A stretch of DNA of 62,887 nucleotides from Pseudomonadales bacterium (GTDB lineage Bacteria; Pseudomonadota; Gammaproteobacteria; Pseudomonadales; Pseudohongiellaceae), in NCBI GenBank assembly GCA_022822865.1, contig JAJDYJ010000081.1, forward strand, positions 1 to 62,887. Reading direction: 5' to 3'. The notes under the pieces are model-generated. The model worked only from the letters and a program-made list of their open reading frames with translations. It did no database searches and had not been told where the DNA came from. The number at the start of each line of letters is the position of its first letter. Position 1 is the stretch's first letter. A program made the position numbers and the translations under genes. Positions 1-62,887 of the stretch are shown here, in pieces.

Positions 1-242
1 CCAAATCAATGCCCACCCGTGTAATATCGGTCATGGTCCGCTCCGTTGTTGAAAAACCCAAAGTCATTTTGGCCTTCGAGGCCGTTGAAATGAAGCGGGG
101 CGGACCATCCCATCAGGGACGTATTTACGGCGTCCGCTGCAAACAGTCCAACGCGATGGCGACGTATCGAAGCCAAGTTTGCTTGACCAAGCACACAGGG
201 ACTAGTATTGAAGACAAGTCGAAGTGGAACAAATCCGGTCAC

Positions 243-626
243 ATGAAGACACTCGTTCATAGCCTGATACTGTCCGGTCTCGTATTGACCGCCGGCCGTG
301 CCCTGGCTCACCACAGCTTCGCCGCCGAATTTTCCTACGAGCTTTTCGGAACCAAGGAAGGCGAAGTCGTCGAAGTGCATTATGTGAACCCACACACACG
401 CGTGTTCGTCGCAGTTACCAATGAAGAAGGCGAAGAGGAAATCTGGGACGCCCAGACCCACGCCATCAGCGTCCTGCTGCGATCCGGCTGGCTCAGGGAC
501 ACCGTGCGGGTCGGTGACAAGCTTGTGCTGGAGGGCTTTCTCGGACTGGAAAACTCCCGTAAATTGTGGATCAGCAAGATGACCCTGGAAGACGGGCAAG
601 TCTTTACCCTGAGCGCCGGTAACTGA
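243..626 (+). CDS. DUF6152 family secreted protein
   Basis: A 127-residue exported protein. The first 22 residues form a Sec signal peptide ending in ALA. The mature protein then opens with HHSFAAEF, the hallmark N-terminus of the DUF6152 family, followed by the typical 'G-x-V-x-x-V-x-x-x-NPH-T' segment (VVEVHYVNPHTRVFV). The reading frame stays open upstream to position 9, but that extension does not look like protein and the signal peptide fixes the ATG at 243. The function of DUF6152 is not established. Members often sit beside quinoprotein dehydrogenases and other exported oxidative proteins, as here. It is the first of five co-directional genes for exported proteins (0.2-5.8 kb). Its start, MKTLVHSLI, is nearly repeated by the fourth gene of the cluster at 2951. 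Confidence 0.88.
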   Translation: MKTLVHSLILSGLVLTAGRALAHHSFAAEFSYELFGTKEGEVVEVHYVNPHTRVFVAVTNEEGEEEIWDAQTHAISVLLRSGWLRDTVRVGDKLVLEGFLGLENSRKLWISKMTLEDGQVFTLSAGN

Positions 627-658
627 AGTAACAGATGAAAACCGTATACGGAGGATTC

Positions 659-1549
659 ATGCCCGACTTCGCTTCGACATTCTCGCGTTGCCTGCCCGGG
701 CTCTGTTTGCTGTTTACGGCGAACCTGGCGTCGGGCCAGGGCGTGCCGCTTCCGGTAGAACTGCTGCCGCTGGGCAAGGACATCGGAGTCAGTTCCGGGC
801 AGACCGTGACGCCGGCCTACGAGGGATGGTACGTGGACGACGACGGCATGATCGCGCTGTCGTTCGGATACTACAACCGCAACACCGAGGAGATTCTTGA
901 AATTCCCGTCGGTGACGCCAACCGGATCATCGGCGCCCCCGACGGCAATGCCGACCAGGGCCAGCCCACCCGCTTCGAAGTCGACCGCCATTGGGGCGTT
1001 TTCACGGTGAAGATTCCTGAAGGTCATGAAGAGCCGGTCGTCTGGCGGCTCGCAAATCAGGGCAAGACCTTCGACATCCGGGCCAATCTGCACACCGACT
1101 ACATCATCGACGCCATCGCCGGAGACGCAAACGGCAATTTTCCGCCCCTGATCAAATTCGCCGAAGATGCGGATTGGGGTCACGGGCCCGCGGGAACGAG
1201 CGCCGGCCCGCTTGCCGCCGAAGTCGATACTCCACTCGCCCTGACGGCCTGGATCGAGGATCGGGGAGAAGTGAATCCGCTGTTCGCGCAATTTTTCGGC
1301 GGCGGTGGCGGACCTCCTCCGGTTACGGTGACCTGGTTCAAGCAACAAGGGCCGGGTGACGTAAGCTTCAGCGAGTCCAGCGCCCGCGTTGCCGCCGAAG
1401 GCGGCGCCGCGAACACAGAGGTAACATTCGGCGCGTCCGGGGAGTATCTGTTGCGCGCGAGAGTGACGGAATTCACCGGTCCCGCGACGGCCGGCCATGC
1501 GCAATGCTGCTGGACCAATGGTTTTATCAGAGTAAATGTGAGTGAATAG
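659..1549 (+). CDS. secreted protein of unknown function
   Basis: A 296-residue protein with a signal peptide (hydrophobic run around residues 11-24, ending near ASG-Q). I chose the ATG at 659 over the in-frame ATG at 635 because a GGAGG lies at 650-654 with 4-base spacing. No catalytic motif is recognised. The N-terminal half reads like a beta-rich domain (VTPAYEGWYVDDDG, FGYYNRNTEE). The C-terminal third, after a glycine/proline hinge (FGGGGGPPP near residue 218), looks like an Ig/PKD-type beta sandwich: VTVTWFKQQGPG, then 'VTFGASGEYLLRARVTEF'. Such folds usually bind ligand or partner proteins. It lies 32 bases after the DUF6152 gene and 57 bases before the cytochrome/monooxygenase-like gene, so it probably shares their transcript. 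It may be a periplasmic accessory to that exported oxidative cluster, but this is inference from context. Confidence 0.8.
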   Translation: MPDFASTFSRCLPGLCLLFTANLASGQGVPLPVELLPLGKDIGVSSGQTVTPAYEGWYVDDDGMIALSFGYYNRNTEEILEIPVGDANRIIGAPDGNADQGQPTRFEVDRHWGVFTVKIPEGHEEPVVWRLANQGKTFDIRANLHTDYIIDAIAGDANGNFPPLIKFAEDADWGHGPAGTSAGPLAAEVDTPLALTAWIEDRGEVNPLFAQFFGGGGGPPPVTVTWFKQQGPGDVSFSESSARVAAEGGAANTEVTFGASGEYLLRARVTEFTGPATAGHAQCCWTNGFIRVNVSE

Positions 1550-1606
1550 CCCCGGCCGCCGGCCGGCATACCGCGTGGAGACGCATTGTCTCCAGGAGCA
1601 GATCCA

Positions 1607-2941
1607 ATGAGCAGGAATCGAAAAATCGACTGGCAATGTATCGCGGCCTGTGTCGCCTTTGCCTTGCCCGCGTTCGCCTCCGCCCAGGAGCAAGTGAGCT
1701 GGGCCGAAGACGTCCTGCCGATCTTCCAGGCGAAGTGCCAGGAATGCCATCGGCCTGACTCGATCGCGCCAATGCCCTTGCTGACGTACGAGCACGCGAG
1801 CGCGTTCGCTCCGCTTATCCGGTATCGGGTGGAGAATCGGGTCATGCCCCCCTGGCATGTCAACCCGGACGTCGGCATCCAGGACTTCATCAACGAACGC
1901 GGCCTGACTCCGGAAGAGCGCGAGACGATTCTGGCCTGGGTCGATCAGGGAGCGCCCGAGGGCGACATGAGTCTGGCGCCCGCGCCGCTGGAATTCGACG
2001 AAGCCCTGGTCTGGCGCTTGCAGGAACAGATGGGATCGGCGCCGGACCTGGTCGTCGAATCCGAGCCTTACGATTTGCCGGCGGTAACCCAGGACAAGTG
2101 GTTCCGGCCGCTCGTTCCCACCGGACTGACCGAAGAGAAATGGGTCAAGGCGATCGAGATTCGCCCGAAAGACGCGCAAACGCGGCGGGTGGTTCACCAT
2201 GCGCTGGCATTCCTGCTGCAAGAAGAGACCGAGATGGTGGGCCTGCCCGAAGACGCGGACATTCCGCTGGGGCCGCGCCTGTTCATGGAATGGGCCGTCG
2301 GCAAGGCAGGCCAGATTTTCCGGCCCGATTCCGGCAAGTTGATGCTGCCGGATTCGCAGATTCTGTGGGAAGTGCACTTGCACGCCATGGGCGAGCGCGT
2401 ACCCGCGGCCCAGGTTGAAATCGGCGTCTGGTTTCACGACGAACCCCCGCGACATCGCACCATCCTGAGCATGCTCGATGCGCGGGGACCGCGCAGCCTC
2501 GACATTCCGCCCAACGAGATCGCGGTCACCCAGGGAACGTTCGTGCTGGCGGCGCCGGCCCGGCTGGAAAATTTCCAGCCCCACATGCACATGCGCGGCA
2601 AGGCGATGTCGATGGAAGCGATCTATCCCGACGGCAACCGGGAAATGCTCGCCTTCGTCGACAATTTCCAATGGAACTGGCAGATCAATTACGTGTTCGC
2701 CGAAAACGCGGCGCCGCTGGTGCCGAAGGGCACGATGATCATAACCACGGCCTGGCACGACAATACAGCGAACAACCCATACAACCCGGACCCAACGCAA
2801 TGGGTCGGCTGGGGCGACCGCACCGTGGACGAGATGGCCCACAACTGGGTCGATGTGACCTACCTGGGCCAGGAAGACTACGAGCGCATGCTGGCGGATC
2901 GATACGCGCGGCTCGCGCAAGAACCGTCCGGATCGGAATAG
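1607..2941 (+). CDS. exported haem c / type II copper monooxygenase-like protein
   Basis: A 444-residue protein with a signal peptide (cleavage near ASA-Q27). The mature N-terminus carries one haem c motif, C44-QE-C47-H48, in the setting 'VLPIFQAKCQECHRP', with a likely axial or partner segment MPPWH at residues 80-84. The rest resembles copper type II, ascorbate-dependent monooxygenases (PHM/DBM fold): a VVHHAL histidine pair near residue 200, WEVHLHAMG near 260, HMHMRG at 326-331, and a late WH plus 'MAHNWVDVTYL'. These are the right kinds of histidine clusters for two copper sites. ATG 1607 is chosen because AGGAG lies 8 bases upstream at 1594-1598; a TTG at 1586 is also in frame. Substrate unknown. 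The cytochrome part could pass electrons to or from the copper domain or to the quinoprotein encoded downstream. Family assignment is from motifs; the electron path is inference. Confidence 0.82.
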   Translation: MSRNRKIDWQCIAACVAFALPAFASAQEQVSWAEDVLPIFQAKCQECHRPDSIAPMPLLTYEHASAFAPLIRYRVENRVMPPWHVNPDVGIQDFINERGLTPEERETILAWVDQGAPEGDMSLAPAPLEFDEALVWRLQEQMGSAPDLVVESEPYDLPAVTQDKWFRPLVPTGLTEEKWVKAIEIRPKDAQTRRVVHHALAFLLQEETEMVGLPEDADIPLGPRLFMEWAVGKAGQIFRPDSGKLMLPDSQILWEVHLHAMGERVPAAQVEIGVWFHDEPPRHRTILSMLDARGPRSLDIPPNEIAVTQGTFVLAAPARLENFQPHMHMRGKAMSMEAIYPDGNREMLAFVDNFQWNWQINYVFAENAAPLVPKGTMIITTAWHDNTANNPYNPDPTQWVGWGDRTVDEMAHNWVDVTYLGQEDYERMLADRYARLAQEPSGSE

Positions 2942-2950
2942 CCGGGCCGT

Positions 2951-3946
2951 ATGAAAACGCTCGTCCACAGCCTGATCGTTCTGTCGCTGTTCGCGGCCGG
3001 CGCTTGCCGGGCGCAGGTCGAAGGCGACTGGATGCTCACCTTGACGCATGAAGCCGAGCGCCTGGGAATCATCACTTTCGAACGCGAACAGGGCGAATTA
3101 AGAGCCTATGTGGACGGCGGTCCGGTCGATTTCACGCTGGAAGGCGATCGGCTGGAAATGGAAGTGGATTATCGCAACGCCGGAGGCAGGCATCTGGTCC
3201 GGCAGCTCATCGGCGCCGTCGATGGCGACTCCATGAGAGGAACCCTGGTGGCCCCGCACGACGGCTCCACCGGAACATGGCGCGCCGAACGGCGGACTCC
3301 GGATGAAGTTCTGCCGCCGGCGCCGGTGGATTTCAGCGGCATCTGGTCGCGAATTTCCGCCGGCATGGAAAAAGTGTATCTCGACTACACCGAATCGGCG
3401 CAGGCATTGGTCGACGATTACCACTATCTTGACGATCCGGCCCTGCGCTGCGTTTCTCCGGCCCTGGTGCGGATTTCCGGCTGGCCTTATCCACTCGAGA
3501 TTTTGCAGAACGAAAGGCAGGTAACCATTCTCTACGAGAGTTTTCGCGAAGTGCGCCGAATTTATCTCGATGGCCGCGATTTCCCCGCGGACGTGCCTGC
3601 AAGCGCCATGGGCTATTCCATCGGCCATTGGGAAGGCAGCTCCCTGGTGGTGGAATCCTCGCTGCTGACGCCGGCCCATGTCGATCAGGCCGGACAGCCC
3701 GTATCCGGAAACGCCCGGGTGGTCGAGCGTGTTTCGATCAGCGAAGACGGCCAGAACCTGCGCAGCCTGCTGACGCTGCACGATCCCGAAAACTATCGGC
3801 GGCCCATCGTCCGCTATCGCCAATGGCGCAAGACCCCGGACACGACCATCCTGGAATACGACTGCGATTCCTATCCTTTCTATCGCGGTCTCGAATTCGA
3901 AGGAAGACTCGACGAGTTCTTCGAACGAATGAGCCAAAGACGCTGA
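2951..3946 (+). CDS. secreted protein, unknown family linked to DUF6152 clusters
   Basis: A 331-residue protein with a signal peptide (MKTLVHSLIVLSLFAAGACRAQ). A cysteine near residue 19 could alternatively be a weak lipobox (AAGAC), so a lipoprotein is possible. The N-terminal ~100 residues are beta-rich. The remainder carries a pattern I recognise from proteins that accompany DUF6152 genes: 'ALRCVSPAL' (usually C-x-P), then 'QVTILYESFREVRRIYLDGR', then 'MGYSIGHWEGSSLVVES', where most relatives have GHS-G-WEGDTLVV. No enzyme function is known to me for that family, and no catalytic triad is evident. It begins 9 bases after the previous stop and precedes the quinoprotein gene by 56 bases, so co-transcription is likely. 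The first nine residues match those of the DUF6152 gene product, which suggests an old duplication of the export signal or recombination between the two 5' ends. Confidence 0.8.
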   Translation: MKTLVHSLIVLSLFAAGACRAQVEGDWMLTLTHEAERLGIITFEREQGELRAYVDGGPVDFTLEGDRLEMEVDYRNAGGRHLVRQLIGAVDGDSMRGTLVAPHDGSTGTWRAERRTPDEVLPPAPVDFSGIWSRISAGMEKVYLDYTESAQALVDDYHYLDDPALRCVSPALVRISGWPYPLEILQNERQVTILYESFREVRRIYLDGRDFPADVPASAMGYSIGHWEGSSLVVESSLLTPAHVDQAGQPVSGNARVVERVSISEDGQNLRSLLTLHDPENYRRPIVRYRQWRKTPDTTILEYDCDSYPFYRGLEFEGRLDEFFERMSQRR

Positions 3947-4002
3947 ACGCTGAAGAGGATTGTTGAAGGCCGACCCGTAGCGGTCGGAATTGAGGAATAG
4001 AT

Positions 4003-5760
4003 ATGTTTCACAAGCATTGGGTTGGCGCCGCCCTGTTCTGCGTCTGTTTCGCCGCCGCGCCGGCATTCGCGCAATCGAACGGTCGAGGCGGCGACCTGCT
4101 CGCGGAAATGCGGCCGGTCAGCGGCGACATGCTCGCCGAGCCGGAAGCCGGCAATTGGCTCACCTGGCGCAAGACCTACGACAGCCACGGCTACAGCCCG
4201 CTCGACCAGATCGATACCGACAACGTCGATCAACTCGTGCAGGCCTGGCGTATCCCGCTCGGGCAAGGCTCCAGCATGGCGACGCCGCTGGTGCATGACG
4301 GCGTGATGTTCCTGGCCGACACCAACGATGTCGTAATCGCCCTCGATGCCCGTAGCGGCGAAGAACTGTGGCGCTACGAGCACGCGACCGGCTCCGGCGC
4401 TACCGCCGGACTCAACGGCAAGTTCGGCATCGCGATTTACGGGGAAAACCTTATCGTGCCCACGCTCGACCTGCGTCTGCTCGCGCTGGACTTCCGCACC
4501 GGCGAACCGGTCTGGGAGCATGCCATCGCGGTCACCGCGGACCGCCCAAACCGCTACTCGTTGCGCGCCGCGCCATTGCTCGCCGATGGCGTGATCGTGC
4601 AGGGAGTCACCGCGACGATGGTGCCCGAAGGCGGATTCATCGTCGGACTGGACGCCGGCAGCGGCGAGGAATTGTGGCGCTTCCAGACGGTCGCCGGGCC
4701 GGACGATCCCGGCGGACACACCTGGAACGATATTTCCGGCACGGAGCGGCAGGGAGGCTCGGTGTGGGTCGCCGGCAGTTACGATCCTGAACTCGATCTG
4801 GTCTTTTTCGGCCCGGCGCCTACTTACCATACGGCGCCATTGCTCGATCCGGTGGATATACAAGGCGTAAGCAACGACGCGCTGTACACCAATTCGACGA
4901 TCGCCCTGCGGCCAAAGACCGGCGAGTTGGCCTGGCACTTCCAGCATGTGGCGAACGACCAATGGGACCTGGACTGGTCATTCGAGCGGCAAATCGTCGA
5001 AGTCGACGTAAACGGTTCGCCCCGCAAGGCCGTAATCACGGCGGGCAAAATGGCGCTTTATGACGCACTTGACGCTGCCACCGGCGCATACCTGTTTTCA
5101 GTCGACCTGGGATTGCAGAACCTGGTGGCTTCGATCGACCCGCAAACCGGCGTAAAAAGCATGAATCCGAACGCGCGGCCGAATGCCGAAAGTGCCGTGC
5201 TGATCTGCCCGCAACCCATCGGCGGGCGCAACTGGCTTGCGGCGTCGGTGAATCCGGAAAGCAACATGCTCTTCCTGCCGCTGGCCGAGACCTGCATGAT
5301 GGGAGGGCCGACCGGGGGAGATTCCCAATTGCTCAGCACCGGCGCCGCCATTACGGGCGTGGCGCCGCCCGACAGCGACGGCAATATCGGCCGATTGCAG
5401 GCGATCGATCTCGAAACCCGCGAGCTGGCCTGGAGTTTCCGCGAGTTCATGCCGCCTTCCTCGGCGGTACTCGCAACCGGCGGCGGCCTCGTTTTCGGCG
5501 GCGCCGTCGACCAGTCTTTCAAGGCTTTCGATCAGGCCGACGGCGCAGTTCTCTGGAGTACGGACCTGGGCGACATCGCCGCTTCCTTTCCCATCAGCTA
5601 CAGCGTGGACGGAAAGCAGCACATCGCCCTGGTAGTCGGCCAGGCGGGCCTGCATGCGAGCGCCCTGATCGGCCACGCCATGCAGACATCCGGCGACATG
5701 TCCCGTTTCGGTGGCCTGACCCGCGAAGGCCCGGCCCTGGTGGTCTACGCTCTGCCCTGA
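4003..5760 (+). CDS. PQQ-dependent quinoprotein dehydrogenase (alcohol dehydrogenase-like)
   Basis: A 585-residue periplasmic protein with a signal peptide (cleavage at AFA-Q). It shows the repeated propeller blades of PQQ enzymes, for example 'VVIALDARSGEELWRYEHAT', 'LLALDFRTGEPVWEH' and 'FKAFDQADGAVLWSTDLG'. The region PAPTYHTAPLLDP then 'NDALYTNSTIALRPKTG' occupies the place where methanol/ethanol-type dehydrogenases have GNPSPWNP and GDN..ALD..TG, with the Asp of that second motif retained. No vicinal Cys-Cys disulphide and no C-terminal haem c domain are visible, so electrons must leave through another carrier. The upstream haem c protein is a candidate. GAGGA at 3992-3996 is a suitable ribosome site. 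The substrate (alcohol, aldehyde or sugar) cannot be read from sequence. It closes the five-gene exported cluster; no PQQ synthesis genes are in the window. Confidence 0.9.
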   Translation: MFHKHWVGAALFCVCFAAAPAFAQSNGRGGDLLAEMRPVSGDMLAEPEAGNWLTWRKTYDSHGYSPLDQIDTDNVDQLVQAWRIPLGQGSSMATPLVHDGVMFLADTNDVVIALDARSGEELWRYEHATGSGATAGLNGKFGIAIYGENLIVPTLDLRLLALDFRTGEPVWEHAIAVTADRPNRYSLRAAPLLADGVIVQGVTATMVPEGGFIVGLDAGSGEELWRFQTVAGPDDPGGHTWNDISGTERQGGSVWVAGSYDPELDLVFFGPAPTYHTAPLLDPVDIQGVSNDALYTNSTIALRPKTGELAWHFQHVANDQWDLDWSFERQIVEVDVNGSPRKAVITAGKMALYDALDAATGAYLFSVDLGLQNLVASIDPQTGVKSMNPNARPNAESAVLICPQPIGGRNWLAASVNPESNMLFLPLAETCMMGGPTGGDSQLLSTGAAITGVAPPDSDGNIGRLQAIDLETRELAWSFREFMPPSSAVLATGGGLVFGGAVDQSFKAFDQADGAVLWSTDLGDIAASFPISYSVDGKQHIALVVGQAGLHASALIGHAMQTSGDMSRFGGLTREGPALVVYALP

Positions 5761-5866
5761 ATACTGCAACGAAGGTCGCCAGCGCGGGCTGGCGATCAGT
5801 ATAATCACGGCCTGGAATCCGGTTCCTGGCCATAGACTGCTACTTTCGTAAAGAGACTCGACAAAC

Positions 5867-6094
5867 ATGGATATCTCGATAGCCTACTGCGTACAGTGAA
5901 ACTACAAACCCAAGGCTGTCAGTCTGGCAGCCAAACTGGCTGACCGATTCGGCGTCACCGCTCGCCTCGTCGAAAGCGGCGGCGGCAGATTCGACGTGCA
6001 TGTGGACGGACAACTGGCGTACTCAAAGCACGAGACGGGAGAGTTTCCCGACGAAGACCGCCTGGTCTCCGAGATCGCTCAGAACTCTGCCTGA
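5867..6094 (+). CDS. SelW/Rdx-family selenoprotein (UGA at 5897-5899 read as Sec)
   Basis: A 75-residue protein if the in-frame TGA at codon 11 is read as selenocysteine. It begins MDISIAYCVQ-Sec-NYKPKA, then SLAAKL, 'ARLVESGGGRFDVHVDG' and 'LAYSKHETGEFPD', the layout of the SelT/SelW/SelH (Rdx) thioredoxin-like family: a beta-1 strand, a CxxC/CxxU redox loop (here C8-V-Q-U11), Y-x-P-x-A, then S..K..TGEFP. The frame is open to TGA 6092-6094. TGA ends many other genes in this window, so a reassigned code is unlikely, and Sec sits exactly at the redox position. A 7-bp hairpin (5914-5932) follows at SECIS distance. A weak AAGAGA lies 10 bases upstream of the ATG. It is 17 bases ahead of the PIVPPT-motif gene, so the two are probably co-transcribed. 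Role: small cytoplasmic thiol/selenol oxidoreductase of unknown partner. A conventional gene caller would miss it. Confidence 0.93.
5914..5932 (+). promoter_or_regulatory. bacterial SECIS-like hairpin of the SelW-type gene
   Basis: GGCTGTC (5914-5920) pairs with GGCAGCC (5926-5932), seven pairs including one G-U, around the loop AGTCT (5921-5925). The loop starts 21 bases after the UGA, inside the 16-37 base window of bacterial SECIS elements, and has a G in its first two positions. SelB-GTP-Sec-tRNA would bind here. Confidence 0.85.
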
Positions 6095-6111
6095 GTCCGA
6101 CCGGACTTCCA

Positions 6112-7182
6112 ATGGCGATGAATCTGAACTCTGCCGAGTACGAACTGAGGGACTTTGAAGACGCCCAGGAGTTCTTCCACAGCCGCGGCTGGACGGACGG
6201 ATTTCCCATCGTGCCGCCGACGCCGGAAGCGGTACAGGCCTGTCTCGAATGGGCGAATCTGCCCGCCGGGGAGTTGATCGGCGTCGAGCCCGTAAGGGAA
6301 CAGGCGATTACCGCCGAGAAACTGGCGATCAATGCCGTCATGGCCGGCTGCCTGCCAAGCCATTTTCCCGTCGTGGTCACGGCCTGGACGGCGATGCTGC
6401 AAGAGGAATTCCTGTTGCATGGGGCAAGCGCGAGCACCGGTGGCTGTGCGATCCTGGTCATCGTCAACGGTCCAATACGATTGGAAATCGGTGCTGGCGG
6501 CGGTTTCAACGCGCTTGGCGGCGGCGACCGGGCCAGCGCCGTGATCGGACGCGCGATTCGGCTCGGCCTGATCAATATTCTCGAGGCAAGGCCGGGCGCG
6601 ATCGACCGCTCGACGCTGGGCCATCCGGGAAAGATCAGCTATTGCCTGACCGAGGACGAAGAAGGCGCCGGCTGGCCGTCGCTGGCCGAAATCCGTGGAA
6701 TTCCCGCCGATGTTTCCGCCGTGACGGTGTTCGCCGCGGGCGCGCCGCGGCAAATCATGAATGAGTGGACCACCGAGCCGGAAGAGATTCTCGAAACCTA
6801 CGCCGCCGAAATGCGCGCCAACATGCGCAACTATTCCATCTGGTCAGGGAACTACGTGATCGTCGTGCCGAAACAGCATCGCGATCATTTGCGGGCGGCC
6901 GGCTGGAGCAAATCGGATATTGCCGAATTCATCTACCGGAAAGCGCGCATCAAGCGCGGCGAATGGGCGAAGGTGGGAAAGGGCGCGGTCGTTCGCGACA
7001 AGAGCGACACCGAATATTGCGCCCTGCCCTCGCCCGATCATCTGCTCGTGCTCGCGGCCGGCGGGCCGGCCGGAGGATTCGGCGCCGTCATTCCTCCCTG
7101 GCTCGGCCTGAAGAGTCAGGCCGTGACCCTTGCCGTGGGCGCCTGCGTCGATTGCGAGCCCCCTCCGCCGGAAGATCGCTAG
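6112..7182 (+). CDS. conserved protein with WxDG-PIVPPT motif, partner of the SelW-type gene
   Basis: A 356-residue cytoplasmic protein without signal peptide or membrane segment. Near residue 27 it has 'HSRGWTDGFPIVPPTPEAV', a block I associate with an uncharacterised family found beside or within UGSC-type selenoprotein loci; that association is from memory and not certain. Further features: several Gly-rich turns ('LEIGAGGGFNALGGGDRAS') and a C-terminal CxxC (G-ACVDC near residue 350), which could be a redox pair or metal site. Middle segments 'NYSIWSGNYVIVVPKQH' and 'IAEFIYRKARI' resemble the alpha/beta layout of those proteins. It follows the SelW selenoprotein by 17 bases, and a UGSC selenoprotein gene lies 3.8 kb downstream. 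Function unknown; reduction of the CxxC by the SelW-type protein is a testable guess. Confidence 0.85.
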   Translation: MAMNLNSAEYELRDFEDAQEFFHSRGWTDGFPIVPPTPEAVQACLEWANLPAGELIGVEPVREQAITAEKLAINAVMAGCLPSHFPVVVTAWTAMLQEEFLLHGASASTGGCAILVIVNGPIRLEIGAGGGFNALGGGDRASAVIGRAIRLGLINILEARPGAIDRSTLGHPGKISYCLTEDEEGAGWPSLAEIRGIPADVSAVTVFAAGAPRQIMNEWTTEPEEILETYAAEMRANMRNYSIWSGNYVIVVPKQHRDHLRAAGWSKSDIAEFIYRKARIKRGEWAKVGKGAVVRDKSDTEYCALPSPDHLLVLAAGGPAGGFGAVIPPWLGLKSQAVTLAVGACVDCEPPPPEDR

Positions 7183-7217
7183 CAAGCGGCGGCCTTTTGC
7201 ATGTAAGGTCGTATTCC

Positions 7218-7691
7218 ATGCATTCGGAATGCGCACGAGCGGCCGCCTTGTTTCAATTGCCCGCCAGAACGATTCGCCGCCTGTTGCCCGCCGTGGGCTT
7301 GTTGATTTTGGGGGCAATTGCCAGTCACTCACCGGCGGCCGAGCCCGAGCCGATATTGCTCACCATCGAAGGTCATCTCGTCGGCCGAATCGAATTCCCG
7401 GCCGAGGCGGACGAACCGACCCTGATGATCCGCGCTTACTACGATCTGATACCCGAAGCACAGCGAGAGAAACTGGAATTGCACCGGGAAATACTCGCCG
7501 AACTGCTTTCCGCTTACGCGGTGGCGTTCACCGCCGCCGACAGCGCCGAACTGGCTCAGGTGGTGTCGGATATCGAATCCCAATGGGCGGCAGTCCTGGC
7601 GATACACGTCCGGGAATTTACGCGGGAAGTACAGGAGATTCTTGCCGTCGCATATAGCGAGGTCTATTCGTTCCGGTTTGCCGATCAGTAG
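7218..7691 (+). CDS. small exported hypothetical protein
   Basis: A 157-residue protein. ATG 7218 follows AAGG (7205-7208) with 9-base spacing. The hydrophobic segment at residues 23-38 (LLPAVGLLILGAIASH) followed by SPAAEPEP suggests a signal peptide. The mature part is helical and acidic: 'AYYDLIPEAQREKLELHREI' and 'LAELLSAYAVAFTAADSAEL' (helices), then 'SDIESQWAAVLAIHVREFT'. No family recognised. It starts 35 bases after the PIVPPT-motif gene and ends 33 bases before the end of the convergent methyltransferase gene, so it may be the last gene of the SelW-headed unit. Likely a periplasmic helical protein; nothing more can be claimed. Confidence 0.7.
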   Translation: MHSECARAAALFQLPARTIRRLLPAVGLLILGAIASHSPAAEPEPILLTIEGHLVGRIEFPAEADEPTLMIRAYYDLIPEAQREKLELHREILAELLSAYAVAFTAADSAELAQVVSDIESQWAAVLAIHVREFTREVQEILAVAYSEVYSFRFADQ

Positions 7692-7724
7692 TAGCCAGGG
7701 ACAATGCAGCCTGCATACGTTCTC

Positions 7725-8693
7725 TCAATCGTTCCGCATTTCCACGACGGCCACGTATGGGCCGGCTGCATTCTTGCTCCCCAGGAAGAAAGTCTCCCCC
7801 ATCGACATGGATTCGCTTTCGACGAGAGCGGACAACTTTTCTTCGTACTCGCTGGCGAAATTGAGGCTGAAATCAACGCCTTCCTCGGCGTATTCGAGCA
7901 CCTTGCCCACGGCGGCGCGCCGAAAGCGCTCAATAATGCGGTCGGCGTAAATATCCGCAAGCAAGACACTGCCCGGCGCGGAATTGGCGCGGACGTCCCG
8001 CATGGTCTTGCGGACGTTTGCCTCGGACAGGTAGAGAGTAACTCCTTCCCAGAGAAACAGCGTTTTCCCGCCCGGATCGTAGCCCGCCTCAAGCAATTTC
8101 GTGAACGCGTTCTCCTTGCTGAAATCGACTTCCACGAATCTGACATGCTCGCAGGAAATGCCCGCCTTTTGCAGCGATGCGCGTTTGTGCCGCTGTATGC
8201 CGACCTGGTCGATTTCGAAAAAAGAAACTCCGTTGCGCTGAAATCCACCGTACGCGCGCATATCGTAACCCGCGCCCATGACCACGAATTGATCGACCTC
8301 GGCAATCTTTCGCTCGATAATCCGGTCGAAATACAGGGTTCGCGCCGAGATTAGATCAAGCAGGGTTTCCGACCCCGGTTGCGGCGCCCGCGGATACAGG
8401 AACAGCTTGCCCGAGATTCTGGCTTTCACCCACAAGGGGAACAGAAACAGCCAAAGTCCGAACAGGGAATCGTTCGGCAGCGTGGCCGCAAGTCTGGCGC
8501 TGGCCGGGTCCGGCCGCATGCCGAAAACATGCATCGTCCAGCGGCCGTTCAGAATTTCAACCGCCGATTGGGGCAAGCCCAGCCTTTTGCTGACGACCAC
8601 TTGCCTGTAGGCAACGAGCGCGGCGCCGAAAATCGCGAACGGAACGAACGCCACTTGCAACGGGATATAGACAATCCAACTCAAGACAGACAT
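7725..8693 (-). CDS. membrane-anchored LCM-family SAM methyltransferase
   Basis: A 322-residue class I methyltransferase of the leucine carboxyl methyltransferase type (PF04072-like). The N-terminus is a long hydrophobic segment (residues 5-31) that would anchor it in the inner membrane; a second amphipathic stretch lies near residues 75-90 (LFGLWLFLFPLW). Motif I for SAM, VVMGAGYDMRAYG, is near residues 126-138. It is followed by an acidic strand end 'FFEIDQVGIQRHKR', the motif 'HVRFVEVDF' and the post-IV block 'TLFLWEGVTLYLSEANVRKT', all characteristic of the family. The substrate is unknown; relatives methylate carboxyl groups or polyketide-like compounds. It starts 10 bases after the stop of the membrane-protein gene at 8704 and is probably translated from the same transcript. 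Confidence 0.88.
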   Translation of the reverse strand: MSVLSWIVYIPLQVAFVPFAIFGAALVAYRQVVVSKRLGLPQSAVEILNGRWTMHVFGMRPDPASARLAATLPNDSLFGLWLFLFPLWVKARISGKLFLYPRAPQPGSETLLDLISARTLYFDRIIERKIAEVDQFVVMGAGYDMRAYGGFQRNGVSFFEIDQVGIQRHKRASLQKAGISCEHVRFVEVDFSKENAFTKLLEAGYDPGGKTLFLWEGVTLYLSEANVRKTMRDVRANSAPGSVLLADIYADRIIERFRRAAVGKVLEYAEEGVDFSLNFASEYEEKLSALVESESMSMGETFFLGSKNAAGPYVAVVEMRND

Positions 8694-8703
8694 GGATATG
8701 ATT

Positions 8704-9129
8704 TCAATCCGACGCCGTCCGTCTGGCCAAGCCGAGATTGGCGCCCCAGAAAGCGGCGACTATCTTGGCCGACAGCGAAAGCAAAATCCCAAGCGTAAAG
8801 TAGGTGCTCAAGGGAATTCCGAGCAAAGTCCCCAGCATGACCAGATCGACCAACAGATAGAACCCGATGGTCGAGGCCGCGAACCGCAGGGGAAATCGAG
8901 CCTGTCCGGTTTTCACCAGCCAGTAATTGCAGGCGAAAAACGCGATGGGTCCGAGAATGTGGGAAGACCAGGGCGCAATCCAGGTCGCCGCTTCACTATA
9001 GAATTCCGGCGAATGGCCCGGCTCAATGAGATATGCGTATACGGCGACCATGGGGAAGCTCGCTGCAATGGTAAACACCAGCACGAACACGGCCACCCCC
9101 AGCGCTCTTAACGATTCCGCGAAATTCAT
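8704..9129 (-). CDS. four-helix integral membrane protein, unknown
   Basis: A 141-residue inner-membrane protein. The start is taken at 9129 (MNFAESLRALG) because AGGAGG precedes it by 6 bases; a longer in-frame start at 9174 would add a non-hydrophobic tail. Hydrophobic segments fall near residues 11-33, 51-66, 80-105 and 108-132, with a short tail ARRTASD. No family recognised with confidence; the size and four-helix layout are like DUF-type small permease or oxidoreductase-anchor proteins. It is the first gene of a two-gene unit with the membrane-anchored methyltransferase, so it may scaffold that enzyme or present its lipid-like substrate; this is inference from adjacency. Confidence 0.72.
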   Translation of the reverse strand: MNFAESLRALGVAVFVLVFTIAASFPMVAVYAYLIEPGHSPEFYSEAATWIAPWSSHILGPIAFFACNYWLVKTGQARFPLRFAASTIGFYLLVDLVMLGTLLGIPLSTYFTLGILLSLSAKIVAAFWGANLGLARRTASD

Positions 9130-9240
9130 GAATGCCCTCCTGTTTGTAGCGGAGAAAACCCCTTCTGATTGCACACGACACGATCTGTCAGCAGATATCT
9201 CACGTTGGCAATTAGAGACTATACAACCAACTGGCCCTTG

Positions 9241-10143
9241 TTACCCCAGTTCCTCACGCTTCCGCTGCATGCTAGCAAGGTAGGCGGCAAATGCAGCACA
9301 AGCTCCGAACATGAAAATAGCTTCATCCAGATCAACATCGGTCCCTCCTTTCCCAATTTCGGAATGGCGAATGCCCCTTTTATCACTTGTATAACCGTAG
9401 AGCTTTTTGAATGCTTCTTTCAGAGCTGGATGCTTCAACAAGCCTACTTTCTCAAGGGAGTTCAGTGCCGGACCAAGAGATTTACCTGCCTGCTGATCGA
9501 TTGTGCAAGCAACGGATTCGACGGCGTGAATGCTCTCCCGAACTGATCCGCTGTAATCCGCTTCATTCATTCGCTTAGCCGCTTTTCGGAGGTGCATTGT
9601 TGCACCGCTCATACCATGTTGGTCAATAGTTTCAATTGCTGCGATTGTAGCTTCGCCGCTTTCGGGACTATTTCGCGGAACAACTGAAAATACTCCCTCA
9701 ATCTCTGTAACCATGTAAGGCGTAAACGTTTCATCAAATGCACAAATCAGTGATCTACGCAGTTTTGGAGAACACTTCTCATGACGGAGAATGTATTCAA
9801 CAAAGGTAATGACTTCATGATATTCGCTTTTAAGGACCAACTCACGAGAATAGGTTTTGTCGGCGCTTGGGCTAGAGGTCCGAATTTTGTCATGAGGTTG
9901 TAATTTTATTTCAAATTTGTAAGACCAGATTATGGCTGGAAAGGTGTCCGCGGAGTCTTCCCAATACATATCTAAATCATCACCAAATTCACATGACGAT
10001 ATAGCTAGATCTATGCAGCGCCAAACCACATTTCGAAACTTCGTTGGTACTTGCCCGAGCCGCATCTGCTCTGGGAGCGGCACTTTCCCTTCGCGTTGCG
10101 AAAACGTCAACTGATTAGCGTTTTCTAGATTCGCATTTCTCAT
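9241..10143 (-). CDS. AbiJ/HEPN-type abortive-infection-like protein
   Basis: A 300-residue soluble protein. The N-terminal part starts MRNANLENANQLTFSQREGK and continues 'RNVVWRCIDLAI', like the AbiJ N-terminal domain 4 pattern (F-R-G..P, then R..LWN). The C-terminal helical half contains 'LRKAAKRMNEADYSGSVRES', 'HAVESVACTI' and 'YGYTSDKRGIRHSE'. R-G-I-R-H is the kind of R..RH motif seen in HEPN ribonuclease-like domains of abortive infection proteins. The family therefore suggests phage defence by RNA cleavage upon infection. The gene and its neighbour at 10228 are clearly AT-richer than the flanks, a sign of transfer. It follows the partner gene by 84 bases on the same strand. Direct HEPN activity is inferred from motif only. 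Confidence 0.68.
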   Translation of the reverse strand: MRNANLENANQLTFSQREGKVPLPEQMRLGQVPTKFRNVVWRCIDLAISSCEFGDDLDMYWEDSADTFPAIIWSYKFEIKLQPHDKIRTSSPSADKTYSRELVLKSEYHEVITFVEYILRHEKCSPKLRRSLICAFDETFTPYMVTEIEGVFSVVPRNSPESGEATIAAIETIDQHGMSGATMHLRKAAKRMNEADYSGSVRESIHAVESVACTIDQQAGKSLGPALNSLEKVGLLKHPALKEAFKKLYGYTSDKRGIRHSEIGKGGTDVDLDEAIFMFGACAAFAAYLASMQRKREELG

Positions 10144-10227
10144 AGTACGTCACTCAAAATATCCCTGCCGAATTAGTTTGCCATCTAAACTCAATGCCCC
10201 TCCTGATTGAAGCTGTTCACATAATCA

Positions 10228-10713
10228 TCAAAGCAGATTTTCCAGAACCAGCGCCTCATACGTATTGTCCGGCAAGCGATAGTCCCAAGCACCCAGACTA
10301 TCGTTCCACCGAACGTCAAACATCAACGTATTGGCAACGAATCCTTCAGTGTGTGATACCCGCCTTCCAAAAGCCCCCATCAGACCAGCGAATTGATGTG
10401 GCGTATAGCTTGTAACTTCAAGGAGTTCATCTCTCGACACCCATTCGGGATGCGCTGCTATCAGTCTCCCGAGCACCATTTTTTGCCCTTCGGACAGCGG
10501 GCGGCGAGTGAGTGCGAGGCGAGCTAATTCTACAGAAACAAAACCCTGCGGTGCGTTCGAATCTGTGGGAGCATCCATGGATTCGTCCGTAACTACAGGC
10601 AGCGGGGCCTCCGGCGGCGATTCCTTTGATACGATGCTCGTAGCCGTCGGGTGTATTGCACGTGCAATCTTGGCAATTTCTTCAACCGTTCCCTCGTAAA
10701 CAGTCATTTTCAC
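10228..10713 (-). CDS. hypothetical protein, partner of AbiJ-like gene
   Basis: A 161-residue protein with a GTG start at 10713, chosen because AAGGAG lies 7 bases upstream; ATG 10707 is two codons inside. The N-terminus (VEEIAKIARAI) is followed by a low-complexity Pro/Ser linker (residues 25-55). The C-terminal domain has a winged-helix-like run, 'LSEGQKMVLGRLIAAHPEW', 'VSRDELLEVTSYTPHQFAGL', 'MGAFGRRVSHTEG', then beta strands ending near 'DYRLPD'. It could be a DNA-binding regulator or a companion effector. A strong promoter and a near-perfect palindrome directly upstream fit autoregulation. No family name is known to me. AT-rich composition shared with the AbiJ-like gene supports a two-gene transferred cassette. 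Confidence 0.65.
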   Translation of the reverse strand: MKMTVYEGTVEEIAKIARAIHPTATSIVSKESPPEAPLPVVTDESMDAPTDSNAPQGFVSVELARLALTRRPLSEGQKMVLGRLIAAHPEWVSRDELLEVTSYTPHQFAGLMGAFGRRVSHTEGFVANTLMFDVRWNDSLGAWDYRLPDNTYEALVLENLL

Positions 10714-10751
10714 AGGTATTCTCCTTATCAATTTGAGGTAGTAAGAGTACG

Positions 10752-10780
10752 AGGATATATCCATTTAGCCAAAATGTCAA
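10752..10780 (-). promoter_or_regulatory. sigma70-type promoter of the two-gene island
   Basis: Read on the minus strand: TTGACA (10775-10780, perfect -35), 17-base spacer, TATCCT (10752-10757, 4 of 6 at -10). Transcription would start near 10745, about 30 bases before the GTG start at 10713. Confidence 0.65.
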
Positions 10781-10791
10781 CATTAGGCTAA
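10765..10791. promoter_or_regulatory. 27-bp near-palindromic operator over the -35 box
   Basis: TTAGCC (10765-10770) and GGCTAA (10786-10791) are exact inverted repeats. The inner arms AATGT and ACATT are also inverted, with one unpaired base in the left arm. The site covers the -35 hexamer, the position expected for a repressor. A second 14-bp perfect palindrome, TTTAGATATCTAAA, lies at 10804-10817. Confidence 0.55.
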
Positions 10792-10901
10792 GCAAATCGA
10801 AGATTTAGATATCTAAAATGGCTTTTTGCTTATCTATACGGTCGATTTCAATAACTATTAGTGGGTTGCCGCAAGATGCGGAACTGAACAAAAGTCCCAT
10901 C

Positions 10902-10907
10902 TATAAT
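10902..10907 (+). promoter_or_regulatory. possible -10 box for the UGSC gene
   Basis: A perfect TATAAT, 57 bases before ATG 10964. No convincing -35 hexamer lies 16-18 bases upstream, so this is a weak call; the start point would be near 10913. Confidence 0.3.
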
Positions 10908-10963
10908 GCGGCTTGGATACAGTAGATTCATATTTCAACTGTACTTGCATTCTTGAGGTTGAG

Positions 10964-11494
10964 ATGGCTATTCGTGTGCTTGATCCCACAAGTGAGACCC
11001 ATGCCGCAGACAGGCAACCGGCGGCGCGGCCGGCTTCGCTCGATGGGGCCATCGTCGGCTTTATCTCAAATGGCAAGGAAGGCACGGTCGGTTTCTTCTC
11101 CCATCTCGACCGGCTGTTGCGGGAGCGCTTCGACGTAGCGGAAGTCGTGCATCGCACCAAGGCCAATTACAGTGCGCCGGCGGAGCAGGACATCATCGAC
11201 GAGGCGCGGAACTGGAATCTCGCCATCACCGGTCTCGGCGACTGAGGCAGTTGTTCGTCGTGCAGTCTGCATGACGCGGTCAGCGCCGAACTGGCGCAAA
11301 CTCCGGCGGTCGCGGTGATGACGACGCGATTCGTTTCGGCGGCGGAATTGATGGCGAGAGTGCTCGGCCTGCCGGGCTACCCGTTCGCCGTGATCGAGCA
11401 TCCGGTCAGTAGCGCGTCCGACGCGGAACTCGAGCAACGCGCCCGGATGGCGCTCAAGTGCATCGAAGACATGATTCCCGCCGCGTCCCCATGA
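10964..11494 (+). CDS. UGSC-family selenoprotein (UGA at 11243-11245 read as Sec)
   Basis: A 176-residue protein when the TGA at codon 94 is read as selenocysteine. The sequence around it is AITGLGD-Sec-GSCSSCSLHD, which is the defining U-G-S-C motif. The start MAIRVLDPTSE is typical of the family and follows GAGG with 5-base spacing. After the UGA the frame stays open for 82 more sense codons with sensible protein: 'AVSAELAQTPAVAVMTTRF', 'LGLPGYPFAVIEHPVSSA', ending ALKCIEDMIPAASP and TGA 11492-11494. The N-terminal half has 'GAIVGFISNGKEG', a short Rossmann-like turn. The protein is cytoplasmic; the Sec-Cys pair (U94, C97) plus C100 form a redox cluster. Its physiological substrate is not established. 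It begins just beyond the AT-rich island and ends 13 bases before malQ. Confidence 0.94.
11256..11276 (+). promoter_or_regulatory. bacterial SECIS-like hairpin of the UGSC gene
   Basis: CGTCGTGC (11256-11263) pairs with GCATGACG (11269-11276), eight pairs including one G-U, around AGTCT (11264-11268). The loop begins 19 bases after the UGA and is identical to that of the SelW-type SECIS. A further A-U pair could close the loop to GTC. Confidence 0.87.
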
Positions 11495-11507
11495 AATCCA
11501 CCAGGGA

Positions 11508-13079
11508 ATGTGCGAATTGCACAATGAGTCGAATTTGACGCCGCTGGCGGCAAGGGCGAGCGGCGTGCTGCTGCCGATTTTCTCGCTTCCTTCGCGTTTC
11601 GGCATCGGCGACCTCGGTGCAAGCGCCTACCGGTTCGCGGATCGATTGCAGGCGGCCGGGCAACGATACTGGCAGGTGCTGCCGCTCAATCCGCCGAACG
11701 CCCGGGCCGGCGGATCGCCTTATGACAGCAGTTCCAACTACGCCGGGAATCCCTTGCTGATCGACCTTGCGGCGCTCGCCGACGAAGGACTGTTGACGAA
11801 AGAAGAACTTGAACCTCCGTCGAGTCTGCCTCCGGTTCAGATCGATTATGGACAGGTGACCCGATTCAAGATGGACCTGCTGGCCGCAGCCAGCGCTCGC
11901 TTCGCGGGACAAGGCGATAATGCCGAATTCGAGGAATTTCGCCGACGACAGCGGTATTGGCTGGAAGATTACGCATTGTTCATGGCGCTGTCGGCGGAAT
12001 TTCCCGGGCAATCCTGGACCGATTGGCCTGCCGGACTGCGTGACCGCGAACCAGCCGCGCTTGCGGACGCCCGCCGCCGTCTGGCCGCGGCGATCGGGCA
12101 CTGGCAAATCCTGCAATATTTCTTCTTCCGGCAATGGCGGCGACTCAAGAGCTATTGTAACGAGAAGGGACTGCTGATCTTCGGCGACATGCCCATCTAC
12201 TCGAACCTGGAAAGCGCCGATGTCTGGGCCAACAGCGAAATCTACCAGCTTGATCGGGACAGGCGGCCGACGGCGGTGTCGGGCGTTCCCCCCGATTATT
12301 TCAGTCCCGAAGGTCAACTCTGGAGCAATCCCCTGTACGACTGGCAGGAACTGGAGCGGCGGGGTTTTCGCTGGTGGATCGAGCGCATGGGAGCCTTGTT
12401 CGAGTTGTTCGATATCGTTCGCATCGATCATTTCCGGGGCCTGGTGCAATACTGGGAAGTTCCGGTTCCCTGCGATAGCGCAATACATGGAAATTGGCGG
12501 CAGGCCCCGACTCATGCGTTGTTCGCCGCGCTGAAAGCCGTCTTTCCACGCTTCCCCGTCGTCGCCGAAGATCTCGGCACGATCACGCACGACGTGGCGC
12601 AGGCGCGGGACCGCTACCAGTTGCCGGGCATGTCGGTGCTGCAATTCGCCTTTGGCGACGACCATGCCGACAATCCCCACTTGCCGCAGAACCATCGCGA
12701 AAATTCAGTGGTCTATTTCGGCACCCACGACAACAACACCGCCCGCGGCTGGCTCGAAGAGGAATGCGACGATGCCGTGAGATGGCGCCTGTGCGGACAT
12801 GTTTCCTGGGTGGACGACAGGAAGGAAATGGTCTCCCGCTTGCTGGAGCTGGTCATGTCGTCGCGGGCGCGAACCGCGATCGTCAACGTTCAGGATCTGC
12901 TCGCGCTGCCTTCCCGCGCGCGAATCAACGTGCCAGGAACGACCGCCGGCAACTGGCGTTGGCGCTTGAGCGAGGCGGAATTCGAAAGCATCGACTGGGA
13001 ATCGCTAGCCGGACTCAGTCGGCAGAGCGAGCGCCATATAGCTGCTCACAATACTGCCGGGCAGAATCCGTCCAACTGA
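11508..13079 (+). CDS. malQ: 4-alpha-glucanotransferase (amylomaltase)
   Basis: A 523-residue GH77 enzyme that transfers alpha-1,4-glucan segments between malto-oligosaccharides in the cytoplasm. It shows the family start 'GVLLPIFSLPSRFGIGDLG' and 'WQVLPLNPP'. The catalytic nucleophile Asp lies in RIDHFRG near residue 306, the acid/base Glu in VVAEDLG near 353, and the transition-state Asp in GTHDNNT near 405. Length is normal. ATG 11508 sits too close to AGGGA (11503-11507); the in-frame TTG at 11517 is an alternative start with better spacing. The gene is 13 bases downstream of the UGSC gene, and its 3' end overlaps the convergent glgA by 65 bases. It complements the opposite-strand glycogen operon by recycling maltodextrins made during glycogen breakdown. 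Confidence 0.95.
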   Translation: MCELHNESNLTPLAARASGVLLPIFSLPSRFGIGDLGASAYRFADRLQAAGQRYWQVLPLNPPNARAGGSPYDSSSNYAGNPLLIDLAALADEGLLTKEELEPPSSLPPVQIDYGQVTRFKMDLLAAASARFAGQGDNAEFEEFRRRQRYWLEDYALFMALSAEFPGQSWTDWPAGLRDREPAALADARRRLAAAIGHWQILQYFFFRQWRRLKSYCNEKGLLIFGDMPIYSNLESADVWANSEIYQLDRDRRPTAVSGVPPDYFSPEGQLWSNPLYDWQELERRGFRWWIERMGALFELFDIVRIDHFRGLVQYWEVPVPCDSAIHGNWRQAPTHALFAALKAVFPRFPVVAEDLGTITHDVAQARDRYQLPGMSVLQFAFGDDHADNPHLPQNHRENSVVYFGTHDNNTARGWLEEECDDAVRWRLCGHVSWVDDRKEMVSRLLELVMSSRARTAIVNVQDLLALPSRARINVPGTTAGNWRWRLSEAEFESIDWESLAGLSRQSERHIAAHNTAGQNPSN

Positions 13080-14571
13080 ATCTGCGCGCGGCGGCGGCCC
13101 GGCGGATTTCGGCCCAGCGCCGCGGTGAGCGGCGCTTGAGCGACAGCGCCTGCCTGAATTTGCTCACAAAGGCGTCGGCCTGATGACCCCGGTCGCGGCC
13201 GGCAAAGGTGAAACCATCGACATTGTTTTCGATCGTGTCCTTCAGGCCGCCGACGCGATGAGCGAGACAGGGCTGGCCCGCGCGCATCGCCAACATCTGG
13301 CCGATGCCGCAAGGCTCGAAGGAACTCGGCATGAGAAAAAGGCTGCCAAGCACGTAGATCATTCGCGACAAGGACTCTGAATAGCCCTCGAGGAATAGGA
13401 AATTCTCGGCGCGGGCGGAGATGCGGGTGAGAAAGCCTTCGATTTCCGCATCGCCGCTGCCGAGCATGACGAAAGCATGATCCCCGGGCAGTTCGGCAAG
13501 CAGGTTTTCCAGACAGCTATTGCCGTTTTCCATCGCGACCTGGAACAGCGCAGTCTTCTGCGGGGTCAGCCGCGAAATCGAAGTCACCCAATGCGCCGGA
13601 GGTCGTTCGCGCCAGTACGCAAGCCGTTCGAGGGCGATGAAATGGCTACTATCCACGTGAGGCCCATCGCCGATCCAGTGGAAAACCTGCTCCCTGGCGG
13701 CCTCGATGAATTCTTCCGGCGACGGCAAGGCCAGGTCGGGTTCGCCGTATTCGCAGCCGTTGAGGATTCCGCTCAACCTGCCCGCCCGATACGCACGTTG
13801 CAGGTCGCGTTCCAGTGCTTCGCCGCCATGAAAACCGATCTCGGGCTTGTCGCTCTTGCGGATTTCCCCGGCGTAGGTCGGCGAGACGGTATGCACCTTG
13901 TCGCAGAGATTGATCGCCGCGCGCAGCGGATTGAAGCAGTCCGGATATCGCGGATCGACTATGGTCTTCCTCTTGAACTTCAACTCGGGGAACCAGGCTT
14001 CCAGCGAAGAGTCGTCATTGGCGAAGGGCCGGATGCCTTGCATGGCCAGATTGTGAATCGTGGCCACCAGCCGGACATCGCCGAGCAATGAGTAACGCGG
14101 GTCGAAGCGGACCAGCAAGGCGGCGAAAGCAGCGTGCCAGTCGTGCAGATGTATGACATCGACCTCTCCCGGCCGACGCTCGGCCAGCAACTGGCAGGAG
14201 GCGGCGCCGAACAGCGCGAACCTGGAGGCGTCGGTGGCGAATGGGCGCTCCGGCGGATCGTTACAATATATCTGGCCCGGCCCGCCGACAGCGAGCTGCG
14301 GATGATCGAGCAGCCAACAGTGAACTCCGCCGGTCAACTGCAATCGGCTGACTTCCACCTGCTGCGTTTCCCCGCGGAAGCGCGCCATGAGCGGCGCTTG
14401 CCGTTCGGCGCCGGTCGATTCGGCGAAGTGCCCGTAGCCCGGCATGACGACGTCAATCTCATGTCCGAGTTCCGCCAACGCTCGTGGAATGTCTCTTGCC
14501 ACATCGCCGAGGCCACCGACCTTGGCGCCGGGAATCGCGCCGTTTTCCGCGGCAAGCATGCAGATTCTCAC
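13015..14571 (-). CDS. glgA: glycogen synthase (ADP-glucose)
   Basis: A 518-residue GT5 enzyme that adds glucose from ADP-glucose to glycogen. The N-terminus MRICMLAAENG then 'AKVGGLGDVARDIPRAL' includes the K-x-GGL ADP-glucose motif. 'VDVIHLHDWHAAFAALL' and, near the C-terminus, 'LMPSSFEPCGIGQMLAMR' (E-x-x-G-I-x-Q) with VGGLKDTI complete the family signature. The start is GTG at 14571, 7 bases behind GGAGG; the reading frame is open well upstream, but that part is antisense-type noise inside pgm. It is the last gene of the glycogen operon, 17 bases after pgm, and overlaps the 3' end of malQ tail to tail. Confidence 0.95.
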   Translation of the reverse strand: MRICMLAAENGAIPGAKVGGLGDVARDIPRALAELGHEIDVVMPGYGHFAESTGAERQAPLMARFRGETQQVEVSRLQLTGGVHCWLLDHPQLAVGGPGQIYCNDPPERPFATDASRFALFGAASCQLLAERRPGEVDVIHLHDWHAAFAALLVRFDPRYSLLGDVRLVATIHNLAMQGIRPFANDDSSLEAWFPELKFKRKTIVDPRYPDCFNPLRAAINLCDKVHTVSPTYAGEIRKSDKPEIGFHGGEALERDLQRAYRAGRLSGILNGCEYGEPDLALPSPEEFIEAAREQVFHWIGDGPHVDSSHFIALERLAYWRERPPAHWVTSISRLTPQKTALFQVAMENGNSCLENLLAELPGDHAFVMLGSGDAEIEGFLTRISARAENFLFLEGYSESLSRMIYVLGSLFLMPSSFEPCGIGQMLAMRAGQPCLAHRVGGLKDTIENNVDGFTFAGRDRGHQADAFVSKFRQALSLKRRSPRRWAEIRRAAAARRFSWTDSARQYCEQLYGARSAD

Positions 14572-14588
14572 TTTACCGCCTCCGATGG

Positions 14589-17520
<2,932 letters not shown>

Positions 17521-17538
17521 CGGTCTTGCCTCCAGGAT

Positions 17539-19992
17539 TCAGGTCTCTTTGCCGGCGTACCAGATACCGTCCCGATAATCCCTGATAGTACGATCGCTGG
17601 AAAAGCGGCCGCTCGACGCCACGTTGAGAACGCTCATTCGCGGCCAGCGGGATTTGTCCGCATAAGCCGCCCCCGCCCGTTTCTGGGCGTCGACATAGCC
17701 GCGAAAATCCGCGGCGGTCATCCAGGGTTCATGGGGGCTGCGAATCGCGGCGATGATATCGTGAAACAGACCCGGTTCGCCCAGATCGAAACACCCGCTC
17801 CCGAGCAGATTCATCACCTGGGCGAGATCGCTGTCGCCGGCGATGATTTCATCAGGCGAATAGGACAGGCGCGCCTCGCGCACCTCCTCCGCGGTAAGGC
17901 CGAAGAGGAAAAAATTCTCCTCGCCCACTGCTTCGAGGATTTCGATGTTGGCGCCGTCCAGGGTCCCGATCGTGACCGCGCCGTTCATCATGAATTTCAT
18001 GTTGCCGGTACCCGATGCCTCGTTGCCGGCGGTGGAAATCTGTTCCGAAAGATCCGTGCCGGGGCAGATCACCTCCATGGAAGTGACCCGGTAGTCCGGC
18101 AGAAAAGCCACGCGCAGCCAGTCACCGCAGGCTGTTTCCCGATTCACCGCGCAAGCTACGTTATTGATCAACCTGATGATGCGTTTGGCCATGACATAGC
18201 CCGGCGCCGCCTTGCCGCCGATCAGGAAGCAGCGCGGCTGCAAACCCGCGGTGTCGCCCCGCAGGATGCGGTTGTACAGATGAACGATATGCAGCACATT
18301 CAGCAGTTGCCGCTTGTATTCGTGTATCCGCTTCACCTGAACGTCGAACAGCCAGTCGGGATCGAATTCGATATCGCATTCGCGCCGCACAAGTTCGGCC
18401 AGCCGTTCCTTGTTTCCGCGGCGTACGGCCATGAAACGGCGGGCGAATTCGCCATCGTCCGCGTGGTCCTTGAGGGCTTCCAGTTCGTCCAGTTCGCGAA
18501 TCCAGCCTTCGCCGATCGTTTCGGTGATCAGATTGCTCAAGTCTCGATTGCAATGGGCCAGCCAGCGCCGGGGCGTGACGCCATTGGTCTTGCTGTTGAA
18601 TTTCCCGGGCCACAATTCGAAGAAATCGCGGAACAGCGTCTTTGTCAGCAGATCGCTGTGCAATTCGGAGACGCCGTTGACCGAGAAACTGCCGACGATG
18701 CCGAGATAGGCCATGCGGACGACCGGCCGGTCGCCGCCCCCGACGATCGACATGCGCTCGCGCCGTTCCCGGTCCCCGGGCCATCGATCCTCGACCTTGG
18801 CAAGAAAACGCGAATTGATTTCATAAATGATGTCGAGCAGGCGCGGCAGCAATTGCTCGAACAGGCTGACCTGCCAGACTTCCAGCGCTTCCGGCAGCAA
18901 GGTGTGATTGGTGTAGGCCATGCAGTTCGTAGTGATCTCCCAGGCCTCGCTCCAGCCGAGGCGATGCTCGTCCACGAGCAGGCGCATCAGTTCGGCGATG
19001 GCCACCGTGGGATGGGTATCGTTCAACTGGAACACGCATTTTTCCGCGAAGCCGCTGAAGTCCGCGCCATGGTCCCGCTGCCAGCGCCAGATCACGTCCT
19101 GCAGACTGGCGGAGGCGAGAAAGTACTGCTGGCGCAAACGCAGTTCCTTGCCGGCTTCGCTGGCGTCGTTGGGATAGAGCACCATGGTGATCTGTTCGGC
19201 GAGATTCTTTTGCGCGACCGCGTCGGTGTAGCTGCCGGCATTGAATTCCTCGAGGCTGAATTCGTCGGTGGCCTCGGACTTCCACAGGCGCAGGGTGTTG
19301 ACCGTATCGTTGCGGTAACCGGGAATCGGCAGGTCATAGGGAACGGCAAGCACGTCCAGGGTATCGACCCAGCGCACCTGCAATTCGCCCGCCTCGTCAT
19401 GGTGTTTTTCGAGCCTGCCGAAGAACTTCACCCGTCTGCTGGCGTCCGGACTTTCGATCTCCCAGGGATTGCCGTACCGCAGCCAGGGGTCGGGTTGCTC
19501 GACCTGGTCGCCATCCTCGATAGTCTGGCGGAACATGCCGTATTCGTAGCGGATGCCATAGCCGGTCACCGGTATTTCCAGGGTGGCGCAACTGTCGAGA
19601 AAGCAGGCGGCCAGACGTCCGAGTCCGCCATTGCCGAGGCCGGCGTCCGCCTCCTCGCTTTCCAGGTGTTCAAGTTGGCAGGAATAAGCCTTGACCGCTT
19701 CGCGCACCTCGTCCCCGATGTGCAGGTTGAGCAAGGCATTGGTCAAGGTGCGGCCCATCAGGAATTCCATGGACAGATAGCTCACGCGCTTGACCTTGTC
19801 CTTCCGGTAGCGCTCACGAGTGGCGCGCCAGCGGCCGACCATCCGGTCGCGCACGGTGATCGCCAGCGCGGTGTACAGATAATGATGGGATTCGCCGATT
19901 TCGTCCCGGCCGAGAGTGAACTCGAAATGGCGTCTCAGGTCCCGGCTGATAGCTTCGGCCGAGTCGACGGGTGCGTGTGAGTAGTCATTCAT
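17539..19992 (-). CDS. glgP: glycogen phosphorylase
   Basis: An 817-residue GT35 enzyme releasing glucose-1-phosphate from glycogen chain ends. The PLP site is 'EASGTGNMKFMMNGAVTIG' near residue 655, with the Schiff-base Lys in NMK. Other landmarks are 'YLSMEFLMGRTLTNALLNL' near 70, 'GLGNGGLGRLAACFLDSCAT' near 120, 'FQLNDTHPTVAIAELMRLLV' near 325 and 'VQVKRIHEYKRQLLNVLHI' near 550. Length is standard for bacteria (about 800-830). It starts 12 bases after the glgX stop and precedes glgC by 18, so synthesis and breakdown genes are tightly co-transcribed, as in other gamma- and alphaproteobacterial glg operons. Confidence 0.96.
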   Translation of the reverse strand: MNDYSHAPVDSAEAISRDLRRHFEFTLGRDEIGESHHYLYTALAITVRDRMVGRWRATRERYRKDKVKRVSYLSMEFLMGRTLTNALLNLHIGDEVREAVKAYSCQLEHLESEEADAGLGNGGLGRLAACFLDSCATLEIPVTGYGIRYEYGMFRQTIEDGDQVEQPDPWLRYGNPWEIESPDASRRVKFFGRLEKHHDEAGELQVRWVDTLDVLAVPYDLPIPGYRNDTVNTLRLWKSEATDEFSLEEFNAGSYTDAVAQKNLAEQITMVLYPNDASEAGKELRLRQQYFLASASLQDVIWRWQRDHGADFSGFAEKCVFQLNDTHPTVAIAELMRLLVDEHRLGWSEAWEITTNCMAYTNHTLLPEALEVWQVSLFEQLLPRLLDIIYEINSRFLAKVEDRWPGDRERRERMSIVGGGDRPVVRMAYLGIVGSFSVNGVSELHSDLLTKTLFRDFFELWPGKFNSKTNGVTPRRWLAHCNRDLSNLITETIGEGWIRELDELEALKDHADDGEFARRFMAVRRGNKERLAELVRRECDIEFDPDWLFDVQVKRIHEYKRQLLNVLHIVHLYNRILRGDTAGLQPRCFLIGGKAAPGYVMAKRIIRLINNVACAVNRETACGDWLRVAFLPDYRVTSMEVICPGTDLSEQISTAGNEASGTGNMKFMMNGAVTIGTLDGANIEILEAVGEENFFLFGLTAEEVREARLSYSPDEIIAGDSDLAQVMNLLGSGCFDLGEPGLFHDIIAAIRSPHEPWMTAADFRGYVDAQKRAGAAYADKSRWPRMSVLNVASSGRFSSDRTIRDYRDGIWYAGKET

Positions 19993-20004
19993 GATCTGCG
20001 GGGA

Positions 20005-22119
20005 TCACCTTCGTCCGGTTGTTTCCAGCGGCGGATTGCCGAATATGCCTATCGACTGGGCGGGCAGTTCCAGGCGTTCGCCCGCCGCCAATTCGGCCGC
20101 GTCCTCTCCGTTTTCCGAAATCGCCGTATGCGCGATCCGTTTCCAGTTGCCTTCGGGAGACTCGGGCAACGCAAAGCTCTCCGTGCGGTCGGAGGCATTG
20201 AAGACGACCAGCAAGTGCCGTGAACCACCGTCTCCGCCTTCGGTCAGGAGATAACCGAACGATCGCCGTTCGTTCTCATGCCAGTGTTCATCGCGCATTG
20301 GCGTCCCCTCGGCGGTCAGCCATTGAATGCCGTCGTCGCCCTTTCCATCCGGACGATGCCGGTATTCGCCCGCCTGCAAGGCCGGAAAGCGCCGCCGCAA
20401 GCTCAGCAATTCGCGGGTGAATTCCCGCAATTCCTTTCCCTGCGGCGATATATCTTCCCAGTCGATCCAGTTCAGGCGGCTGTCGTGGCACCAGGCGTTA
20501 TTGTTTCCCGACTGGCTGCGACCGAACTCGTCTCCCGCGGCAAGCATCGGCACGCCGTGCGAGACGGCCAGCGTGGCCAGCAGATTGCGTTGCCGGCGCC
20601 AGCGCCGCGCATCGATCGCCGGATCGTCGGCGGGGCCTTCCACGCCGTGATTGTCGCCGTAGTTGCTGCCATGCCCATCCCGATTCCGTTCCTGATTCGC
20701 CTCGTTGTGGCGATCCTCGAAGCTGACCAGATCGCGTAATGTAAAGCCGTCGTGGCAGGCTACGTAGTTTATGCTTGCCCAGGGTCTGCGCCCGGCATGT
20801 TCGAACAGGTCCCCCGAGCCATGCAGGCGGCGGGCCAGTTCCGGCAACTGGTCCGGGTCCCCGCGCCAAAAGCGGCGAATGTTATCACGGTAGCGGTCGT
20901 TCCACTCGGCCCAGCCGGCGGGAAATCCGCCGAGTTGATAACCGCCGGGGCCAATATCCCAGGGTTCGGCAATCAGCTTGACTCCGGCAAGCGCGGGCTC
21001 CTGGGCCAAGGTCTGGAAATAAGGCGCGCGCGGGTCGAAGCCGCGTTCCTGGCGGCCGAGAATGGAAGCGAGATCGAAGCGGAAACCGTCGACTCCCATT
21101 TCCCTCGCCCAATAGCGCAAGCTGTCCATGACCAGCCGCAGCACCTGGGGATGGGTCATATTGAGGGTGTTTCCGCAACCGCTGTCGTTGATGTAGAAAC
21201 GCCTGTCGCCCGGCAGCAACTGGTAATAGCTGAGATTGTCGATGCCCTTGTAGCTGAGGGTGGGTCCGAGGTGATCGCCTTCGCAGGTGTGGTTGTAGAC
21301 GACATCGAGGATGACTTCGAGGCCGGCGTCGTGAAATCGGTTGACCATGTCCCGGAATTCGTCCGCGCCGCCCGCGCTGAGATAGGCGGGGTGCGGGCAG
21401 AAGAAATTCAGGCTGTTGTAACCCCAGTAGTTGACCAGTCCCTTGTTCAGCACGTCGAACTCGCTCACGAAGGCGTGTACCGGCATCAGTTCCACCGTGG
21501 TGACGCCCAGCGCTTTCAGGTATTCGACGATCTCGGGCCGGGCCAGACCGGCGAAGGTTCCCCGCAGCGGTTCCGGCACGTCCGGATGCAGTTGTGTGAA
21601 CCCCTTGACGTGACATTCATAGATCACGGTTTGCGGCCAGGGCGTCAGTGGCCGGCGGCCAACGGGCGCCGCGCCGCCTTCGGCGGTTACCACCGCCTTG
21701 GGCATATGCTCCGCATTGTCGCGACGGTCGGGGGCGAGATCGAGGTCGGAATTCCCGAGTTCATATCCGAAATGGGACGGATCCCGGCGGAACTCTCCCG
21801 TCAGCGCCCGGGCATAGGGATCGAGCAAGAGTTTCGCCGGATTGAAGCGGTGGCCGGCATGGGGCGCGTAAGGGCCGTGGACGCGATAGCCATAGCAGGT
21901 CCCCGCCTGCAATCCGGGGATGTAGCCATGCCAGACGCCGTGAGTCTGTTCCGGCAGAAAAACCCGGTCGATCAAGTTCGTTCCGCTTCCGTCGTAGAGA
22001 CAAAGTTCCACCGCCTCGGCATGAGCCGAGTACAACGCGAATCGCGTTCCCTCGCCATCGAAACGGGCGCCCATTTCGCCGGGGTCGCCGGCTTCGATGC
22101 GTCTACCTGAATCCGTCAT
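20005..22119 (-). CDS. glgX: glycogen debranching enzyme (isoamylase type)
   Basis: A 704-residue GH13_11 enzyme that hydrolyses alpha-1,6 branches of phosphorylase limit dextrin. The N-terminal CBM48 runs from 'EMGARFDGEGTRFALYSAHA'. Catalytic residues are the nucleophile Asp in DGFRFDLASILG (near residue 340), the acid/base Glu in LIAEPWDIGPGGYQLG (near 376), and NYVACHDGFTLRDLVS (near 445). The ATG at 22119 overlaps the glgB stop as ATGA, indicating translational coupling; the longer in-frame extension lies inside glgB and is rejected. The C-terminal beta domain ends near 'LPAQSIGIF'. Confidence 0.95.
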   Translation of the reverse strand: MTDSGRRIEAGDPGEMGARFDGEGTRFALYSAHAEAVELCLYDGSGTNLIDRVFLPEQTHGVWHGYIPGLQAGTCYGYRVHGPYAPHAGHRFNPAKLLLDPYARALTGEFRRDPSHFGYELGNSDLDLAPDRRDNAEHMPKAVVTAEGGAAPVGRRPLTPWPQTVIYECHVKGFTQLHPDVPEPLRGTFAGLARPEIVEYLKALGVTTVELMPVHAFVSEFDVLNKGLVNYWGYNSLNFFCPHPAYLSAGGADEFRDMVNRFHDAGLEVILDVVYNHTCEGDHLGPTLSYKGIDNLSYYQLLPGDRRFYINDSGCGNTLNMTHPQVLRLVMDSLRYWAREMGVDGFRFDLASILGRQERGFDPRAPYFQTLAQEPALAGVKLIAEPWDIGPGGYQLGGFPAGWAEWNDRYRDNIRRFWRGDPDQLPELARRLHGSGDLFEHAGRRPWASINYVACHDGFTLRDLVSFEDRHNEANQERNRDGHGSNYGDNHGVEGPADDPAIDARRWRRQRNLLATLAVSHGVPMLAAGDEFGRSQSGNNNAWCHDSRLNWIDWEDISPQGKELREFTRELLSLRRRFPALQAGEYRHRPDGKGDDGIQWLTAEGTPMRDEHWHENERRSFGYLLTEGGDGGSRHLLVVFNASDRTESFALPESPEGNWKRIAHTAISENGEDAAELAAGERLELPAQSIGIFGNPPLETTGRR

Positions 22120-24005
22120 CGACTTCCGGCATGGAGAAACAGTACGGTGGCCAGCGGCGGCAGTGTGACCACAACCGAATGCGGCTGACCGTCCCATGGA
22201 ATCGCCTGGCTCCAGACTCCGCCGCCATTGCCCTGACCGCTGCCGCCGTACACTTCGGCGTCGGTATTCAGGCACTCCCGGTAACGGCCCGGTTCAGGCA
22301 CGCCGATTCGATAGTAAAGGTGACATTCGGGCGTCATGTTGGAGGCGGCCAGCAAGATGTCGTGCTCGCCGCGGCGCAGCCAGGCGAAGACGGAAAGCTG
22401 GCTGCTGTCGGCTTGCACCCACTGGAAACCCTCCGGCGAAACATCGCGCTCGTACAAGGCCGGCGTGTGTCGATAGAGGAAATTCAGATCCCTGACCAGT
22501 TGCAGCAAACCGCGATGGCTTGCGTGTTCGAGCAGATGCCAGTCCAGGCTGGTATCGTGATCCCACTCCCGCCGCTGGCCGAATTCCCCGCCCATGAACA
22601 GCAATTTCTTGCCGGGCTGGGTCCACATGAATCCGTAGTAAGCGCGCAGATTGGCGAACTTCCGCCAGTCGTCGCCGGGCATTTTCTCCAGCAACGAAGC
22701 CTTGCCATGGACGACTTCGTCATGACTCAGGGCAAGCACGAATTTTTCGGTCCAGGCGTAAAGTATGCCGAAAGTCATTTCATGATGGTGGTACTTGCGG
22801 TGTATCGGATCCCGCCGCATGTATTGCAAGGTGTCGTTCATCCAGCCCATGTTCCATTTGTAGCCGAAGCCGAGGCCGCCCTGGTCCACCGGATTGCTGA
22901 CTCCGGGCCAGGCGGTGGATTCCTCGGCGATCATCATGATTCCCGGATGATTGCGGTAAACGCTGCTATTGATCTTGCGTAACAATTCAATGGCCTCGAG
23001 ATTCTCGCGGCCGCCGTGCTCGTTGGGCAGCCATTCCCCTTCTTCCCGGCTGTAATCGAGATACAGCATCGAAGCCACGGCATCGACGCGCAGTCCGTCA
23101 ATGTGAAACTCCTCGATCCAGAAATTGGCGCTGCTGAGCAGGTAGCTGACGACTTCATTGCGCCCGTAGTTGTAAATCAGCGTATTCCATTCGACATGGA
23201 AGCCCCTGCGGACATCCTCGTGTTCATACAGGAAACTGCCGTCGAAGCGTCCGAGACCGTGAGAGTCTGTCGGGAAATGTCCCGGCACCCAGTCGAGCAG
23301 TACGCCGATGTTGTGCCGGTGACATTCGTTTATGAAGTATTTGAGTTCGTTGGGCGTGCCGAAGCGGATACTCGGCGCGAACATGCCGATGGGCTGATAG
23401 CCCCAGGAGCCATCGAAGGGGAACTCGCTGATCGGCATGAGTTCGATATGGGTAAATCCCATGTCGAGCACATAGGGAATCAGTTCTTCCGCGAGTTCCA
23501 GGTAGCTGAGAAATCGATTGTCATGTTCAGGCTTGCGCCGCCAGGAACCCGCGTGTAATTCGTAGATGGAAACCGGTCGCCGCAGCAAGTCTCCGCTATC
23601 GCGGGTTTCGATCCATTGCCGGTCGGTCCAGCGGAAATCCTCTTCGAACATTACCCTCGACGCATTGTCCGGCGGATGTTGCATTGACCGTCCGTAGGGG
23701 TCGGCCTTGAGTGGCAACAGGCGTCCGCCGGCGTCGGTGATTTCGTACTTGTAGAGATCGTGATTGTGCGCTTCGGGAACGAAGGCTTCCCACACGCCCG
23801 AACTGGAAACCGGCCGCATGACATGGCGGTTGCCGTCCCAGCCGTTGAAATCGCCGACGACGGAAACCCGCCTCGCGTTGGGCGCCCAGACCGCGAAGCG
23901 CACGCCTGCCTTTCCGTCACGCTTGCAGGCATGCGCCCCGAGCCAGCGCCAGGCATGCTCGGCCGTTCCTTCGTTGAAATAGTGAAGGTCTTTCTCGCCC
24001 GGCAT
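22116..24005 (-). CDS. glgB: 1,4-alpha-glucan branching enzyme
   Basis: About 629 residues, a GH13_9 enzyme creating alpha-1,6 branches. The CBM48 domain begins 'LGAHACKRDGKAGVRFAVWA' with 'SVVGDFNGWDGNRHVM'. Catalytic Asp is in DGLRVDAVASMLY, Glu in IMMIAEESTAWPGV, and the transition-state Asp in ALSHDEVVHGK. Compared with the E. coli enzyme (about 728 residues) it lacks the N1 domain, as many bacterial forms do. I place the start at ATG 24005, 7 bases after the pgi stop. The frame is open to 24083, but those 26 residues overlap pgi and lie ahead of the first recognisable domain; they cannot be excluded. The 3' end overlaps glgX by four bases. Confidence 0.94.
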   Translation of the reverse strand: MPGEKDLHYFNEGTAEHAWRWLGAHACKRDGKAGVRFAVWAPNARRVSVVGDFNGWDGNRHVMRPVSSSGVWEAFVPEAHNHDLYKYEITDAGGRLLPLKADPYGRSMQHPPDNASRVMFEEDFRWTDRQWIETRDSGDLLRRPVSIYELHAGSWRRKPEHDNRFLSYLELAEELIPYVLDMGFTHIELMPISEFPFDGSWGYQPIGMFAPSIRFGTPNELKYFINECHRHNIGVLLDWVPGHFPTDSHGLGRFDGSFLYEHEDVRRGFHVEWNTLIYNYGRNEVVSYLLSSANFWIEEFHIDGLRVDAVASMLYLDYSREEGEWLPNEHGGRENLEAIELLRKINSSVYRNHPGIMMIAEESTAWPGVSNPVDQGGLGFGYKWNMGWMNDTLQYMRRDPIHRKYHHHEMTFGILYAWTEKFVLALSHDEVVHGKASLLEKMPGDDWRKFANLRAYYGFMWTQPGKKLLFMGGEFGQRREWDHDTSLDWHLLEHASHRGLLQLVRDLNFLYRHTPALYERDVSPEGFQWVQADSSQLSVFAWLRRGEHDILLAASNMTPECHLYYRIGVPEPGRYRECLNTDAEVYGGSGQGNGGGVWSQAIPWDGQPHSVVVTLPPLATVLFLHAGSR

Positions 24006-24012
24006 CTGCCAA

Positions 24013-25590
24013 TTACCAGCGGAGTCTGTCGAGCAAGTCTCGAGCGCCACCGTCGAAATCTCTTGCGTCATCACCGTCGTCAAGCAAACGTTGTGCCAGT
24101 TCCTTGCCCAATTCGACGCCCCATTGGTCGAAGGAATTGATGTTCCACAAGCTGCCTTGCACGAAAACCTTGTGTTCGTAAAGCGCGATCAGGGCGCCGA
24201 AGGTCTCCGGCGTGAGCCGGTCGAGCAACAACACGTTCGAAGGGCGGTTACCGGGAAAATTGCGCCATGGCGGCAATTTTCCGGATTTCCTGCCCTCCAT
24301 CAGTGCAGCGGACTGGGCGATCATGTTGGCGAGCAATACCCGGTGATGTTCCGGCGAACTGAGCCCGTCCTCGCCGATGCCGATGAAATCCACCGGCACG
24401 AGATGCGTGCCCTGGTGCAGCAACTGGAAGAAACTGTGTTGACTGTTGGTGCCGGTGAGACCCCAGACAATCGGTCCGGTGGCCTGGGATACGTTTTCGC
24501 CGCTGAAAGTCACCGACTTGCCATTGCTCTCCATATCCAGTTGTTGCAGATACGACGGCAGTTGCGCCAGCCGCTCGCAATAGGGAATCACCGCATGGCT
24601 TTCGGCATCGAGAAAATTGGCATACCAGATTCCCAGCAAGGCGAGGAGGACCGGCATGTTTCGATCGGGCGGCTCGGCGCGGAAATGGATGTCCATTTGC
24701 CGGGCGCCTTCGAGCATGCGCAGAAAATTCTCATGACCCGCGGTGACGGCGATGGTCAGTCCGATCGAAGACCAGAGCGAATAGCGGCCGCCGACCCAAT
24801 CTTCGAACAGCAATATCCGGTCTTCCTGAATCCCTGCCTGCATTGCCTTCGCTGGCGCGGCGGTGACGGCGATGAAATGCGGCGAAGCGTATGGATTTTC
24901 CATGCCCAGACGGTCCTTGAACCAGTGCGCCGCCGTTTCCGCGTTGAGCAGGGTTTCGTGGGTAGTGAAGGATTTGCTGGAAACGATCACCAGGGTGGTT
25001 TCCGGGTCAAGTCCGCGCAAGGTTGAGCGAATCGGTTCGCCGTCGACGTTACTCAGAAAATGACAGCGAATCCGCTCGTGAGCGAATTCCTTCAATGCCT
25101 CGCAGGCCAGTTTCGGCCCCAGATCCGAGCCGCCGATGCCGAGATTGACGACATCGCGCACCGGCTTGCCCGTGACGCCAAGCCATTCGCCGGCGCGAAT
25201 CCGCTCGCTGACTTCCCGTACGCGCGTCAGCTGGACCTCGATTTCCCCGGCGAGTTCGCCCAGACCGTCCGCTTGCAGATCTTCGCGTGCGGCGCGCAAT
25301 GCCGTATGCAGTACGGGCCGCTGTTCGGTGGTATTGATGGTCTTGCCGCGGAAAAGCGCCTCCCGGTGCGCGGCCAAAGACGATTCCTGCGCAAGTCCGG
25401 CAAGCAATTCGACAACTTCGTCGGTGACCAGGTTGCGCGAATAGTCCAGATAGAGACCGGCGGATTCGAGCCGGTAGCGCGCGGCGCGTTCGGAATCCAG
25501 CAATTCCCTGAAATTCGTATCGCGAATTCCTGCGGCAATTGACTTTAGCCGCGGCCATTGGCCGGCTTGAGTAATCTTGAATTCTTCCAT
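24013..25590 (-). CDS. pgi: glucose-6-phosphate isomerase
   Basis: A 525-residue cytosolic isomerase of fructose-6-phosphate and glucose-6-phosphate, feeding carbon into pgm and glycogen. Signature motifs are 'DVVNLGIGGSDLGPKLACEA' near residue 145, 'VIVSSKSFTTHETLLNAETA' near 205, the active-site 'MESNGKSVTFSGENVSQATG' near 355, HQGTHLVPVDFIG near 390, and the catalytic Lys region 'LIALYEHKVFVQGSLWNINS' near 475-495. Length is slightly below E. coli Pgi (549). It begins 11 bases after the tonB-like gene and is the first sugar gene of the operon; having pgi head a glycogen operon ties storage to gluconeogenic flux. Confidence 0.96.
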   Translation of the reverse strand: MEEFKITQAGQWPRLKSIAAGIRDTNFRELLDSERAARYRLESAGLYLDYSRNLVTDEVVELLAGLAQESSLAAHREALFRGKTINTTEQRPVLHTALRAAREDLQADGLGELAGEIEVQLTRVREVSERIRAGEWLGVTGKPVRDVVNLGIGGSDLGPKLACEALKEFAHERIRCHFLSNVDGEPIRSTLRGLDPETTLVIVSSKSFTTHETLLNAETAAHWFKDRLGMENPYASPHFIAVTAAPAKAMQAGIQEDRILLFEDWVGGRYSLWSSIGLTIAVTAGHENFLRMLEGARQMDIHFRAEPPDRNMPVLLALLGIWYANFLDAESHAVIPYCERLAQLPSYLQQLDMESNGKSVTFSGENVSQATGPIVWGLTGTNSQHSFFQLLHQGTHLVPVDFIGIGEDGLSSPEHHRVLLANMIAQSAALMEGRKSGKLPPWRNFPGNRPSNVLLLDRLTPETFGALIALYEHKVFVQGSLWNINSFDQWGVELGKELAQRLLDDGDDARDFDGGARDLLDRLRW

Positions 25591-25601
25591 GCGCGAATGC
25601 T

Positions 25602-26312
25602 TCAGCGTGGCAGATTCCAGTTGAAGCGGTAGGTAACGCCTTCCACGGCCACCGGTTCGTTATCGACCAGGCGCGGCTGATAGCGCAGGCGCGCGGCCGC
25701 CCGCAGCGCCGCGACGTCGAATACCTGCGGCGGATTGGCTTCGACTACGACGGCATCCCGTACGCCGCCCGACTCCGTGATGGTGAAGCGGACTACGACA
25801 TGGCCTTCGATTTCCTGCTCGCGGGCAAATTCCGGGTATTCGGGCGTAACGAAACTCGCCGGCAGGTATTCCCGGGATTCCGGTTCCACCCGCGGCGAAT
25901 CCACCAGCAGTTCTTCCCGATTCTCCAGTTCGAAGCGAAAAACGTAACGTACGTCCCGCACCATGCGGTTGAGTATGTTGTCGAAGTTCATGCGCCGGGC
26001 GGCGATGACCGCGGCGCGTTCGAAGTACCCCGGCGGCTGCTGATTGATGACGTCGATGGTATCGGGAATCACCGTACCGCTCTCATCGACGGTGAATGCC
26101 ACCATGACCCAACCTTCCACGCCGAGAGTCCGGGCCTGCAAGGGATAAACGGGCTGGGGCGAGTTGAGAACGATCAGGCCGCGGGTGGAATTGGGCGGCG
26201 CATTGGCGGTTGAAGGAGAACCCGTAAAACCGTCCAGCACAACGCCGCCGCATCCGGTAAGCGTGGCGGTCAACAATATCGCGGGCAGTGTAACCAGCAG
26301 TCGATTGCGCAT
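25602..26312 (-). CDS. lipoprotein with two TonB C-terminal domains
   Basis: A 236-residue protein. The N-terminus MRNRLLVTLPAILLTA followed by TLTGC is a lipobox with lipidated Cys21. Two TonB-C-like domains follow: the first around residues 50-130 ('PVYPLQARTLGVEGWVMVAF', FTVDESGTV), the second around 155-236 ('PEYPEFAREQEIEGHVVVRF', 'FTITESGGVRDAVVVEA', AARLRYQPRLVDN). Classical TonB has one such domain, a membrane anchor and a proline-rich periplasm-spanning rod; both anchor and rod are absent here. It therefore is unlikely to be the energy transducer itself and may be an outer- or inner-membrane lipoprotein that interacts with TonB boxes or peptidoglycan. It is first in the glycogen operon, 11 bases before pgi, and adjoins a TonB-dependent receptor gene. 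Confidence 0.85.
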   Translation of the reverse strand: MRNRLLVTLPAILLTATLTGCGGVVLDGFTGSPSTANAPPNSTRGLIVLNSPQPVYPLQARTLGVEGWVMVAFTVDESGTVIPDTIDVINQQPPGYFERAAVIAARRMNFDNILNRMVRDVRYVFRFELENREELLVDSPRVEPESREYLPASFVTPEYPEFAREQEIEGHVVVRFTITESGGVRDAVVVEANPPQVFDVAALRAAARLRYQPRLVDNEPVAVEGVTYRFNWNLPR

Positions 26313-26355
26313 TATTTTTCAGGCGGAAACGCTGCGCCTGTCGGGTTCGACCTGG

Positions 26356-26361
26356 ATTATA
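26356..26361 (-). promoter_or_regulatory. -10 box of the tonB-like/glycogen operon promoter
   Basis: On the minus strand a perfect TATAAT (within GGTTATAATCC) lies 43 bases before ATG 26312. The -35 region is poor (ATTTCC at 17-base spacing), and a CCGC-AAA-GCGG hairpin fills the spacer, suggesting activator control. It is the only good promoter element in the 82-base gap after the receptor gene. Confidence 0.5.
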
Positions 26362-26394
26362 ACCCGCTTTGCGGCAGGGAAATTGACTGGCGGC

Positions 26395-28560
26395 TCAGAA
26401 AGTGGCGCTTACCCGAAAAGCAAGCTCCATGCCGCTGCCGTTGCAATAGTGTTCGATCTCTTCAACGACGCCGTCGGCCGTCGCGCCGAGAAATCGGGTC
26501 CGTTTACGGCAATATTCGCTTTCGGTGATGTTCCGGGATTCCAGCCGGAAGGTGAAGTTCTCGAAAGCTTTCTTTTCCACGAAAGCCATCAGGAACGGCT
26601 GTTCGATTCGCTCTTCGATATCGATGATGTCGATTTCGGTACGGCCGCTGCCGCCGTTGGAGGAATGCGCATAGAACATGCCGTAGGTCAGACCCTGTTC
26701 CACCATGTCATTGCGAAATCCGACATTGGTGGACCAGCGCTCCGAGCCGGGCTGCCTGCGCTTCTGGCCGAGGAACGGGTCGATGATTTCGGAATCCTGC
26801 AAGCGGATACCCGTGGTCAGCAGCGCGTTGGGCATTCCGAGCATCGGCAGGCGCGTACTTACGTCGAGATTCAGTCCATAACGCTTGCCGTCGCCGATAT
26901 TGCCCCGGGCCGAACGCAGTTCGTCCGGACTCGGCGAAACATCGATCCGTTCGATTACGTCCTGGAGGTCGCGATACCAGAGTTGGGAATTCACCACGCC
27001 AAGATTGTTGGGCAGGCGCATTTCCAGGTTCAATTCATAACGCCAGGATTGCTCCTGCCGAATCTCCGGATTTCCCGCGAGGGTATTCTGGTCTTCGTCG
27101 TCCCGGTCCGTCGAGGCGCTGAAATCGGAGAAACTCAACTGCTGCACGTCCTTTTCGACGCGGGCGCGCAATTGCAGACTCGACGTAATGTCGAACCGGT
27201 AATCGACCTTCGGCTTGAGGAATTCAAAATCACGCGAATTGAGAACGTCGCCGGTCTGCTCGATGGTGGAGGTTTCCATCAACAGGGAACTTTCCAGCGA
27301 CATGCGCGGATTCAGTTGCCAGTTATGCACCGCGAACCCCTCGTAGCGAATCTCTTCGACGGCCGATTCGCTGTTATCTACAGAGACTGGCACGAGATTG
27401 CCGTAAGCCGGCGAACGCTCGCCGGGGATGTCGAGGCCCATGCGCAGCCCGTTGTCGCGGATGGTCTGAGCGCCCTCCACTCCCAATTCCAGGCCTTGCT
27501 GCTGCGCCACGTTAAATGTGTACGAGGTACGCGCAATCCGTTCCCGGTCGCGTCCCAGGTTGTGCAGAAACAGGTTCGGCAACTTGTCTTCGTCGACCAC
27601 GTCGAATCGATTGCGCGTGAACTGGAACTCGCGATCGTTGACGATGAACAGGAAGCGGTAAGTGCCCGAGCCGGCGAAATCGCGTTCGTAGTCGCCGCCG
27701 ATTTCCCAGGAATAGCGTTTGCTGACATTGTCTTCGCGTTGCAGCCGGATGCGGTCGTTGACTAGGTCGTGAATGCTGCGATTGCGGGGAGACGGCGATT
27801 CGCCCCGGGTTTCGTACAAGCCGTTCAATTGCAGCACCTGACCGTCGAACCGATAGCCCATGTTGCCGCTGACCTGGTACTCAAGCTCGTCCCGCACCTG
27901 GTCTTCGTAGCGAATCTCTTGCAGGTTGTAGTCCGGATCGTAACTGAACTCCTCGCTTTTCGAAGCGTTGTAACGAGGACTCGCCTCGAAATGCAGCAGG
28001 TAGTTCAGATCGCCGCTCTGGCCGCCGTGGGAAAGCTGGCCGCCGGTGTCGATAGTGCCGTCACGGGACCGGTCGGAGCGGATTTCCACCGTGGTGCTGG
28101 AAGTCGACAGCACGTCAAGCAGGACGATATTGACCACCTGGGCGCCGCCGCGAATCTCGATGTCTTCGGAAGTTCCGCGAATGATCTCGATGTAGTCGAC
28201 CTGTTCCGCCGAGATGCGGTCGAGTTGGTCACGACTGCCGGAATTCTTGCCGGTGATGCGCTGGCCGTTGATCAGCACTTCGCCTTCGCCCGAACCGAGG
28301 CCGCGCCGGCCACGGTTTCCGCCACCGCCGCCCGGTCCGCCGCCGCCTCTTCCCATGGCCAGATTGATGCCGGGAATCCGGTAAAGCATGTCGTTGACCG
28401 AGACCGGCAGAAATTCGGCGAAATAGGACGCCGGATAGACAATTGTGGAATCGTCGGTCGTGTCTTCCGGACCCGGAACCTGTTGGGCGCCCACCGGCAG
28501 GCTGATTGCCAGCAATGCGACCGCCGCAGCGAATGTTGAAACAACTGATCTGAACTTCAT
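26395..28560 (-). CDS. TonB-dependent outer-membrane receptor
   Basis: A 721-residue outer-membrane protein. ATG 28560 gives a clean signal peptide (MKFRSVVSTFAAAVALLA...VGAQ); a longer frame to 28671 lacks one. The plug domain spans about residues 45-165: 'LPVSVNDMLYRIPGINLAMG', 'GEVLINGQRITGKNSGS', 'QVDYIEIIRGTSEDIEIRGG', 'AQVVNIVLLDVL'. A long Gly/Arg-rich insert (GRGGGGPGGGGGNRGRRG) sits in the plug loop, which is unusual. The barrel follows, with alternating aromatic strands and a C-terminal RVSATF ending in Phe as expected for BAM recognition. Ligand is unknown; its position ahead of the glycogen genes hints at oligosaccharide uptake, but nothing in the sequence proves it. Confidence 0.9.
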   Translation of the reverse strand: MKFRSVVSTFAAAVALLAISLPVGAQQVPGPEDTTDDSTIVYPASYFAEFLPVSVNDMLYRIPGINLAMGRGGGGPGGGGGNRGRRGLGSGEGEVLINGQRITGKNSGSRDQLDRISAEQVDYIEIIRGTSEDIEIRGGAQVVNIVLLDVLSTSSTTVEIRSDRSRDGTIDTGGQLSHGGQSGDLNYLLHFEASPRYNASKSEEFSYDPDYNLQEIRYEDQVRDELEYQVSGNMGYRFDGQVLQLNGLYETRGESPSPRNRSIHDLVNDRIRLQREDNVSKRYSWEIGGDYERDFAGSGTYRFLFIVNDREFQFTRNRFDVVDEDKLPNLFLHNLGRDRERIARTSYTFNVAQQQGLELGVEGAQTIRDNGLRMGLDIPGERSPAYGNLVPVSVDNSESAVEEIRYEGFAVHNWQLNPRMSLESSLLMETSTIEQTGDVLNSRDFEFLKPKVDYRFDITSSLQLRARVEKDVQQLSFSDFSASTDRDDEDQNTLAGNPEIRQEQSWRYELNLEMRLPNNLGVVNSQLWYRDLQDVIERIDVSPSPDELRSARGNIGDGKRYGLNLDVSTRLPMLGMPNALLTTGIRLQDSEIIDPFLGQKRRQPGSERWSTNVGFRNDMVEQGLTYGMFYAHSSNGGSGRTEIDIIDIEERIEQPFLMAFVEKKAFENFTFRLESRNITESEYCRKRTRFLGATADGVVEEIEHYCNGSGMELAFRVSATF

Positions 28561-28621
28561 GACGCTTCTGTCCAGCCGGCGCAAGGCAGCCGGCAACCTT
28601 TCCCTGATTCGAACGCCCGGC

Positions 28622-28627
28622 AGTATA
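28622..28627 (-). promoter_or_regulatory. possible -10 box for the receptor gene
   Basis: TATACT on the minus strand (5 of 6 matches), 61 bases before ATG 28560. The -35 hexamer at 17-base spacing (CAGAAT) is weak. Confidence 0.3.
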
Positions 28628-28768
28628 CTCATCCCATCAGGTTGATTCTGTGACATTTTGTGGAATCGCAACGAATGCCCCGCTAAAAACGCATACTTCC
28701 ACAGTATCGGCAGAAGCTTGCCACGCTTCTGCCACGATTCGCCGGTTGCAGCGGATGCGGCGCCGGAA

Positions 28769-29092
28769 CTAGAACTGGAATTCGGGGGTCGTCACTATCA
28801 GGCCGTCGAGGCGATCGCGAACCGTGATCTGGCAGGCGAGCCGGGAATTCGATCGGCGATCGTCGACCATGTCCAGCATGTCCTCTTCGTCCTCGTCCAT
28901 GGGCTTGAGCTCGTCGAGCCATTCCTCGTTGACATAGACATGGCAGGTGCCGCAGGAACAGCAGCCGCCGCAGTCGGCGTCGATTCCGGGCACCTTGTTG
29001 GAAACAGCCGCCAGCATCAGCGAATTGCCATCGACCGCCTCGACCGAGCGCTCGGTCCCATCGTGTTCGATAAATTTGACCTTGATCATCAA
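28769..29092 (-). CDS. [2Fe-2S] ferredoxin, adrenodoxin type
   Basis: A 107-residue electron carrier. The cluster ligands follow the C-x5-C-x2-C pattern in 'DADCGGCCSCGTCHVYVNEE' (first ligand near residue 41), with the fourth Cys in RLACQITV near 86. An additional pair of Cys inside the loop (GGCC) is unusual. The loop after the third ligand, 'HVYVNEEWLDELKPMDEDEE' then 'DMLDMVDDRRSNSRLACQI', is typical of vertebrate/bacterial adrenodoxin-like ferredoxins that serve P450s and other monooxygenases. It stands alone, 208 bases downstream of nothing co-directional and 195 bases from the MFS gene, so its partner reductase is not in the window. Either of the first two Met codons could start it. 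Confidence 0.93.
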   Translation of the reverse strand: MMIKVKFIEHDGTERSVEAVDGNSLMLAAVSNKVPGIDADCGGCCSCGTCHVYVNEEWLDELKPMDEDEEDMLDMVDDRRSNSRLACQITVRDRLDGLIVTTPEFQF

Positions 29093-29287
29093 ACTGCCAT
29101 CCGTTCAGAAGGGCGCAACGATACCAGCAAGTGCAAGCGAGAGAAAGACCCCGCTTGTGGTGTCCCAAAGACTGTGACTTCGAGCGGGTCCACGAGCGGG
29201 AGCGCCTTTTCGCTAAACCTCGCCACCCGGCGGAGACGGATCAAAGCCACGGCCTCTTGACGCCAATTTGAGAATTGTTTCCGCCTC

Positions 29288-30604
29288 TCACAACGTCCTG
29301 GGAATTGGGATTCCGTATTGTTTCAGGGTGCCCTGGAGGGTTGGCTTGGCGAGACGGATTCGTTCGGCGTCGAGCAGGAAGGAGAAGATTAGTCCGAGGC
29401 CGAGGATGAGCATGCCGATCAGGAAACAGTAGATTACCGCCCGGTCCGGGTACACGTCCTTGTAATAGCCGACGTACAGCGGGCCCACGATGCCCGCCGC
29501 CGCCCAGGCGGTGAGCATGGCGCCGTAGATGGCGGACATGTTCTTGCTGCCGAACACGTCGATGATGAAGGAAGGCATGACGGCGAAACCGCCGCCGAAG
29601 CACAGCAGGATATAGCAGACCAGCGCCGAGAAGACCCAGGGGTCGCGTTCGGTCATGAGGATCGCGAACACCACCATCTGCGTCGCCAGCAGCAGGCGGA
29701 ACACCGTAACCCGGCCGATGAGGTCGGACAGCAGCCCCCAGAGCAGCCTGCCCAGGCCATTGAAAAGCGAACTCACGGCGATGAGCATGGCGCCGTATTC
29801 GGCGAGCACCTGGGGGTCGAGCCCCGGCTCGGCAAGCCCCCAGACATCCTGCAGCAGCGACGACTGGAAGCTGATGACGGAAATGCCCGCCGAGATATTG
29901 AAGAAGAAGATCAGCCAGATAATGATGAATTCCCGCGACCTGAGGCAGCGGCGCACAAAGCGCGGATGATCGGCGCCCACCGGTTCCCGGGCGGCTGGGG
30001 AGCCCGCGCCCGCCGGCGCATGGTTTTCCGGCGGATTGCGAATGAACAGGCTGACGGGAATCAGGATGGCGGCGAAGATGATTCCCAGCCACATGAAAAT
30101 CTCGGGCAGGTCTTCGGCGGTCTGCACCACTAGAAAAGGCGCCAGCAGGCGGCTGAACAGAAAGGCGCCGACGCCGAAACCCATCACCACGATGCCCGTG
30201 GCGAGACCTTTCCGGTCGGGATACCACTTGGCCACGGTAGCCACGGGCGTAACGTAGCCCAGGCCGATGCCGGCGCCGCCGATCACGCCGTAGCCGAAGT
30301 AGAACAGCGACAGATTGTTGTATTCCAGCGCCTGCGCGGCAATGAGATAGCCCAGGGAGAACAGGATGCTGCCGCCGAGGGCGAGCTTGCGCGGCCCGAG
30401 GCGGGGCAATGCCATTCCCGCCCAGGCCGCGGCGATGCCCAGCGAGAAAATCGTGATGCCGAAGGCGATTGCCGTGTCGGTATTGCTCCAGCCGAGCTGG
30501 TTTACCAGCATGGTCTGGAAAAAACTCCAGGCGTAAACCGTTCCCAGACAGAGTTGCAGCCCCGCACAAAGCAGGACGATAACGAATCGTGGAAGAGCGA
30601 TCAT
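29288..30604 (-). CDS. MFS transporter, OFA (oxalate/formate antiporter-like) family
   Basis: A 438-residue inner-membrane transporter with about 12 predicted helices. The start 'MIALPRFVIVLLCAGLQLCL' then 'GTVYAWSFFQTMLVNQLGWS' and 'GYGVIGGAGIGLGYVTPVAT' with KWYPDRKGLATGIVVMGFG are hallmarks of the OFA branch of the major facilitator superfamily. The central cytoplasmic loop is near residues 195-225 (NPPENHAPAGAGSPAARE). The ATG at 30604 is chosen over an upstream frame extension that overlaps the HAMP gene. It is the third gene of a unit: solute-binding protein, HAMP membrane protein, transporter, with 16 bases separating it from the second. Substrate is presumably a small organic anion; that is family inference. 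Confidence 0.88.
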   Translation of the reverse strand: MIALPRFVIVLLCAGLQLCLGTVYAWSFFQTMLVNQLGWSNTDTAIAFGITIFSLGIAAAWAGMALPRLGPRKLALGGSILFSLGYLIAAQALEYNNLSLFYFGYGVIGGAGIGLGYVTPVATVAKWYPDRKGLATGIVVMGFGVGAFLFSRLLAPFLVVQTAEDLPEIFMWLGIIFAAILIPVSLFIRNPPENHAPAGAGSPAAREPVGADHPRFVRRCLRSREFIIIWLIFFFNISAGISVISFQSSLLQDVWGLAEPGLDPQVLAEYGAMLIAVSSLFNGLGRLLWGLLSDLIGRVTVFRLLLATQMVVFAILMTERDPWVFSALVCYILLCFGGGFAVMPSFIIDVFGSKNMSAIYGAMLTAWAAAGIVGPLYVGYYKDVYPDRAVIYCFLIGMLILGLGLIFSFLLDAERIRLAKPTLQGTLKQYGIPIPRTL

Positions 30605-30620
30605 CTTGCCGCGGCGCGGT

Positions 30621-31376
30621 TCAGGATGCTTCCGGCCGGGCGGTCGCGCCGGCTTTTTCCGGATCGGCCACCCGGGAGAAATACAGCAACAGGCGGGCGA
30701 GTTGGCCGGCTTCGTCGTCGCGCTCGAGCAAGGCGCCGGGGACCGGCTCCCCTTCCTGTTCGGCCCTGGCAAGCTGCACGGCGTAGGTGAGCAGATGCTC
30801 CACGGGACGGGCCGCGAGATTCATGAGCATGATGGCGGCGACGATGCCCACCAGAAAAATCGACGAAATCAGATACATCTGCCGGCCCACGGCCTGCTGG
30901 ATCTTGAGGGTGATGACCGACTTGTCCATGCCGATATGCACCGATCCGGCAACGCCGGCGAGTATCGGGCTGCCGACTTCCACATAGCTGTCGGCGCCGG
31001 CAAGCACGCGCTCCACGGTGCCGGTATCGGCCGGGTCCGAGGCGAGAATTTCCCCGGGAATGCCGGGAACGAAGGTATGGGCGAGAAACTCGCCGTCTTC
31101 GTTGACGATATAGATATAGCTGATGCCCTGAATTTCCAGGAACTGATCGATCAGGGACTGCAAGGCGGACAGGTCGCGGTTGAGAATGATGTCCACGCTG
31201 GCGTCGGCGATGGTCTGGGCGATGCCCCGGCTGTTGGATTCGTATTCTTCGGAAAGCTGGGAATCCACCGTGGCGATGCACACCCAGGAAGTGGAGACCG
31301 CGATGATGCCAAAGAGCAGGAATATCCCGAACAGCGGCCTGCGAAACAGTTTTTGCACGTTCATGTTCAATTTCAT
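30621..31376 (-). CDS. membrane sensor-like protein with periplasmic domain and HAMP region
   Basis: A 251-residue protein with a transmembrane helix near residues 15-37 ('FGIFLLFGIIAVSTSWVCIA'), a periplasmic part of about 110 residues, and a second helix near 165-190 ('MYLISSIFLVGIVAAIMLMN') leading into a HAMP-like linker (ARPVEHLLTYAVQLARAEQ). The periplasmic stretch, from 'QTIADASVDIILNRDLSALQ' to 'FLEIQGISYIYIVNEDGEFL', resembles the ligand-sensing modules of chemoreceptors and histidine kinases. No kinase, cyclase or methyl-accepting output domain follows; the protein stops about 55 residues after helix 2. ATG 31376 is one base after the stop of the solute-binding gene, implying coupling. 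It may couple the binding protein to the MFS transporter encoded next. Role inferred. Confidence 0.78.
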   Translation of the reverse strand: MKLNMNVQKLFRRPLFGIFLLFGIIAVSTSWVCIATVDSQLSEEYESNSRGIAQTIADASVDIILNRDLSALQSLIDQFLEIQGISYIYIVNEDGEFLAHTFVPGIPGEILASDPADTGTVERVLAGADSYVEVGSPILAGVAGSVHIGMDKSVITLKIQQAVGRQMYLISSIFLVGIVAAIMLMNLAARPVEHLLTYAVQLARAEQEGEPVPGALLERDDEAGQLARLLLYFSRVADPEKAGATARPEAS

Positions 31377-31377
31377 C

Positions 31378-32676
31378 TTATCCAAACCTCGCCCGCCAGT
31401 CGTCGAGTGGCACGAACCGGCCCTGGTCCACCACGGTGTAGTACAGCCGCTGCATACCCTGCCGCCGCTGCTCGGAAAACGAAACCATCTCGCCAATGCC
31501 GAGATCGTAGTCCCGCACGGTGAAAACCGCCTGTTCCAGCCGGGCGCGGCTGGGGGAGTCGCCCATGCGGCCGAGAATCTCCACGAGCATCTTCGCGTTC
31601 ACGAAGCCTTCGAGGCTGACGAAGCTGCGGTCAAAGGGCACGTAATCCGGCTGGCGCAGGGGTTCCGGGACTTCCGGGCGGTACCGGTCCATCAGTTCGG
31701 CGTATTCCCTGACCACGGGAATGCTCTCGTCTTCGTAGCTCGGCACCACCTGGGAGTTCACCAGATAGCGGGTATAGCGTTCGCTGTCGTCGACGCTGTC
31801 GGTAATGAGCTGCAGCAGGTTCTCGCTGCCGACAAAGGACAGGTTGGCGATGGGGACTTCCAGCCCGAGGTCGATGGCGTCGCGCAGAAACGCCGCGCAG
31901 GCGCCGTAGGCGCCGATACAGATCACCGCGTCGGGGCTGCTATTGCGCAGAATCTCCACCTGTTCGCCCATGCCGCGGCCGTAGGCGGCGCCACGGGTGT
32001 AGGTGGCTTCGCCAACGATCTGCTCCCCCCGGGCGCCGAGAGCCTCGCGGACTCCCGCCCAGCCGCTGCGCCCGTAGGCGTCGGCCTGATAGAAGACGGC
32101 GATCCGGCGCCGGCCGATGCGGAGGAAGTTCTCCACCAGGCCCGCGGTTTCCTCGCGGTAGGAGGCGCGCAGGTTGAACGCGAACTCTCCGTAAGGCGGC
32201 TCCCGCTGGGGCTGGGCGCCGGTGAACGGAAAGAACATGTACACATTCTCTTCCTGGAACTTCTTGAGAATCGGCAGCACCCGGGTAACCGTGGGCGTGC
32301 CCACATAGCCGAACAGGGCGAACACCCGGTCCCGAAGCAGCAGTTCCATGGTGTTCTGCACCGAGGGAACGGGCTGGTAGCCATCGTCATAAAGCCGCAG
32401 CGCAATGCGGCGGCCGCCGACGCCGCCCTGCTCGTTGACCCGGGTGAAACAGGCCTGGGCGCCGCGGTACAACTCGATGCCGAGGCCTCGGGAAGGCCCG
32501 GAAAAGGCGGCGGAAGTGCCCAGCAGAATCTCGTCGGCGGATACGCCTTCGTGGAATCCCGCGGGGGAACCGGCGGTTTCATCCTGGGCGAAAGCCGCGC
32601 CACGGCCAAGCCAGGGCGCGGCCAGGCCGCCCAGGATGCTGGTACGCAGAAACTTGCGCCGGGTCAGTGCTCTCAT
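31378..32676 (-). CDS. periplasmic solute-binding protein (branched-chain amino acid type), Tat-exported
   Basis: A 432-residue protein beginning MRALTRRKFLRTSILGGLAA, a twin-arginine signal (RRKFLR) with cleavage near AFA-Q. Folded export fits a binding protein with a bound cofactor or large ligand. The body matches periplasmic binding protein type 1 / Peripla_BP_6: 'ILLGTSAAFSGPSRGLGIEL', 'ACFTRVNEQGGVGGRRIALR', 'YDDGYQPVPSVQNTMELL', 'ALFGYVGTPTVTRVLPIL', 'RRIAVFYQADAYGRSGWAGV'. Normally such proteins work with Liv-type ABC permeases and ATPases, none of which are here. Instead it is followed immediately by a HAMP membrane protein and an OFA transporter. ATG 32676 excludes an upstream, non-signal extension. 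Confidence 0.9.
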   Translation of the reverse strand: MRALTRRKFLRTSILGGLAAPWLGRGAAFAQDETAGSPAGFHEGVSADEILLGTSAAFSGPSRGLGIELYRGAQACFTRVNEQGGVGGRRIALRLYDDGYQPVPSVQNTMELLLRDRVFALFGYVGTPTVTRVLPILKKFQEENVYMFFPFTGAQPQREPPYGEFAFNLRASYREETAGLVENFLRIGRRRIAVFYQADAYGRSGWAGVREALGARGEQIVGEATYTRGAAYGRGMGEQVEILRNSSPDAVICIGAYGACAAFLRDAIDLGLEVPIANLSFVGSENLLQLITDSVDDSERYTRYLVNSQVVPSYEDESIPVVREYAELMDRYRPEVPEPLRQPDYVPFDRSFVSLEGFVNAKMLVEILGRMGDSPSRARLEQAVFTVRDYDLGIGEMVSFSEQRRQGMQRLYYTVVDQGRFVPLDDWRARFG

Positions 32677-32848
32677 GGAACTGAATTGTGCATGGATTTC
32701 GAGCAACGGGAAAGCTGCCAGCGTACCGAAAGTCAGCGGCATTGTCGATTGCCACATGGGGCCTGGCCTGGAGGCGTGTTGTCGAGATCAGGCTATTCTG
32801 CGTACTCGAATATCTCGTCGCTGATGCGCAGGCGCGTCCTGCCCCCCT

Positions 32849-32924
32849 CGTCATTCCGCGCGAAGTCGCAGAATCTCGGGATGTGGCCTCCCGGGGAGAT
32901 TCTGCGACTTCGCGCGGAATGACG
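32849..32924. repeat. palindromic repeat element (REP/MITE-like), perfect 29-bp arms
   Basis: Left arm 32849-32877 and right arm 32896-32924 are exact reverse complements over 29 bases, with an 18-base centre. The arm begins CGTCATTCCGCGCGAAGTCG. Related copies lie at 51205-51295 and, partially, at 36136-36163. It sits in the 272-base gap between the solute-binding and Calx-beta genes and could end transcription of the latter, but there is no T-run. Confidence 0.88.
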
Positions 32925-32948
32925 GGGGAGATGGGCTGAATTCCGAGC

Positions 32949-35588
32949 CTATCGTGAAATCGCTCCCTGCAAGGCCTGTTGCTCCATGCAGCGGAGCGCG
33001 TCGGCTACCGGTAACCAGCCGGGTTGGCCGATGGCGGCGTGGAAATGCGCTTCGGCGGGGGTGACGATCATGGCGTCGTTGGCGCTGCCGGAGAAGGTTT
33101 GCATTACCCGCAGCCAGCGCTCCACATGCGCGGGGCCGCGCCAGGTTTCCCTTGCCTGGCCCGCGGCGTCCGACCACAACCGCGGCGAGATACAGGCTGC
33201 GATTGTGTTTGCCGACGAAAATTCCGGGTTCAGTCCCAGCGGGGCGTTTTGCCGATTCCAGCGGTCCGGGTCCGGATTGGCGGTCTCGGCCCCTGTGACG
33301 ATACTGGCGCCGATTACTGTACCGACGGATGCGGTGTTCTTGCCGCCGGCAAGGCATTCCAGCGCTTCCACCACCGGATTCCAGCGTTTCGCCGTGTACT
33401 GGTCCCGCATCTTCCGCGCCGTGGCGGCGCTCATCGGCTGGTAACCGTTGTCCTCGCCGAATGCGGCAAGCACTTCCATCCACCGGTCCACGTGGGCCTG
33501 GCCGTAGTAGGTTTCCCCGGCGTATTCCCGCACGGTCTCGCGCAGTTGCGGCGGGACGCAGGCCGCCACCGTGGCGTCGGGGATTTCTTCGTCGTCGATG
33601 ATGGTTACCAATACCGAACCGTTCGCCCCCACCGTGAACCCTTCCGGCAGTTTCGATTCGTCGATCTCCATGCGGAATGTCTCGTTGCCCTCGAATACGG
33701 TGTCGTGGAGTATCTCGATATCGAACGATTCCCTTGTCCTGCCGTTAGCGGGGAATACCACGTTGGCGGGGATTCTGTAGTCCTCTCCCGCGGTAGCGGT
33801 GATATCCGTGAAACGAAGGGGTAACGTAAATGGCCTGCCTGTGGCTGGGAGTATGACGATCACCGACTGCAGTACCGCGTTCTTGAGAACGTCCCTTTCC
33901 TCGTTTACTTTGAAACTTGGCCTTGTAAAGGACAGGCTGAACGATGTCGGCGCATCGGTGATGGTCAGGTTCGCCGATCTCCTCGGATCCTCGCTCCCAT
34001 AGGACAAAGTCAAGGTCTCGCTCGGTTCGTCCTTGTCGTCTTCCATGACTTCCAGGCGCAGAGGGCCACGAACGCGGTTTTCATTGGGACCCATCCGCTC
34101 GCCATGGAATGTCACGGAGGAAATCCTGCCGTTTTCATCATAGTTGCAGGTCGCCTGCCCGACAGGGTCGGTTTCAAAACAGGACAGCCGGTAATCTTCC
34201 CCCAGAGTGGCGGTTCCGCCGATGATGAGCGGCGCCGTCAGGGTCTGGTCGCCATCAAGGAAGTGGGGATGGGACAGGGCAGAGTTGAAGATCGTGGCTG
34301 AACCCTCGGGAAAAGTGCTCTCGGCAGTACCAAGGTGGAACAGTCCGACATCGTGGTCATTGTCGCTCACCCGCACCACGGCCTCCAGCGGGTCGCCGAG
34401 GCCATAATGATCGGCTGAGAGCACTTTGGCGGTGAGCGTCCCATGCCCATCGAACGATTCGTCATTGACCGTCGCCACCGTCACCTCGGCCTCGCCGCTG
34501 GCGCCGATGGTGACCTCGCGCAGCCCGGTCTGGCCGCTGACAGCATAATCGCCGCTTTCCTCGACCCGAACCCGGACCACCATGGAGTCCTCCGGCGGCG
34601 GCGCCGCAGTCAGGGTGAAGATGGCGGTGCCGCCTTCGTCCATGCGGACCGGACTCCCGACAATCGACACTTGCCGGGGGCTGGAGTCATCGTCGATTAT
34701 GGTTACGGTGTGGGTCTTCTTTCCTCCATCCACAGCATAATTCGACCCTTCGGTGAGCGTCAGCACCACGGTGTCGCCTTCGCCCTCGTCGTGCCGGTCG
34801 AAGATGGGGTCGATGTAGATGGTTCCCCTGTCGCCGAGCCGCGGTACGACAAGGCTTCCCGAAGCGATCGCCCGGTCGCCCCGGGGACTCTTGATATCGA
34901 AGTCGTCTCCCTCGACGGCTGTTCCCGACAGGGCGTAACGGATGGTCATTTCCGTTGCCGCCGGCCGGTCGAGAATCACGGTAATCTGCTGCGTGGTGGC
35001 GTTTTCAACCATCCGGGACTCGGCGGAAGCGAAGGAGACCACCGGCGTGTCGTCGCTTGTCAGGGTGAAGGTCACGCTTGCCGGCGAGCCGATCGTGTAC
35101 GGCGGGGCGCCCATGGCCGGATGCGGCTGCCGCAGGCTGATTCGCACGGTCTCGTTCGTTTCGGCGTGATCGTCGTCGAGCGCGAAGATTCGCAGGCGGT
35201 GGCTGGAGCGGTTTCGCGCCGGAAAGAGCAGACCGCCGATAACTTCCCTGAAGCGCCCGTCCACCCATTGCTCGAGGCGGTAGTCCCGGTACCTGGACAC
35301 CGTGCCGGAAATCCCCACGGACACAACGCCTCCCGCGACGCCGTATTCGGGCCCCGGATTGAAGTAGGGCGCGCCGATTTTCAGCTCGAATTCCACCGGC
35401 TTGCCGCCTTCGGAAATCGTGGTCTGGGAGGGTTTGGGGAATGACAGGGCAGGGCCCGCTCCCTGGGCGTGCGCCTGGCCCGCAAGGCCGCACAGCAGCA
35501 ACAGGGCAGGAATGACCTTCCGCGGCAAACGCCCGATCCCGGGACGCGCAAAATAATCCGAAGTTGGCGATATCCGCCTGTTTACCAT
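32949..35588 (-). CDS. large exported Calx-beta repeat protein with duplicated C-terminal module
   Basis: An 879-residue secreted or surface protein. The start is taken at 35588; the signal peptide core is VIPALLLLCGLAGQAHA near residues 25-41. Six or so Calx-beta/Na-Ca-exchanger-type beta domains follow, marked by 'DDxxP/DD.' ends and 'E.G....V.LS' starts: 'DDTPVVSFASAESRMVENAT', 'DDDSSPRQVSIVGSPVRMDE', 'DNDHDVGLFHLGTAESTFPE', 'TITDAPTSFSLSFTRPSFKV'. These bind calcium in homologues. The last 170 residues hold two copies of a separate ~70-residue helical module: 'ACVPPQLRETVREYAGETYY' and 'ACISPRLWSDAAGQARETWR', each continuing with G-x-AHV-(D/E)-RW and ending in E-(A)-L-(E/R)-C. A role in adhesion or biofilm is family inference. 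Confidence 0.85.
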   Translation of the reverse strand: MVNRRISPTSDYFARPGIGRLPRKVIPALLLLCGLAGQAHAQGAGPALSFPKPSQTTISEGGKPVEFELKIGAPYFNPGPEYGVAGGVVSVGISGTVSRYRDYRLEQWVDGRFREVIGGLLFPARNRSSHRLRIFALDDDHAETNETVRISLRQPHPAMGAPPYTIGSPASVTFTLTSDDTPVVSFASAESRMVENATTQQITVILDRPAATEMTIRYALSGTAVEGDDFDIKSPRGDRAIASGSLVVPRLGDRGTIYIDPIFDRHDEGEGDTVVLTLTEGSNYAVDGGKKTHTVTIIDDDSSPRQVSIVGSPVRMDEGGTAIFTLTAAPPPEDSMVVRVRVEESGDYAVSGQTGLREVTIGASGEAEVTVATVNDESFDGHGTLTAKVLSADHYGLGDPLEAVVRVSDNDHDVGLFHLGTAESTFPEGSATIFNSALSHPHFLDGDQTLTAPLIIGGTATLGEDYRLSCFETDPVGQATCNYDENGRISSVTFHGERMGPNENRVRGPLRLEVMEDDKDEPSETLTLSYGSEDPRRSANLTITDAPTSFSLSFTRPSFKVNEERDVLKNAVLQSVIVILPATGRPFTLPLRFTDITATAGEDYRIPANVVFPANGRTRESFDIEILHDTVFEGNETFRMEIDESKLPEGFTVGANGSVLVTIIDDEEIPDATVAACVPPQLRETVREYAGETYYGQAHVDRWMEVLAAFGEDNGYQPMSAATARKMRDQYTAKRWNPVVEALECLAGGKNTASVGTVIGASIVTGAETANPDPDRWNRQNAPLGLNPEFSSANTIAACISPRLWSDAAGQARETWRGPAHVERWLRVMQTFSGSANDAMIVTPAEAHFHAAIGQPGWLPVADALRCMEQQALQGAISR

Positions 35589-35809
35589 GAAATTGCGGAT
35601 TATCTGCCTGATACATGGCCGTGATATCAGGCGGTTTCTTCCGCTTTCCAGATTACTTGAATGGCATTCCGCATCCAGAGCGGATTGAATCGGCAGACCG
35701 GGCACGGCCCGGCCAGAAGCCTGGCTGAAGCTGCCGATTCCGCGTATAAGTCGTTCAAAAGCCTTGAAGTTTCCAGTGAGCATGGCTGTCTCTCATATGA
35801 AATTAGGTA

Positions 35810-35845
35810 TATCGTAAAGTATTTTATATCGTAACTTGTATCGTA
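35810..35845. promoter_or_regulatory. three direct TATCGTA repeats
   Basis: TATCGTA occurs at 35810-35816, 35827-35833 and 35839-35845, within otherwise AT-rich DNA about 220 bases upstream of the Calx-beta start codon. Spacings are 17 and 12 bases. Such iterated heptamers look like binding sites of a regulator; the factor is unknown. Confidence 0.4.
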
Positions 35846-36135
35846 TACACCACTATCTACGTGGGATAGTGTAAGTCAATTGTTTTTGGAATGGGAAGTA
35901 TTTTCGAGAAAATTCCCCGTAACGCCGGCGAGGGCCCCTGGGGGCCCCCGGAAGACGATCGGTGTGTTGCGCTCAAAACGATTGTCACGAATTTCAGTGT
36001 AATCCGGAATCGCTGACGTACCGAGGTTCGAAAGGCACATTGATATTAGTGGTATTTGCCCTGTATAAGTCGATAACGTGGTATGTGGGATCAAGGCCGG
36101 AGACAGGCTCGCGCCGGCCATCCGTTACGTTTTCA

Positions 36136-36163
36136 CGACTTCGCTTCGCGCGGAATCGCGGGG
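36136..36163. repeat. partial copy of the dispersed palindromic repeat
   Basis: The segment CGACTTCGCTTCGCGCGGAA and following bases match the right arm of the repeats at 32.9 and 51.2 kb, including the extra CGCTT seen in the 51.2-kb copy. The left arm is missing, so it is a decayed half element. Confidence 0.6.
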
Positions 36164-36234
36164 AAGTAACAGCATTCGCCGCCCGTCCGTCGTATCATTG
36201 CCGGCCACGATGCGTACCCTGTGAGATTTTCCCG

Positions 36235-38004
36235 ATGTCACCCAAATCCCTTGCCGCTTGCTGTCTGATCTGGGTTTGCTGCCTCGCCCCGGTACAGGGG
36301 GCCGAGCCCGAATCGCTTTCCGCCGAGCTTGCGTCCATCGTCGAGGCGTACTTCGAAGCCTCCCTGGAACTCAATCCGCTGCGCGCCACGTATCTCGGCG
36401 ACAGCCGTTACAACGACCGGCTCGCGAACTACCTCGGGGCGGAACACCGGGCCGCCTCGGAAGCGCTTGACCGCGAATATCTCGAACGGATAGAGGCCAT
36501 CGACCCGGAACAGCTTGGCCGCGAGGATCGTCTCACCTTCGAGACTTTCAGGCTCAATCTTGAAAACAATCTCGAAATCGGCGAATTTCCGGAGCATCTG
36601 CTCGCCATCAACCAGTTCTATTCCTTCGCCAATCAGTTCGCACAGCTTGGCAGCGGCGCGAGCGCCCACCCCTTTGCGAACGAACAGGACTACCGGGACT
36701 TCCTCTCACGCATCGACGGCTTCGTCGTACTGACCGACCAGGCCATCGCGAACATGCGGGTCGGACTCGACCGGAACGTGATCCAGCCACGAGTGCTAAT
36801 GGAACGCGTGGTCGGCCAGCTTTCCGCCCTCGACCGGGATTTTCCGGAAAGCGTGTTTTACGGGCCCATCGGGAATCTCCCCGAAGACATGTCCGCCGCG
36901 GTGCGCGAACAGTTGACGGAGGACTTCGCCCAGGCGTACGACGGCAAGCTGCGTCCAGCGTATCAGCGGCTGCACGACTTCATTCGCGATGACTATCTGC
37001 CGCGGGCGAGAGCGAGCGTCGGACTGTTCGAATTGCCTGGCGGCGAAGACTGGTACGCGACCCTGGTCAGGCATACGACCACCACCGACCTGACCCCGGC
37101 CGAAATTCACGAAATCGGTCTGCGCGAAGTGGCTTCGATCCACGAGGAAATGCGCCAGGTCATGGAAGAAGTCGGCTTCGAAGGCGAACTCGACGAGTTC
37201 TTCGATTATCTGAAGACCGAATCGGATTTTTACTACGACGAACCCGAACAATTGATCGAAGGCTACCGGGCCATGTCGGATCATGTGCAAAACCTGGCGC
37301 CGAGGCTGTTCGAAACATTTCCGAGATCGGAGTTCGAAGTGCGCGCCGTGGAAGCCTTCCGCGAAGCTTCGGCGGCCGACGGTTCCTACCAGTCGGGAAC
37401 GCCCGACGGTTCCAGGCCCAGCATTTTCTTCGCCAATACCTATGACGTGGGCTCGCGTCCCAAGTGGGAAATGGAGTCCTTGTTCCTGCACGAGGCGATT
37501 CCGGGACATCACTACCAGATTTCCCTGCAACGCGAACTCGAGGATCTGCCGAGCGTCAGGCGTTTCGGCGGCTATACGGCGTACGTTGAAGGCTGGGGAC
37601 TATACGCCGAGTCGATCGGCAAGGAATTGGGTCTTTACACCGACCCGTACCAGTACTTCGGCGCGCTCAACGCCGAACTCTGGCGCGCCATTCGCCTGGT
37701 GGTCGACACTGGCCTGCACGCCTATGGCTGGACCCGACAGGATGTGCTCGACTACATGTTCGAAAACTCCGCTTCGGGAGAAGCCAGCGCCGTCAGCGAG
37801 GCCGAACGCTATATCGCCATTCCTTCCCAGGCGCTTGCCTACAAGATCGGCGAGCTCAAGATCAGGGAACTGCGGACCCGGGCGGAAGCCGCGCTCGGCG
37901 AAGACTTCGATGTGCGTGAGTTTCATACCCAGGTGCTCATGGACGGCGCCCTGCCGCTGAGCCTGCTCGAAGCCAAGATCGACGCCTGGATCGAATCCAG
38001 GTGA
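36235..38004 (+). CDS. DUF885 family exported metallohydrolase
   Basis: A 589-residue exported protein with a signal peptide (MSPKSLAACCLIWVCCLAPVQGAEPE). It matches DUF885 (PF05960), a gluzincin-like family of putative carboxypeptidases/dipeptidases. The zinc motif is LFLHEAIPGHHYQISLQ near residue 420 (HExxxGHH), with 'YVEGWGLYAESIGKELGLY' about 30 residues later providing the third ligand Glu region. The long N-terminal helical region (residues 30-380) is complete, and total length is normal (about 590-600). ATG 36235 gives the signal peptide; the upstream open frame is intergenic. It begins a + strand run of secreted hydrolase, secreted peptidase and ABC exporter genes, with 38 bases to the next start. 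Confidence 0.92.
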   Translation: MSPKSLAACCLIWVCCLAPVQGAEPESLSAELASIVEAYFEASLELNPLRATYLGDSRYNDRLANYLGAEHRAASEALDREYLERIEAIDPEQLGREDRLTFETFRLNLENNLEIGEFPEHLLAINQFYSFANQFAQLGSGASAHPFANEQDYRDFLSRIDGFVVLTDQAIANMRVGLDRNVIQPRVLMERVVGQLSALDRDFPESVFYGPIGNLPEDMSAAVREQLTEDFAQAYDGKLRPAYQRLHDFIRDDYLPRARASVGLFELPGGEDWYATLVRHTTTTDLTPAEIHEIGLREVASIHEEMRQVMEEVGFEGELDEFFDYLKTESDFYYDEPEQLIEGYRAMSDHVQNLAPRLFETFPRSEFEVRAVEAFREASAADGSYQSGTPDGSRPSIFFANTYDVGSRPKWEMESLFLHEAIPGHHYQISLQRELEDLPSVRRFGGYTAYVEGWGLYAESIGKELGLYTDPYQYFGALNAELWRAIRLVVDTGLHAYGWTRQDVLDYMFENSASGEASAVSEAERYIAIPSQALAYKIGELKIRELRTRAEAALGEDFDVREFHTQVLMDGALPLSLLEAKIDAWIESR

Positions 38005-38042
38005 ATCGTCAACGCAGCGCCTCGCCAAATTCAGGGCCGACC

Positions 38043-39494
38043 ATGATTCGATGCATCTTGCCATTGCTGGCGCTGCTTTTTTCGACTGGCGCGACAGCCC
38101 AGTCCGTCGAGTTCGAGGACTGCCGAATCAGCGCAGGTCCCGGCATGCCGAGCATGCAGGCGCGCTGTGCAAGGATTGCCCGCCCGCTCGACCCATCCGG
38201 CGCGGTGGACGGAGAAATCGAACTGCGGGTCGCCGTTGTACCGGCGCTCGATCTCACGCCCGAACCCGACCCGCTTGTACCCATCGCAGGCGGCCCCGGC
38301 CAGGGCTCCGTGCAGTTCTATGCGACTTTTGCCGGTGCTTTCGAACGCGTGCGGCGCGACCGCGACATTCTGCTCGTCGATCAACGCGGCACCGGGCAGT
38401 CGGCGACGATGGATTGCGAGTTCGATGACGACATCGTCGAAGGACAGTATTCGACCGAACAGACGATCGAATACATGCGGATGTGCCTCGATCAACTGCC
38501 CCACGATCCACGCTTTTTTACCACGAGTGTCGCGGTGCGGGATCTCGAAGCCGTCCGCGAGGCGCTCGGCTATACGCAACTGAATCTGTACGGCGTTTCC
38601 TACGGCTCGCGCGTCGCTCAGCACTTCGCCCGGCAATACCCGGAGTCGACCCGCACCATTACCGTCGATGGAGTAGCGGCGCCGCAAAAGGCGCTTGGCC
38701 CTGAAATCGCGACCGAGAGTCAGAAAGCCGTGGACGATATTCTGGCGCGCTGTGTCGAAGACGCCGAATGCGGCGAACGCTTCCCGGAAATCGACGAGAC
38801 TTTTCAGCGCGTGGTGCAAACGCTGACCGATGCGCCCGTCGAGATCGAAGTCCCGCATCCCAGCCACGGCCGGCCCGAGACGATGACTTTCGGCCGCAAC
38901 GAGTTCGCGGGCGCGATTCGCCTGCTGGCCTATAGCCCGTATTCGATCGCGCTGATTCCGCTGCTCGTGTCCGAGGCGGGCGAACAACGCTACGCGCCGC
39001 TCGCGGCGCAATTCCTGATGACCACGATTTCGCTCATGGACACCCTGTCGCTTGGCATGCACAACAGTGTCATGTGTACCGAAGACGTGCCGTTCTACGA
39101 CTCTGGAGCGATCGATTACGAGTCGCTGAACGCCAGTTACATGGGACCGCTGCAACTCGAGGCGCTCGAAGCGATCTGTTCGATCTGGCCCGCCGGCCCG
39201 ATCGACGACGAGTTCAAGGCGCCGCTGGCAACGGCTCTTCCGGTATTGCTGCTTTCGGGAACGGCCGATCCGATCACGCCGCCGGCCTGGGCCACGCTCG
39301 CCATGGAGGAAATGGAAAACGCGACTCACCTTGTCGGCGAGCACCAGGGCCACGGCCAGATCAACGTCGGCTGCGTGCCCCGGATCGTCGCCGATTTCAT
39401 CGAAACCGCCGACCTCTCTTCGCTCGATACACAGTGCATGGAACGCAGTTTCGTGATGCCATTCTTTCTCGACTTTTCAGGCCCGGCCCAATGA
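38043..39494 (+). CDS. exported alpha/beta hydrolase, tripeptidyl-peptidase-like
   Basis: A 483-residue exported serine hydrolase. Signal peptide MIRCILPLLALLFSTGATAQ. Oxyanion-side motif 'PLVPIAGGPGQGSVQFYATF' (GGPGQG) near residue 88, then 'ILLVDQRGTGQSATMDC'. The nucleophile elbow is NLYGVSYGSRVAQHFA near residue 185 (G-V-S-Y-G), the Asp in LLLSGTADPITPPAWA near 405, the His in GEHQGHGQINVGC near 435. This is the TAP-like (PF08386) C-terminal arrangement of proline- or tripeptidyl-aminopeptidases. Paired cysteines suggest disulphides in the periplasm. Its stop codon overlaps the ABC ATPase start (ATGA), so peptidase and exporter are translationally coupled, an arrangement seen with NatAB-like exporters. 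Confidence 0.92.
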   Translation: MIRCILPLLALLFSTGATAQSVEFEDCRISAGPGMPSMQARCARIARPLDPSGAVDGEIELRVAVVPALDLTPEPDPLVPIAGGPGQGSVQFYATFAGAFERVRRDRDILLVDQRGTGQSATMDCEFDDDIVEGQYSTEQTIEYMRMCLDQLPHDPRFFTTSVAVRDLEAVREALGYTQLNLYGVSYGSRVAQHFARQYPESTRTITVDGVAAPQKALGPEIATESQKAVDDILARCVEDAECGERFPEIDETFQRVVQTLTDAPVEIEVPHPSHGRPETMTFGRNEFAGAIRLLAYSPYSIALIPLLVSEAGEQRYAPLAAQFLMTTISLMDTLSLGMHNSVMCTEDVPFYDSGAIDYESLNASYMGPLQLEALEAICSIWPAGPIDDEFKAPLATALPVLLLSGTADPITPPAWATLAMEEMENATHLVGEHQGHGQINVGCVPRIVADFIETADLSSLDTQCMERSFVMPFFLDFSGPAQ

Positions 39495-40219
39495 TCCGGG
39501 TCGAAGGCATCCACAAGTCCTTCGGCGAGGTGCATGCCGTGCGCGGCGTAAGCTTCGACGCCGGGGACGGCAAGATTACGGGGCTGCTCGGCCCGAACGG
39601 CGCCGGCAAGTCAACTACGCTGCGCGTGCTGTGTACCCTGTTGAAGCCCGACCGGGGCACGGCGACCATAGACGGCGCCGATGTGGTTGCGGACAGTCTT
39701 GCAGCGCGACAGAAGATCGGCTCGCTGCCGCATGAGTCGGGCCTGTATCCGCGCCTGACGGCGCGAGAGAACATCGCCTATTACGCCCGGCTATGCGGTC
39801 TGGATCGTGACCGCGTCGAAGACCGGGTTGACGAGATCGTCAAGACGCTCGAAATCGGCGAATTCGCCGATCGCCGCAGCAAGGGATTTTCCCATGGGCA
39901 GCGCACCAAGGTCGCGCTCGGCCGGGCGCTGGTGCACGATCCGCAAAATCTTCTTCTCGACGAGCCGACCACCGGCCTCGACGTCATGGCCACCCGCAGC
40001 CTGCGCGAGCTGATCCTGAAGCTGAAAGACGAGGGCCGCTGTGTGCTTTTCTCGAGTCATGTAATGCAGGAGGTCGCCGCCCTGTGCGACGACATCTGCA
40101 TCATGGCCGCCGGCAAGATCGCGATTCACGACTCGATGGACGGCATTCGTCAACGCACCGGGTGCGACGATCTCGAAGAAGCCTTTCTCGCCGCCCTCGC
40201 CATGGTGGAAGTCGATTGA
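39491..40219 (+). CDS. ABC transporter ATP-binding protein, NatA-like
   Basis: A 242-residue ATPase. Walker A GPNGAGKSTT near residue 38, Walker B NLLLDEPTTGLDVMATR near 158, and the H-loop SSHVMQEV near 190. The ABC signature is FSHGQRTKVALGRAL near 137, with SHGQ in place of the common SGGQ, as in NatA/CcmA-type exporter ATPases. The ATG at 39491 overlaps the preceding hydrolase stop by four bases, and its own stop overlaps the permease start by one (TGATG). The exporter moves an unknown compound; NatAB relatives export sodium, others drugs or peptides. Confidence 0.93.
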   Translation: MIRVEGIHKSFGEVHAVRGVSFDAGDGKITGLLGPNGAGKSTTLRVLCTLLKPDRGTATIDGADVVADSLAARQKIGSLPHESGLYPRLTARENIAYYARLCGLDRDRVEDRVDEIVKTLEIGEFADRRSKGFSHGQRTKVALGRALVHDPQNLLLDEPTTGLDVMATRSLRELILKLKDEGRCVLFSSHVMQEVAALCDDICIMAAGKIAIHDSMDGIRQRTGCDDLEEAFLAALAMVEVD

Positions 40220-41394
40220 TGGACACCTTTTTCCATGTCTTCCGCAAGGAAGTCGTCGACAACATTCGGGACCGTCGTTCGCTGCTGACAGTAGCGGCCA
40301 TGGTGGCCATGTTTCCCGTGCTGATGGCATCGCTGTTCGGCTTTCAGATTGAACGCTCGTTCGACACCGAAACCGATTTGATCTCGCTGCCGGTAATCGG
40401 CGCCCAGCATGCGCCAAACCTGATGCGCTACCTGGATAGCAACCAGATCGACATCGTCGCAGGCCCGGCCGATGCCGACGCCGCCGTGACGGCGGTGGAG
40501 ACGGGCGATCTCGATGTGGTGCTGCGAATCCCCGAGAACTTCGGCGAACAACTCGCCGACACGATCCCCGCCAAGGTGGAACTTTATCTGGACCAGGCAA
40601 ATACCGCGATAGCCGCCGATGTGGGCCGGGTCCGCGATGCGCTCTTCGGTTACAACCAGATTCTCGCCGGCATCAGGCTGTCGGCGCGGGGGGTCAATCC
40701 GGCGCTGGTGCGACCGCTCAATATCGATACCATCGACGTTTCCACTCCCAGCGGACGCTCTGTCATCGTGCTGGGGATGATGAGCTATTTCCTGCTCTTC
40801 TCGCTACTGATGGGCGGCATGTATTTCGCAATTGACGCTACCGCCGGAGAGCGCGAACGGGGCTCGCTCGAACCCCTGCTATCCCTGCCGGTGGCCCGCG
40901 CTCATTTGATACTCGGCAAGCTCGCCGCCTGCGGTGCATTCATGGCGTTCTCCCTGTTGTTGAGCCAGTTGTCGTGGTTTGTAGCGCTGAATTTCATGCC
41001 GCTCGAACAAATCGGCATGACGCCGAACTTCAATTTGCCGGTGATTCTCGCCGCATTCCTCTTGTTCTGCCCGATGCTCCTGATCGGCGCTTCGCTGATG
41101 ACACTGGTTGCCTCCATTACCAGGACCTACAAGGAAGCCCAGACCTGGCTGGGCTTTGTGATCCTGGCGCCGACCATGCCGATTCTGATCGTCAGCTTCC
41201 TGAATCTTCGTCCCCGACTTGAGTTCATGTTCGTGCCCTCCCTGAGCCAGCACCTGATCCTCGTCGACATGATCAGCAACGAGCCGATAAGCGCCTTGAA
41301 CATCGCCGTTTCGGCCGCCAGCACGCTCGCCGTCGGAGCGATCCTCACCTGGGCCTGCGTGCGACTCTACCGCCGCGAGGCGCTGCTGGGCTGA
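40219..41394 (+). CDS. ABC-2 type exporter permease, NatB-like
   Basis: A 391-residue inner-membrane permease. The N-terminal helix (residues 23-42, LLTVAAMVAMFPVLMASLFG) is followed by a ~140-residue periplasmic domain ('ISLPVIGAQHAPNLMRYLDS', 'AAVTAVETGDLDVVLRIPEN') characteristic of ABC-2/NatB permeases. Then five C-terminal helices: 'VIVLGMMSYFLLFSLLMGGM', 'GAFMAFSLLLSQLSWFVALN', 'VILAAFLLFCPMLLIGASLM', 'TWLGFVILAPTMPILIVSF' and the last near 365-385. The signature E-R-E-R-G-S-L-E-P-L-L occurs near residue 213. It pairs with the ATPase just upstream. A T6 run follows the stop (41399-41405), but without a clear hairpin. Confidence 0.92.
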   Translation: MDTFFHVFRKEVVDNIRDRRSLLTVAAMVAMFPVLMASLFGFQIERSFDTETDLISLPVIGAQHAPNLMRYLDSNQIDIVAGPADADAAVTAVETGDLDVVLRIPENFGEQLADTIPAKVELYLDQANTAIAADVGRVRDALFGYNQILAGIRLSARGVNPALVRPLNIDTIDVSTPSGRSVIVLGMMSYFLLFSLLMGGMYFAIDATAGERERGSLEPLLSLPVARAHLILGKLAACGAFMAFSLLLSQLSWFVALNFMPLEQIGMTPNFNLPVILAAFLLFCPMLLIGASLMTLVASITRTYKEAQTWLGFVILAPTMPILIVSFLNLRPRLEFMFVPSLSQHLILVDMISNEPISALNIAVSAASTLAVGAILTWACVRLYRREALLG

Positions 41395-41466
41395 AACCTT
41401 TTTTGATTTGCCAGTACTCGCGATGTTTTCCGGGTTTGCCCGGACCAGAGAAATTCAGTCCAAAAA

Positions 41467-41496
41467 TTGGTCGCTTGATACAGTGTGGACTACAAT
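41467..41496 (+). promoter_or_regulatory. candidate promoter of the ImmA/IrrE cassette
   Basis: TTGGTC (41467-41472), 18-base spacer, TACAAT (41491-41496, 5 of 6). It would place the transcript start about 50 bases ahead of ATG 41554. Confidence 0.4.
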
Positions 41497-41553
41497 TCCC
41501 CTGCGAACCGGGACAGGCATGGGAAGTGGCGCGGGGAAAGCTTGCAGCGAGGC

Positions 41554-41934
41554 ATGATCGATACGATGACGGCGGAGACCAAAAGGATTTATGAAGCGAG
41601 TCCCAGGCACTGCGAACCGATTACGGCGCAAAACCCCGGCGTGAAGTGTCCCAAATGGAGTGTCGAAATCGCCCAGGAGTTGCTCGATTCGGCTTGTCTC
41701 GTAGGCAGAAAACTACAGGCTACGCGGGACGGGATAGGATTCGTGGGAATGAGGACTCGCTCCTCGGGCGATATGGAAATCTGGCACGGCTATCCCGAGG
41801 CATGGGATAAGATGGATCATAAATTGAAGATAAAGTGGCTGGAAGAGGGATTGATAAGCAAAAAGGACCTCAGAACGTACCGTACGCGTGAAAACGTCAG
41901 GGATGCTTTTGGGGGACGAAAGGTTGGCAAGTAA
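41554..41934 (+). CDS. hypothetical protein, first gene of ImmA/IrrE cassette
   Basis: About 126 residues, rich in Lys/Arg, with no signal or membrane segment. The start is uncertain: ATG 41554 or 41566, both behind GAGG at 41549-41552. Visible blocks: 'PGVKCPKWSVEIAQELLDSA', 'CLVGRKLQATRDGIGFVGMR', 'DMEIWHGYPEAWDKMDHKLK', 'IKWLEEGLISKKDLRTYRT'. The single-domain basic character and the WHGYPEAWDKM segment, reminiscent of nuclease-toxin domains found in polymorphic toxins, allow a nucleic-acid-binding or toxin role, but I do not recognise the family. It ends four bases before the metallopeptidase gene, so the two form a transcriptional unit. Confidence 0.68.
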   Translation: MIDTMTAETKRIYEASPRHCEPITAQNPGVKCPKWSVEIAQELLDSACLVGRKLQATRDGIGFVGMRTRSSGDMEIWHGYPEAWDKMDHKLKIKWLEEGLISKKDLRTYRTRENVRDAFGGRKVGK

Positions 41935-41938
41935 CGCA

Positions 41939-43432
41939 ATGATAAATTTCGAGACTTTCGGCGACAAGGCGGACTTTGCCCTGGAGTTCGCCCTGCTTTC
42001 CGATTCGATTGCCGCAGAACCGGAAGAAAGCAAAGGTTCATGGGGAGCTTGGCGGCTTTGGGTTGCGGGCGTGAACCTGTGCGATATTCGGCTACAAGGC
42101 GCCGATGGATATACTTCAGCGGTTCAGGAGGTGCGCTGGTTTCTGGCCCCGGTATTCAGGTGGCTTGTCGATAACTGGATGCCGCTGCTTCACGAAAAAC
42201 GATTGCCGCAAGAAGGCACTGTAGTTGATAGACGGTCGTGTTCGGCGCGGGACGCGTATCTTGCAACGCTGGAAAGCGCCGGCGATGACCCAGCCAGATT
42301 TTATCCGTGGCAGGAATGGGCCGGACGACATTCGCTGCGAAGCGCTTCGGAAGGAGGCATCGTACCGGATGTTTTCTTCCAACGCATGGAAGATGAGATC
42401 GAGATATCGTGGGGCAACCGCATTCAACCTGGCGCCGAAGCCGCCATGTTCATGGCCGAAAGTGGCGTGGCCCGCGCTTCCGTGGATTGTGTCGCCGATG
42501 CGCTGGCATCGGCGATCGATTGGTTTTTGGTACCGAATGATTCCGTTGTGTTCGATTGGAAGTCTGAGCTAACGGACTCCTGGACAAAGATAAAGGCCGG
42601 TCCCATCGGCAAATCCGCTGTGTCCTGGTATCTCGATTCAAACCCGAAACCCGGGCCGCTGACGAAAACAATCCTCAGCGTACTGGAAAAACTGAAAAAT
42701 CCGCCTCAGCCCCAAGAATCGCCCTGGCTGGGAACTCTTTCACCGGAAGTAGCGATGTTTGGCGATCTGTCTCCAAAAATCACAAATCCCGCGGCGGCGA
42801 AACTTCTGGCGGAGTACTTCAAAGCGCGCTCCGAAACTGGAGACTCGGACACGCTCAAAAGCCTGGTATCCGAACAGCCGGCATGGGTGCATTCATCACC
42901 TTGGCACAATGGCTATGCGCTGGCGCTTGAAGTTCTTGATAAGATCGATCCGGCGCCAAAAGCCAGCGAGAGTCGAATTGAAACCATGCTGGAGAACCTC
43001 GGCGTTCGAGTCAGGGAAGTCAAATTGGGGAGGCATGGTCCCAGAGGCGTTGCACTGGCTGGAGCCAGTTTGAAACCCACAATCCTGGTAAATCTGGATC
43101 ACTTGAAAAACGAACATAGAGGCAAACGTTTCACTATGGCTCATGAGTTGTGCCATATCCTCTTTGATCGAACTTCAGCGCGACCGTTAACGCACACGAG
43201 CACTCCGTGGGCCTCGCCTACCGTTGAACAAAGAGCGAATGCCTTCGCAGCCATGTTTCTTATGCCACTGAATCGCGCCAAGTTGTCACCAAATACGCGC
43301 CGGTCTGATCTCAAGAACGAAATTGGCAAGTTGGCAGACAGATTGAAGGTCAGCCGCGCAGCTCTGCGACAGCATCTAGCGAATATTCATGAGATCAGTC
43401 AAGAAGAACTCGAATTTGTTTCGCCCTATTGA
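41939..43432 (+). CDS. ImmA/IrrE-family metalloendopeptidase with large N-terminal region
   Basis: A 497-residue soluble protein. The zinc site is 'KRFTMAHELCHILFDRTSAR' near residue 398 (HExxH), with the downstream E in 'TVEQRANAFAAMFLMPLNRA' near 430, exactly the ImmA/IrrE (DUF955) arrangement. A winged-helix-like end 'IGKLADRLKVSRAALRQHLA' follows. The N-terminal ~330 residues are less common: 'SKGSWGAWRLWVAGVNLCDI', 'VRWFLAPVFRWLVDNWMPLL', HEKRLP, a pattern I know from long ImmA/IrrE proteins in accessory regions. IrrE/ImmA proteases cleave repressors after stress. ATG 41939 lies just after the upstream stop; an earlier ATG at 41903 would overlap that gene. Paired with the small basic protein it suggests a stress- or phage-responsive switch. 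Confidence 0.86.
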   Translation: MINFETFGDKADFALEFALLSDSIAAEPEESKGSWGAWRLWVAGVNLCDIRLQGADGYTSAVQEVRWFLAPVFRWLVDNWMPLLHEKRLPQEGTVVDRRSCSARDAYLATLESAGDDPARFYPWQEWAGRHSLRSASEGGIVPDVFFQRMEDEIEISWGNRIQPGAEAAMFMAESGVARASVDCVADALASAIDWFLVPNDSVVFDWKSELTDSWTKIKAGPIGKSAVSWYLDSNPKPGPLTKTILSVLEKLKNPPQPQESPWLGTLSPEVAMFGDLSPKITNPAAAKLLAEYFKARSETGDSDTLKSLVSEQPAWVHSSPWHNGYALALEVLDKIDPAPKASESRIETMLENLGVRVREVKLGRHGPRGVALAGASLKPTILVNLDHLKNEHRGKRFTMAHELCHILFDRTSARPLTHTSTPWASPTVEQRANAFAAMFLMPLNRAKLSPNTRRSDLKNEIGKLADRLKVSRAALRQHLANIHEISQEELEFVSPY

Positions 43433-43466
43433 TAGACACTCAATGGCGACGATTCCAAGTGAAACG

Positions 43467-43874
43467 TCAAGGTTGCACCGGGGTCAGCTCGATTGCGTTG
43501 GATTGCGACCCGTCTCCGCCGAACATGGATACCAACTGATCGCTCCAGGTATATTTTTGCCGCATCAATTGATTGATTATGTCCAGACTATCGTTGCGGA
43601 GTTGATATGTGTAGGTCATTGCCTCGCCATTGCGCGTAAGGCTGATCGACTCGCTGGCCCGAAGCCGGGTAAACCATCCGCTGCCCGAATCGCCTCGCAA
43701 GTAGGGATGGCCGTCATGGTCGACGATCCACAATCTCGTGGTTACTTGTTCGCCCTCGTCATTCAGCGTGTGCAACTCGACAACTTCGACACGTTCCGAC
43801 GCGGCGTACTGAAATGCGCCGAAAGCCACGACCAGGGCCAGCAGGCCTCCTGATATCCAGAACAAGATTTTCAT
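43467..43874 (-). CDS. small membrane-anchored protein, possible split-barrel (nitroreductase-like) fold
   Basis: A 135-residue protein. ATG 43874 follows GGAG with 7-base spacing. Residues 1-24 (MKILFWISGGLLALVVAFGA) are an uncleaved signal anchor. The soluble part, 'VVELHTLNDEGEQVTTRLWI', 'VDHDGHPYLRGDSGSGWFTR', then ISLTRNGEAMTYTYQ, resembles the flavin/deazaflavin-binding split-barrel family related to DUF2255 (pattern 'T.G..V.T.LWVV.DGG..Y.R...G.W...L'). Cofactor use cannot be judged. It lies 36 bases after the end of the M16-like gene and shares its strand, so may be the last gene of the gcv transcript. It converges on the ImmA/IrrE gene. Confidence 0.7.
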   Translation of the reverse strand: MKILFWISGGLLALVVAFGAFQYAASERVEVVELHTLNDEGEQVTTRLWIVDHDGHPYLRGDSGSGWFTRLRASESISLTRNGEAMTYTYQLRNDSLDIINQLMRQKYTWSDQLVSMFGGDGSQSNAIELTPVQP

Positions 43875-43910
43875 GGCGATTCTCCAGGCCGCCTGCAATT
43901 CAAGCAGAGT

Positions 43911-45293
43911 TTAGAGGCATTCACGATATTCTTCCGGGGTTTCAACCACGCAGGCATCGGGGAAAAGACCGGGGTCTGAAGTCACAATCACCGTCAGAAG
44001 ATCTTCCACTGGAGGGAAGACATCGCGCATGCGCTGATTAATGCCTTCTGGGCTGATGGCTTCAATTTCATCCGGGAGATCGATCGCCCTGGAAGCCGGA
44101 AAACCGTTCAATACGCTTTCCATTACCAATGGCACCAGAATCCTGGGATTCTCCACATTGATTCGCATGTTTGCACTGGACCTTCGCTTGATGCCGTCGA
44201 TCGACGAGTTCAGGCCGTTCTCGCGAAAATCCGCATAAGTCTGTCGAATCACCTGATGCGCGAAAGCCAGCTTGTCGGTATCCACCATTCCGGAAATCTG
44301 AAGTAATCGAAGACGGCTCGTGAAAGCGAGCGCAGTGGCGGAAAACTCATAGTTGGCGCCGAGTTCCGGGCTCAAGACTTCATACAACTCACTGGTCGCA
44401 CCCTGCCCAAGCACCGCCAGGGCAATCGCGTCCTCAAACTCCCCGCCTTGCGAAACCGGCGGCAGAATCCCCGCGAAAGTCAGATTTGACCTTTCCGCGT
44501 CGGGATCATGCAGAACTACCGTAACTCCAGCCGGAAAATCGACCACGGTTTCGGGAGACTCTACCGCCTCGCCCTCGGGCAATTCATCAAGCAGTTCATC
44601 TATAAGGTTTCCGACACGGTCAGCTTCAAACGGCGAAGCCATGACAATCGTTGGGTTATTTCGGGTCACCGTTTGATTGTAGAACTGCTTCAACTCATCG
44701 ATCGTGACCGCTTCGATGAACGATTCACTTTCCACGGAAGAAGAGAAAAAACCTCTCACCGGGTCGTCATGCATTATCAGATTTCTTGCAAGTTCTCCTG
44801 TCGCAGCGTCGATTCCCTGTCGTAATTGCCCCACACGATTCACCAGAACTTGCTTGATACGACTCGCCTGACCGGGATCAAAAGCCGGATTGGAAATCAC
44901 GAGATTCAGAAGCTCCGCAACTTCCTCGAAATTTTCCGCAGGGGCCACAACAGCGCCGGTTACAGATTCCGCGGTAGGGCTCAGGCCGCGCTGTGCTTCC
45001 AGTTCTTCCAGTCTCTGCCCTAACTCGCCGAGGTCCACCCCTTCGGCAGTGCCGGTATAGACAACCTGAGTGGTGACCAGGGGGACCGTCGGATTGAGCG
45101 CATTATCGAATGACCAACTGGAAGGCCAATACACTTGCAAGACAACATTTTCGTACTGGTCGTCCTGTATGTGCAGAAATGGCGTTCCTCCCGGCGAGAC
45201 CAGGGAATCCACCTCGGCGGAAAAACCCGAACCAGTAGCAAATACGGCGGTCAAAGCGAAAACAATTCTGAAATTTCGGAGCCACGCACGCAT
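43911..45293 (-). CDS. M16-like (insulinase-fold) exported protein without zinc motif
   Basis: A 460-residue exported protein with signal peptide (MRAWLRNFRIVFALTAVFATGSGFSA). The fold is recognised from M16 landmarks: N-terminal 'FLHIQDDQYENVVLQVYWPS', middle 'VTIDELKQFYNQTVTRNNPT', and the second-half domain 'SNLTFAGILPPVSQGGEFED', 'AIALAVLGQGATSELYEVLS', 'ELGANYEFSATALAF'. The catalytic HxxEH inverted zinc motif expected near residues 85-95 is absent; the region reads 'GVDLGELGQRLEELEAQRGL'. It is thus likely a non-catalytic subunit or a substrate-binding homologue, but no active partner is in the window. GGAG precedes the ATG by 8 bases. It starts 21 bases after gcvP. Confidence 0.84.
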   Translation of the reverse strand: MRAWLRNFRIVFALTAVFATGSGFSAEVDSLVSPGGTPFLHIQDDQYENVVLQVYWPSSWSFDNALNPTVPLVTTQVVYTGTAEGVDLGELGQRLEELEAQRGLSPTAESVTGAVVAPAENFEEVAELLNLVISNPAFDPGQASRIKQVLVNRVGQLRQGIDAATGELARNLIMHDDPVRGFFSSSVESESFIEAVTIDELKQFYNQTVTRNNPTIVMASPFEADRVGNLIDELLDELPEGEAVESPETVVDFPAGVTVVLHDPDAERSNLTFAGILPPVSQGGEFEDAIALAVLGQGATSELYEVLSPELGANYEFSATALAFTSRLRLLQISGMVDTDKLAFAHQVIRQTYADFRENGLNSSIDGIKRRSSANMRINVENPRILVPLVMESVLNGFPASRAIDLPDEIEAISPEGINQRMRDVFPPVEDLLTVIVTSDPGLFPDACVVETPEEYRECL

Positions 45294-45314
45294 GTCTGAA
45301 CTCCCTTTTCGGTA

Positions 45315-48215
45315 TCAACTTTCTTCGTAAGTTTCCGGCGGCGGGCAGGCGCAGAACAGGTTGCGGTCGCCGAAGGCATTGTCGACGCGATTGACGCAGG
45401 GCCAGAATTTGTCGACGGTGTCCTGGCCGGCCGGAAACGCAGCCTGGCGTTTGCCGTAAGGCCGCTGCCAGTCTTCTTCGAGCAAGTCTTCGAGCGTGTG
45501 CGGCGCGTTTTTCAGCGGGTTGTCCTCGCGGCTGAAAACGCCGGCTTCGATAGCGGCGATTTCCTCGCGAATGTGAATCATGGCGTCGATGAAGCGGTCG
45601 AGTTCAGCCCGGGACTCGCTTTCCGTCGGCTCGATCATGAGCGTTCCCGGCACCGGGAACGACATGGTCGGGGCATGGAAACCGAAGTCCATCAGCCGCT
45701 TGGCGATGTCTTCGTCGGTAACGCCGGTGGTTTGCTTGAGCGGGCGCAGATCGATGATGCATTCGTGCGCCACCATGCCGTTCCGGCCGGTGTAAAGCAC
45801 CGGGAAATGCGCGCTCAGTTCCCGCGCCATGTAATTGGCGTTGAGGATCGCCACCCCGGTCGCCTTGCGCAATCCTTCGGCGCCCATCATGGTGATGTAC
45901 ATCCAGGTAATCGGCAGGATGCCGGCGCTGCCCCAGGGAGCCGCGGACACCGCGGTATTCCCGGTTATTGGCCCTTTGAGCTTCACGAGGCTGTGGTTGG
46001 CGAGATGCGGGGCCAGGTGCGACTTGACGCCGATGGGCCCTATGCCGGGACCGCCGCCGCCATGGGGAATGCAGAAGGTCTTGTGCAGATTGACATGGGC
46101 GACATCGGCGCCGATCAGGGCCGGATTCGTCAGGCCGACCTGGGCGTTCAGATTGGCGCCGTCCATATACACCTGGCCGCCGGCTTCATGGACGATGCCG
46201 CAGATCTCCTGTACGGCCTGTTCGAACACGCCGTGAGTTGACGGATAAGTGATCATCAGCGCCGCGACCCGCTCGCGGTTCCGGTCCACTTTCGCGCGCA
46301 GATCTCCCACATCGATATTGCCGGATTCGTCGCAACGCACGAGCACCACTTTCATGCCGATCATGTTCGCGGTGGCGGGGTTGGTGCCGTGGGCGGAAGT
46401 CGGAATCAGGCAGACATCGCGGTGATCTTCGCCTTTGGCCGCGAGGTACTTGCGAATCGCGAGCAGGCCGGCGTATTCGCCTTGCGCTCCGGAGTTCGGC
46501 TGCATGCTGATCGCGTCGAAGCCGGTAATCTCGGCGAGCATGTCTTCCAGTTCGCCGATCATGCGCAGGTAGCCCGCCGTTTGTTCTTGCGGCGCGAAGG
46601 GATGCGGCTGCGCGAATTCGGGCCAGGAGACCGGCATGAGCTCCGCCGCGGCGTTCAGCTTCATGGTGCAGGAACCGAGGGGAATCATCGCGTGCGTCAA
46701 TGAGATGTCGCGATTCTCCAGCCGCTTCAAATAGCGCATCATTTCGGTTTCGGAACGGTAGCGGTTGAAATTCGGGTGCTGCAGGAAATCCGATTCCCGG
46801 CGTAACTCCGCCGGAATCGGCGTTTCGCCCGCGGCGAGTTTTCCGTCGATGGAATCGACCGACAATTCTCCCGCTGCTTCGCCGAGGAAAACCCGCCAGA
46901 GCAACTCGACATCGTCGGGCGTCGTACATTCGTCGAGGCTTGCGCCGACGATCCCCGCGGATTCGTCAAGACGCAGATTGACCCGATGTCCGGCAGCCCT
47001 TTGCACGGTCGAGGCGAAGCGCGACTCGTCCACCGGCACGCTCAATGTGTCGAAAAAAGCGCTCTCCGGCGCGTTCAGCCCCCCCTGCCGCAGACCTGCC
47101 GCGAGGATCGCGCCAAGGCGATTTATCCGGCTGGCTATGCGGATCAATCCCTCCGGCCCGTGATACATGGCATAAAGCGCAGCGATATTGGCGAGCAGCA
47201 CCTGGGCCGTGCAGATATTGCTGTTGGCCTTCTCGCGGCGGATATGCTGTTCCCTGGTCTGCAGGGCCATGCGCATGGCCATGCGCCCGCGACTGTCCTT
47301 CGACACGCCGATGATGCGGCCCGGCACGGCGCGCCTGAATTCGTCCCGCGTCGCGAAATACGCGGCATGAGGGCCGCCGTATCCCATCGGAACGCCGAAT
47401 CGCTGACTGGAGCCGGTCACCACGTCGGCGCCCATTTCGCCGGGCGGTTTGAGCAAGACCAGGCTCAACAGGTCCGCCGCCACCACCGCTTTCGCGCCCT
47501 GGGCATGCAGGCGGCCGATGGCGCCGCTCAGATCCCGCACGGCGCCGGACATGCCGGGATACTGCAGCGCGCCGCCAAATAAACCCTGTTCCGGCAATTC
47601 CTCCGGGTCACCGACGATGAGATTGAAGCCGAAGCATTCCGCCCGCGTACGCAGTACGTCGATGGTCTGTGGAAAACAGTCGCGATCGACAAAGAAATCA
47701 TTGGCCTGGCGATTGCGGCAGACCCTTTTCGCCAGCGCCATGGCTTCCGCCACGGCCGTCGCCTCGTCGAGCAGGGAGGCGTTCGCGAGCGGCATGCCGG
47801 TGAGATCCATGGTCAGATGCTGAAAAGCCAGCAGGCATTCGAGCCGGCCCTGGGATATTTCCGGCTGGTATGGCGTATAGGCGGTGTACCAGCCGGGATT
47901 TTCCAGTACGTTGCGCTGGATGACCGCCGGCAAATGAGTGTCGTAATAACCCATGCCGATGAAGGAACGGGCGGGCCGGTTTTGCGCGGCGATGGCTTTC
48001 AGCCTGTCGAGGGCTTCGCTTTCGGGAACGGGAGAAGCAAGCGCAAGCGCCTTGCCGTCGGCGATAGCGGCGGGCACCGTTCGGCGCACGAGGTCTTCGA
48101 GAGATTCAAGATTCAGCACGGCGAGCATGTCCCGGATTTCGCCGTCATCCGGGCCGATGTGCCGATCGACAAATTCGTTGCGATAGAGCAGCGAATCGAG
48201 TGAGGCGCTACTCAT
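45315..48215 (-). CDS. gcvP: glycine dehydrogenase (decarboxylating), P protein
   Basis: A 966-residue PLP enzyme of the glycine cleavage system; it decarboxylates glycine and loads the aminomethyl group onto lipoyl-GcvH. The single-chain form is complete: '[20 protein letters not shown]' at the N-terminus, '[20 protein letters not shown]', '[20 protein letters not shown]', the C-half '[20 protein letters not shown]', and the PLP Lys in '[20 protein letters not shown]' near residue 715. The ATG at 48215 overlaps the gcvH stop by eight bases, indicating coupling; a longer frame lies inside gcvH. The C-terminal tail ends in [12 protein letters not shown], typical of the family. Confidence 0.97.
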
Positions 48216-48597
48216 CCGCGCAATGTTCCGCGTAGGCCTCCGCGTTGAGCAACTCATCGAGGTCCTTTTCGTCATTGACGGTCATCCTGTAGATCCAGCC
48301 GTCGTCGTAGGGCGCCGTATTCACCAGTTGCGGATTGTCGATCAGGGCCTCGTTGACCTCGGTGATCTCGCCGCCGACCGGACTGTAGATGTCGGATGCG
48401 GCTTTCACGGATTCGACCACCGCCACCTCGCCGCGGGCTTCGATCTCCGTACCCGGCTCCGGCAATTCGACGAAAACGATATCGCCCAGCGCCTCTTGCG
48501 CGTGCGCGCTTATGCCGACCGTGGCGACTCCGTTGTCGTCGACCCTGATCCACTCATGGGTAGAGGTGTAGTGAAAATCATCTGGTATGTTGGACAC
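48208..48597 (-). CDS. gcvH: glycine cleavage system H protein
   Basis: A 129-residue lipoyl carrier shuttling the aminomethyl intermediate between P and T proteins. The lipoylated lysine lies in '[20 protein letters not shown]' near residue 65 (ESVKAASD). The start [19 protein letters not shown] is canonical, and '[20 protein letters not shown]' completes the family. It starts 27 bases after gcvT and overlaps gcvP. Confidence 0.97.
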
Positions 48598-48624
48598 CGG
48601 CGCCCCCTCTTGCCGTCGCGGTGG

Positions 48625-49728
48625 TTATGGATGGTTTCCGCAATCGAAAATCCTCTTGCCGAATCTGACGAATCCGGGTGTAACGATCTTCAGCGGGGCC
48701 ATGGTACCGCGTAACTCGACCTGGCAGCTTCCGCTGCCCCACGGAATTCTAGCCAAAGCGATGGACTGCTTCAATGTAGGAGAAAAGCTGCCACTGGTGA
48801 TGATCCCCTCGCCCTTGTCGGTGAGGACTTGCTGGCCGTTGCGCAATACCCCGCGCGCTTCGAGCACCAGCCCCGCGAGTACGGGAAGTTCCCCTTCCCG
48901 CTGCTGTTGCCTGTGCTGCAGCACCGCCTCCCTGCCGATGAAATCCCGCTCCTCGTCGCGCAGGTTCACGGTCCAGCCGAGGTTCGCCGAAAACGGCGAA
49001 GTTTTCTCGTCCATATCCTGGCCGTACAGGTTCATGCCCGCTTCCAGGCGCAAGGTGTCCCTGGCGCCGAGACCCGCGGGTTTCACTCCGGCCGCGAGCA
49101 ATGCATCCCAAAACGCCCCGGCCTGCTCCGCGGGCAGAATCACTTCCAGGCCCTTCTCCCCGGTATAACCTGTCCGCGCCACGAGCCAGCCGCCGTGTTC
49201 GAAGGAACCGAAGTTTCCCAACTGCCGTACCGACTCGATGGAATCCGCGGGCAGCGCCTCGCACGCCAGCGCGATCGAATCCGGGCCATGAACGGCCATC
49301 ACCGCCAGATTGGGCCGCTCCTCGACCTGGACCATAAAGCCATGACTGTTCTGCGCCAGCCAGATCAGCACCTTCCGGCGCGTCGCGCAATTCGTCACCA
49401 GGCGAAAGCCGGCCCCGGTGCGATAGACGATCAGATCGTCGACCACGCCGCCGTCGTGGTTCAGCAGCAAGCTGTACAGCGCCTTGCCGGGCGCTTCGAG
49501 GCGCGCGACATCGTTCGCGAGCAGATAGCGCAGCCAGTTTTCGGCGTCATCGCCGGCGACATCGGTCACGGTCATGTGCGAGACGTCAAATACGCCTGCG
49601 GCGTTGCGCACCTGATTGTGCTCTTCGATCTGGGAACCGTAATGCAGCGGCATGTCCCAGCCGGAGAAATCGACGATTTTCCCCCCGGCGGCCGCATGAC
49701 GGTCAAAAAGGCAAGTGCGTATTCCCAT
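48625..49728 (-). CDS. gcvT: aminomethyltransferase, glycine cleavage T protein
   Basis: A 367-residue tetrahydrofolate-dependent enzyme. 'RTCLFDRHAAAGGKIVDFSG' and 'WDMPLHYGSQIEEHNQVRNA' open the protein. 'GVFDVSHMTVTDVAGDDAEN' and, in the middle, ARTGYTGEKGLEVILP (folate site region) follow; 'GLGARDTLRLEAGMNLYGQD' leads to the C-terminal barrel ending near 'FVRFGKRIF'. ATG 49728 matches the normal N-terminus; an upstream in-frame start at 49761 adds a glycine-rich stretch and is rejected. First gene of gcvT-gcvH-gcvP, possibly extending through the M16-like gene. No glycine riboswitch was found in the 195-base leader region. Confidence 0.96.
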   Translation of the reverse strand: MGIRTCLFDRHAAAGGKIVDFSGWDMPLHYGSQIEEHNQVRNAAGVFDVSHMTVTDVAGDDAENWLRYLLANDVARLEAPGKALYSLLLNHDGGVVDDLIVYRTGAGFRLVTNCATRRKVLIWLAQNSHGFMVQVEERPNLAVMAVHGPDSIALACEALPADSIESVRQLGNFGSFEHGGWLVARTGYTGEKGLEVILPAEQAGAFWDALLAAGVKPAGLGARDTLRLEAGMNLYGQDMDEKTSPFSANLGWTVNLRDEERDFIGREAVLQHRQQQREGELPVLAGLVLEARGVLRNGQQVLTDKGEGIITSGSFSPTLKQSIALARIPWGSGSCQVELRGTMAPLKIVTPGFVRFGKRIFDCGNHP

Positions 49729-49864
49729 CGCTTCGGCGCCTCCGGCGCCAATCGTTCCCACGAGGCCGAAAATCCTAGCACATCCGAACGCGCCGGCCCG
49801 TTTTGCGCCGGCAATGACTTCGCCTGGAGACGTTTACCGATGATATGGGGACGTTCGCCGAAAA

Positions 49865-49895
49865 TTGCGACATTCGCCAGTGACGGTTGTACACT
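49865..49895 (+). promoter_or_regulatory. weak candidate promoter of the MacAB-like exporter
   Basis: TTGCGA (49865-49870), then TACACT at 49890-49895 with a 19-base spacer, 28 bases before ATG 49924. Matches are 4 of 6 for each hexamer, so this is tentative. Confidence 0.3.
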
Positions 49896-49923
49896 GGGCG
49901 GGATTTCATCTGAAAGCGCCCGG

Positions 49924-51192
49924 ATGGACAAACAGTCGCTGCTGGACGAATTGAAGATCGACCGGGAAACGCCGGCGGACGGCGGGTTTCGGCCCTTGCG
50001 CTGGTTCGTGGCGATCGCCCTGCTGGCCGGCGCGGCGTTCGTTTTCTGGCACTTCCGCCCCTTGCAGCAGGTCCAGGCGCTGACCGTGGAGACTTCCGTC
50101 GCCCAGGCGCCGCGGCAGCAACTTCTGGCCAGTTCCGAAAGCGTGCTCGACGCGACCGGTTATGTCATCGCCCGGCGCATGGCCACGGTCAGTTCCAAGG
50201 TCACCGGCAAGGTCATGGAAGTACTGGTGGAGGAAGGCATGTACGTCGAGGAGGGCCAGGTTCTGGCGACACTCGACGACAGCGTCAATCGCGCCCAGCT
50301 GGAAATGGAAGAAGCCCAGGTCGCGTCGGCGCGGGCTTCGGTGGAAGAGCTGGAAGTGCAGATTCGCCAGGCCGAACTGAATCTCGGCCGCACTCGTGAC
50401 CTGGCCGCCAACCAGCTTGCGAGCCAGGCCGAACTCGATCGCGACGAACTCAATCTGCAAGCCTTGCGCGCACGGCTGGAGAAAACCGAACGCGATATCG
50501 ACGTCGCCGAGCGGGCCTTGCAGATACAGCGTCAATTGCTCGAGGACATGCAAATCCGCGCGCCATTCCCGGGCGTCGTCATCGCCAAGGCGGCGCAACC
50601 CGGCGAGATGATTTCCCCGGTAGCCGCCGGCGGCGGTTTCACGGCAACCGGCATCTGCACCATCGTCGACATGGAATCGCTCGAAGTCGAGGTCGACGTC
50701 AACGAAGCCTATATCAATCGCGTTCACGCCGGTCAGGAAGCGACAATAACGCTCAATGCCTGGCCGGACGACCCCTATACCGCGGAAGTCATCGCCATCA
50801 TTCCGGCGGCCAATCGCAACCAGGCGACCGTCAGGGTGCGAATCGGCTTCATGAACCGCGATGAAAGAGTCATGCCGGAAATGGGAGTGAGGGTGGCGTT
50901 CATGGAAGACGCCGGCGTCGCAGTGCTGCCGGAAACGCGAAGCGAAACGCCGCCGGCCGGCGTACTGGTTCCGGACTCGGCGATCGTGCGCGAGGGCGGC
51001 GTGACCCATGTATGGGTCGTGACCGATGGCCGCATCAGCCGCCGCCCGGTCGAACTCGGCCAAACCAATGGCGCAAACGCGCTGGTGTTTTCAGGTTTGG
51101 ACGCAGGCGAGCGGGTAGTAAGCAGGTTTGACCCTGATCTGCGCGAGCGGTTGCGGGAAGGTTTGACCGTGACCGAAGACCGCCTGGAATGA
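49924..51192 (+). CDS. HlyD/MacA-type periplasmic adaptor subunit of ABC exporter
   Basis: A 422-residue membrane fusion protein. Residues 25-43 (LRWFVAIALLAGAAFVFWH) form the single N-terminal membrane anchor. The lipoyl-like half motifs flank a long hairpin: 'ATVSSKVTGKVMEVLVEEGM', 'YVEEGQVLATLDD', then a coiled coil (about residues 115-205: 'AQLEMEEAQVASARASVEEL', 'QAELNLGRTRDLAANQLASQ'), returning with 'IRAPFPGVVIAKAAQPGEMI'. Beta-barrel and membrane-proximal domains complete the protein. It would link the inner-membrane ATPase/permease to an outer-membrane channel of TolC type, not encoded here. The repeat element at 51205-51295 lies between this gene and the ATPase. Confidence 0.93.
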   Translation: MDKQSLLDELKIDRETPADGGFRPLRWFVAIALLAGAAFVFWHFRPLQQVQALTVETSVAQAPRQQLLASSESVLDATGYVIARRMATVSSKVTGKVMEVLVEEGMYVEEGQVLATLDDSVNRAQLEMEEAQVASARASVEELEVQIRQAELNLGRTRDLAANQLASQAELDRDELNLQALRARLEKTERDIDVAERALQIQRQLLEDMQIRAPFPGVVIAKAAQPGEMISPVAAGGGFTATGICTIVDMESLEVEVDVNEAYINRVHAGQEATITLNAWPDDPYTAEVIAIIPAANRNQATVRVRIGFMNRDERVMPEMGVRVAFMEDAGVAVLPETRSETPPAGVLVPDSAIVREGGVTHVWVVTDGRISRRPVELGQTNGANALVFSGLDAGERVVSRFDPDLRERLREGLTVTEDRLE

Positions 51193-51204
51193 CTAAGGAC
51201 AGCC

Positions 51205-51295
51205 TGTCATTCCGCGCGAAGTCGCGGAATCTCGTCGGGAACGAGCCGGCCTTGGGGAGATTCTGCGACTGCGCTTCGCTTCGCGCAGAATGACG
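51205..51295. repeat. second copy of the dispersed palindromic repeat
   Basis: Left arm 51205-51233 and right arm 51257-51295 match the arms of the 32.9-kb element with a few changes; the right arm has a ~10-base insertion (GCGCTTCGCT). It occupies the gap between adaptor and ATPase genes of the exporter, ending a few bases before the ATPase ribosome site, and may set the ratio of their expression. Confidence 0.85.
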
Positions 51296-51314
51296 GTGAG
51301 GAGGAATCGAATAC

Positions 51315-51995
51315 GTGAGCATAGTCGAACTGCAACAGGTTTCCAGGCATTTCACCAAGGGCAGACAGACCGTCGAAGTCCTCAACGGCATCGACCTGAA
51401 CATCGAGGAAGGCGATTTCCTGGCCTTGATGGGCCCTTCCGGCAGCGGCAAGACCACCCTGCTCAATCTCATCGGTGGACTCGACCAGCCCACCTCGGGC
51501 AGCGTCGAAGTCGCCGGCCGGCAACTCGTGGGCCTGTCGAGCAGAAAACTGGCGCAATGGCGCTCGCGCAACATCGGTTTCATCTTCCAGTTCTATAACC
51601 TGCTGCCGATCCTGAGCGCGCGCCGCAACGTCGAACTGCCCTTGCTGCTGACCCGGCTGGGCGGACGACAGCGCAGGCGCAATGCCGACGTCGCCTTGAC
51701 CATCGTCGGTCTGGCGGACCGCGCCAGCCACAAGCCCGGCGAACTCTCCGGCGGCCAGCAACAGCGGGTCGCCATCGCCAGGGCGATCGTCGCCGATCCG
51801 CGTATCCTGGTTTGCGACGAGCCCACCGGCGATCTCGACCGCGAGACCGCCGACGAAATTCTCGATCTGCTCGAACTGCTGAACCGCGAGCACGGCAAGA
51901 CCATCATCATGGTCACCCACGATCCGAAAGCCGCGAGCCACGCCCGGCATACGCTTTACCTTGACAAGGGCAACCTGGTGCGGGAGGCGGCATGA
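51315..51995 (+). CDS. ABC transporter ATP-binding protein, MacB/LolD type
   Basis: A 226-residue ATPase with a GTG start (51315) behind GAGGAGG. Walker [13 protein letters not shown] near residue 39, Q-loop [12 protein letters not shown] near 90, ABC signature [15 protein letters not shown] near 143, Walker [13 protein letters not shown] near 163, H-loop MVTHD near 197. These are typical of the MacB/LolD/FtsE class of ATPases that power FtsX-fold permeases. Its stop overlaps the start of the first permease by four bases (ATGA). Together with the adaptor and two permeases it makes a MacAB-like exporter for an unknown substrate (peptide, lipid or drug). Confidence 0.95.
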
Positions 51996-53149
51996 AATCC
52001 TTTCCCCTGATCTGGAGCAACCTGTTCCGCCGCCGGGTGCGGACCTTTCTGACGCTGTTTTCCATCATCGCCGCATTTCTCCTGTTCGGCCTGCTGCGTT
52101 CAATAGCGGGAGCGTTTGAAATGGGGGTCAATGTGGCGGGAGTCGACCGGCTGATGGTGTCGCCGAAATATTCGATGGTCGACGGACTTCCCATCAGCCA
52201 TCTCGCGCAAATCGAGGCCGTAGAAGGAGTTGCGGAGGCAACGCATATGACCTGGTTCGGCGGCACTTACCAGAATCCGACCAATTTTTTCCCGAAGTTT
52301 CCGGTGCAGCCGCGCGTCTATTTCGACCTTTACTCCGAATACATCATCGACCCGCTGCAACTCGACGCCTTCGAACGCATCCGCACGGCCGCGGTGGCGC
52401 CGGCCGATCTGGCGGAGCAGTACGGCTGGCGAATCGGCGACCGCATACCGATAGAGGGCGATATCTGGCTGCGCGGAGACGGCAGCGACTTGTGGGAATT
52501 CGAACTGGTCGGCACCTATACGGTCAGGGACGATGAGTCGACATTTGCCTCGTTTCTGTTCAACTACGAATATTTCGACGAAGCGAGGATTCCGGAAACC
52601 CAGGGCATCGTGAGCAACTTCGTCGTGCGCGTGACCGACCCGGACCAGGCCGGGGAAATTTCGGCGCGGATCGATGCGCAATTCGAAAACTCCATCAACC
52701 CGACCCGCACCGCCACCGAAGAAGAGGCCAACCGCCAGTTCGCCGCCCAGGTGGGCGACATCGGACTGATCATGAACAGCATCCTGAGCGCGGTGTTTTT
52801 CACCATTTTGCTGCTCACGGCCAACACCATGACCCAGGCCCTGCGCGAACGCATACCGGAACTGGCCGTGCTGAAGACGCTCGGATTTACCGACCGTCGC
52901 GTGGCCCTGCTCGTTCTGCTCGAGTCGGTTTTGCTTTGCGGCCTCGGCGGGGCTCTCGGCATCGCGATGTCCGGGTTCGCGCTGCAGGCGCTGGGCCCGG
53001 AACTGGAGGGATTCCTCGGGCAGATCGAAATGACGGCCGCCACCACCTTGAGCGGCGTGGGCATCGCCTTGCTGCTGGGAGTGGTTGTGGGCCTCAACCC
53101 GGCGCTGAGCGCCAGGCGCTTGCAGGTGGTCGAGGCCCTGCGCAAGTAA
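51992..53149 (+). CDS. FtsX/MacB-fold ABC permease 1
   Basis: A 385-residue permease. One N-terminal helix (residues 18-38, TFLTLFSIIAAFLLFGLLRS) is followed by a ~200-residue periplasmic MacB-PCD-like domain, then three helices: 'IMNSILSAVFFTILLLTANT' near 258, 'VALLVLLESVLLCGLGGALG' near 305, and TTLSGVGIALLLGVVVGLNP near 350-370. The conserved 'REAIPELAVLKTLGFTDRRV' (here RERIPELAVLKTLGF) near residue 285 is the FtsX-domain signature coupling to the ATPase. Ends 22 bases before the second permease, which has the same layout. Confidence 0.93.
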   Translation: MKSFPLIWSNLFRRRVRTFLTLFSIIAAFLLFGLLRSIAGAFEMGVNVAGVDRLMVSPKYSMVDGLPISHLAQIEAVEGVAEATHMTWFGGTYQNPTNFFPKFPVQPRVYFDLYSEYIIDPLQLDAFERIRTAAVAPADLAEQYGWRIGDRIPIEGDIWLRGDGSDLWEFELVGTYTVRDDESTFASFLFNYEYFDEARIPETQGIVSNFVVRVTDPDQAGEISARIDAQFENSINPTRTATEEEANRQFAAQVGDIGLIMNSILSAVFFTILLLTANTMTQALRERIPELAVLKTLGFTDRRVALLVLLESVLLCGLGGALGIAMSGFALQALGPELEGFLGQIEMTAATTLSGVGIALLLGVVVGLNPALSARRLQVVEALRK

Positions 53150-53171
53150 GTTGACCGCGGGAAGTTGAACA

Positions 53172-54338
53172 ATGTGGACGCAGATTTTCCAGATTTCTCT
53201 CCTGAACCTGCGCAGTCTGCCGCAACGGCTGGGCAGTTCGTCGGTAATCGTAGTAGGTATCGGCGGCGTCGTGGCGGTGCTGGTGGCAATCCTGGCGATG
53301 GCCGCGGGGTTCTCGGCGACCCTGAACCGGTCCGGCGCGCCGGATCGCGCAATTGTGCTGCGGGGCGGCAGTTCCTCCGCCGAATTGAGCAGCACGATCG
53401 ACAACCGGCAGCGGCAATTCGTGGGTACGCTCGACGGCGTACGGCTGGCCAGCGGCGAGCTGTACACCGTGGCGGATATCCCCAAACGCGCCACCCTGCT
53501 TCCGTCCAACGTCGTAATTCGCGGCGTGGAGCAATCAGCCTTCGAAATCCGCCCGGAAGTGCGGATCATCGAAGGACGCAACTTCAGCCCCGGACGCAAT
53601 GAATTGATCGCGGGCCGCGCCGCCGGCGAGCAGTTCGTCGGCATCGACCTTGGCGCAACGGTCGAATTGCGGCAATCCGAATGGGAGGTCGTGGGATTTT
53701 TCGAAGCCGACGGTTCCGCTTACGAATCCGAATTGTGGACCGACCTCGCGATAGCGCAGTCGGCATTCAGGCGCTTCAGCCTCATCAGTTCCATGCGCTT
53801 GCGGCTTGAACAACCCGGTGTAACCGACTCGCTACAGGAAGCATTCGACAACAATCCTTCAATCGATCTGTCGGTGACGTCCGAAGAAGAGTTTTTCCGC
53901 GGCCAATCGCAATTTTTGACGACCCTGATTACGGGATTCGGTTACGGCGTTGCGCTGATCATGGCGGTCGGCGCCATGTTCGCCGCGCTCAACACGATGT
54001 ACGCGGCGGTCTCGACGCGCACGGTCGAAATAGCGACCTTGCGCGCCCTGGGCTTCGGCGCCACGCCGGTCGTGGTCTCGGTGCTGGCGGAAGCGGTGGC
54101 GCTCGCCCTGATCGGCGGTCTGCTCGGCGCCGCCGTAGCCTGGTTCGGATTCAACGGCTACACCGTCTCCACGCTCAACCAGGGTTCATTCTCGCAAGTG
54201 GCGTTCGATTTCGCCGTCAGTCCCGATATCCTCGTCACCGGCATTGTCTGGGCGCTCTCGCTCGGCCTGGCCGGCGGCCTGTTCCCCGCGCTGCAAGCCG
54301 CCCGCATGCCAATCACCCGCGCCCTGCGCGGAGACTGA
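53172..54338 (+). CDS. FtsX/MacB-fold ABC permease 2
   Basis: A 388-residue permease with the same topology as its neighbour: helix 1 near residues 22-45 ('VIVVGIGGVVAVLVAILAMA'), a periplasmic domain of about 200 residues ('NVVIRGVEQSAFEIRPEVRI', 'FSPGRNELIAGRAAGEQFVG'), then three helices with the signature 'AVSTRTVEIATLRALGFGAT' near 285 and final GIVWALSLGLAGGLFPALQA. Two different permeases with one ATPase imply a heterodimeric exporter rather than the MacB homodimer with fused ATPase. The last residues ARMPITRALRGD are a conserved FtsX-family ending. Confidence 0.93.
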   Translation: MWTQIFQISLLNLRSLPQRLGSSSVIVVGIGGVVAVLVAILAMAAGFSATLNRSGAPDRAIVLRGGSSSAELSSTIDNRQRQFVGTLDGVRLASGELYTVADIPKRATLLPSNVVIRGVEQSAFEIRPEVRIIEGRNFSPGRNELIAGRAAGEQFVGIDLGATVELRQSEWEVVGFFEADGSAYESELWTDLAIAQSAFRRFSLISSMRLRLEQPGVTDSLQEAFDNNPSIDLSVTSEEEFFRGQSQFLTTLITGFGYGVALIMAVGAMFAALNTMYAAVSTRTVEIATLRALGFGATPVVVSVLAEAVALALIGGLLGAAVAWFGFNGYTVSTLNQGSFSQVAFDFAVSPDILVTGIVWALSLGLAGGLFPALQAARMPITRALRGD

Positions 54339-54371
54339 GTTAAGCACCACACGTAACTTCCAACTGAAGAA

Positions 54372-54400
54372 TTGACTAATTGTAGCCGTTCGGCTACATT
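54372..54400 (+). promoter_or_regulatory. HigBA-type promoter with embedded operator palindrome
   Basis: TTGACT (54372-54377), 17-base spacer, TACATT (54395-54400). The palindrome TGTAGCCGTTCGGCTACA (54381-54398) fills the space between the hexamers, the position expected for an antitoxin operator. The -10 box ends six bases before ATG 54407, so the toxin mRNA may be leaderless. Confidence 0.72.
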
Positions 54401-54406
54401 ATGCGG

Positions 54407-54697
54407 ATGCTCGAAATTCGTGAGACAGTGGAATACGCCAATTGGTTGGAGGGATTGAGAGATGCTCGGGCTCGGGGTCGCGTTCTTACTCGAATGGATC
54501 GCTTAATGTGTGGAAATCCAGGAGATGTCCGACCAGTTGGAGAGGGAGTATCCGAAATGCGGATCGACTACGGGCCGGGTTACAGAGTGTATTTCAAGAA
54601 GCGGGGCGATGCACTCGTGATTTTGCTGGCAGGCGGGGATAAACGAACGCAAAGCCAAGACATAAGAATGGCACTAAATCTCGCGCGCAACTTGTAG
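54407..54697 (+). CDS. type II toxin, RelE/HigB-like (Gp49 family)
   Basis: A 96-residue protein matching the 'addiction module killer' group of the RelE/ParE superfamily (Gp49/PF05973). Visible motifs: 'WLEGLRDARARGRVLTRMDR', 'CGNPGDVRPVGEGVSEMRID' and 'YGPGYRVYFKKRGDALVILL', ending AGGDKRTQSQDI. Relatives cleave mRNA at the ribosome. I place the start at ATG 54407 (MLEIRE), which matches relatives; ATG 54401 is two codons upstream but overlaps the -10 box. Toxin-first order, with the antitoxin starting 9 bases after the stop, is typical of HigBA-like modules. Confidence 0.9.
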   Translation: MLEIRETVEYANWLEGLRDARARGRVLTRMDRLMCGNPGDVRPVGEGVSEMRIDYGPGYRVYFKKRGDALVILLAGGDKRTQSQDIRMALNLARNL

Positions 54698-54706
54698 GTG
54701 ACGACT

Positions 54707-55045
54707 ATGACTAAAAAAACTCAGACCACACCATTTGATGTGGCCAAGTACCTAAAAACTCCAGAGGACATGGCCGCATATCTGGAAGCCTCTATTGAGG
54801 AATCCAATGGCGATGCGACGATTGTCGCAATGGCGCTTGGCAACATTGCCCGGGCCAAAGGCATGTCGCAAGTAGCGTACGACACCGGCCTATCCCGCGA
54901 GAGCCTGTACAAGGCTCTCTCCGGGGAGCGGAATCCAACATTGGAAACCGTGCTCAAGGTTGTTCACGCTCTTGGCCTCAAACTGCGCGCCGAGGCAGCG
55001 TTCAACGCAAGCATGGCGGAAGAACGCGGCGCTTCGGCGAGTTGA
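54707..55045 (+). CDS. antitoxin of HigA-like type, XRE helix-turn-helix
   Basis: A 112-residue DNA-binding antitoxin. The N-terminus 'FDVAKYLKTPEDMAAYLEAS' is characteristic of the probable addiction module antidote family (TIGR02684-like), and the helix-turn-helix is 'MSQVAYDTGLSRESLYKALS' followed by 'GERNPTLETVLKVVHALGLK'. It would neutralise the upstream toxin and repress the promoter through the palindrome at 54381-54398. ATG 54707 has AGG 8 bases upstream; a GTG at 54698 is an alternative start. Confidence 0.92.
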   Translation: MTKKTQTTPFDVAKYLKTPEDMAAYLEASIEESNGDATIVAMALGNIARAKGMSQVAYDTGLSRESLYKALSGERNPTLETVLKVVHALGLKLRAEAAFNASMAEERGASAS

Positions 55046-55166
55046 CGTGTGACTTATGGCCGTTCTGCTTACGTTTTACATCGACCGAAGCGAAAAGCAA
55101 TAGCCTAGATCATCGGATCATCGACGAACTACGCAGTGTGGTCACTAATTCGCCAGTGGCTTTCGT

Positions 55167-55757
55167 TTACTTTGTTTCAATTTCGGCGGCTCGAAACAAC
55201 TGAATCAACCTGCCGACTTCTGTAGCAGCCAAGGTTGTACCGAGATTGCTCTTTATCTCGGAGACCATTTCCCCGAAAGTCAGTATTTTTAACGGATTCC
55301 CTCCGATAGCTCGTTGGAATGACTCGTATTCCTCCCAAGTCGATTTTTGTCCTATGACTCTTGTTATCGCCAGCACATGGGTGAATTCGTCCGTTCCAGT
55401 CGCATCCTTTACGGCTTGAATAAACGCCTCTGACCATTTTGGTTTGCAAAGTTCTCTGAAGGATTTCCAGGCTTCCCGTCCTCTAACTGTTTTGTTCTGC
55501 TCAATTGCGTCTATTTCCGAACTTGGTCTGAAACCGCTTTGCCAACTTTTGCAACTCACAGCGTACACGCGTTCTGGACCTTGAAGGTTTGGGTTGTATC
55601 CAAGGACATCAAGATCGCTATGGTTCGAGTCCTGCCTCTTCACGAAATCAGGATGGTCTTTCCTCGGGAGAAATTTTATATTGTGCTGCACAAAGTATCC
55701 TTTATGAATCAGGTACTCTTCAGCGATCTGCTCCAAAATGTCTTCTTTAGTTGCCAT
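55167..55757 (-). CDS. orphan nuclease-like protein (possible PD-(D/E)xK fold)
   Basis: A 196-residue soluble protein, noticeably AT-richer than its surroundings. 'DILEQIAEEYLIHKGYFVQ' at the N-terminus is a common start of restriction-endonuclease-fold proteins. The segment SNHSDLDVLGYNP followed about 12 residues later by VYAVSCKSW could provide D and (S)xK of a degenerate PD-(D/E)xK site; the usual acidic residue before xK is replaced by Ser, so activity is doubtful. Later blocks 'AIEQNKTVRGREAWKSFREL' and 'TDEFTHVLAITRVIGQKSTW' are predicted helices and strand. No methylase or specificity partner is nearby. Its ATG lies inside the 3' end of the truncated CBM9-type gene, so it probably arrived with the event that broke that gene. 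Confidence 0.7.
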   Translation of the reverse strand: MATKEDILEQIAEEYLIHKGYFVQHNIKFLPRKDHPDFVKRQDSNHSDLDVLGYNPNLQGPERVYAVSCKSWQSGFRPSSEIDAIEQNKTVRGREAWKSFRELCKPKWSEAFIQAVKDATGTDEFTHVLAITRVIGQKSTWEEYESFQRAIGGNPLKILTFGEMVSEIKSNLGTTLAATEVGRLIQLFRAAEIETK

Positions 55758-56022
55758 GCAAGCATTTCCACATATCTACTTCGGAAACTGGGTTGGCTTC
55801 CGCGCGCATGTCCGACGGCACATTGTCCGCCGGCTCGTTCTCGATATCGACCGGGACGCGCACCGCCCCGGCCCATTCCGCAGGACCGACGCGCCCATCG
55901 ATCAGCGGCGCGTTCGCGGTGCGGGGAATATCGAGCCTGGAAATATCCTGAGCGGCCGCTCCGGCCGCGAAAACAACGGCAGAGCCCAGAACGAACGATG
56001 CGCCTGATGCCGCCTTTCGCAA
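55747..56022 (-). pseudogene. truncated CBM9/DUF5916-type exported protein, N-terminal fragment
   Basis: About 91 residues remain. A TTG at 56022 behind AAGGGA is a plausible start, giving a signal peptide (SGASFVLGSAVVFAAGAAAQ) and then 'ISRLDIPRTANAPLIDGRVG', PAEWAGAVRVPVD. This is the opening of carbohydrate-binding family 9 domain/DUF5916 outer-membrane proteins ('IPRT..PP.IDG.....W..A..V'), which are normally 700 residues or more. After 'EANPVSEVDMWKC' the frame ends in TAA, overlapping the ATG of the nuclease-like gene by 11 bases. No remainder of the gene is found downstream in this window. It lies 16 bases after the peroxiredoxin-like selenoprotein gene and was presumably co-transcribed with it. 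Confidence 0.65.
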
Positions 56023-56038
56023 AAATTTTCCCTTGCCG

Positions 56039-56602
56039 TTACAGATTGGCTGCCGCTTCCAGGACGAAGGCGAAGTCGGGCCGGTCACGATAGTCTTCTT
56101 CGGCGAACTTCGCCCGAATCACGCCATCCGAATCGATCAGGAAAATGCCCGGATAAGGAACGCCGTAAGCGCGCGAATCCGGTTCATAATCGGTATTCAG
56201 AATGCCCAGCGCATTGACGTGGGTTATGGCCTCGTCATGCAGCAAGGTGAATTCGATGCCCTGGTCTTCTTCGACTTCCTTCAGCGTTTCGACCGAATCG
56301 TAGGTCATCGCCACCACGGACAGACCCATTTCCTCGAACTGTTCCGCAATCTCTGTCAGCTGCACGAGCTGAGAAATGCAATAGGGTCACCAGTCGAATG
56401 AGCGGCTGAGCATGAACAACATGCCGTTGGCGCCCACGAGGTCATCGAAAGTGCGAACTTCGCCGTTCTGGTCTTCCGCCGAAATCGGCGGCAACGCCGC
56501 ACCTGCCGGAAATTCCGACGCCCAGTCGAAATCCTGGGCGAAAGCGGTTCCGGAAAGGAACAGGGCCAGAATCATTCCGGCCAGTGAATATCGGATTTGC
56601 AT
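56039..56602 (-). CDS. exported peroxiredoxin-like selenoprotein (UGA at 56387-56389 read as Sec)
   Basis: A 187-residue protein when the minus-strand TGA at codon 72 is read as selenocysteine. Sequence around it: MLSRSFDW-Sec-PYCISQLVQL, the active site of AhpC/TSA redoxins in which relatives have RS-x-DWC-PYC; here U72-P-Y-C75. ATG 56602 has GGAG 7 bases upstream and yields a signal peptide (MQIRYSLAGMILALFLSGTAFAQ), so the enzyme acts in the periplasm, an unusual place for a selenoprotein. After the UGA: 'EIAEQFEEMGLSVVAMTYDS', 'YGVPYPGIFLIDSDGVIRAK' (thioredoxin-fold strands) to TAA at 56039. Split into two apparent frames of 81 and 108 codons if UGA is taken as stop. Role: peroxide or disulphide reduction. 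Confidence 0.93.
56356..56372 (-). promoter_or_regulatory. bacterial SECIS-like hairpin of the peroxiredoxin-like gene
   Basis: On the minus strand TCAGCT pairs with AGCTGA, six pairs, around CGTGC. The loop starts 21 bases after the UGA and has G in its first two positions. Beyond a C-C mismatch three further pairs can form. Slightly weaker than the other two SECIS candidates. Confidence 0.75.
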
Positions 56603-56691
56603 GCCGTATCTCCATAGTCTCGGGCTACGCATGCGTAGCTCTCGTGTCAGCGAATCTTACACCAGTAGAGGGCTCGCGGTCCCCTTGGTCC

Positions 56692-57384
56692 TTACTCCAG
56701 CCCGGACATGAACCGGCTACCGCGGGGCAGGAAATAATTGTCACTGTCCAGCGAAAAAACCACTGAACGCGAGCGGCCCATGATTTCTTCTCTGGGTATG
56801 AAACTGTAAACCCTGCTGTCGGCGCTGCTGTTGCGATTGTCGCCGAGTACGAAATAGCGATCCTCGGGAACGACCACAGGCCCGTAACTGCGGCTGGAAC
56901 CCGGGAATTGCGTCAGCCGCACCTGATGATTGCGCTCGGGCAGAGCCTCTTCGATAATCATGGCGCCGCCGTCCCGCGACAGCACCTCATAGTCCGCCGA
57001 GACGCCGTTGATGATCAGCGCGTTGTTCTGAATCTCGATTCGGTCCCCGGGTACGCCGACGATGCGCTTCACGAGCCGCTTGCGGGCCTGGGCGCTGTCG
57101 ATGATCACGATATCGCCGCGCGTCGGATCGGACAGTTTGGCCAGGGTGACATCGGTAAACGGAACTTTCACGTCGTAGGCGAGCTTGTTGACCCAAACCT
57201 TGTCGCCGTCTACGAGCGTCGGCAGCATGGAAGCGCCGGAAATCGAACTCAGATCGGCAATCGCGCTCTTGAAAAACACGATGGCGCAAAGCAGCAACAG
57301 AAAGTTGCGATTCTCCCGCCAGACATTGCCCAGCCAGCCGGAAAATCGCTCGGAAAAGCCGACCGGCGGCGCCGGTTCATTCAT
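56692..57384 (-). CDS. lepB: signal peptidase I
   Basis: A 230-residue inner-membrane serine protease that removes Sec and Tat signal peptides. One transmembrane helix near residues 27-45. The catalytic Ser is in 'SSISGASMLPTLVDGDKVWV' near residue 53 (S-M), the general-base Lys in RKRLVKRIVGVPGDRIEI near 108, and box E 'DRYFVLGDNRNSSADSRVYS' near 180. It is shorter than the E. coli enzyme (324) and lacks its second helix and large beta insertion, as in many non-enteric bacteria. The start MNEPAPPVGFSERF fits. It is transcribed in the same direction as the selenoprotein gene, with 89 bases between them. Confidence 0.96.
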   Translation of the reverse strand: MNEPAPPVGFSERFSGWLGNVWRENRNFLLLLCAIVFFKSAIADLSSISGASMLPTLVDGDKVWVNKLAYDVKVPFTDVTLAKLSDPTRGDIVIIDSAQARKRLVKRIVGVPGDRIEIQNNALIINGVSADYEVLSRDGGAMIIEEALPERNHQVRLTQFPGSSRSYGPVVVPEDRYFVLGDNRNSSADSRVYSFIPREEIMGRSRSVVFSLDSDNYFLPRGSRFMSGLE

Positions 57385-57541
57385 CGCTCAAATCCTTACC
57401 GTTCAGTTCCACTCAACGCGCAAAGGTTGCCGACCGGCCGCCCGCTTGTCAACCGCCGCACGTCAGACATCCGGCACTGAAAGGAAACCCCGCTGCATAC
57501 GGTCAATATGTTTCAGGCTTGATCCGCGGAAAAGTTGAATC

Positions 57542-57874
57542 ATGTCAATCGAGTTGCAACAATTGACCACGAAAGGGGCGGTTCTGGAGGAACGCATGGA
57601 AACCAGACAAGCTGAATACAAGACGGACATTGCGCGGCTGGCCGCGGACGTGGCAAGGCGGGATGCCGACGTGGCAAGGCGGGATGCCGACGCGGCAAGG
57701 CGCGACGCCGAGACGGCAGCCGAGACGGCGAAACGATACGCCGATTACAAGACCGAGATCGGGCGTTTGGCCGAAGACGCGGCCAAACGCGAAACCAGAC
57801 TGGTCATTACCGTCGCGGGGATGCTCGCTCTTGCCGTGGCGATACTCGGCACGCTGATCAGCTTCCAGAACTGA
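57542..57874 (+). CDS. small coiled-coil protein with C-terminal membrane anchor
   Basis: A 110-residue protein. Residues 1-85 are Ala/Arg/Asp/Glu-rich heptads without breaks (a long coiled coil), including three 7-residue repeats (DVARRDA type) encoded by 21-base DNA repeats at 57647-57709. Residues 86-107 (RLVITVAGMLALAVAILGTL) form a single C-terminal transmembrane helix. The layout resembles DUF1640/CCDC90-like or phage-type coiled-coil membrane proteins, which have no settled function in bacteria. It begins 157 bases from the divergent lepB start and precedes the next gene by 52 bases. Confidence 0.75.
   Translation: MSIELQQLTTKGAVLEERMETRQAEYKTDIARLAADVARRDADVARRDADAARRDAETAAETAKRYADYKTEIGRLAEDAAKRETRLVITVAGMLALAVAILGTLISFQN
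57647..57709 (+). repeat. three tandem 21-bp repeats in the coiled-coil gene
   Basis: Units 57647-57667 and 57668-57688 are identical; 57689-57709 differs at a few positions. Each encodes one heptad, so copy-number changes would lengthen or shorten the coiled coil without a frameshift. Confidence 0.85.
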
Positions 57875-57926
57875 TCAACCCACATTTCTTGTGTGCCGCC
57901 ACATTGGCGTGGAGGAATGTCGACCG

Positions 57927-58322
57927 ATGACACAGATTCTCCTATCGGCGGCAGGCTATGTCGTGATCGTTTTCCCACTCGCATTGGCATGGCATCTAGG
58001 GCTTTTCAAGGAGAAATACGAGAGCTTCGGTTATTTCGCGGGGGAGCCGAACGTCGCCCTGGGATTGGCAACTGTCATCATCCAGGGCGTGGCCTTGGCG
58101 TTGATCTATCCGCTATTTCATTCGGGCAGCGCTGATTTTGTGCGCGCCTTTCAGTTCGCGGGCCTGATGGGCTTGTTTTTCTGGACATCGCATGTGCTGG
58201 CTTTCGTCGCGAAACAGAACGTGCCAAACGCAGTCGGTTTCGTCATGATGGAAACTGGATATCTCGTCGCGCAGTTCGGCTTGTTCGCACTGCTGCTCGG
58301 CTTTATCTATCGGGGCGTGTGA
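57927..58322 (+). CDS. four-helix membrane protein, unknown (DUF1761-like)
   Basis: A 131-residue inner-membrane protein. The ATG at 57927 has GGAGG at 57911-57915; the frame is open 12 codons upstream without hydrophobic content. Helices near residues 5-22 (LLSAAGYVVIVFPLALAWH), 40-62 ('VALGLATVIIQGVALALIYP'), 72-90 (FQFAGLMGLFFWTSHVLA) and 105-128. The layout resembles the DUF1761 family, small integral membrane proteins of unknown role. Its stop lies 24 bases before the lhr start I prefer, and overlaps an alternative GTG for lhr at 58319, so the two are probably co-transcribed. Confidence 0.72.
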   Translation: MTQILLSAAGYVVIVFPLALAWHLGLFKEKYESFGYFAGEPNVALGLATVIIQGVALALIYPLFHSGSADFVRAFQFAGLMGLFFWTSHVLAFVAKQNVPNAVGFVMMETGYLVAQFGLFALLLGFIYRGV

Positions 58323-58345
58323 AACCCCCTGAGGTGAGTAATCAG

Positions 58346-61300
58346 ATGTCGCTTGAGGGATTTCATCCGGCTTGCCGGCGCTGGTTCGAGGCGCAGTTCA
58401 CGGCGCCGACTCCTGCGCAGGCCGATGCCTGGGCGGCGATTCGGCGGGGCAGTCATACGCTGATTGCCGCGCCTACCGGCAGCGGCAAGACGCTTGCGGC
58501 GTTCTATGCGGGTCTTGATCGTCTTGTAAGCCAGGGCGACGCGCTATCGTCGGGCGTGCAGATTCTGTATGTGTCTCCGCTGAAAGCGCTGAACAACGAC
58601 ATACACCGGAACCTGCAGATTCCGCTCGCCGGCATCGCCGAGTTGCGCGAGGATGCCGCGCCCGAAATCCGGATCGCGGTTCGCACCGGCGATACCCCCG
58701 CCGCCGAACGCCGCAAGATGGCCGCGCATCCGCCGCATATCCTGGTCACGACCCCCGAATCGCTCTATCTGCTGCTGACCAGCGCCAGCGGCCGCGCCAT
58801 GCTGGCTTCCGTGTCGACACTGATCGTCGACGAGATTCACGCCATGCTCGGCGACAAGCGCGGCTCGCATCTGGCGCTTTCCATCGAGCGGCTGGAAGAC
58901 CTTGCGGGCCAGGCCGGCGGGCCGCCTATGCAGCGCATCGGCCTGTCGGCGACACAGAAGCCGGTGGAAACAGTCGCGCAGTTTCTGACGGGCGCGAACG
59001 CAAGCGCGGGTGGTGGCGCGCAGACCGACAATTCCACGGTCCGGAAATTCGACTGCGAGATCATCGACGCCGGTTTCCGGCGCAACATGGAAATTTCGGT
59101 CGAAGTGCCCGGGTCGCCGCTGTCCGCCGTGATGAGCGCCGAGGTCTGGGAGGAGCTGTATCAGCGCCTGGTCGAACTCATTCTCGCGCATAACACCACC
59201 CTGGTCTTCGTCAACACCCGCCGCCTGTCGGAGCGCCTTGCGCTGGCGCTCGGCGAACGCCTTGGCGAAGGCGTGGTCAGCGCGCACCATGGCAGCATGA
59301 GCCGCGACCATCGCTTCACGGCCGAACAGCAACTGAAATCCGGGCAGTTGAAAGTGCTTGTCGCCACCGCATCAATGGAGTTGGGCATCGATATCGGCCA
59401 TGTCGATCTTGTCGTGCAATTTTCCTCGCCCAAGAGCATCGCCGCATTTCTGCAACGCGTGGGCCGCAGCGGCCATTCCATCGACGGCACGCCGAAAGGC
59501 ATTCTGTTTCCCCTGAGCCGGGACGACCTGGCGGAAGCGGTAGCCTTGCTGGCCGCGATTCGGGACGGACAACTCGACCGCATCCACGTACCGGACAAAC
59601 CGTTCGATATTCTCGCCCAGCAGATAATCGCCGAAACCGCCATGCGCGATGAAGGATGGGAACTCGATGAGTTGTTCGCCCTGCTGCGGCGCGCCTGGCC
59701 GTACCGGAATCTCGAACGCGCCGAATTCGACGATGTGATAACGATGCTGGCGGAAGGTTATACGACCCGGCGCGGCAGACGCGGCGCACTGTTGCATCTC
59801 GACGCCATCAACGGCCGCATCCGGGCGCGGCGCGGCGCCAACCTGACAGCGCTGACCAATGGCGGGGCGATTCCCGACATGTTCGACTACCAGGTCGTGC
59901 TCGATCCCCAGGACGTGGTCGTGGGGACCCTGAACGAGGATTTCGCGCTCGAATCCCTGCCCGGCGACGTGTTCACTCTCGGCAGCCATAGCTGGCAGAT
60001 GATCCGCATCGACGGACTCAAGGTGCGCGTGCGCGACGCCCACGGCGCGCGGCCGACGATTCCTTTCTGGTTCGGCGAAGGCCCGGGCCGCAGTCGCGAA
60101 TTGTCCGAGGCGGTGTCGGGATTGCGGGAACGCCTGGCGGCATTGCTGACCGAAGGAGGCGCCGCGGCGGCCAGCGCCTGGCTGACCGGCAAACTCGGCA
60201 TGGCCCCCGCGGCCGCGGCGCAACTCGTCGACTACCTGCATGCCGGCATGCGCAGCCTGGGCGTGATGCCCACGCGCGATACCATCGTCATGGAGCGGTT
60301 TTTCGACGAGGTGGGCGACATGCACCTCGTCATTCACGCGCCGTTCGGCAGCCGCCTCAACCGGGCGTGGGGACTGGCCTTGCGCAAGCGCTTCTGCCGC
60401 ACTTTCAATTTCGAGCTGCAGGCGGCGGCCAACGAGGACAATATCGTGCTGTCGCTGGGCTCGGTACACAGTTTTCCGCTGGACGAAGTGTTCCGCTATC
60501 TCAACAGCAAGACCGTGCGCGAAGTCGTGATCCAGGCCATGCTCGACGCGCCCATGTTCGAAGTGCGCTGGCGCTGGAACGCGACCCGTTCGCTGGCGAT
60601 CCAGCGCAACCGCAACGGGCAGCGCGTGCCGCCCCAATGGCAACGCATGGACGCCGAGGATCTCGTCGCCCATGTCTTTCCGGACCAGATCGCCTGCCAG
60701 GAAAATCTTGCCGGCAAACGCGAGATTCCCGATCACCCGCTGGTAACGCAGACCGTCCACGACTGCCTGACCGAAGCCATGGACATCGACGATCTGGTCG
60801 CGCTGCTGCGAGACATGGAAGACGACAAGCTCACGCTGGTAAGCCGCGATTTGCGCGAGCCTTCGCCGTTCGCCCAGGAGATCATCAACGCGCGGCCCTA
60901 TGCCTTTCTCGACGATGCGCCCTTCGAGGAACGCCGCACCAACGCCATCCGCAACCGTTCCTGGCTCGACCCCGCCGAGGTGGAAGACTTCAGTCTGCTC
61001 GACGGCGAAGCGATCGAACGGGTCAAGGCCGAAGCCTGGCCACTGATGGGCAATGCCGAGGAATTGCATGACGCATTGCTGACTCTGGGCTACATGACCG
61101 AAAAGGAATTCGGCCCCGGCGAGCGGTTCGCGGGCGAATTGATCGATCAGGGCAGAATCTGCCGGGCCGGCGGACTTTGGCTGGCCGCCGAATCGCTGCC
61201 GCGCTTCCGCGCACTGTTCCCGGAAACGGCGCCGGATGTGAGTCTTCCGGATTTCCTCAACGAAGAACAATGGACTCCCGAAGACGCCCTGCGCGACATC

Positions 61301-62752
61301 GTCCGGGGCCGTCTGAGCGGGCTCGGTCCGGTGACCGCGTCCGAATTGGCGGACGAACTGTCGAACGCGGATGCCGTTTCGGAAAGATCGGTGGAAACCG
61401 CATTACTCGCCCTGCAAACCGAAGGTTTTGCCATGCAGGGCCATTTTTTACCCGATGCCCGAGGCGGTCCGGTGCAATGGTGCGAACGGCGCCTGCTGCA
61501 ACGCATCCATCGCTATACCATCGATCTGCATCGCAAGAGCATCAAGCCGGTATCGCTGGAGCTGTTCACCGAATTCCTGTTCCGGCGGCATGGTCTGCGC
61601 GCCTGCGAAGCGTCGGGTTCGACCCCGGTTCTCGACGGCCAGTTGCAATTGCAGGAATGCATCCGGCTGCTCGACGGCGCATGCGCGCCCGCGGCTTCCT
61701 GGGAAAGCGGAATCTACCCTGCCCGGATCGGCAACTACGATCCGCAATGGCTGGATCTGCTCAGCATCAGCGGCCGGCTCGCCTGGGGCCGTTACAGCCT
61801 GCCCTCGGGCCGGTTGCGCGGCGGCAGTCCGATCAAGACCACACCGATCACCATGGCCTTGCGGAGCAATCTCGACATCTGGCAAGCGCTCGCCGGCACC
61901 CAGGCCGAAAACCAGGAGCCGACCGAGCCGGGCGCCGAGGCCCGGCGCGTCGAGCAGGATCTCGAAAGCCATGGCGCAAGCTTTTTCGACCAGATCCAGA
62001 CCCGTACAGGTCTGCTGCGCACGCAACTCGAACAAGGCCTGGCCGAACTCGTCAGCCTGGGGCGCGTATGCAGCGACAGCTATGTCGGTTTACGCGCATT
62101 ATTGCTGCCCGAACACAAGAAATCCGGCGGCCGGCGGCGCCGCAAGCTTACCTTCGGCGTCGAGGATGCGGGACGCTGGAGTCTGCTCGAAACCTTCCGC
62201 CGGCCTTCCGAGGCTGTGCCGGCAAAACAACGCCCACAAGCCTGGAATGCACTCGACGAAGACCGGTTGCTGCGTCTGGTCGATGTCTATCTCGATCGCT
62301 GGGGCGTGATCTGCCGTTCGCTGATAGCCCGGGAAGCATTGGCGCCGCCCTGGCGGGTGCTGTTGGCGGCGCTGCGGAAACAGGAATTGCGGGGGAAACT
62401 GCGCGGCGGCAGATTCGTTGCCGGATTGCAGGGCGAGCAATTCGCCCGCACCGAGACGGTCGACGAATTACGCAAGTTCGGCCGCGAGCAGCGCCCGAAC
62501 CGCCATTTCGTATTGACCGCGGCCGATCCCGTGAATCTGTTGCATTTGCTGATGCCCGAGCGCTCGCTGCCGCGGCTGACGCGAAACCGGGTGCTGTATC
62601 GCGGCGGAGTGCCGCTGGCCGTGCTGATTGCGGGCGAAATCAGTTTTCTCGGCCAAGTCGCGGCCGAAGACCAATGGAAGCTGCGGCAGATGATCGTGAG
62701 CGGCGCGGCGCCCGCCAGCCCGAACCAATCTGCGGCTACAAGATTCTCCTAG
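58346..62752 (+). CDS. lhr: Lhr-type large DEAD/DEAH-box helicase
   Basis: A 1468-residue superfamily 2 helicase, close in length to E. coli Lhr (1538). Helicase core: Walker A AAPTGSGKTLAAF near residue 44, YVSPLKALNNDI near 84, TPESLYLLLTS near 137, DEIHAMLGDKRGSHLALS near 161, LSATQ near 206, 'TASMELGIDIGHVDLVVQFS' near 347 and QRVGRSGHS near 370. The winged-helix and Lhr-specific domains follow, then the long C-terminal domain found in full-length Lhr, which in E. coli has been linked to uracil-DNA glycosylase activity. It acts in DNA repair. I prefer ATG 58346 (GGTGA upstream); GTG 58319 is possible. The stop TAG (62750-62752) coincides with the putative IS5 target site, so the native last residues may be altered. 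Confidence 0.95.
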   Translation: MSLEGFHPACRRWFEAQFTAPTPAQADAWAAIRRGSHTLIAAPTGSGKTLAAFYAGLDRLVSQGDALSSGVQILYVSPLKALNNDIHRNLQIPLAGIAELREDAAPEIRIAVRTGDTPAAERRKMAAHPPHILVTTPESLYLLLTSASGRAMLASVSTLIVDEIHAMLGDKRGSHLALSIERLEDLAGQAGGPPMQRIGLSATQKPVETVAQFLTGANASAGGGAQTDNSTVRKFDCEIIDAGFRRNMEISVEVPGSPLSAVMSAEVWEELYQRLVELILAHNTTLVFVNTRRLSERLALALGERLGEGVVSAHHGSMSRDHRFTAEQQLKSGQLKVLVATASMELGIDIGHVDLVVQFSSPKSIAAFLQRVGRSGHSIDGTPKGILFPLSRDDLAEAVALLAAIRDGQLDRIHVPDKPFDILAQQIIAETAMRDEGWELDELFALLRRAWPYRNLERAEFDDVITMLAEGYTTRRGRRGALLHLDAINGRIRARRGANLTALTNGGAIPDMFDYQVVLDPQDVVVGTLNEDFALESLPGDVFTLGSHSWQMIRIDGLKVRVRDAHGARPTIPFWFGEGPGRSRELSEAVSGLRERLAALLTEGGAAAASAWLTGKLGMAPAAAAQLVDYLHAGMRSLGVMPTRDTIVMERFFDEVGDMHLVIHAPFGSRLNRAWGLALRKRFCRTFNFELQAAANEDNIVLSLGSVHSFPLDEVFRYLNSKTVREVVIQAMLDAPMFEVRWRWNATRSLAIQRNRNGQRVPPQWQRMDAEDLVAHVFPDQIACQENLAGKREIPDHPLVTQTVHDCLTEAMDIDDLVALLRDMEDDKLTLVSRDLREPSPFAQEIINARPYAFLDDAPFEERRTNAIRNRSWLDPAEVEDFSLLDGEAIERVKAEAWPLMGNAEELHDALLTLGYMTEKEFGPGERFAGELIDQGRICRAGGLWLAAESLPRFRALFPETAPDVSLPDFLNEEQWTPEDALRDIVRGRLSGLGPVTASELADELSNADAVSERSVETALLALQTEGFAMQGHFLPDARGGPVQWCERRLLQRIHRYTIDLHRKSIKPVSLELFTEFLFRRHGLRACEASGSTPVLDGQLQLQECIRLLDGACAPAASWESGIYPARIGNYDPQWLDLLSISGRLAWGRYSLPSGRLRGGSPIKTTPITMALRSNLDIWQALAGTQAENQEPTEPGAEARRVEQDLESHGASFFDQIQTRTGLLRTQLEQGLAELVSLGRVCSDSYVGLRALLLPEHKKSGGRRRRKLTFGVEDAGRWSLLETFRRPSEAVPAKQRPQAWNALDEDRLLRLVDVYLDRWGVICRSLIAREALAPPWRVLLAALRKQELRGKLRGGRFVAGLQGEQFARTETVDELRKFGREQRPNRHFVLTAADPVNLLHLLMPERSLPRLTRNRVLYRGGVPLAVLIAGEISFLGQVAAEDQWKLRQMIVSGAAPASPNQSAATRFS

Positions 62753-62887
62753 GGAAGGTCTGAACAAGTCGAGATCGGTTTTGTCCTGGCGTGAGCGTTG
62801 CCAGTGAGGGACAATGCGCTCACGGGGTTTGACGGAGCGGTTTCGATGGAGCAGTTGACGTTTGCGGAGTTGGAGCACGACGCGAAG
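62753..62887 (+). mobile_element. IS5-family insertion sequence, left end (cut by window)
   Basis: The element begins GGAAGGTCTGAACAAG, the usual style of IS5-group terminal repeats, directly after a CTAG (62749-62752) that fits the YTAR target. A transposase frame begins 93 bases in. The right end lies beyond the window. Confidence 0.8.
62846..62887 (+). CDS. IS5-family transposase, N-terminal 14 residues only
   Basis: The frame starts MEQLTFAELEHDAK and runs off the window. Relatives of the IS5 group begin with a very similar '-LTFAE-E-D-K' block, leading to K-x-TRRE and the DDE catalytic domain. Whether the gene is intact cannot be told here. Confidence 0.78.
   Translation, partial: MEQLTFAELEHDAK

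What the first reader, a model, noticed from the sequence alone, without database searches (positions are those of the whole stretch)
56039..56602. Periplasmic peroxiredoxin-like selenoprotein with DW-Sec-PYC site
Seen: two minus-strand half frames join across UGA 56387-56389 into one AhpC/TSA-type protein; Cys relatives have RS-x-DWCPYC. A signal peptide precedes it. A predicted exported bacterial selenoprotein is unusual, because Sec is easily oxidised and the periplasm needs a matching reductant.
Basis: partly seen in the sequence, partly recalled or inferred. Interest (0 to 1): 0.85.

Follow-up and report, generated by a model that had tools for sequence, protein, structure and literature searches.

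The report
Exported selenocysteine peroxiredoxin-like protein
A gammaproteobacterium related to Pseudohongiella encodes a predicted exported redox enzyme whose active site uses selenium instead of sulfur; the gene is intact and belongs to an already listed kind of selenoprotein, and its close sulfur-using relatives make it a good natural test of why bacteria use selenium outside the cytoplasm.

Summary
The finding is real. The 187-codon minus-strand gene (56039-56602) has one in-frame UGA (56387-56389) where relatives carry Cys, after a signal peptide. All 31 orthologues I extracted (window included) keep the UGA and an intact second half; dN/dS after the UGA is 0.06-0.38 (11 of 14 pairs). A bacterial SECIS stem-loop lies at 56356-56372: five codons there never vary synonymously in the 31 (background 0.48), and its six pairs hold in 28 of 29 distinct Sec sequences (3.2 expected by synonymous recoding) but 4 of 83 Cys sequences (4.3 expected). 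The genome has tRNA-Sec, SelA, SelB and SelD. In the family, 62 of 67 genomes with the UGA have selA, against 13 of 38 without it. The fold is peroxiredoxin-like, but PxxxTxxC is replaced by RSxDW-U-P[YF]-C, so it fits the published 'Prx-like thiol:disulfide oxidoreductase, UxxC' selenoproteins. The genome also has two Sec paralogues fused to a DsbD-alpha-like domain and an exported TSGU peroxiredoxin. Best reading: a periplasmic selenol redox enzyme, probably peroxide-reducing, recharged by ScsB/DsbD-type electron flow. Selenoprotein and export are strongly supported; substrate and donor are inferred.

The parts
56039..56602 (-). Coding sequence of the exported Prx-like selenoprotein (187 aa, ATG to TAA)
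   Evidence: 31 orthologues, window included, with the same frame
56537..56602 (-). Signal peptide, residues 1-22, predicted cleavage AFA|QDF
   Evidence: sequence; rule-based scoring of orthologues; not SignalP
56387..56389 (-). Sec-UGA codon (residue 72)
   Evidence: TGA in 31 of 31 extracted Sec-genus orthologues; TGC/TGT in Cys relatives
56378..56380 (-). Codon of Cys75, the only Cys of the protein and likely resolving thiol of the U-P-Y-C site
   Evidence: one Cys in the mature part of 31 of 31 Sec orthologues
56356..56372 (-). bacterial SECIS stem-loop UCAGCU-CGUGC-AGCUGA (6 bp, 5-nt loop, G second in the loop, loop starts 20 nt after the UGA)
   Evidence: model match 56339-56389 (this sequence was in the model's training set)
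56692..57384 (-). Upstream signal peptidase (Peptidase_S26), syntenic neighbour in 29 of the 31 Sec-genus loci, window included
55747..56022 (-). Downstream exported CBM9-like/DUF5916 gene, truncated here; TTG start inferred; longer in relatives L157 and L166
   Evidence: start codon read

Best explanation
An exported, selenocysteine-containing Prx-like oxidoreductase. (1) Shown by comparative sequence: the UGA is decoded as Sec through SelA/SelB/SelD/tRNA-Sec and a bSECIS right after it. (2) Well supported: a signal peptide sends the mature protein to the periplasm. (3) From the model: Sec72 sits at the start of a long helix of a peroxiredoxin/thioredoxin fold, with Cys75 one turn later and no other Cys. 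(4) Inferred: the selenolate attacks a peroxide (or a disulfide); the selenenic acid is resolved by Cys75 to a selenosulfide. (5) Inferred: the selenosulfide is reduced by electrons brought across the inner membrane by the ScsB/DsbD-like protein, directly or via a TlpA-like carrier, as in the Caulobacter ScsB-TlpA-PprX route; two paralogues carry their own DsbD-alpha-like domain. My estimates: Sec insertion 0.97, export 0.93, peroxide as main substrate 0.5, DsbD/ScsB-type donor 0.5.
Against: No biochemistry. The Prx peroxidatic motif PxxxTxxC is absent (Phe at -3, Leu/Met at -7), so peroxidase activity is not implied by motif, and UxxC also fits a reductase. Five of 67 TGA genomes lack a selA match (draft MAGs, 79-92% complete), and 13 of 38 no-stop genomes have selA. 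The own ScsB-like protein has no match in the 3.5-kb window locus, and the window contig holds no second PF00578 match; TlpA itself was not searched for. The DsbD_N scores of the two own fusions (23.8, 24.5) are just under Pfam's cut-off of 25, and a profile of that domain found no PDB chain. Two of the five covariation measures do not exceed shuffles (pairs changed on both sides 81/500, further pair types 123/500). Fold energy alone is weak evidence for the SECIS (mean z -0.93 in Sec, -0.22 in Cys); Rfam found nothing.
Confidence: 0.6

Rival explanations
1. It is a periplasmic thiol:disulfide reductase or isomerase (TlpA/ResA/CcmG-like use of U-P-Y-C), not a peroxide scavenger.
For: CxxC/UxxC at the helix start instead of PxxxTxxC; G-x-P-x-P-G in 31 of 31 Sec forms resembles the cis-Pro loop of TlpA-type thioredoxins (likeness recalled); ResA-type chains appear among the Prx chains in Foldseek's list; the published family name is thiol:disulfide oxidoreductase.
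Confidence: 0.35
2. UGA is a true stop and the gene is a pseudogene or two split genes (restart at GTG 56365).
For: A mechanical ORF starts at GTG 56365.
Against: TGA fixed in 31/31 extracted orthologues with intact second halves; dN/dS 0.06-0.38 after the UGA in 11 of 14 pairs; Cys at the same place in relatives; SECIS conserved and covarying; selA co-occurrence.
Confidence: 0.01
3. UGA is read through as Trp or Cys (code change or near-cognate readthrough), without selenium.
For: None specific; readthrough without Se can occur (recalled).
Against: Paralogue L018 itself ends in TGA, as does one of 31 orthologues, so UGA still terminates; tRNA-Sec, SelA, SelB and SelD are present; the SECIS is under selection.
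Confidence: 0.02

Closest known systems
Prx-like thiol:disulfide oxidoreductase selenoproteins (PF00578, UxxC), 'Prx-like 1' in the GOS selenoproteome
   Same: PF00578 domain, U-x-x-C site, Cys homologues (PMC13188914 section 7 part 1 with its table, PMC9312934 and PMC2398784 passages); bSECIS after the UGA is the rule for bacterial selenoproteins
   Different: The passages I saw give no export signal or donor; the RSxDW-U-P-[YF]-C signature was not compared with their sequences, which I could not fetch
PprX, cell-envelope peroxiredoxin of Caulobacter in the ScsB-TlpA-PprX route
   Same: Envelope Prx-like protein in a cell with an ScsB-like transporter
   Different: PprX sequence not compared here (original paper not held; passage in the review PMC5403849); no Sec mentioned in that passage
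Sec peroxiredoxin PrxU (TxxU) and SelL-related redox proteins
   Same: AhpC/TSA-type redox proteins in which Sec forms are known
   Different: NCBIfam scores far under cut-off (peroxi_PrxU 20.2 vs 270; SelL_rel_redox 38.8 vs 120); Sec Prx has TxxU, here UxxC
TsoB rhodanese/DsbD fusion-like selenoprotein and GOS Prx-like fusions
   Same: Selenoprotein redox domains joined to further redox domains (PMC13188914 passage; PMC2398784 section 9)
   Different: Here two paralogues join a UxxC Prx-like domain to a DsbD-alpha-like domain

Membership tests
Bacterial selenoprotein gene | In-frame UGA aligned with Cys of homologues | tested here: met
Bacterial selenoprotein gene | bSECIS: 3-9 nt loop, 4-16 bp stem, G in first two loop positions, 16-37 nt spacing, MFE <= -7.5 | tested here: met
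   5 nt, 6 bp, CGUGC, 20 nt, -12.2 kcal/mol against criteria; covariation
Bacterial selenoprotein gene | SelA, SelB, SelD and tRNA-Sec in the genome | tested here: met
Bacterial selenoprotein gene | Selenium present in the protein | not testable with these tools
   needs 75Se labelling or mass spectrometry
Prx-like thiol:disulfide oxidoreductase selenoprotein (PF00578, UxxC) | PF00578 domain above cut-off | tested here: met
   80.9 bits, cut-off 26
Prx-like thiol:disulfide oxidoreductase selenoprotein (PF00578, UxxC) | UxxC motif | tested here: met
   U72-P-Y-C75; 31 of 31
Prx-like thiol:disulfide oxidoreductase selenoprotein (PF00578, UxxC) | Similarity to the published representative WP_010940744.1 | not tested
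   sequence not available in the tools
Classical peroxiredoxin | Peroxidatic motif PxxxTxxC/U | tested here: not met
   -3 is Phe in 31/31, -7 Leu 29 and Met 2; motif as named in PMC13188914
Classical peroxiredoxin | Peroxiredoxin fold | tested here: met
PprX | Envelope Prx reduced through ScsB and TlpA | not testable with these tools
   ScsB-like protein present; electron transfer untested, TlpA not searched
DsbD-alpha (DsbD_N) domain in the paralogues | PF11412 above cut-off | tested here: inconclusive
   own L018 23.8 and L019 24.5 vs cut-off 25; L070 33.1; 11 of 14 relatives at E <= 0.001

The most novel reading that the evidence does not exclude
This bacterial genus runs a selenium-based redox circuit in the periplasm: several exported selenoproteins (the window protein, two Sec Prx-like proteins each fused to its own DsbD-alpha-like domain, and a Sec TSGU peroxiredoxin) detoxify peroxides and are kept reduced by one ScsB-type transmembrane electron donor, the fused proteins carrying their reductase on the same chain.
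Probability: 0.35. Interest if true: 0.75.

Novelty: new member of a known kind. Interest (0 to 1): 0.5.

Why it matters
Sec in an oxidising compartment raises the question of what keeps the selenol usable. In this family of bacteria the same protein exists as a Sec form (67 genomes) and a stop-free form (38 genomes; Cys wherever I read the codon), the latter 49-62% identical to the window protein, with selA tracking the Sec form. That is a ready-made experiment on what Sec gains over Cys in the periplasm, with a named candidate donor. The Sec/DsbD-alpha fusions would put the electron donor on the same polypeptide. [quoted passage not shown]

Tried and rejected
Fold energy of the SECIS region against synonymous recoding gave only weak z-scores; conservation and covariation were needed. 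The stem is partly a by-product of the amino acids Q-L-x-Q-L (Cys gene L061 can form it), so I tested it against synonymous recoding: Sec 28 observed vs 3.2 expected, Cys 4 vs 4.3. Rfam: 0 hits in the window. A whole-genome search with the SECIS model found only three places at E < 1e-11, the window gene and the two fused paralogues, and all three were in the model's training set; the next is at 0.47, so the model lists no other selenoprotein. selA lies on another contig than selB and tRNA-Sec. A PDB search with the fused C-terminal domain found nothing, and the fold search of the fusion was filled by the Prx domain, so that domain's identity rests on Pfam alone. DsbD/ScsB next to the gene: tblastn of the own ScsB-like protein against the held homologue loci hit L151 only; flanks are 1.5 to 4 kb. 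PADLOC: nothing. Locus L108 gave no full site and was dropped from the counts; L135 and L145 of 16 Acidobacteria loci looked at were left out of the fusion alignment. Literature: 'selenoprotein' with 'Pseudohongiella' 0 papers; any two of five phrases such as periplasmic, exported or secreted selenoprotein, 0 papers; selenoprotein, DsbD and selenocysteine together 4 papers (listing), of which I opened the 2026 review. These searches cover only the held open-licence library.

Full report
What is there. On the minus strand, 56602 to 56039, ATG to TAA, one frame of 187 codons is interrupted by a single UGA at 56387-56389. Read through, it is an AhpC/TSA protein (PF00578, 80.9 bits, residues 34-164) with a signal peptide (MQIRYSLAGMILALFLSGTAFA|QDF) and the site RSFDW-U-PYC. 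U72 and C75 are the only Sec/Cys in the protein.

Is the UGA a Sec codon? Machinery: the 3.2-Mb genome in which the window lies has tRNA-Sec (66.4 bits; ARAGORN anticodon tca), SelB (346 bits), SelA (579 bits) and SelD (249.5 bits), each over its curated cut-off. Homologues: the closest relatives outside the genus, found without using the motif, have Cys at this place (L045-L049, RSFDWCPYC). In 137 genomes of the family, 115 gave a match at E <= 1e-15; 67 have the window orthologue with one internal TGA, 38 have it with no stop across the site, 2 have only fragments lacking the site, and 8 matched only through the longer paralogue (my count; the 67 and 38 are listed). The 38 were scored by the tool's 'no stop' column; I read the Cys codon itself only in L045-L049 and in the named loci. 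selA was found in 62 of 67 and 13 of 38 respectively (Fisher p 3e-10; related genomes are not independent). The five TGA genomes without selA are draft MAGs of 79-92% completeness. In one small genus (g123, five genomes with the protein) the only TGA genome, G334, is the only one with selA. In 31 Sec orthologues of the window's genus (the window and the 30 others with a fetched locus) the TGA is at the same codon and the second half is intact. dN/dS against the window gene was computed for 14 of the 30, position by position; after the UGA it is 0.06-0.38 in the 11 pairs with a defined value, the 0.38 being a pair with very low dS, and undefined (saturated) in 3.

SECIS. Directly after the UGA, codons +6 to +10 (CAG CTC GTG CAG CTG) are identical in 31 of 31 Sec orthologues (15 distinct sequences in the region), while the mean identical-codon fraction elsewhere is 0.48 (62 codons), and the same codons vary in 33 Cys orthologues (0.33-0.54). 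They form UCAGCU-CGUGC-AGCUGA, window 56356-56372: 6-bp stem, 5-nt loop with G second, loop 20 nt after the UGA, MFE -12.2 for the 51-base stretch. This meets the bSECIS criteria quoted in PMC13188914 (passages read). Across 47 Sec sequences (the 31, the two own paralogues and 14 from other families of the order; 29 distinct in the region) 28 keep all six pairs; of 91 Cys sequences (83 distinct) 4 do. Because the amino acids alone favour this stem, I recoded each sequence synonymously 2000 times: expected 3.2 (maximum 11) for Sec and 4.3 for Cys. Two inner pairs change together (22-30: 25 C-G, 4 U-A, no mismatch; 21-31: 25 G-C, 3 A-U, 1 G-U), and the outer pair has five standard types; overall 99.4% of cells are paired, covariation score 0.346 against 0.124 shuffled and at most 0.098 when slid; the number of pairs changed on both sides and of further pair types do not exceed the shuffles (81 and 123 of 500 reach them). 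A covariance model from these finds three places in the whole genome at E < 1e-11: the window gene and two paralogues, all three part of its training set. Fold energy alone is unremarkable.

Evolution. A tree of 138 domain sequences (47 Sec, 91 Cys) needs 5 changes of the label, at least 4 on well supported branches. The 31 Sec sequences of the window's genus are sister to 36 Cys sequences of Pseudohongiella and relatives, and this pair is nested among Sec lineages, so the Cys form of Pseudohongiella more likely replaced Sec than the reverse. Rooting is at the midpoint only, and several inner supports are modest.

Company in the same genome. Of 16 PF00578 matches, four have one TGA inside: the window gene; C95 and C78 (L018, L019), with a signal peptide by eye, RSADW-U-PYC, followed by a C-terminal domain with YQACDDxxCY, weakly DsbD_N (23.8 and 24.5 bits, cut-off 25); and C16 (L027), a TSG-U peroxiredoxin with a signal peptide by eye. 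The fused architecture occurs with Cys in Acidobacteria: all 14 aligned relatives keep both Cys of the C-terminal domain and 11 of 14 match DsbD_N at E <= 0.001. In the order, L070 is a Sec fusion without an evident signal peptide. In L151 (Hyphomicrobiales MAG) a Cys homologue is followed 14 nt after its stop (by my start choice) by an ORF, with a signal peptide by eye, whose only Pfam match is DsbD_N, 75 bits. The own genome has one DsbD_TM match, an ScsB-like protein with two DsbD_N stretches, DsbD_TM and a C-terminal thioredoxin domain; that it is ScsB-like is my reading of this layout.

Neighbourhood. In the window's genus an S26 signal peptidase lies upstream (29 of 31 loci hit, window included, and no other locus) and a CBM9/DUF5916 protein downstream (20 loci hit; Pfam in L157 and L166). 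In the window the downstream gene is cut short after about 98 matched residues. I attach no function to this synteny.

How it most likely works. Supported by sequence: UGA, SECIS, Sec genes, signal peptide, two-residue redox site. Inferred: Sec72 is oxidised by peroxide, resolved by Cys75, and the selenosulfide is reduced by DsbD/ScsB-type electron flow, as published for ScsB-TlpA-PprX in Caulobacter (a review passage in PMC5403849; the original paper was not held). The fused and neighbouring DsbD-alpha-like domains are the best sequence hint to the donor. A disulfide-reducing role is the main rival.

Known or new. Prx-like UxxC selenoproteins were listed from the Sargasso Sea (22 sequences; PMC1088965, passage), GOS ('Prx-like 1', 225 sequences; PMC2398784, passage) and in the 2022 and 2026 reviews (PMC9312934 passages; PMC13188914 section 7 part 1). 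The window protein is a new member of that kind. The export signal and the DsbD-alpha fusion did not appear in the passages I read, and the GOS paper reports other Prx-like fusions to unknown domains (section 9), so I do not claim the fusion is unpublished.

Noticed in passing
window 55747-56022 (-): The downstream CBM9/DUF5916-type gene is truncated after about 98 residues; close relative L153 matches through the same end, L157 and L166 continue.
   Followed up: partly
window 55167-55757 (-): 196-aa ORF right where the truncated gene ends, no Pfam or PADLOC match; possibly an insertion.
   Followed up: partly
window 54401-55045 (+): Two small ORFs that look like a RelE/HigB-type and a HigA-type pair (recalled likeness, not searched; ORFs).
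   Followed up: no
window 31462-31553 (+): ARAGORN calls a tRNA-Ile with anticodon aat, unusual for bacteria (recalled); perhaps spurious.
   Followed up: no
L027 1417-1947 (+): Peroxiredoxin with TSG-U site and signal peptide by eye in the same genome, with a stem-loop GGCGCUG-CGUGA-CAGUGCC after the UGA.
   Followed up: partly
L188: SelD match lies in a 773-aa open frame, long enough for the Ndh-SelD fusion reported from GOS (fusion not checked).
   Followed up: no
L095: Contig titled Klebsiella pneumoniae MAG groups inside the Pseudohongiella-like Cys clade; the record is probably misnamed.
   Followed up: no
L151 4576-5460 (+): Stand-alone DsbD_N domain ORF directly behind a Cys homologue.
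   Followed up: partly
L070 1405-2634 (+): Sec Prx/DsbD_N fusion without evident signal peptide, in a genome (G280) that has a second TGA homologue about 750 bases further on.
   Followed up: no
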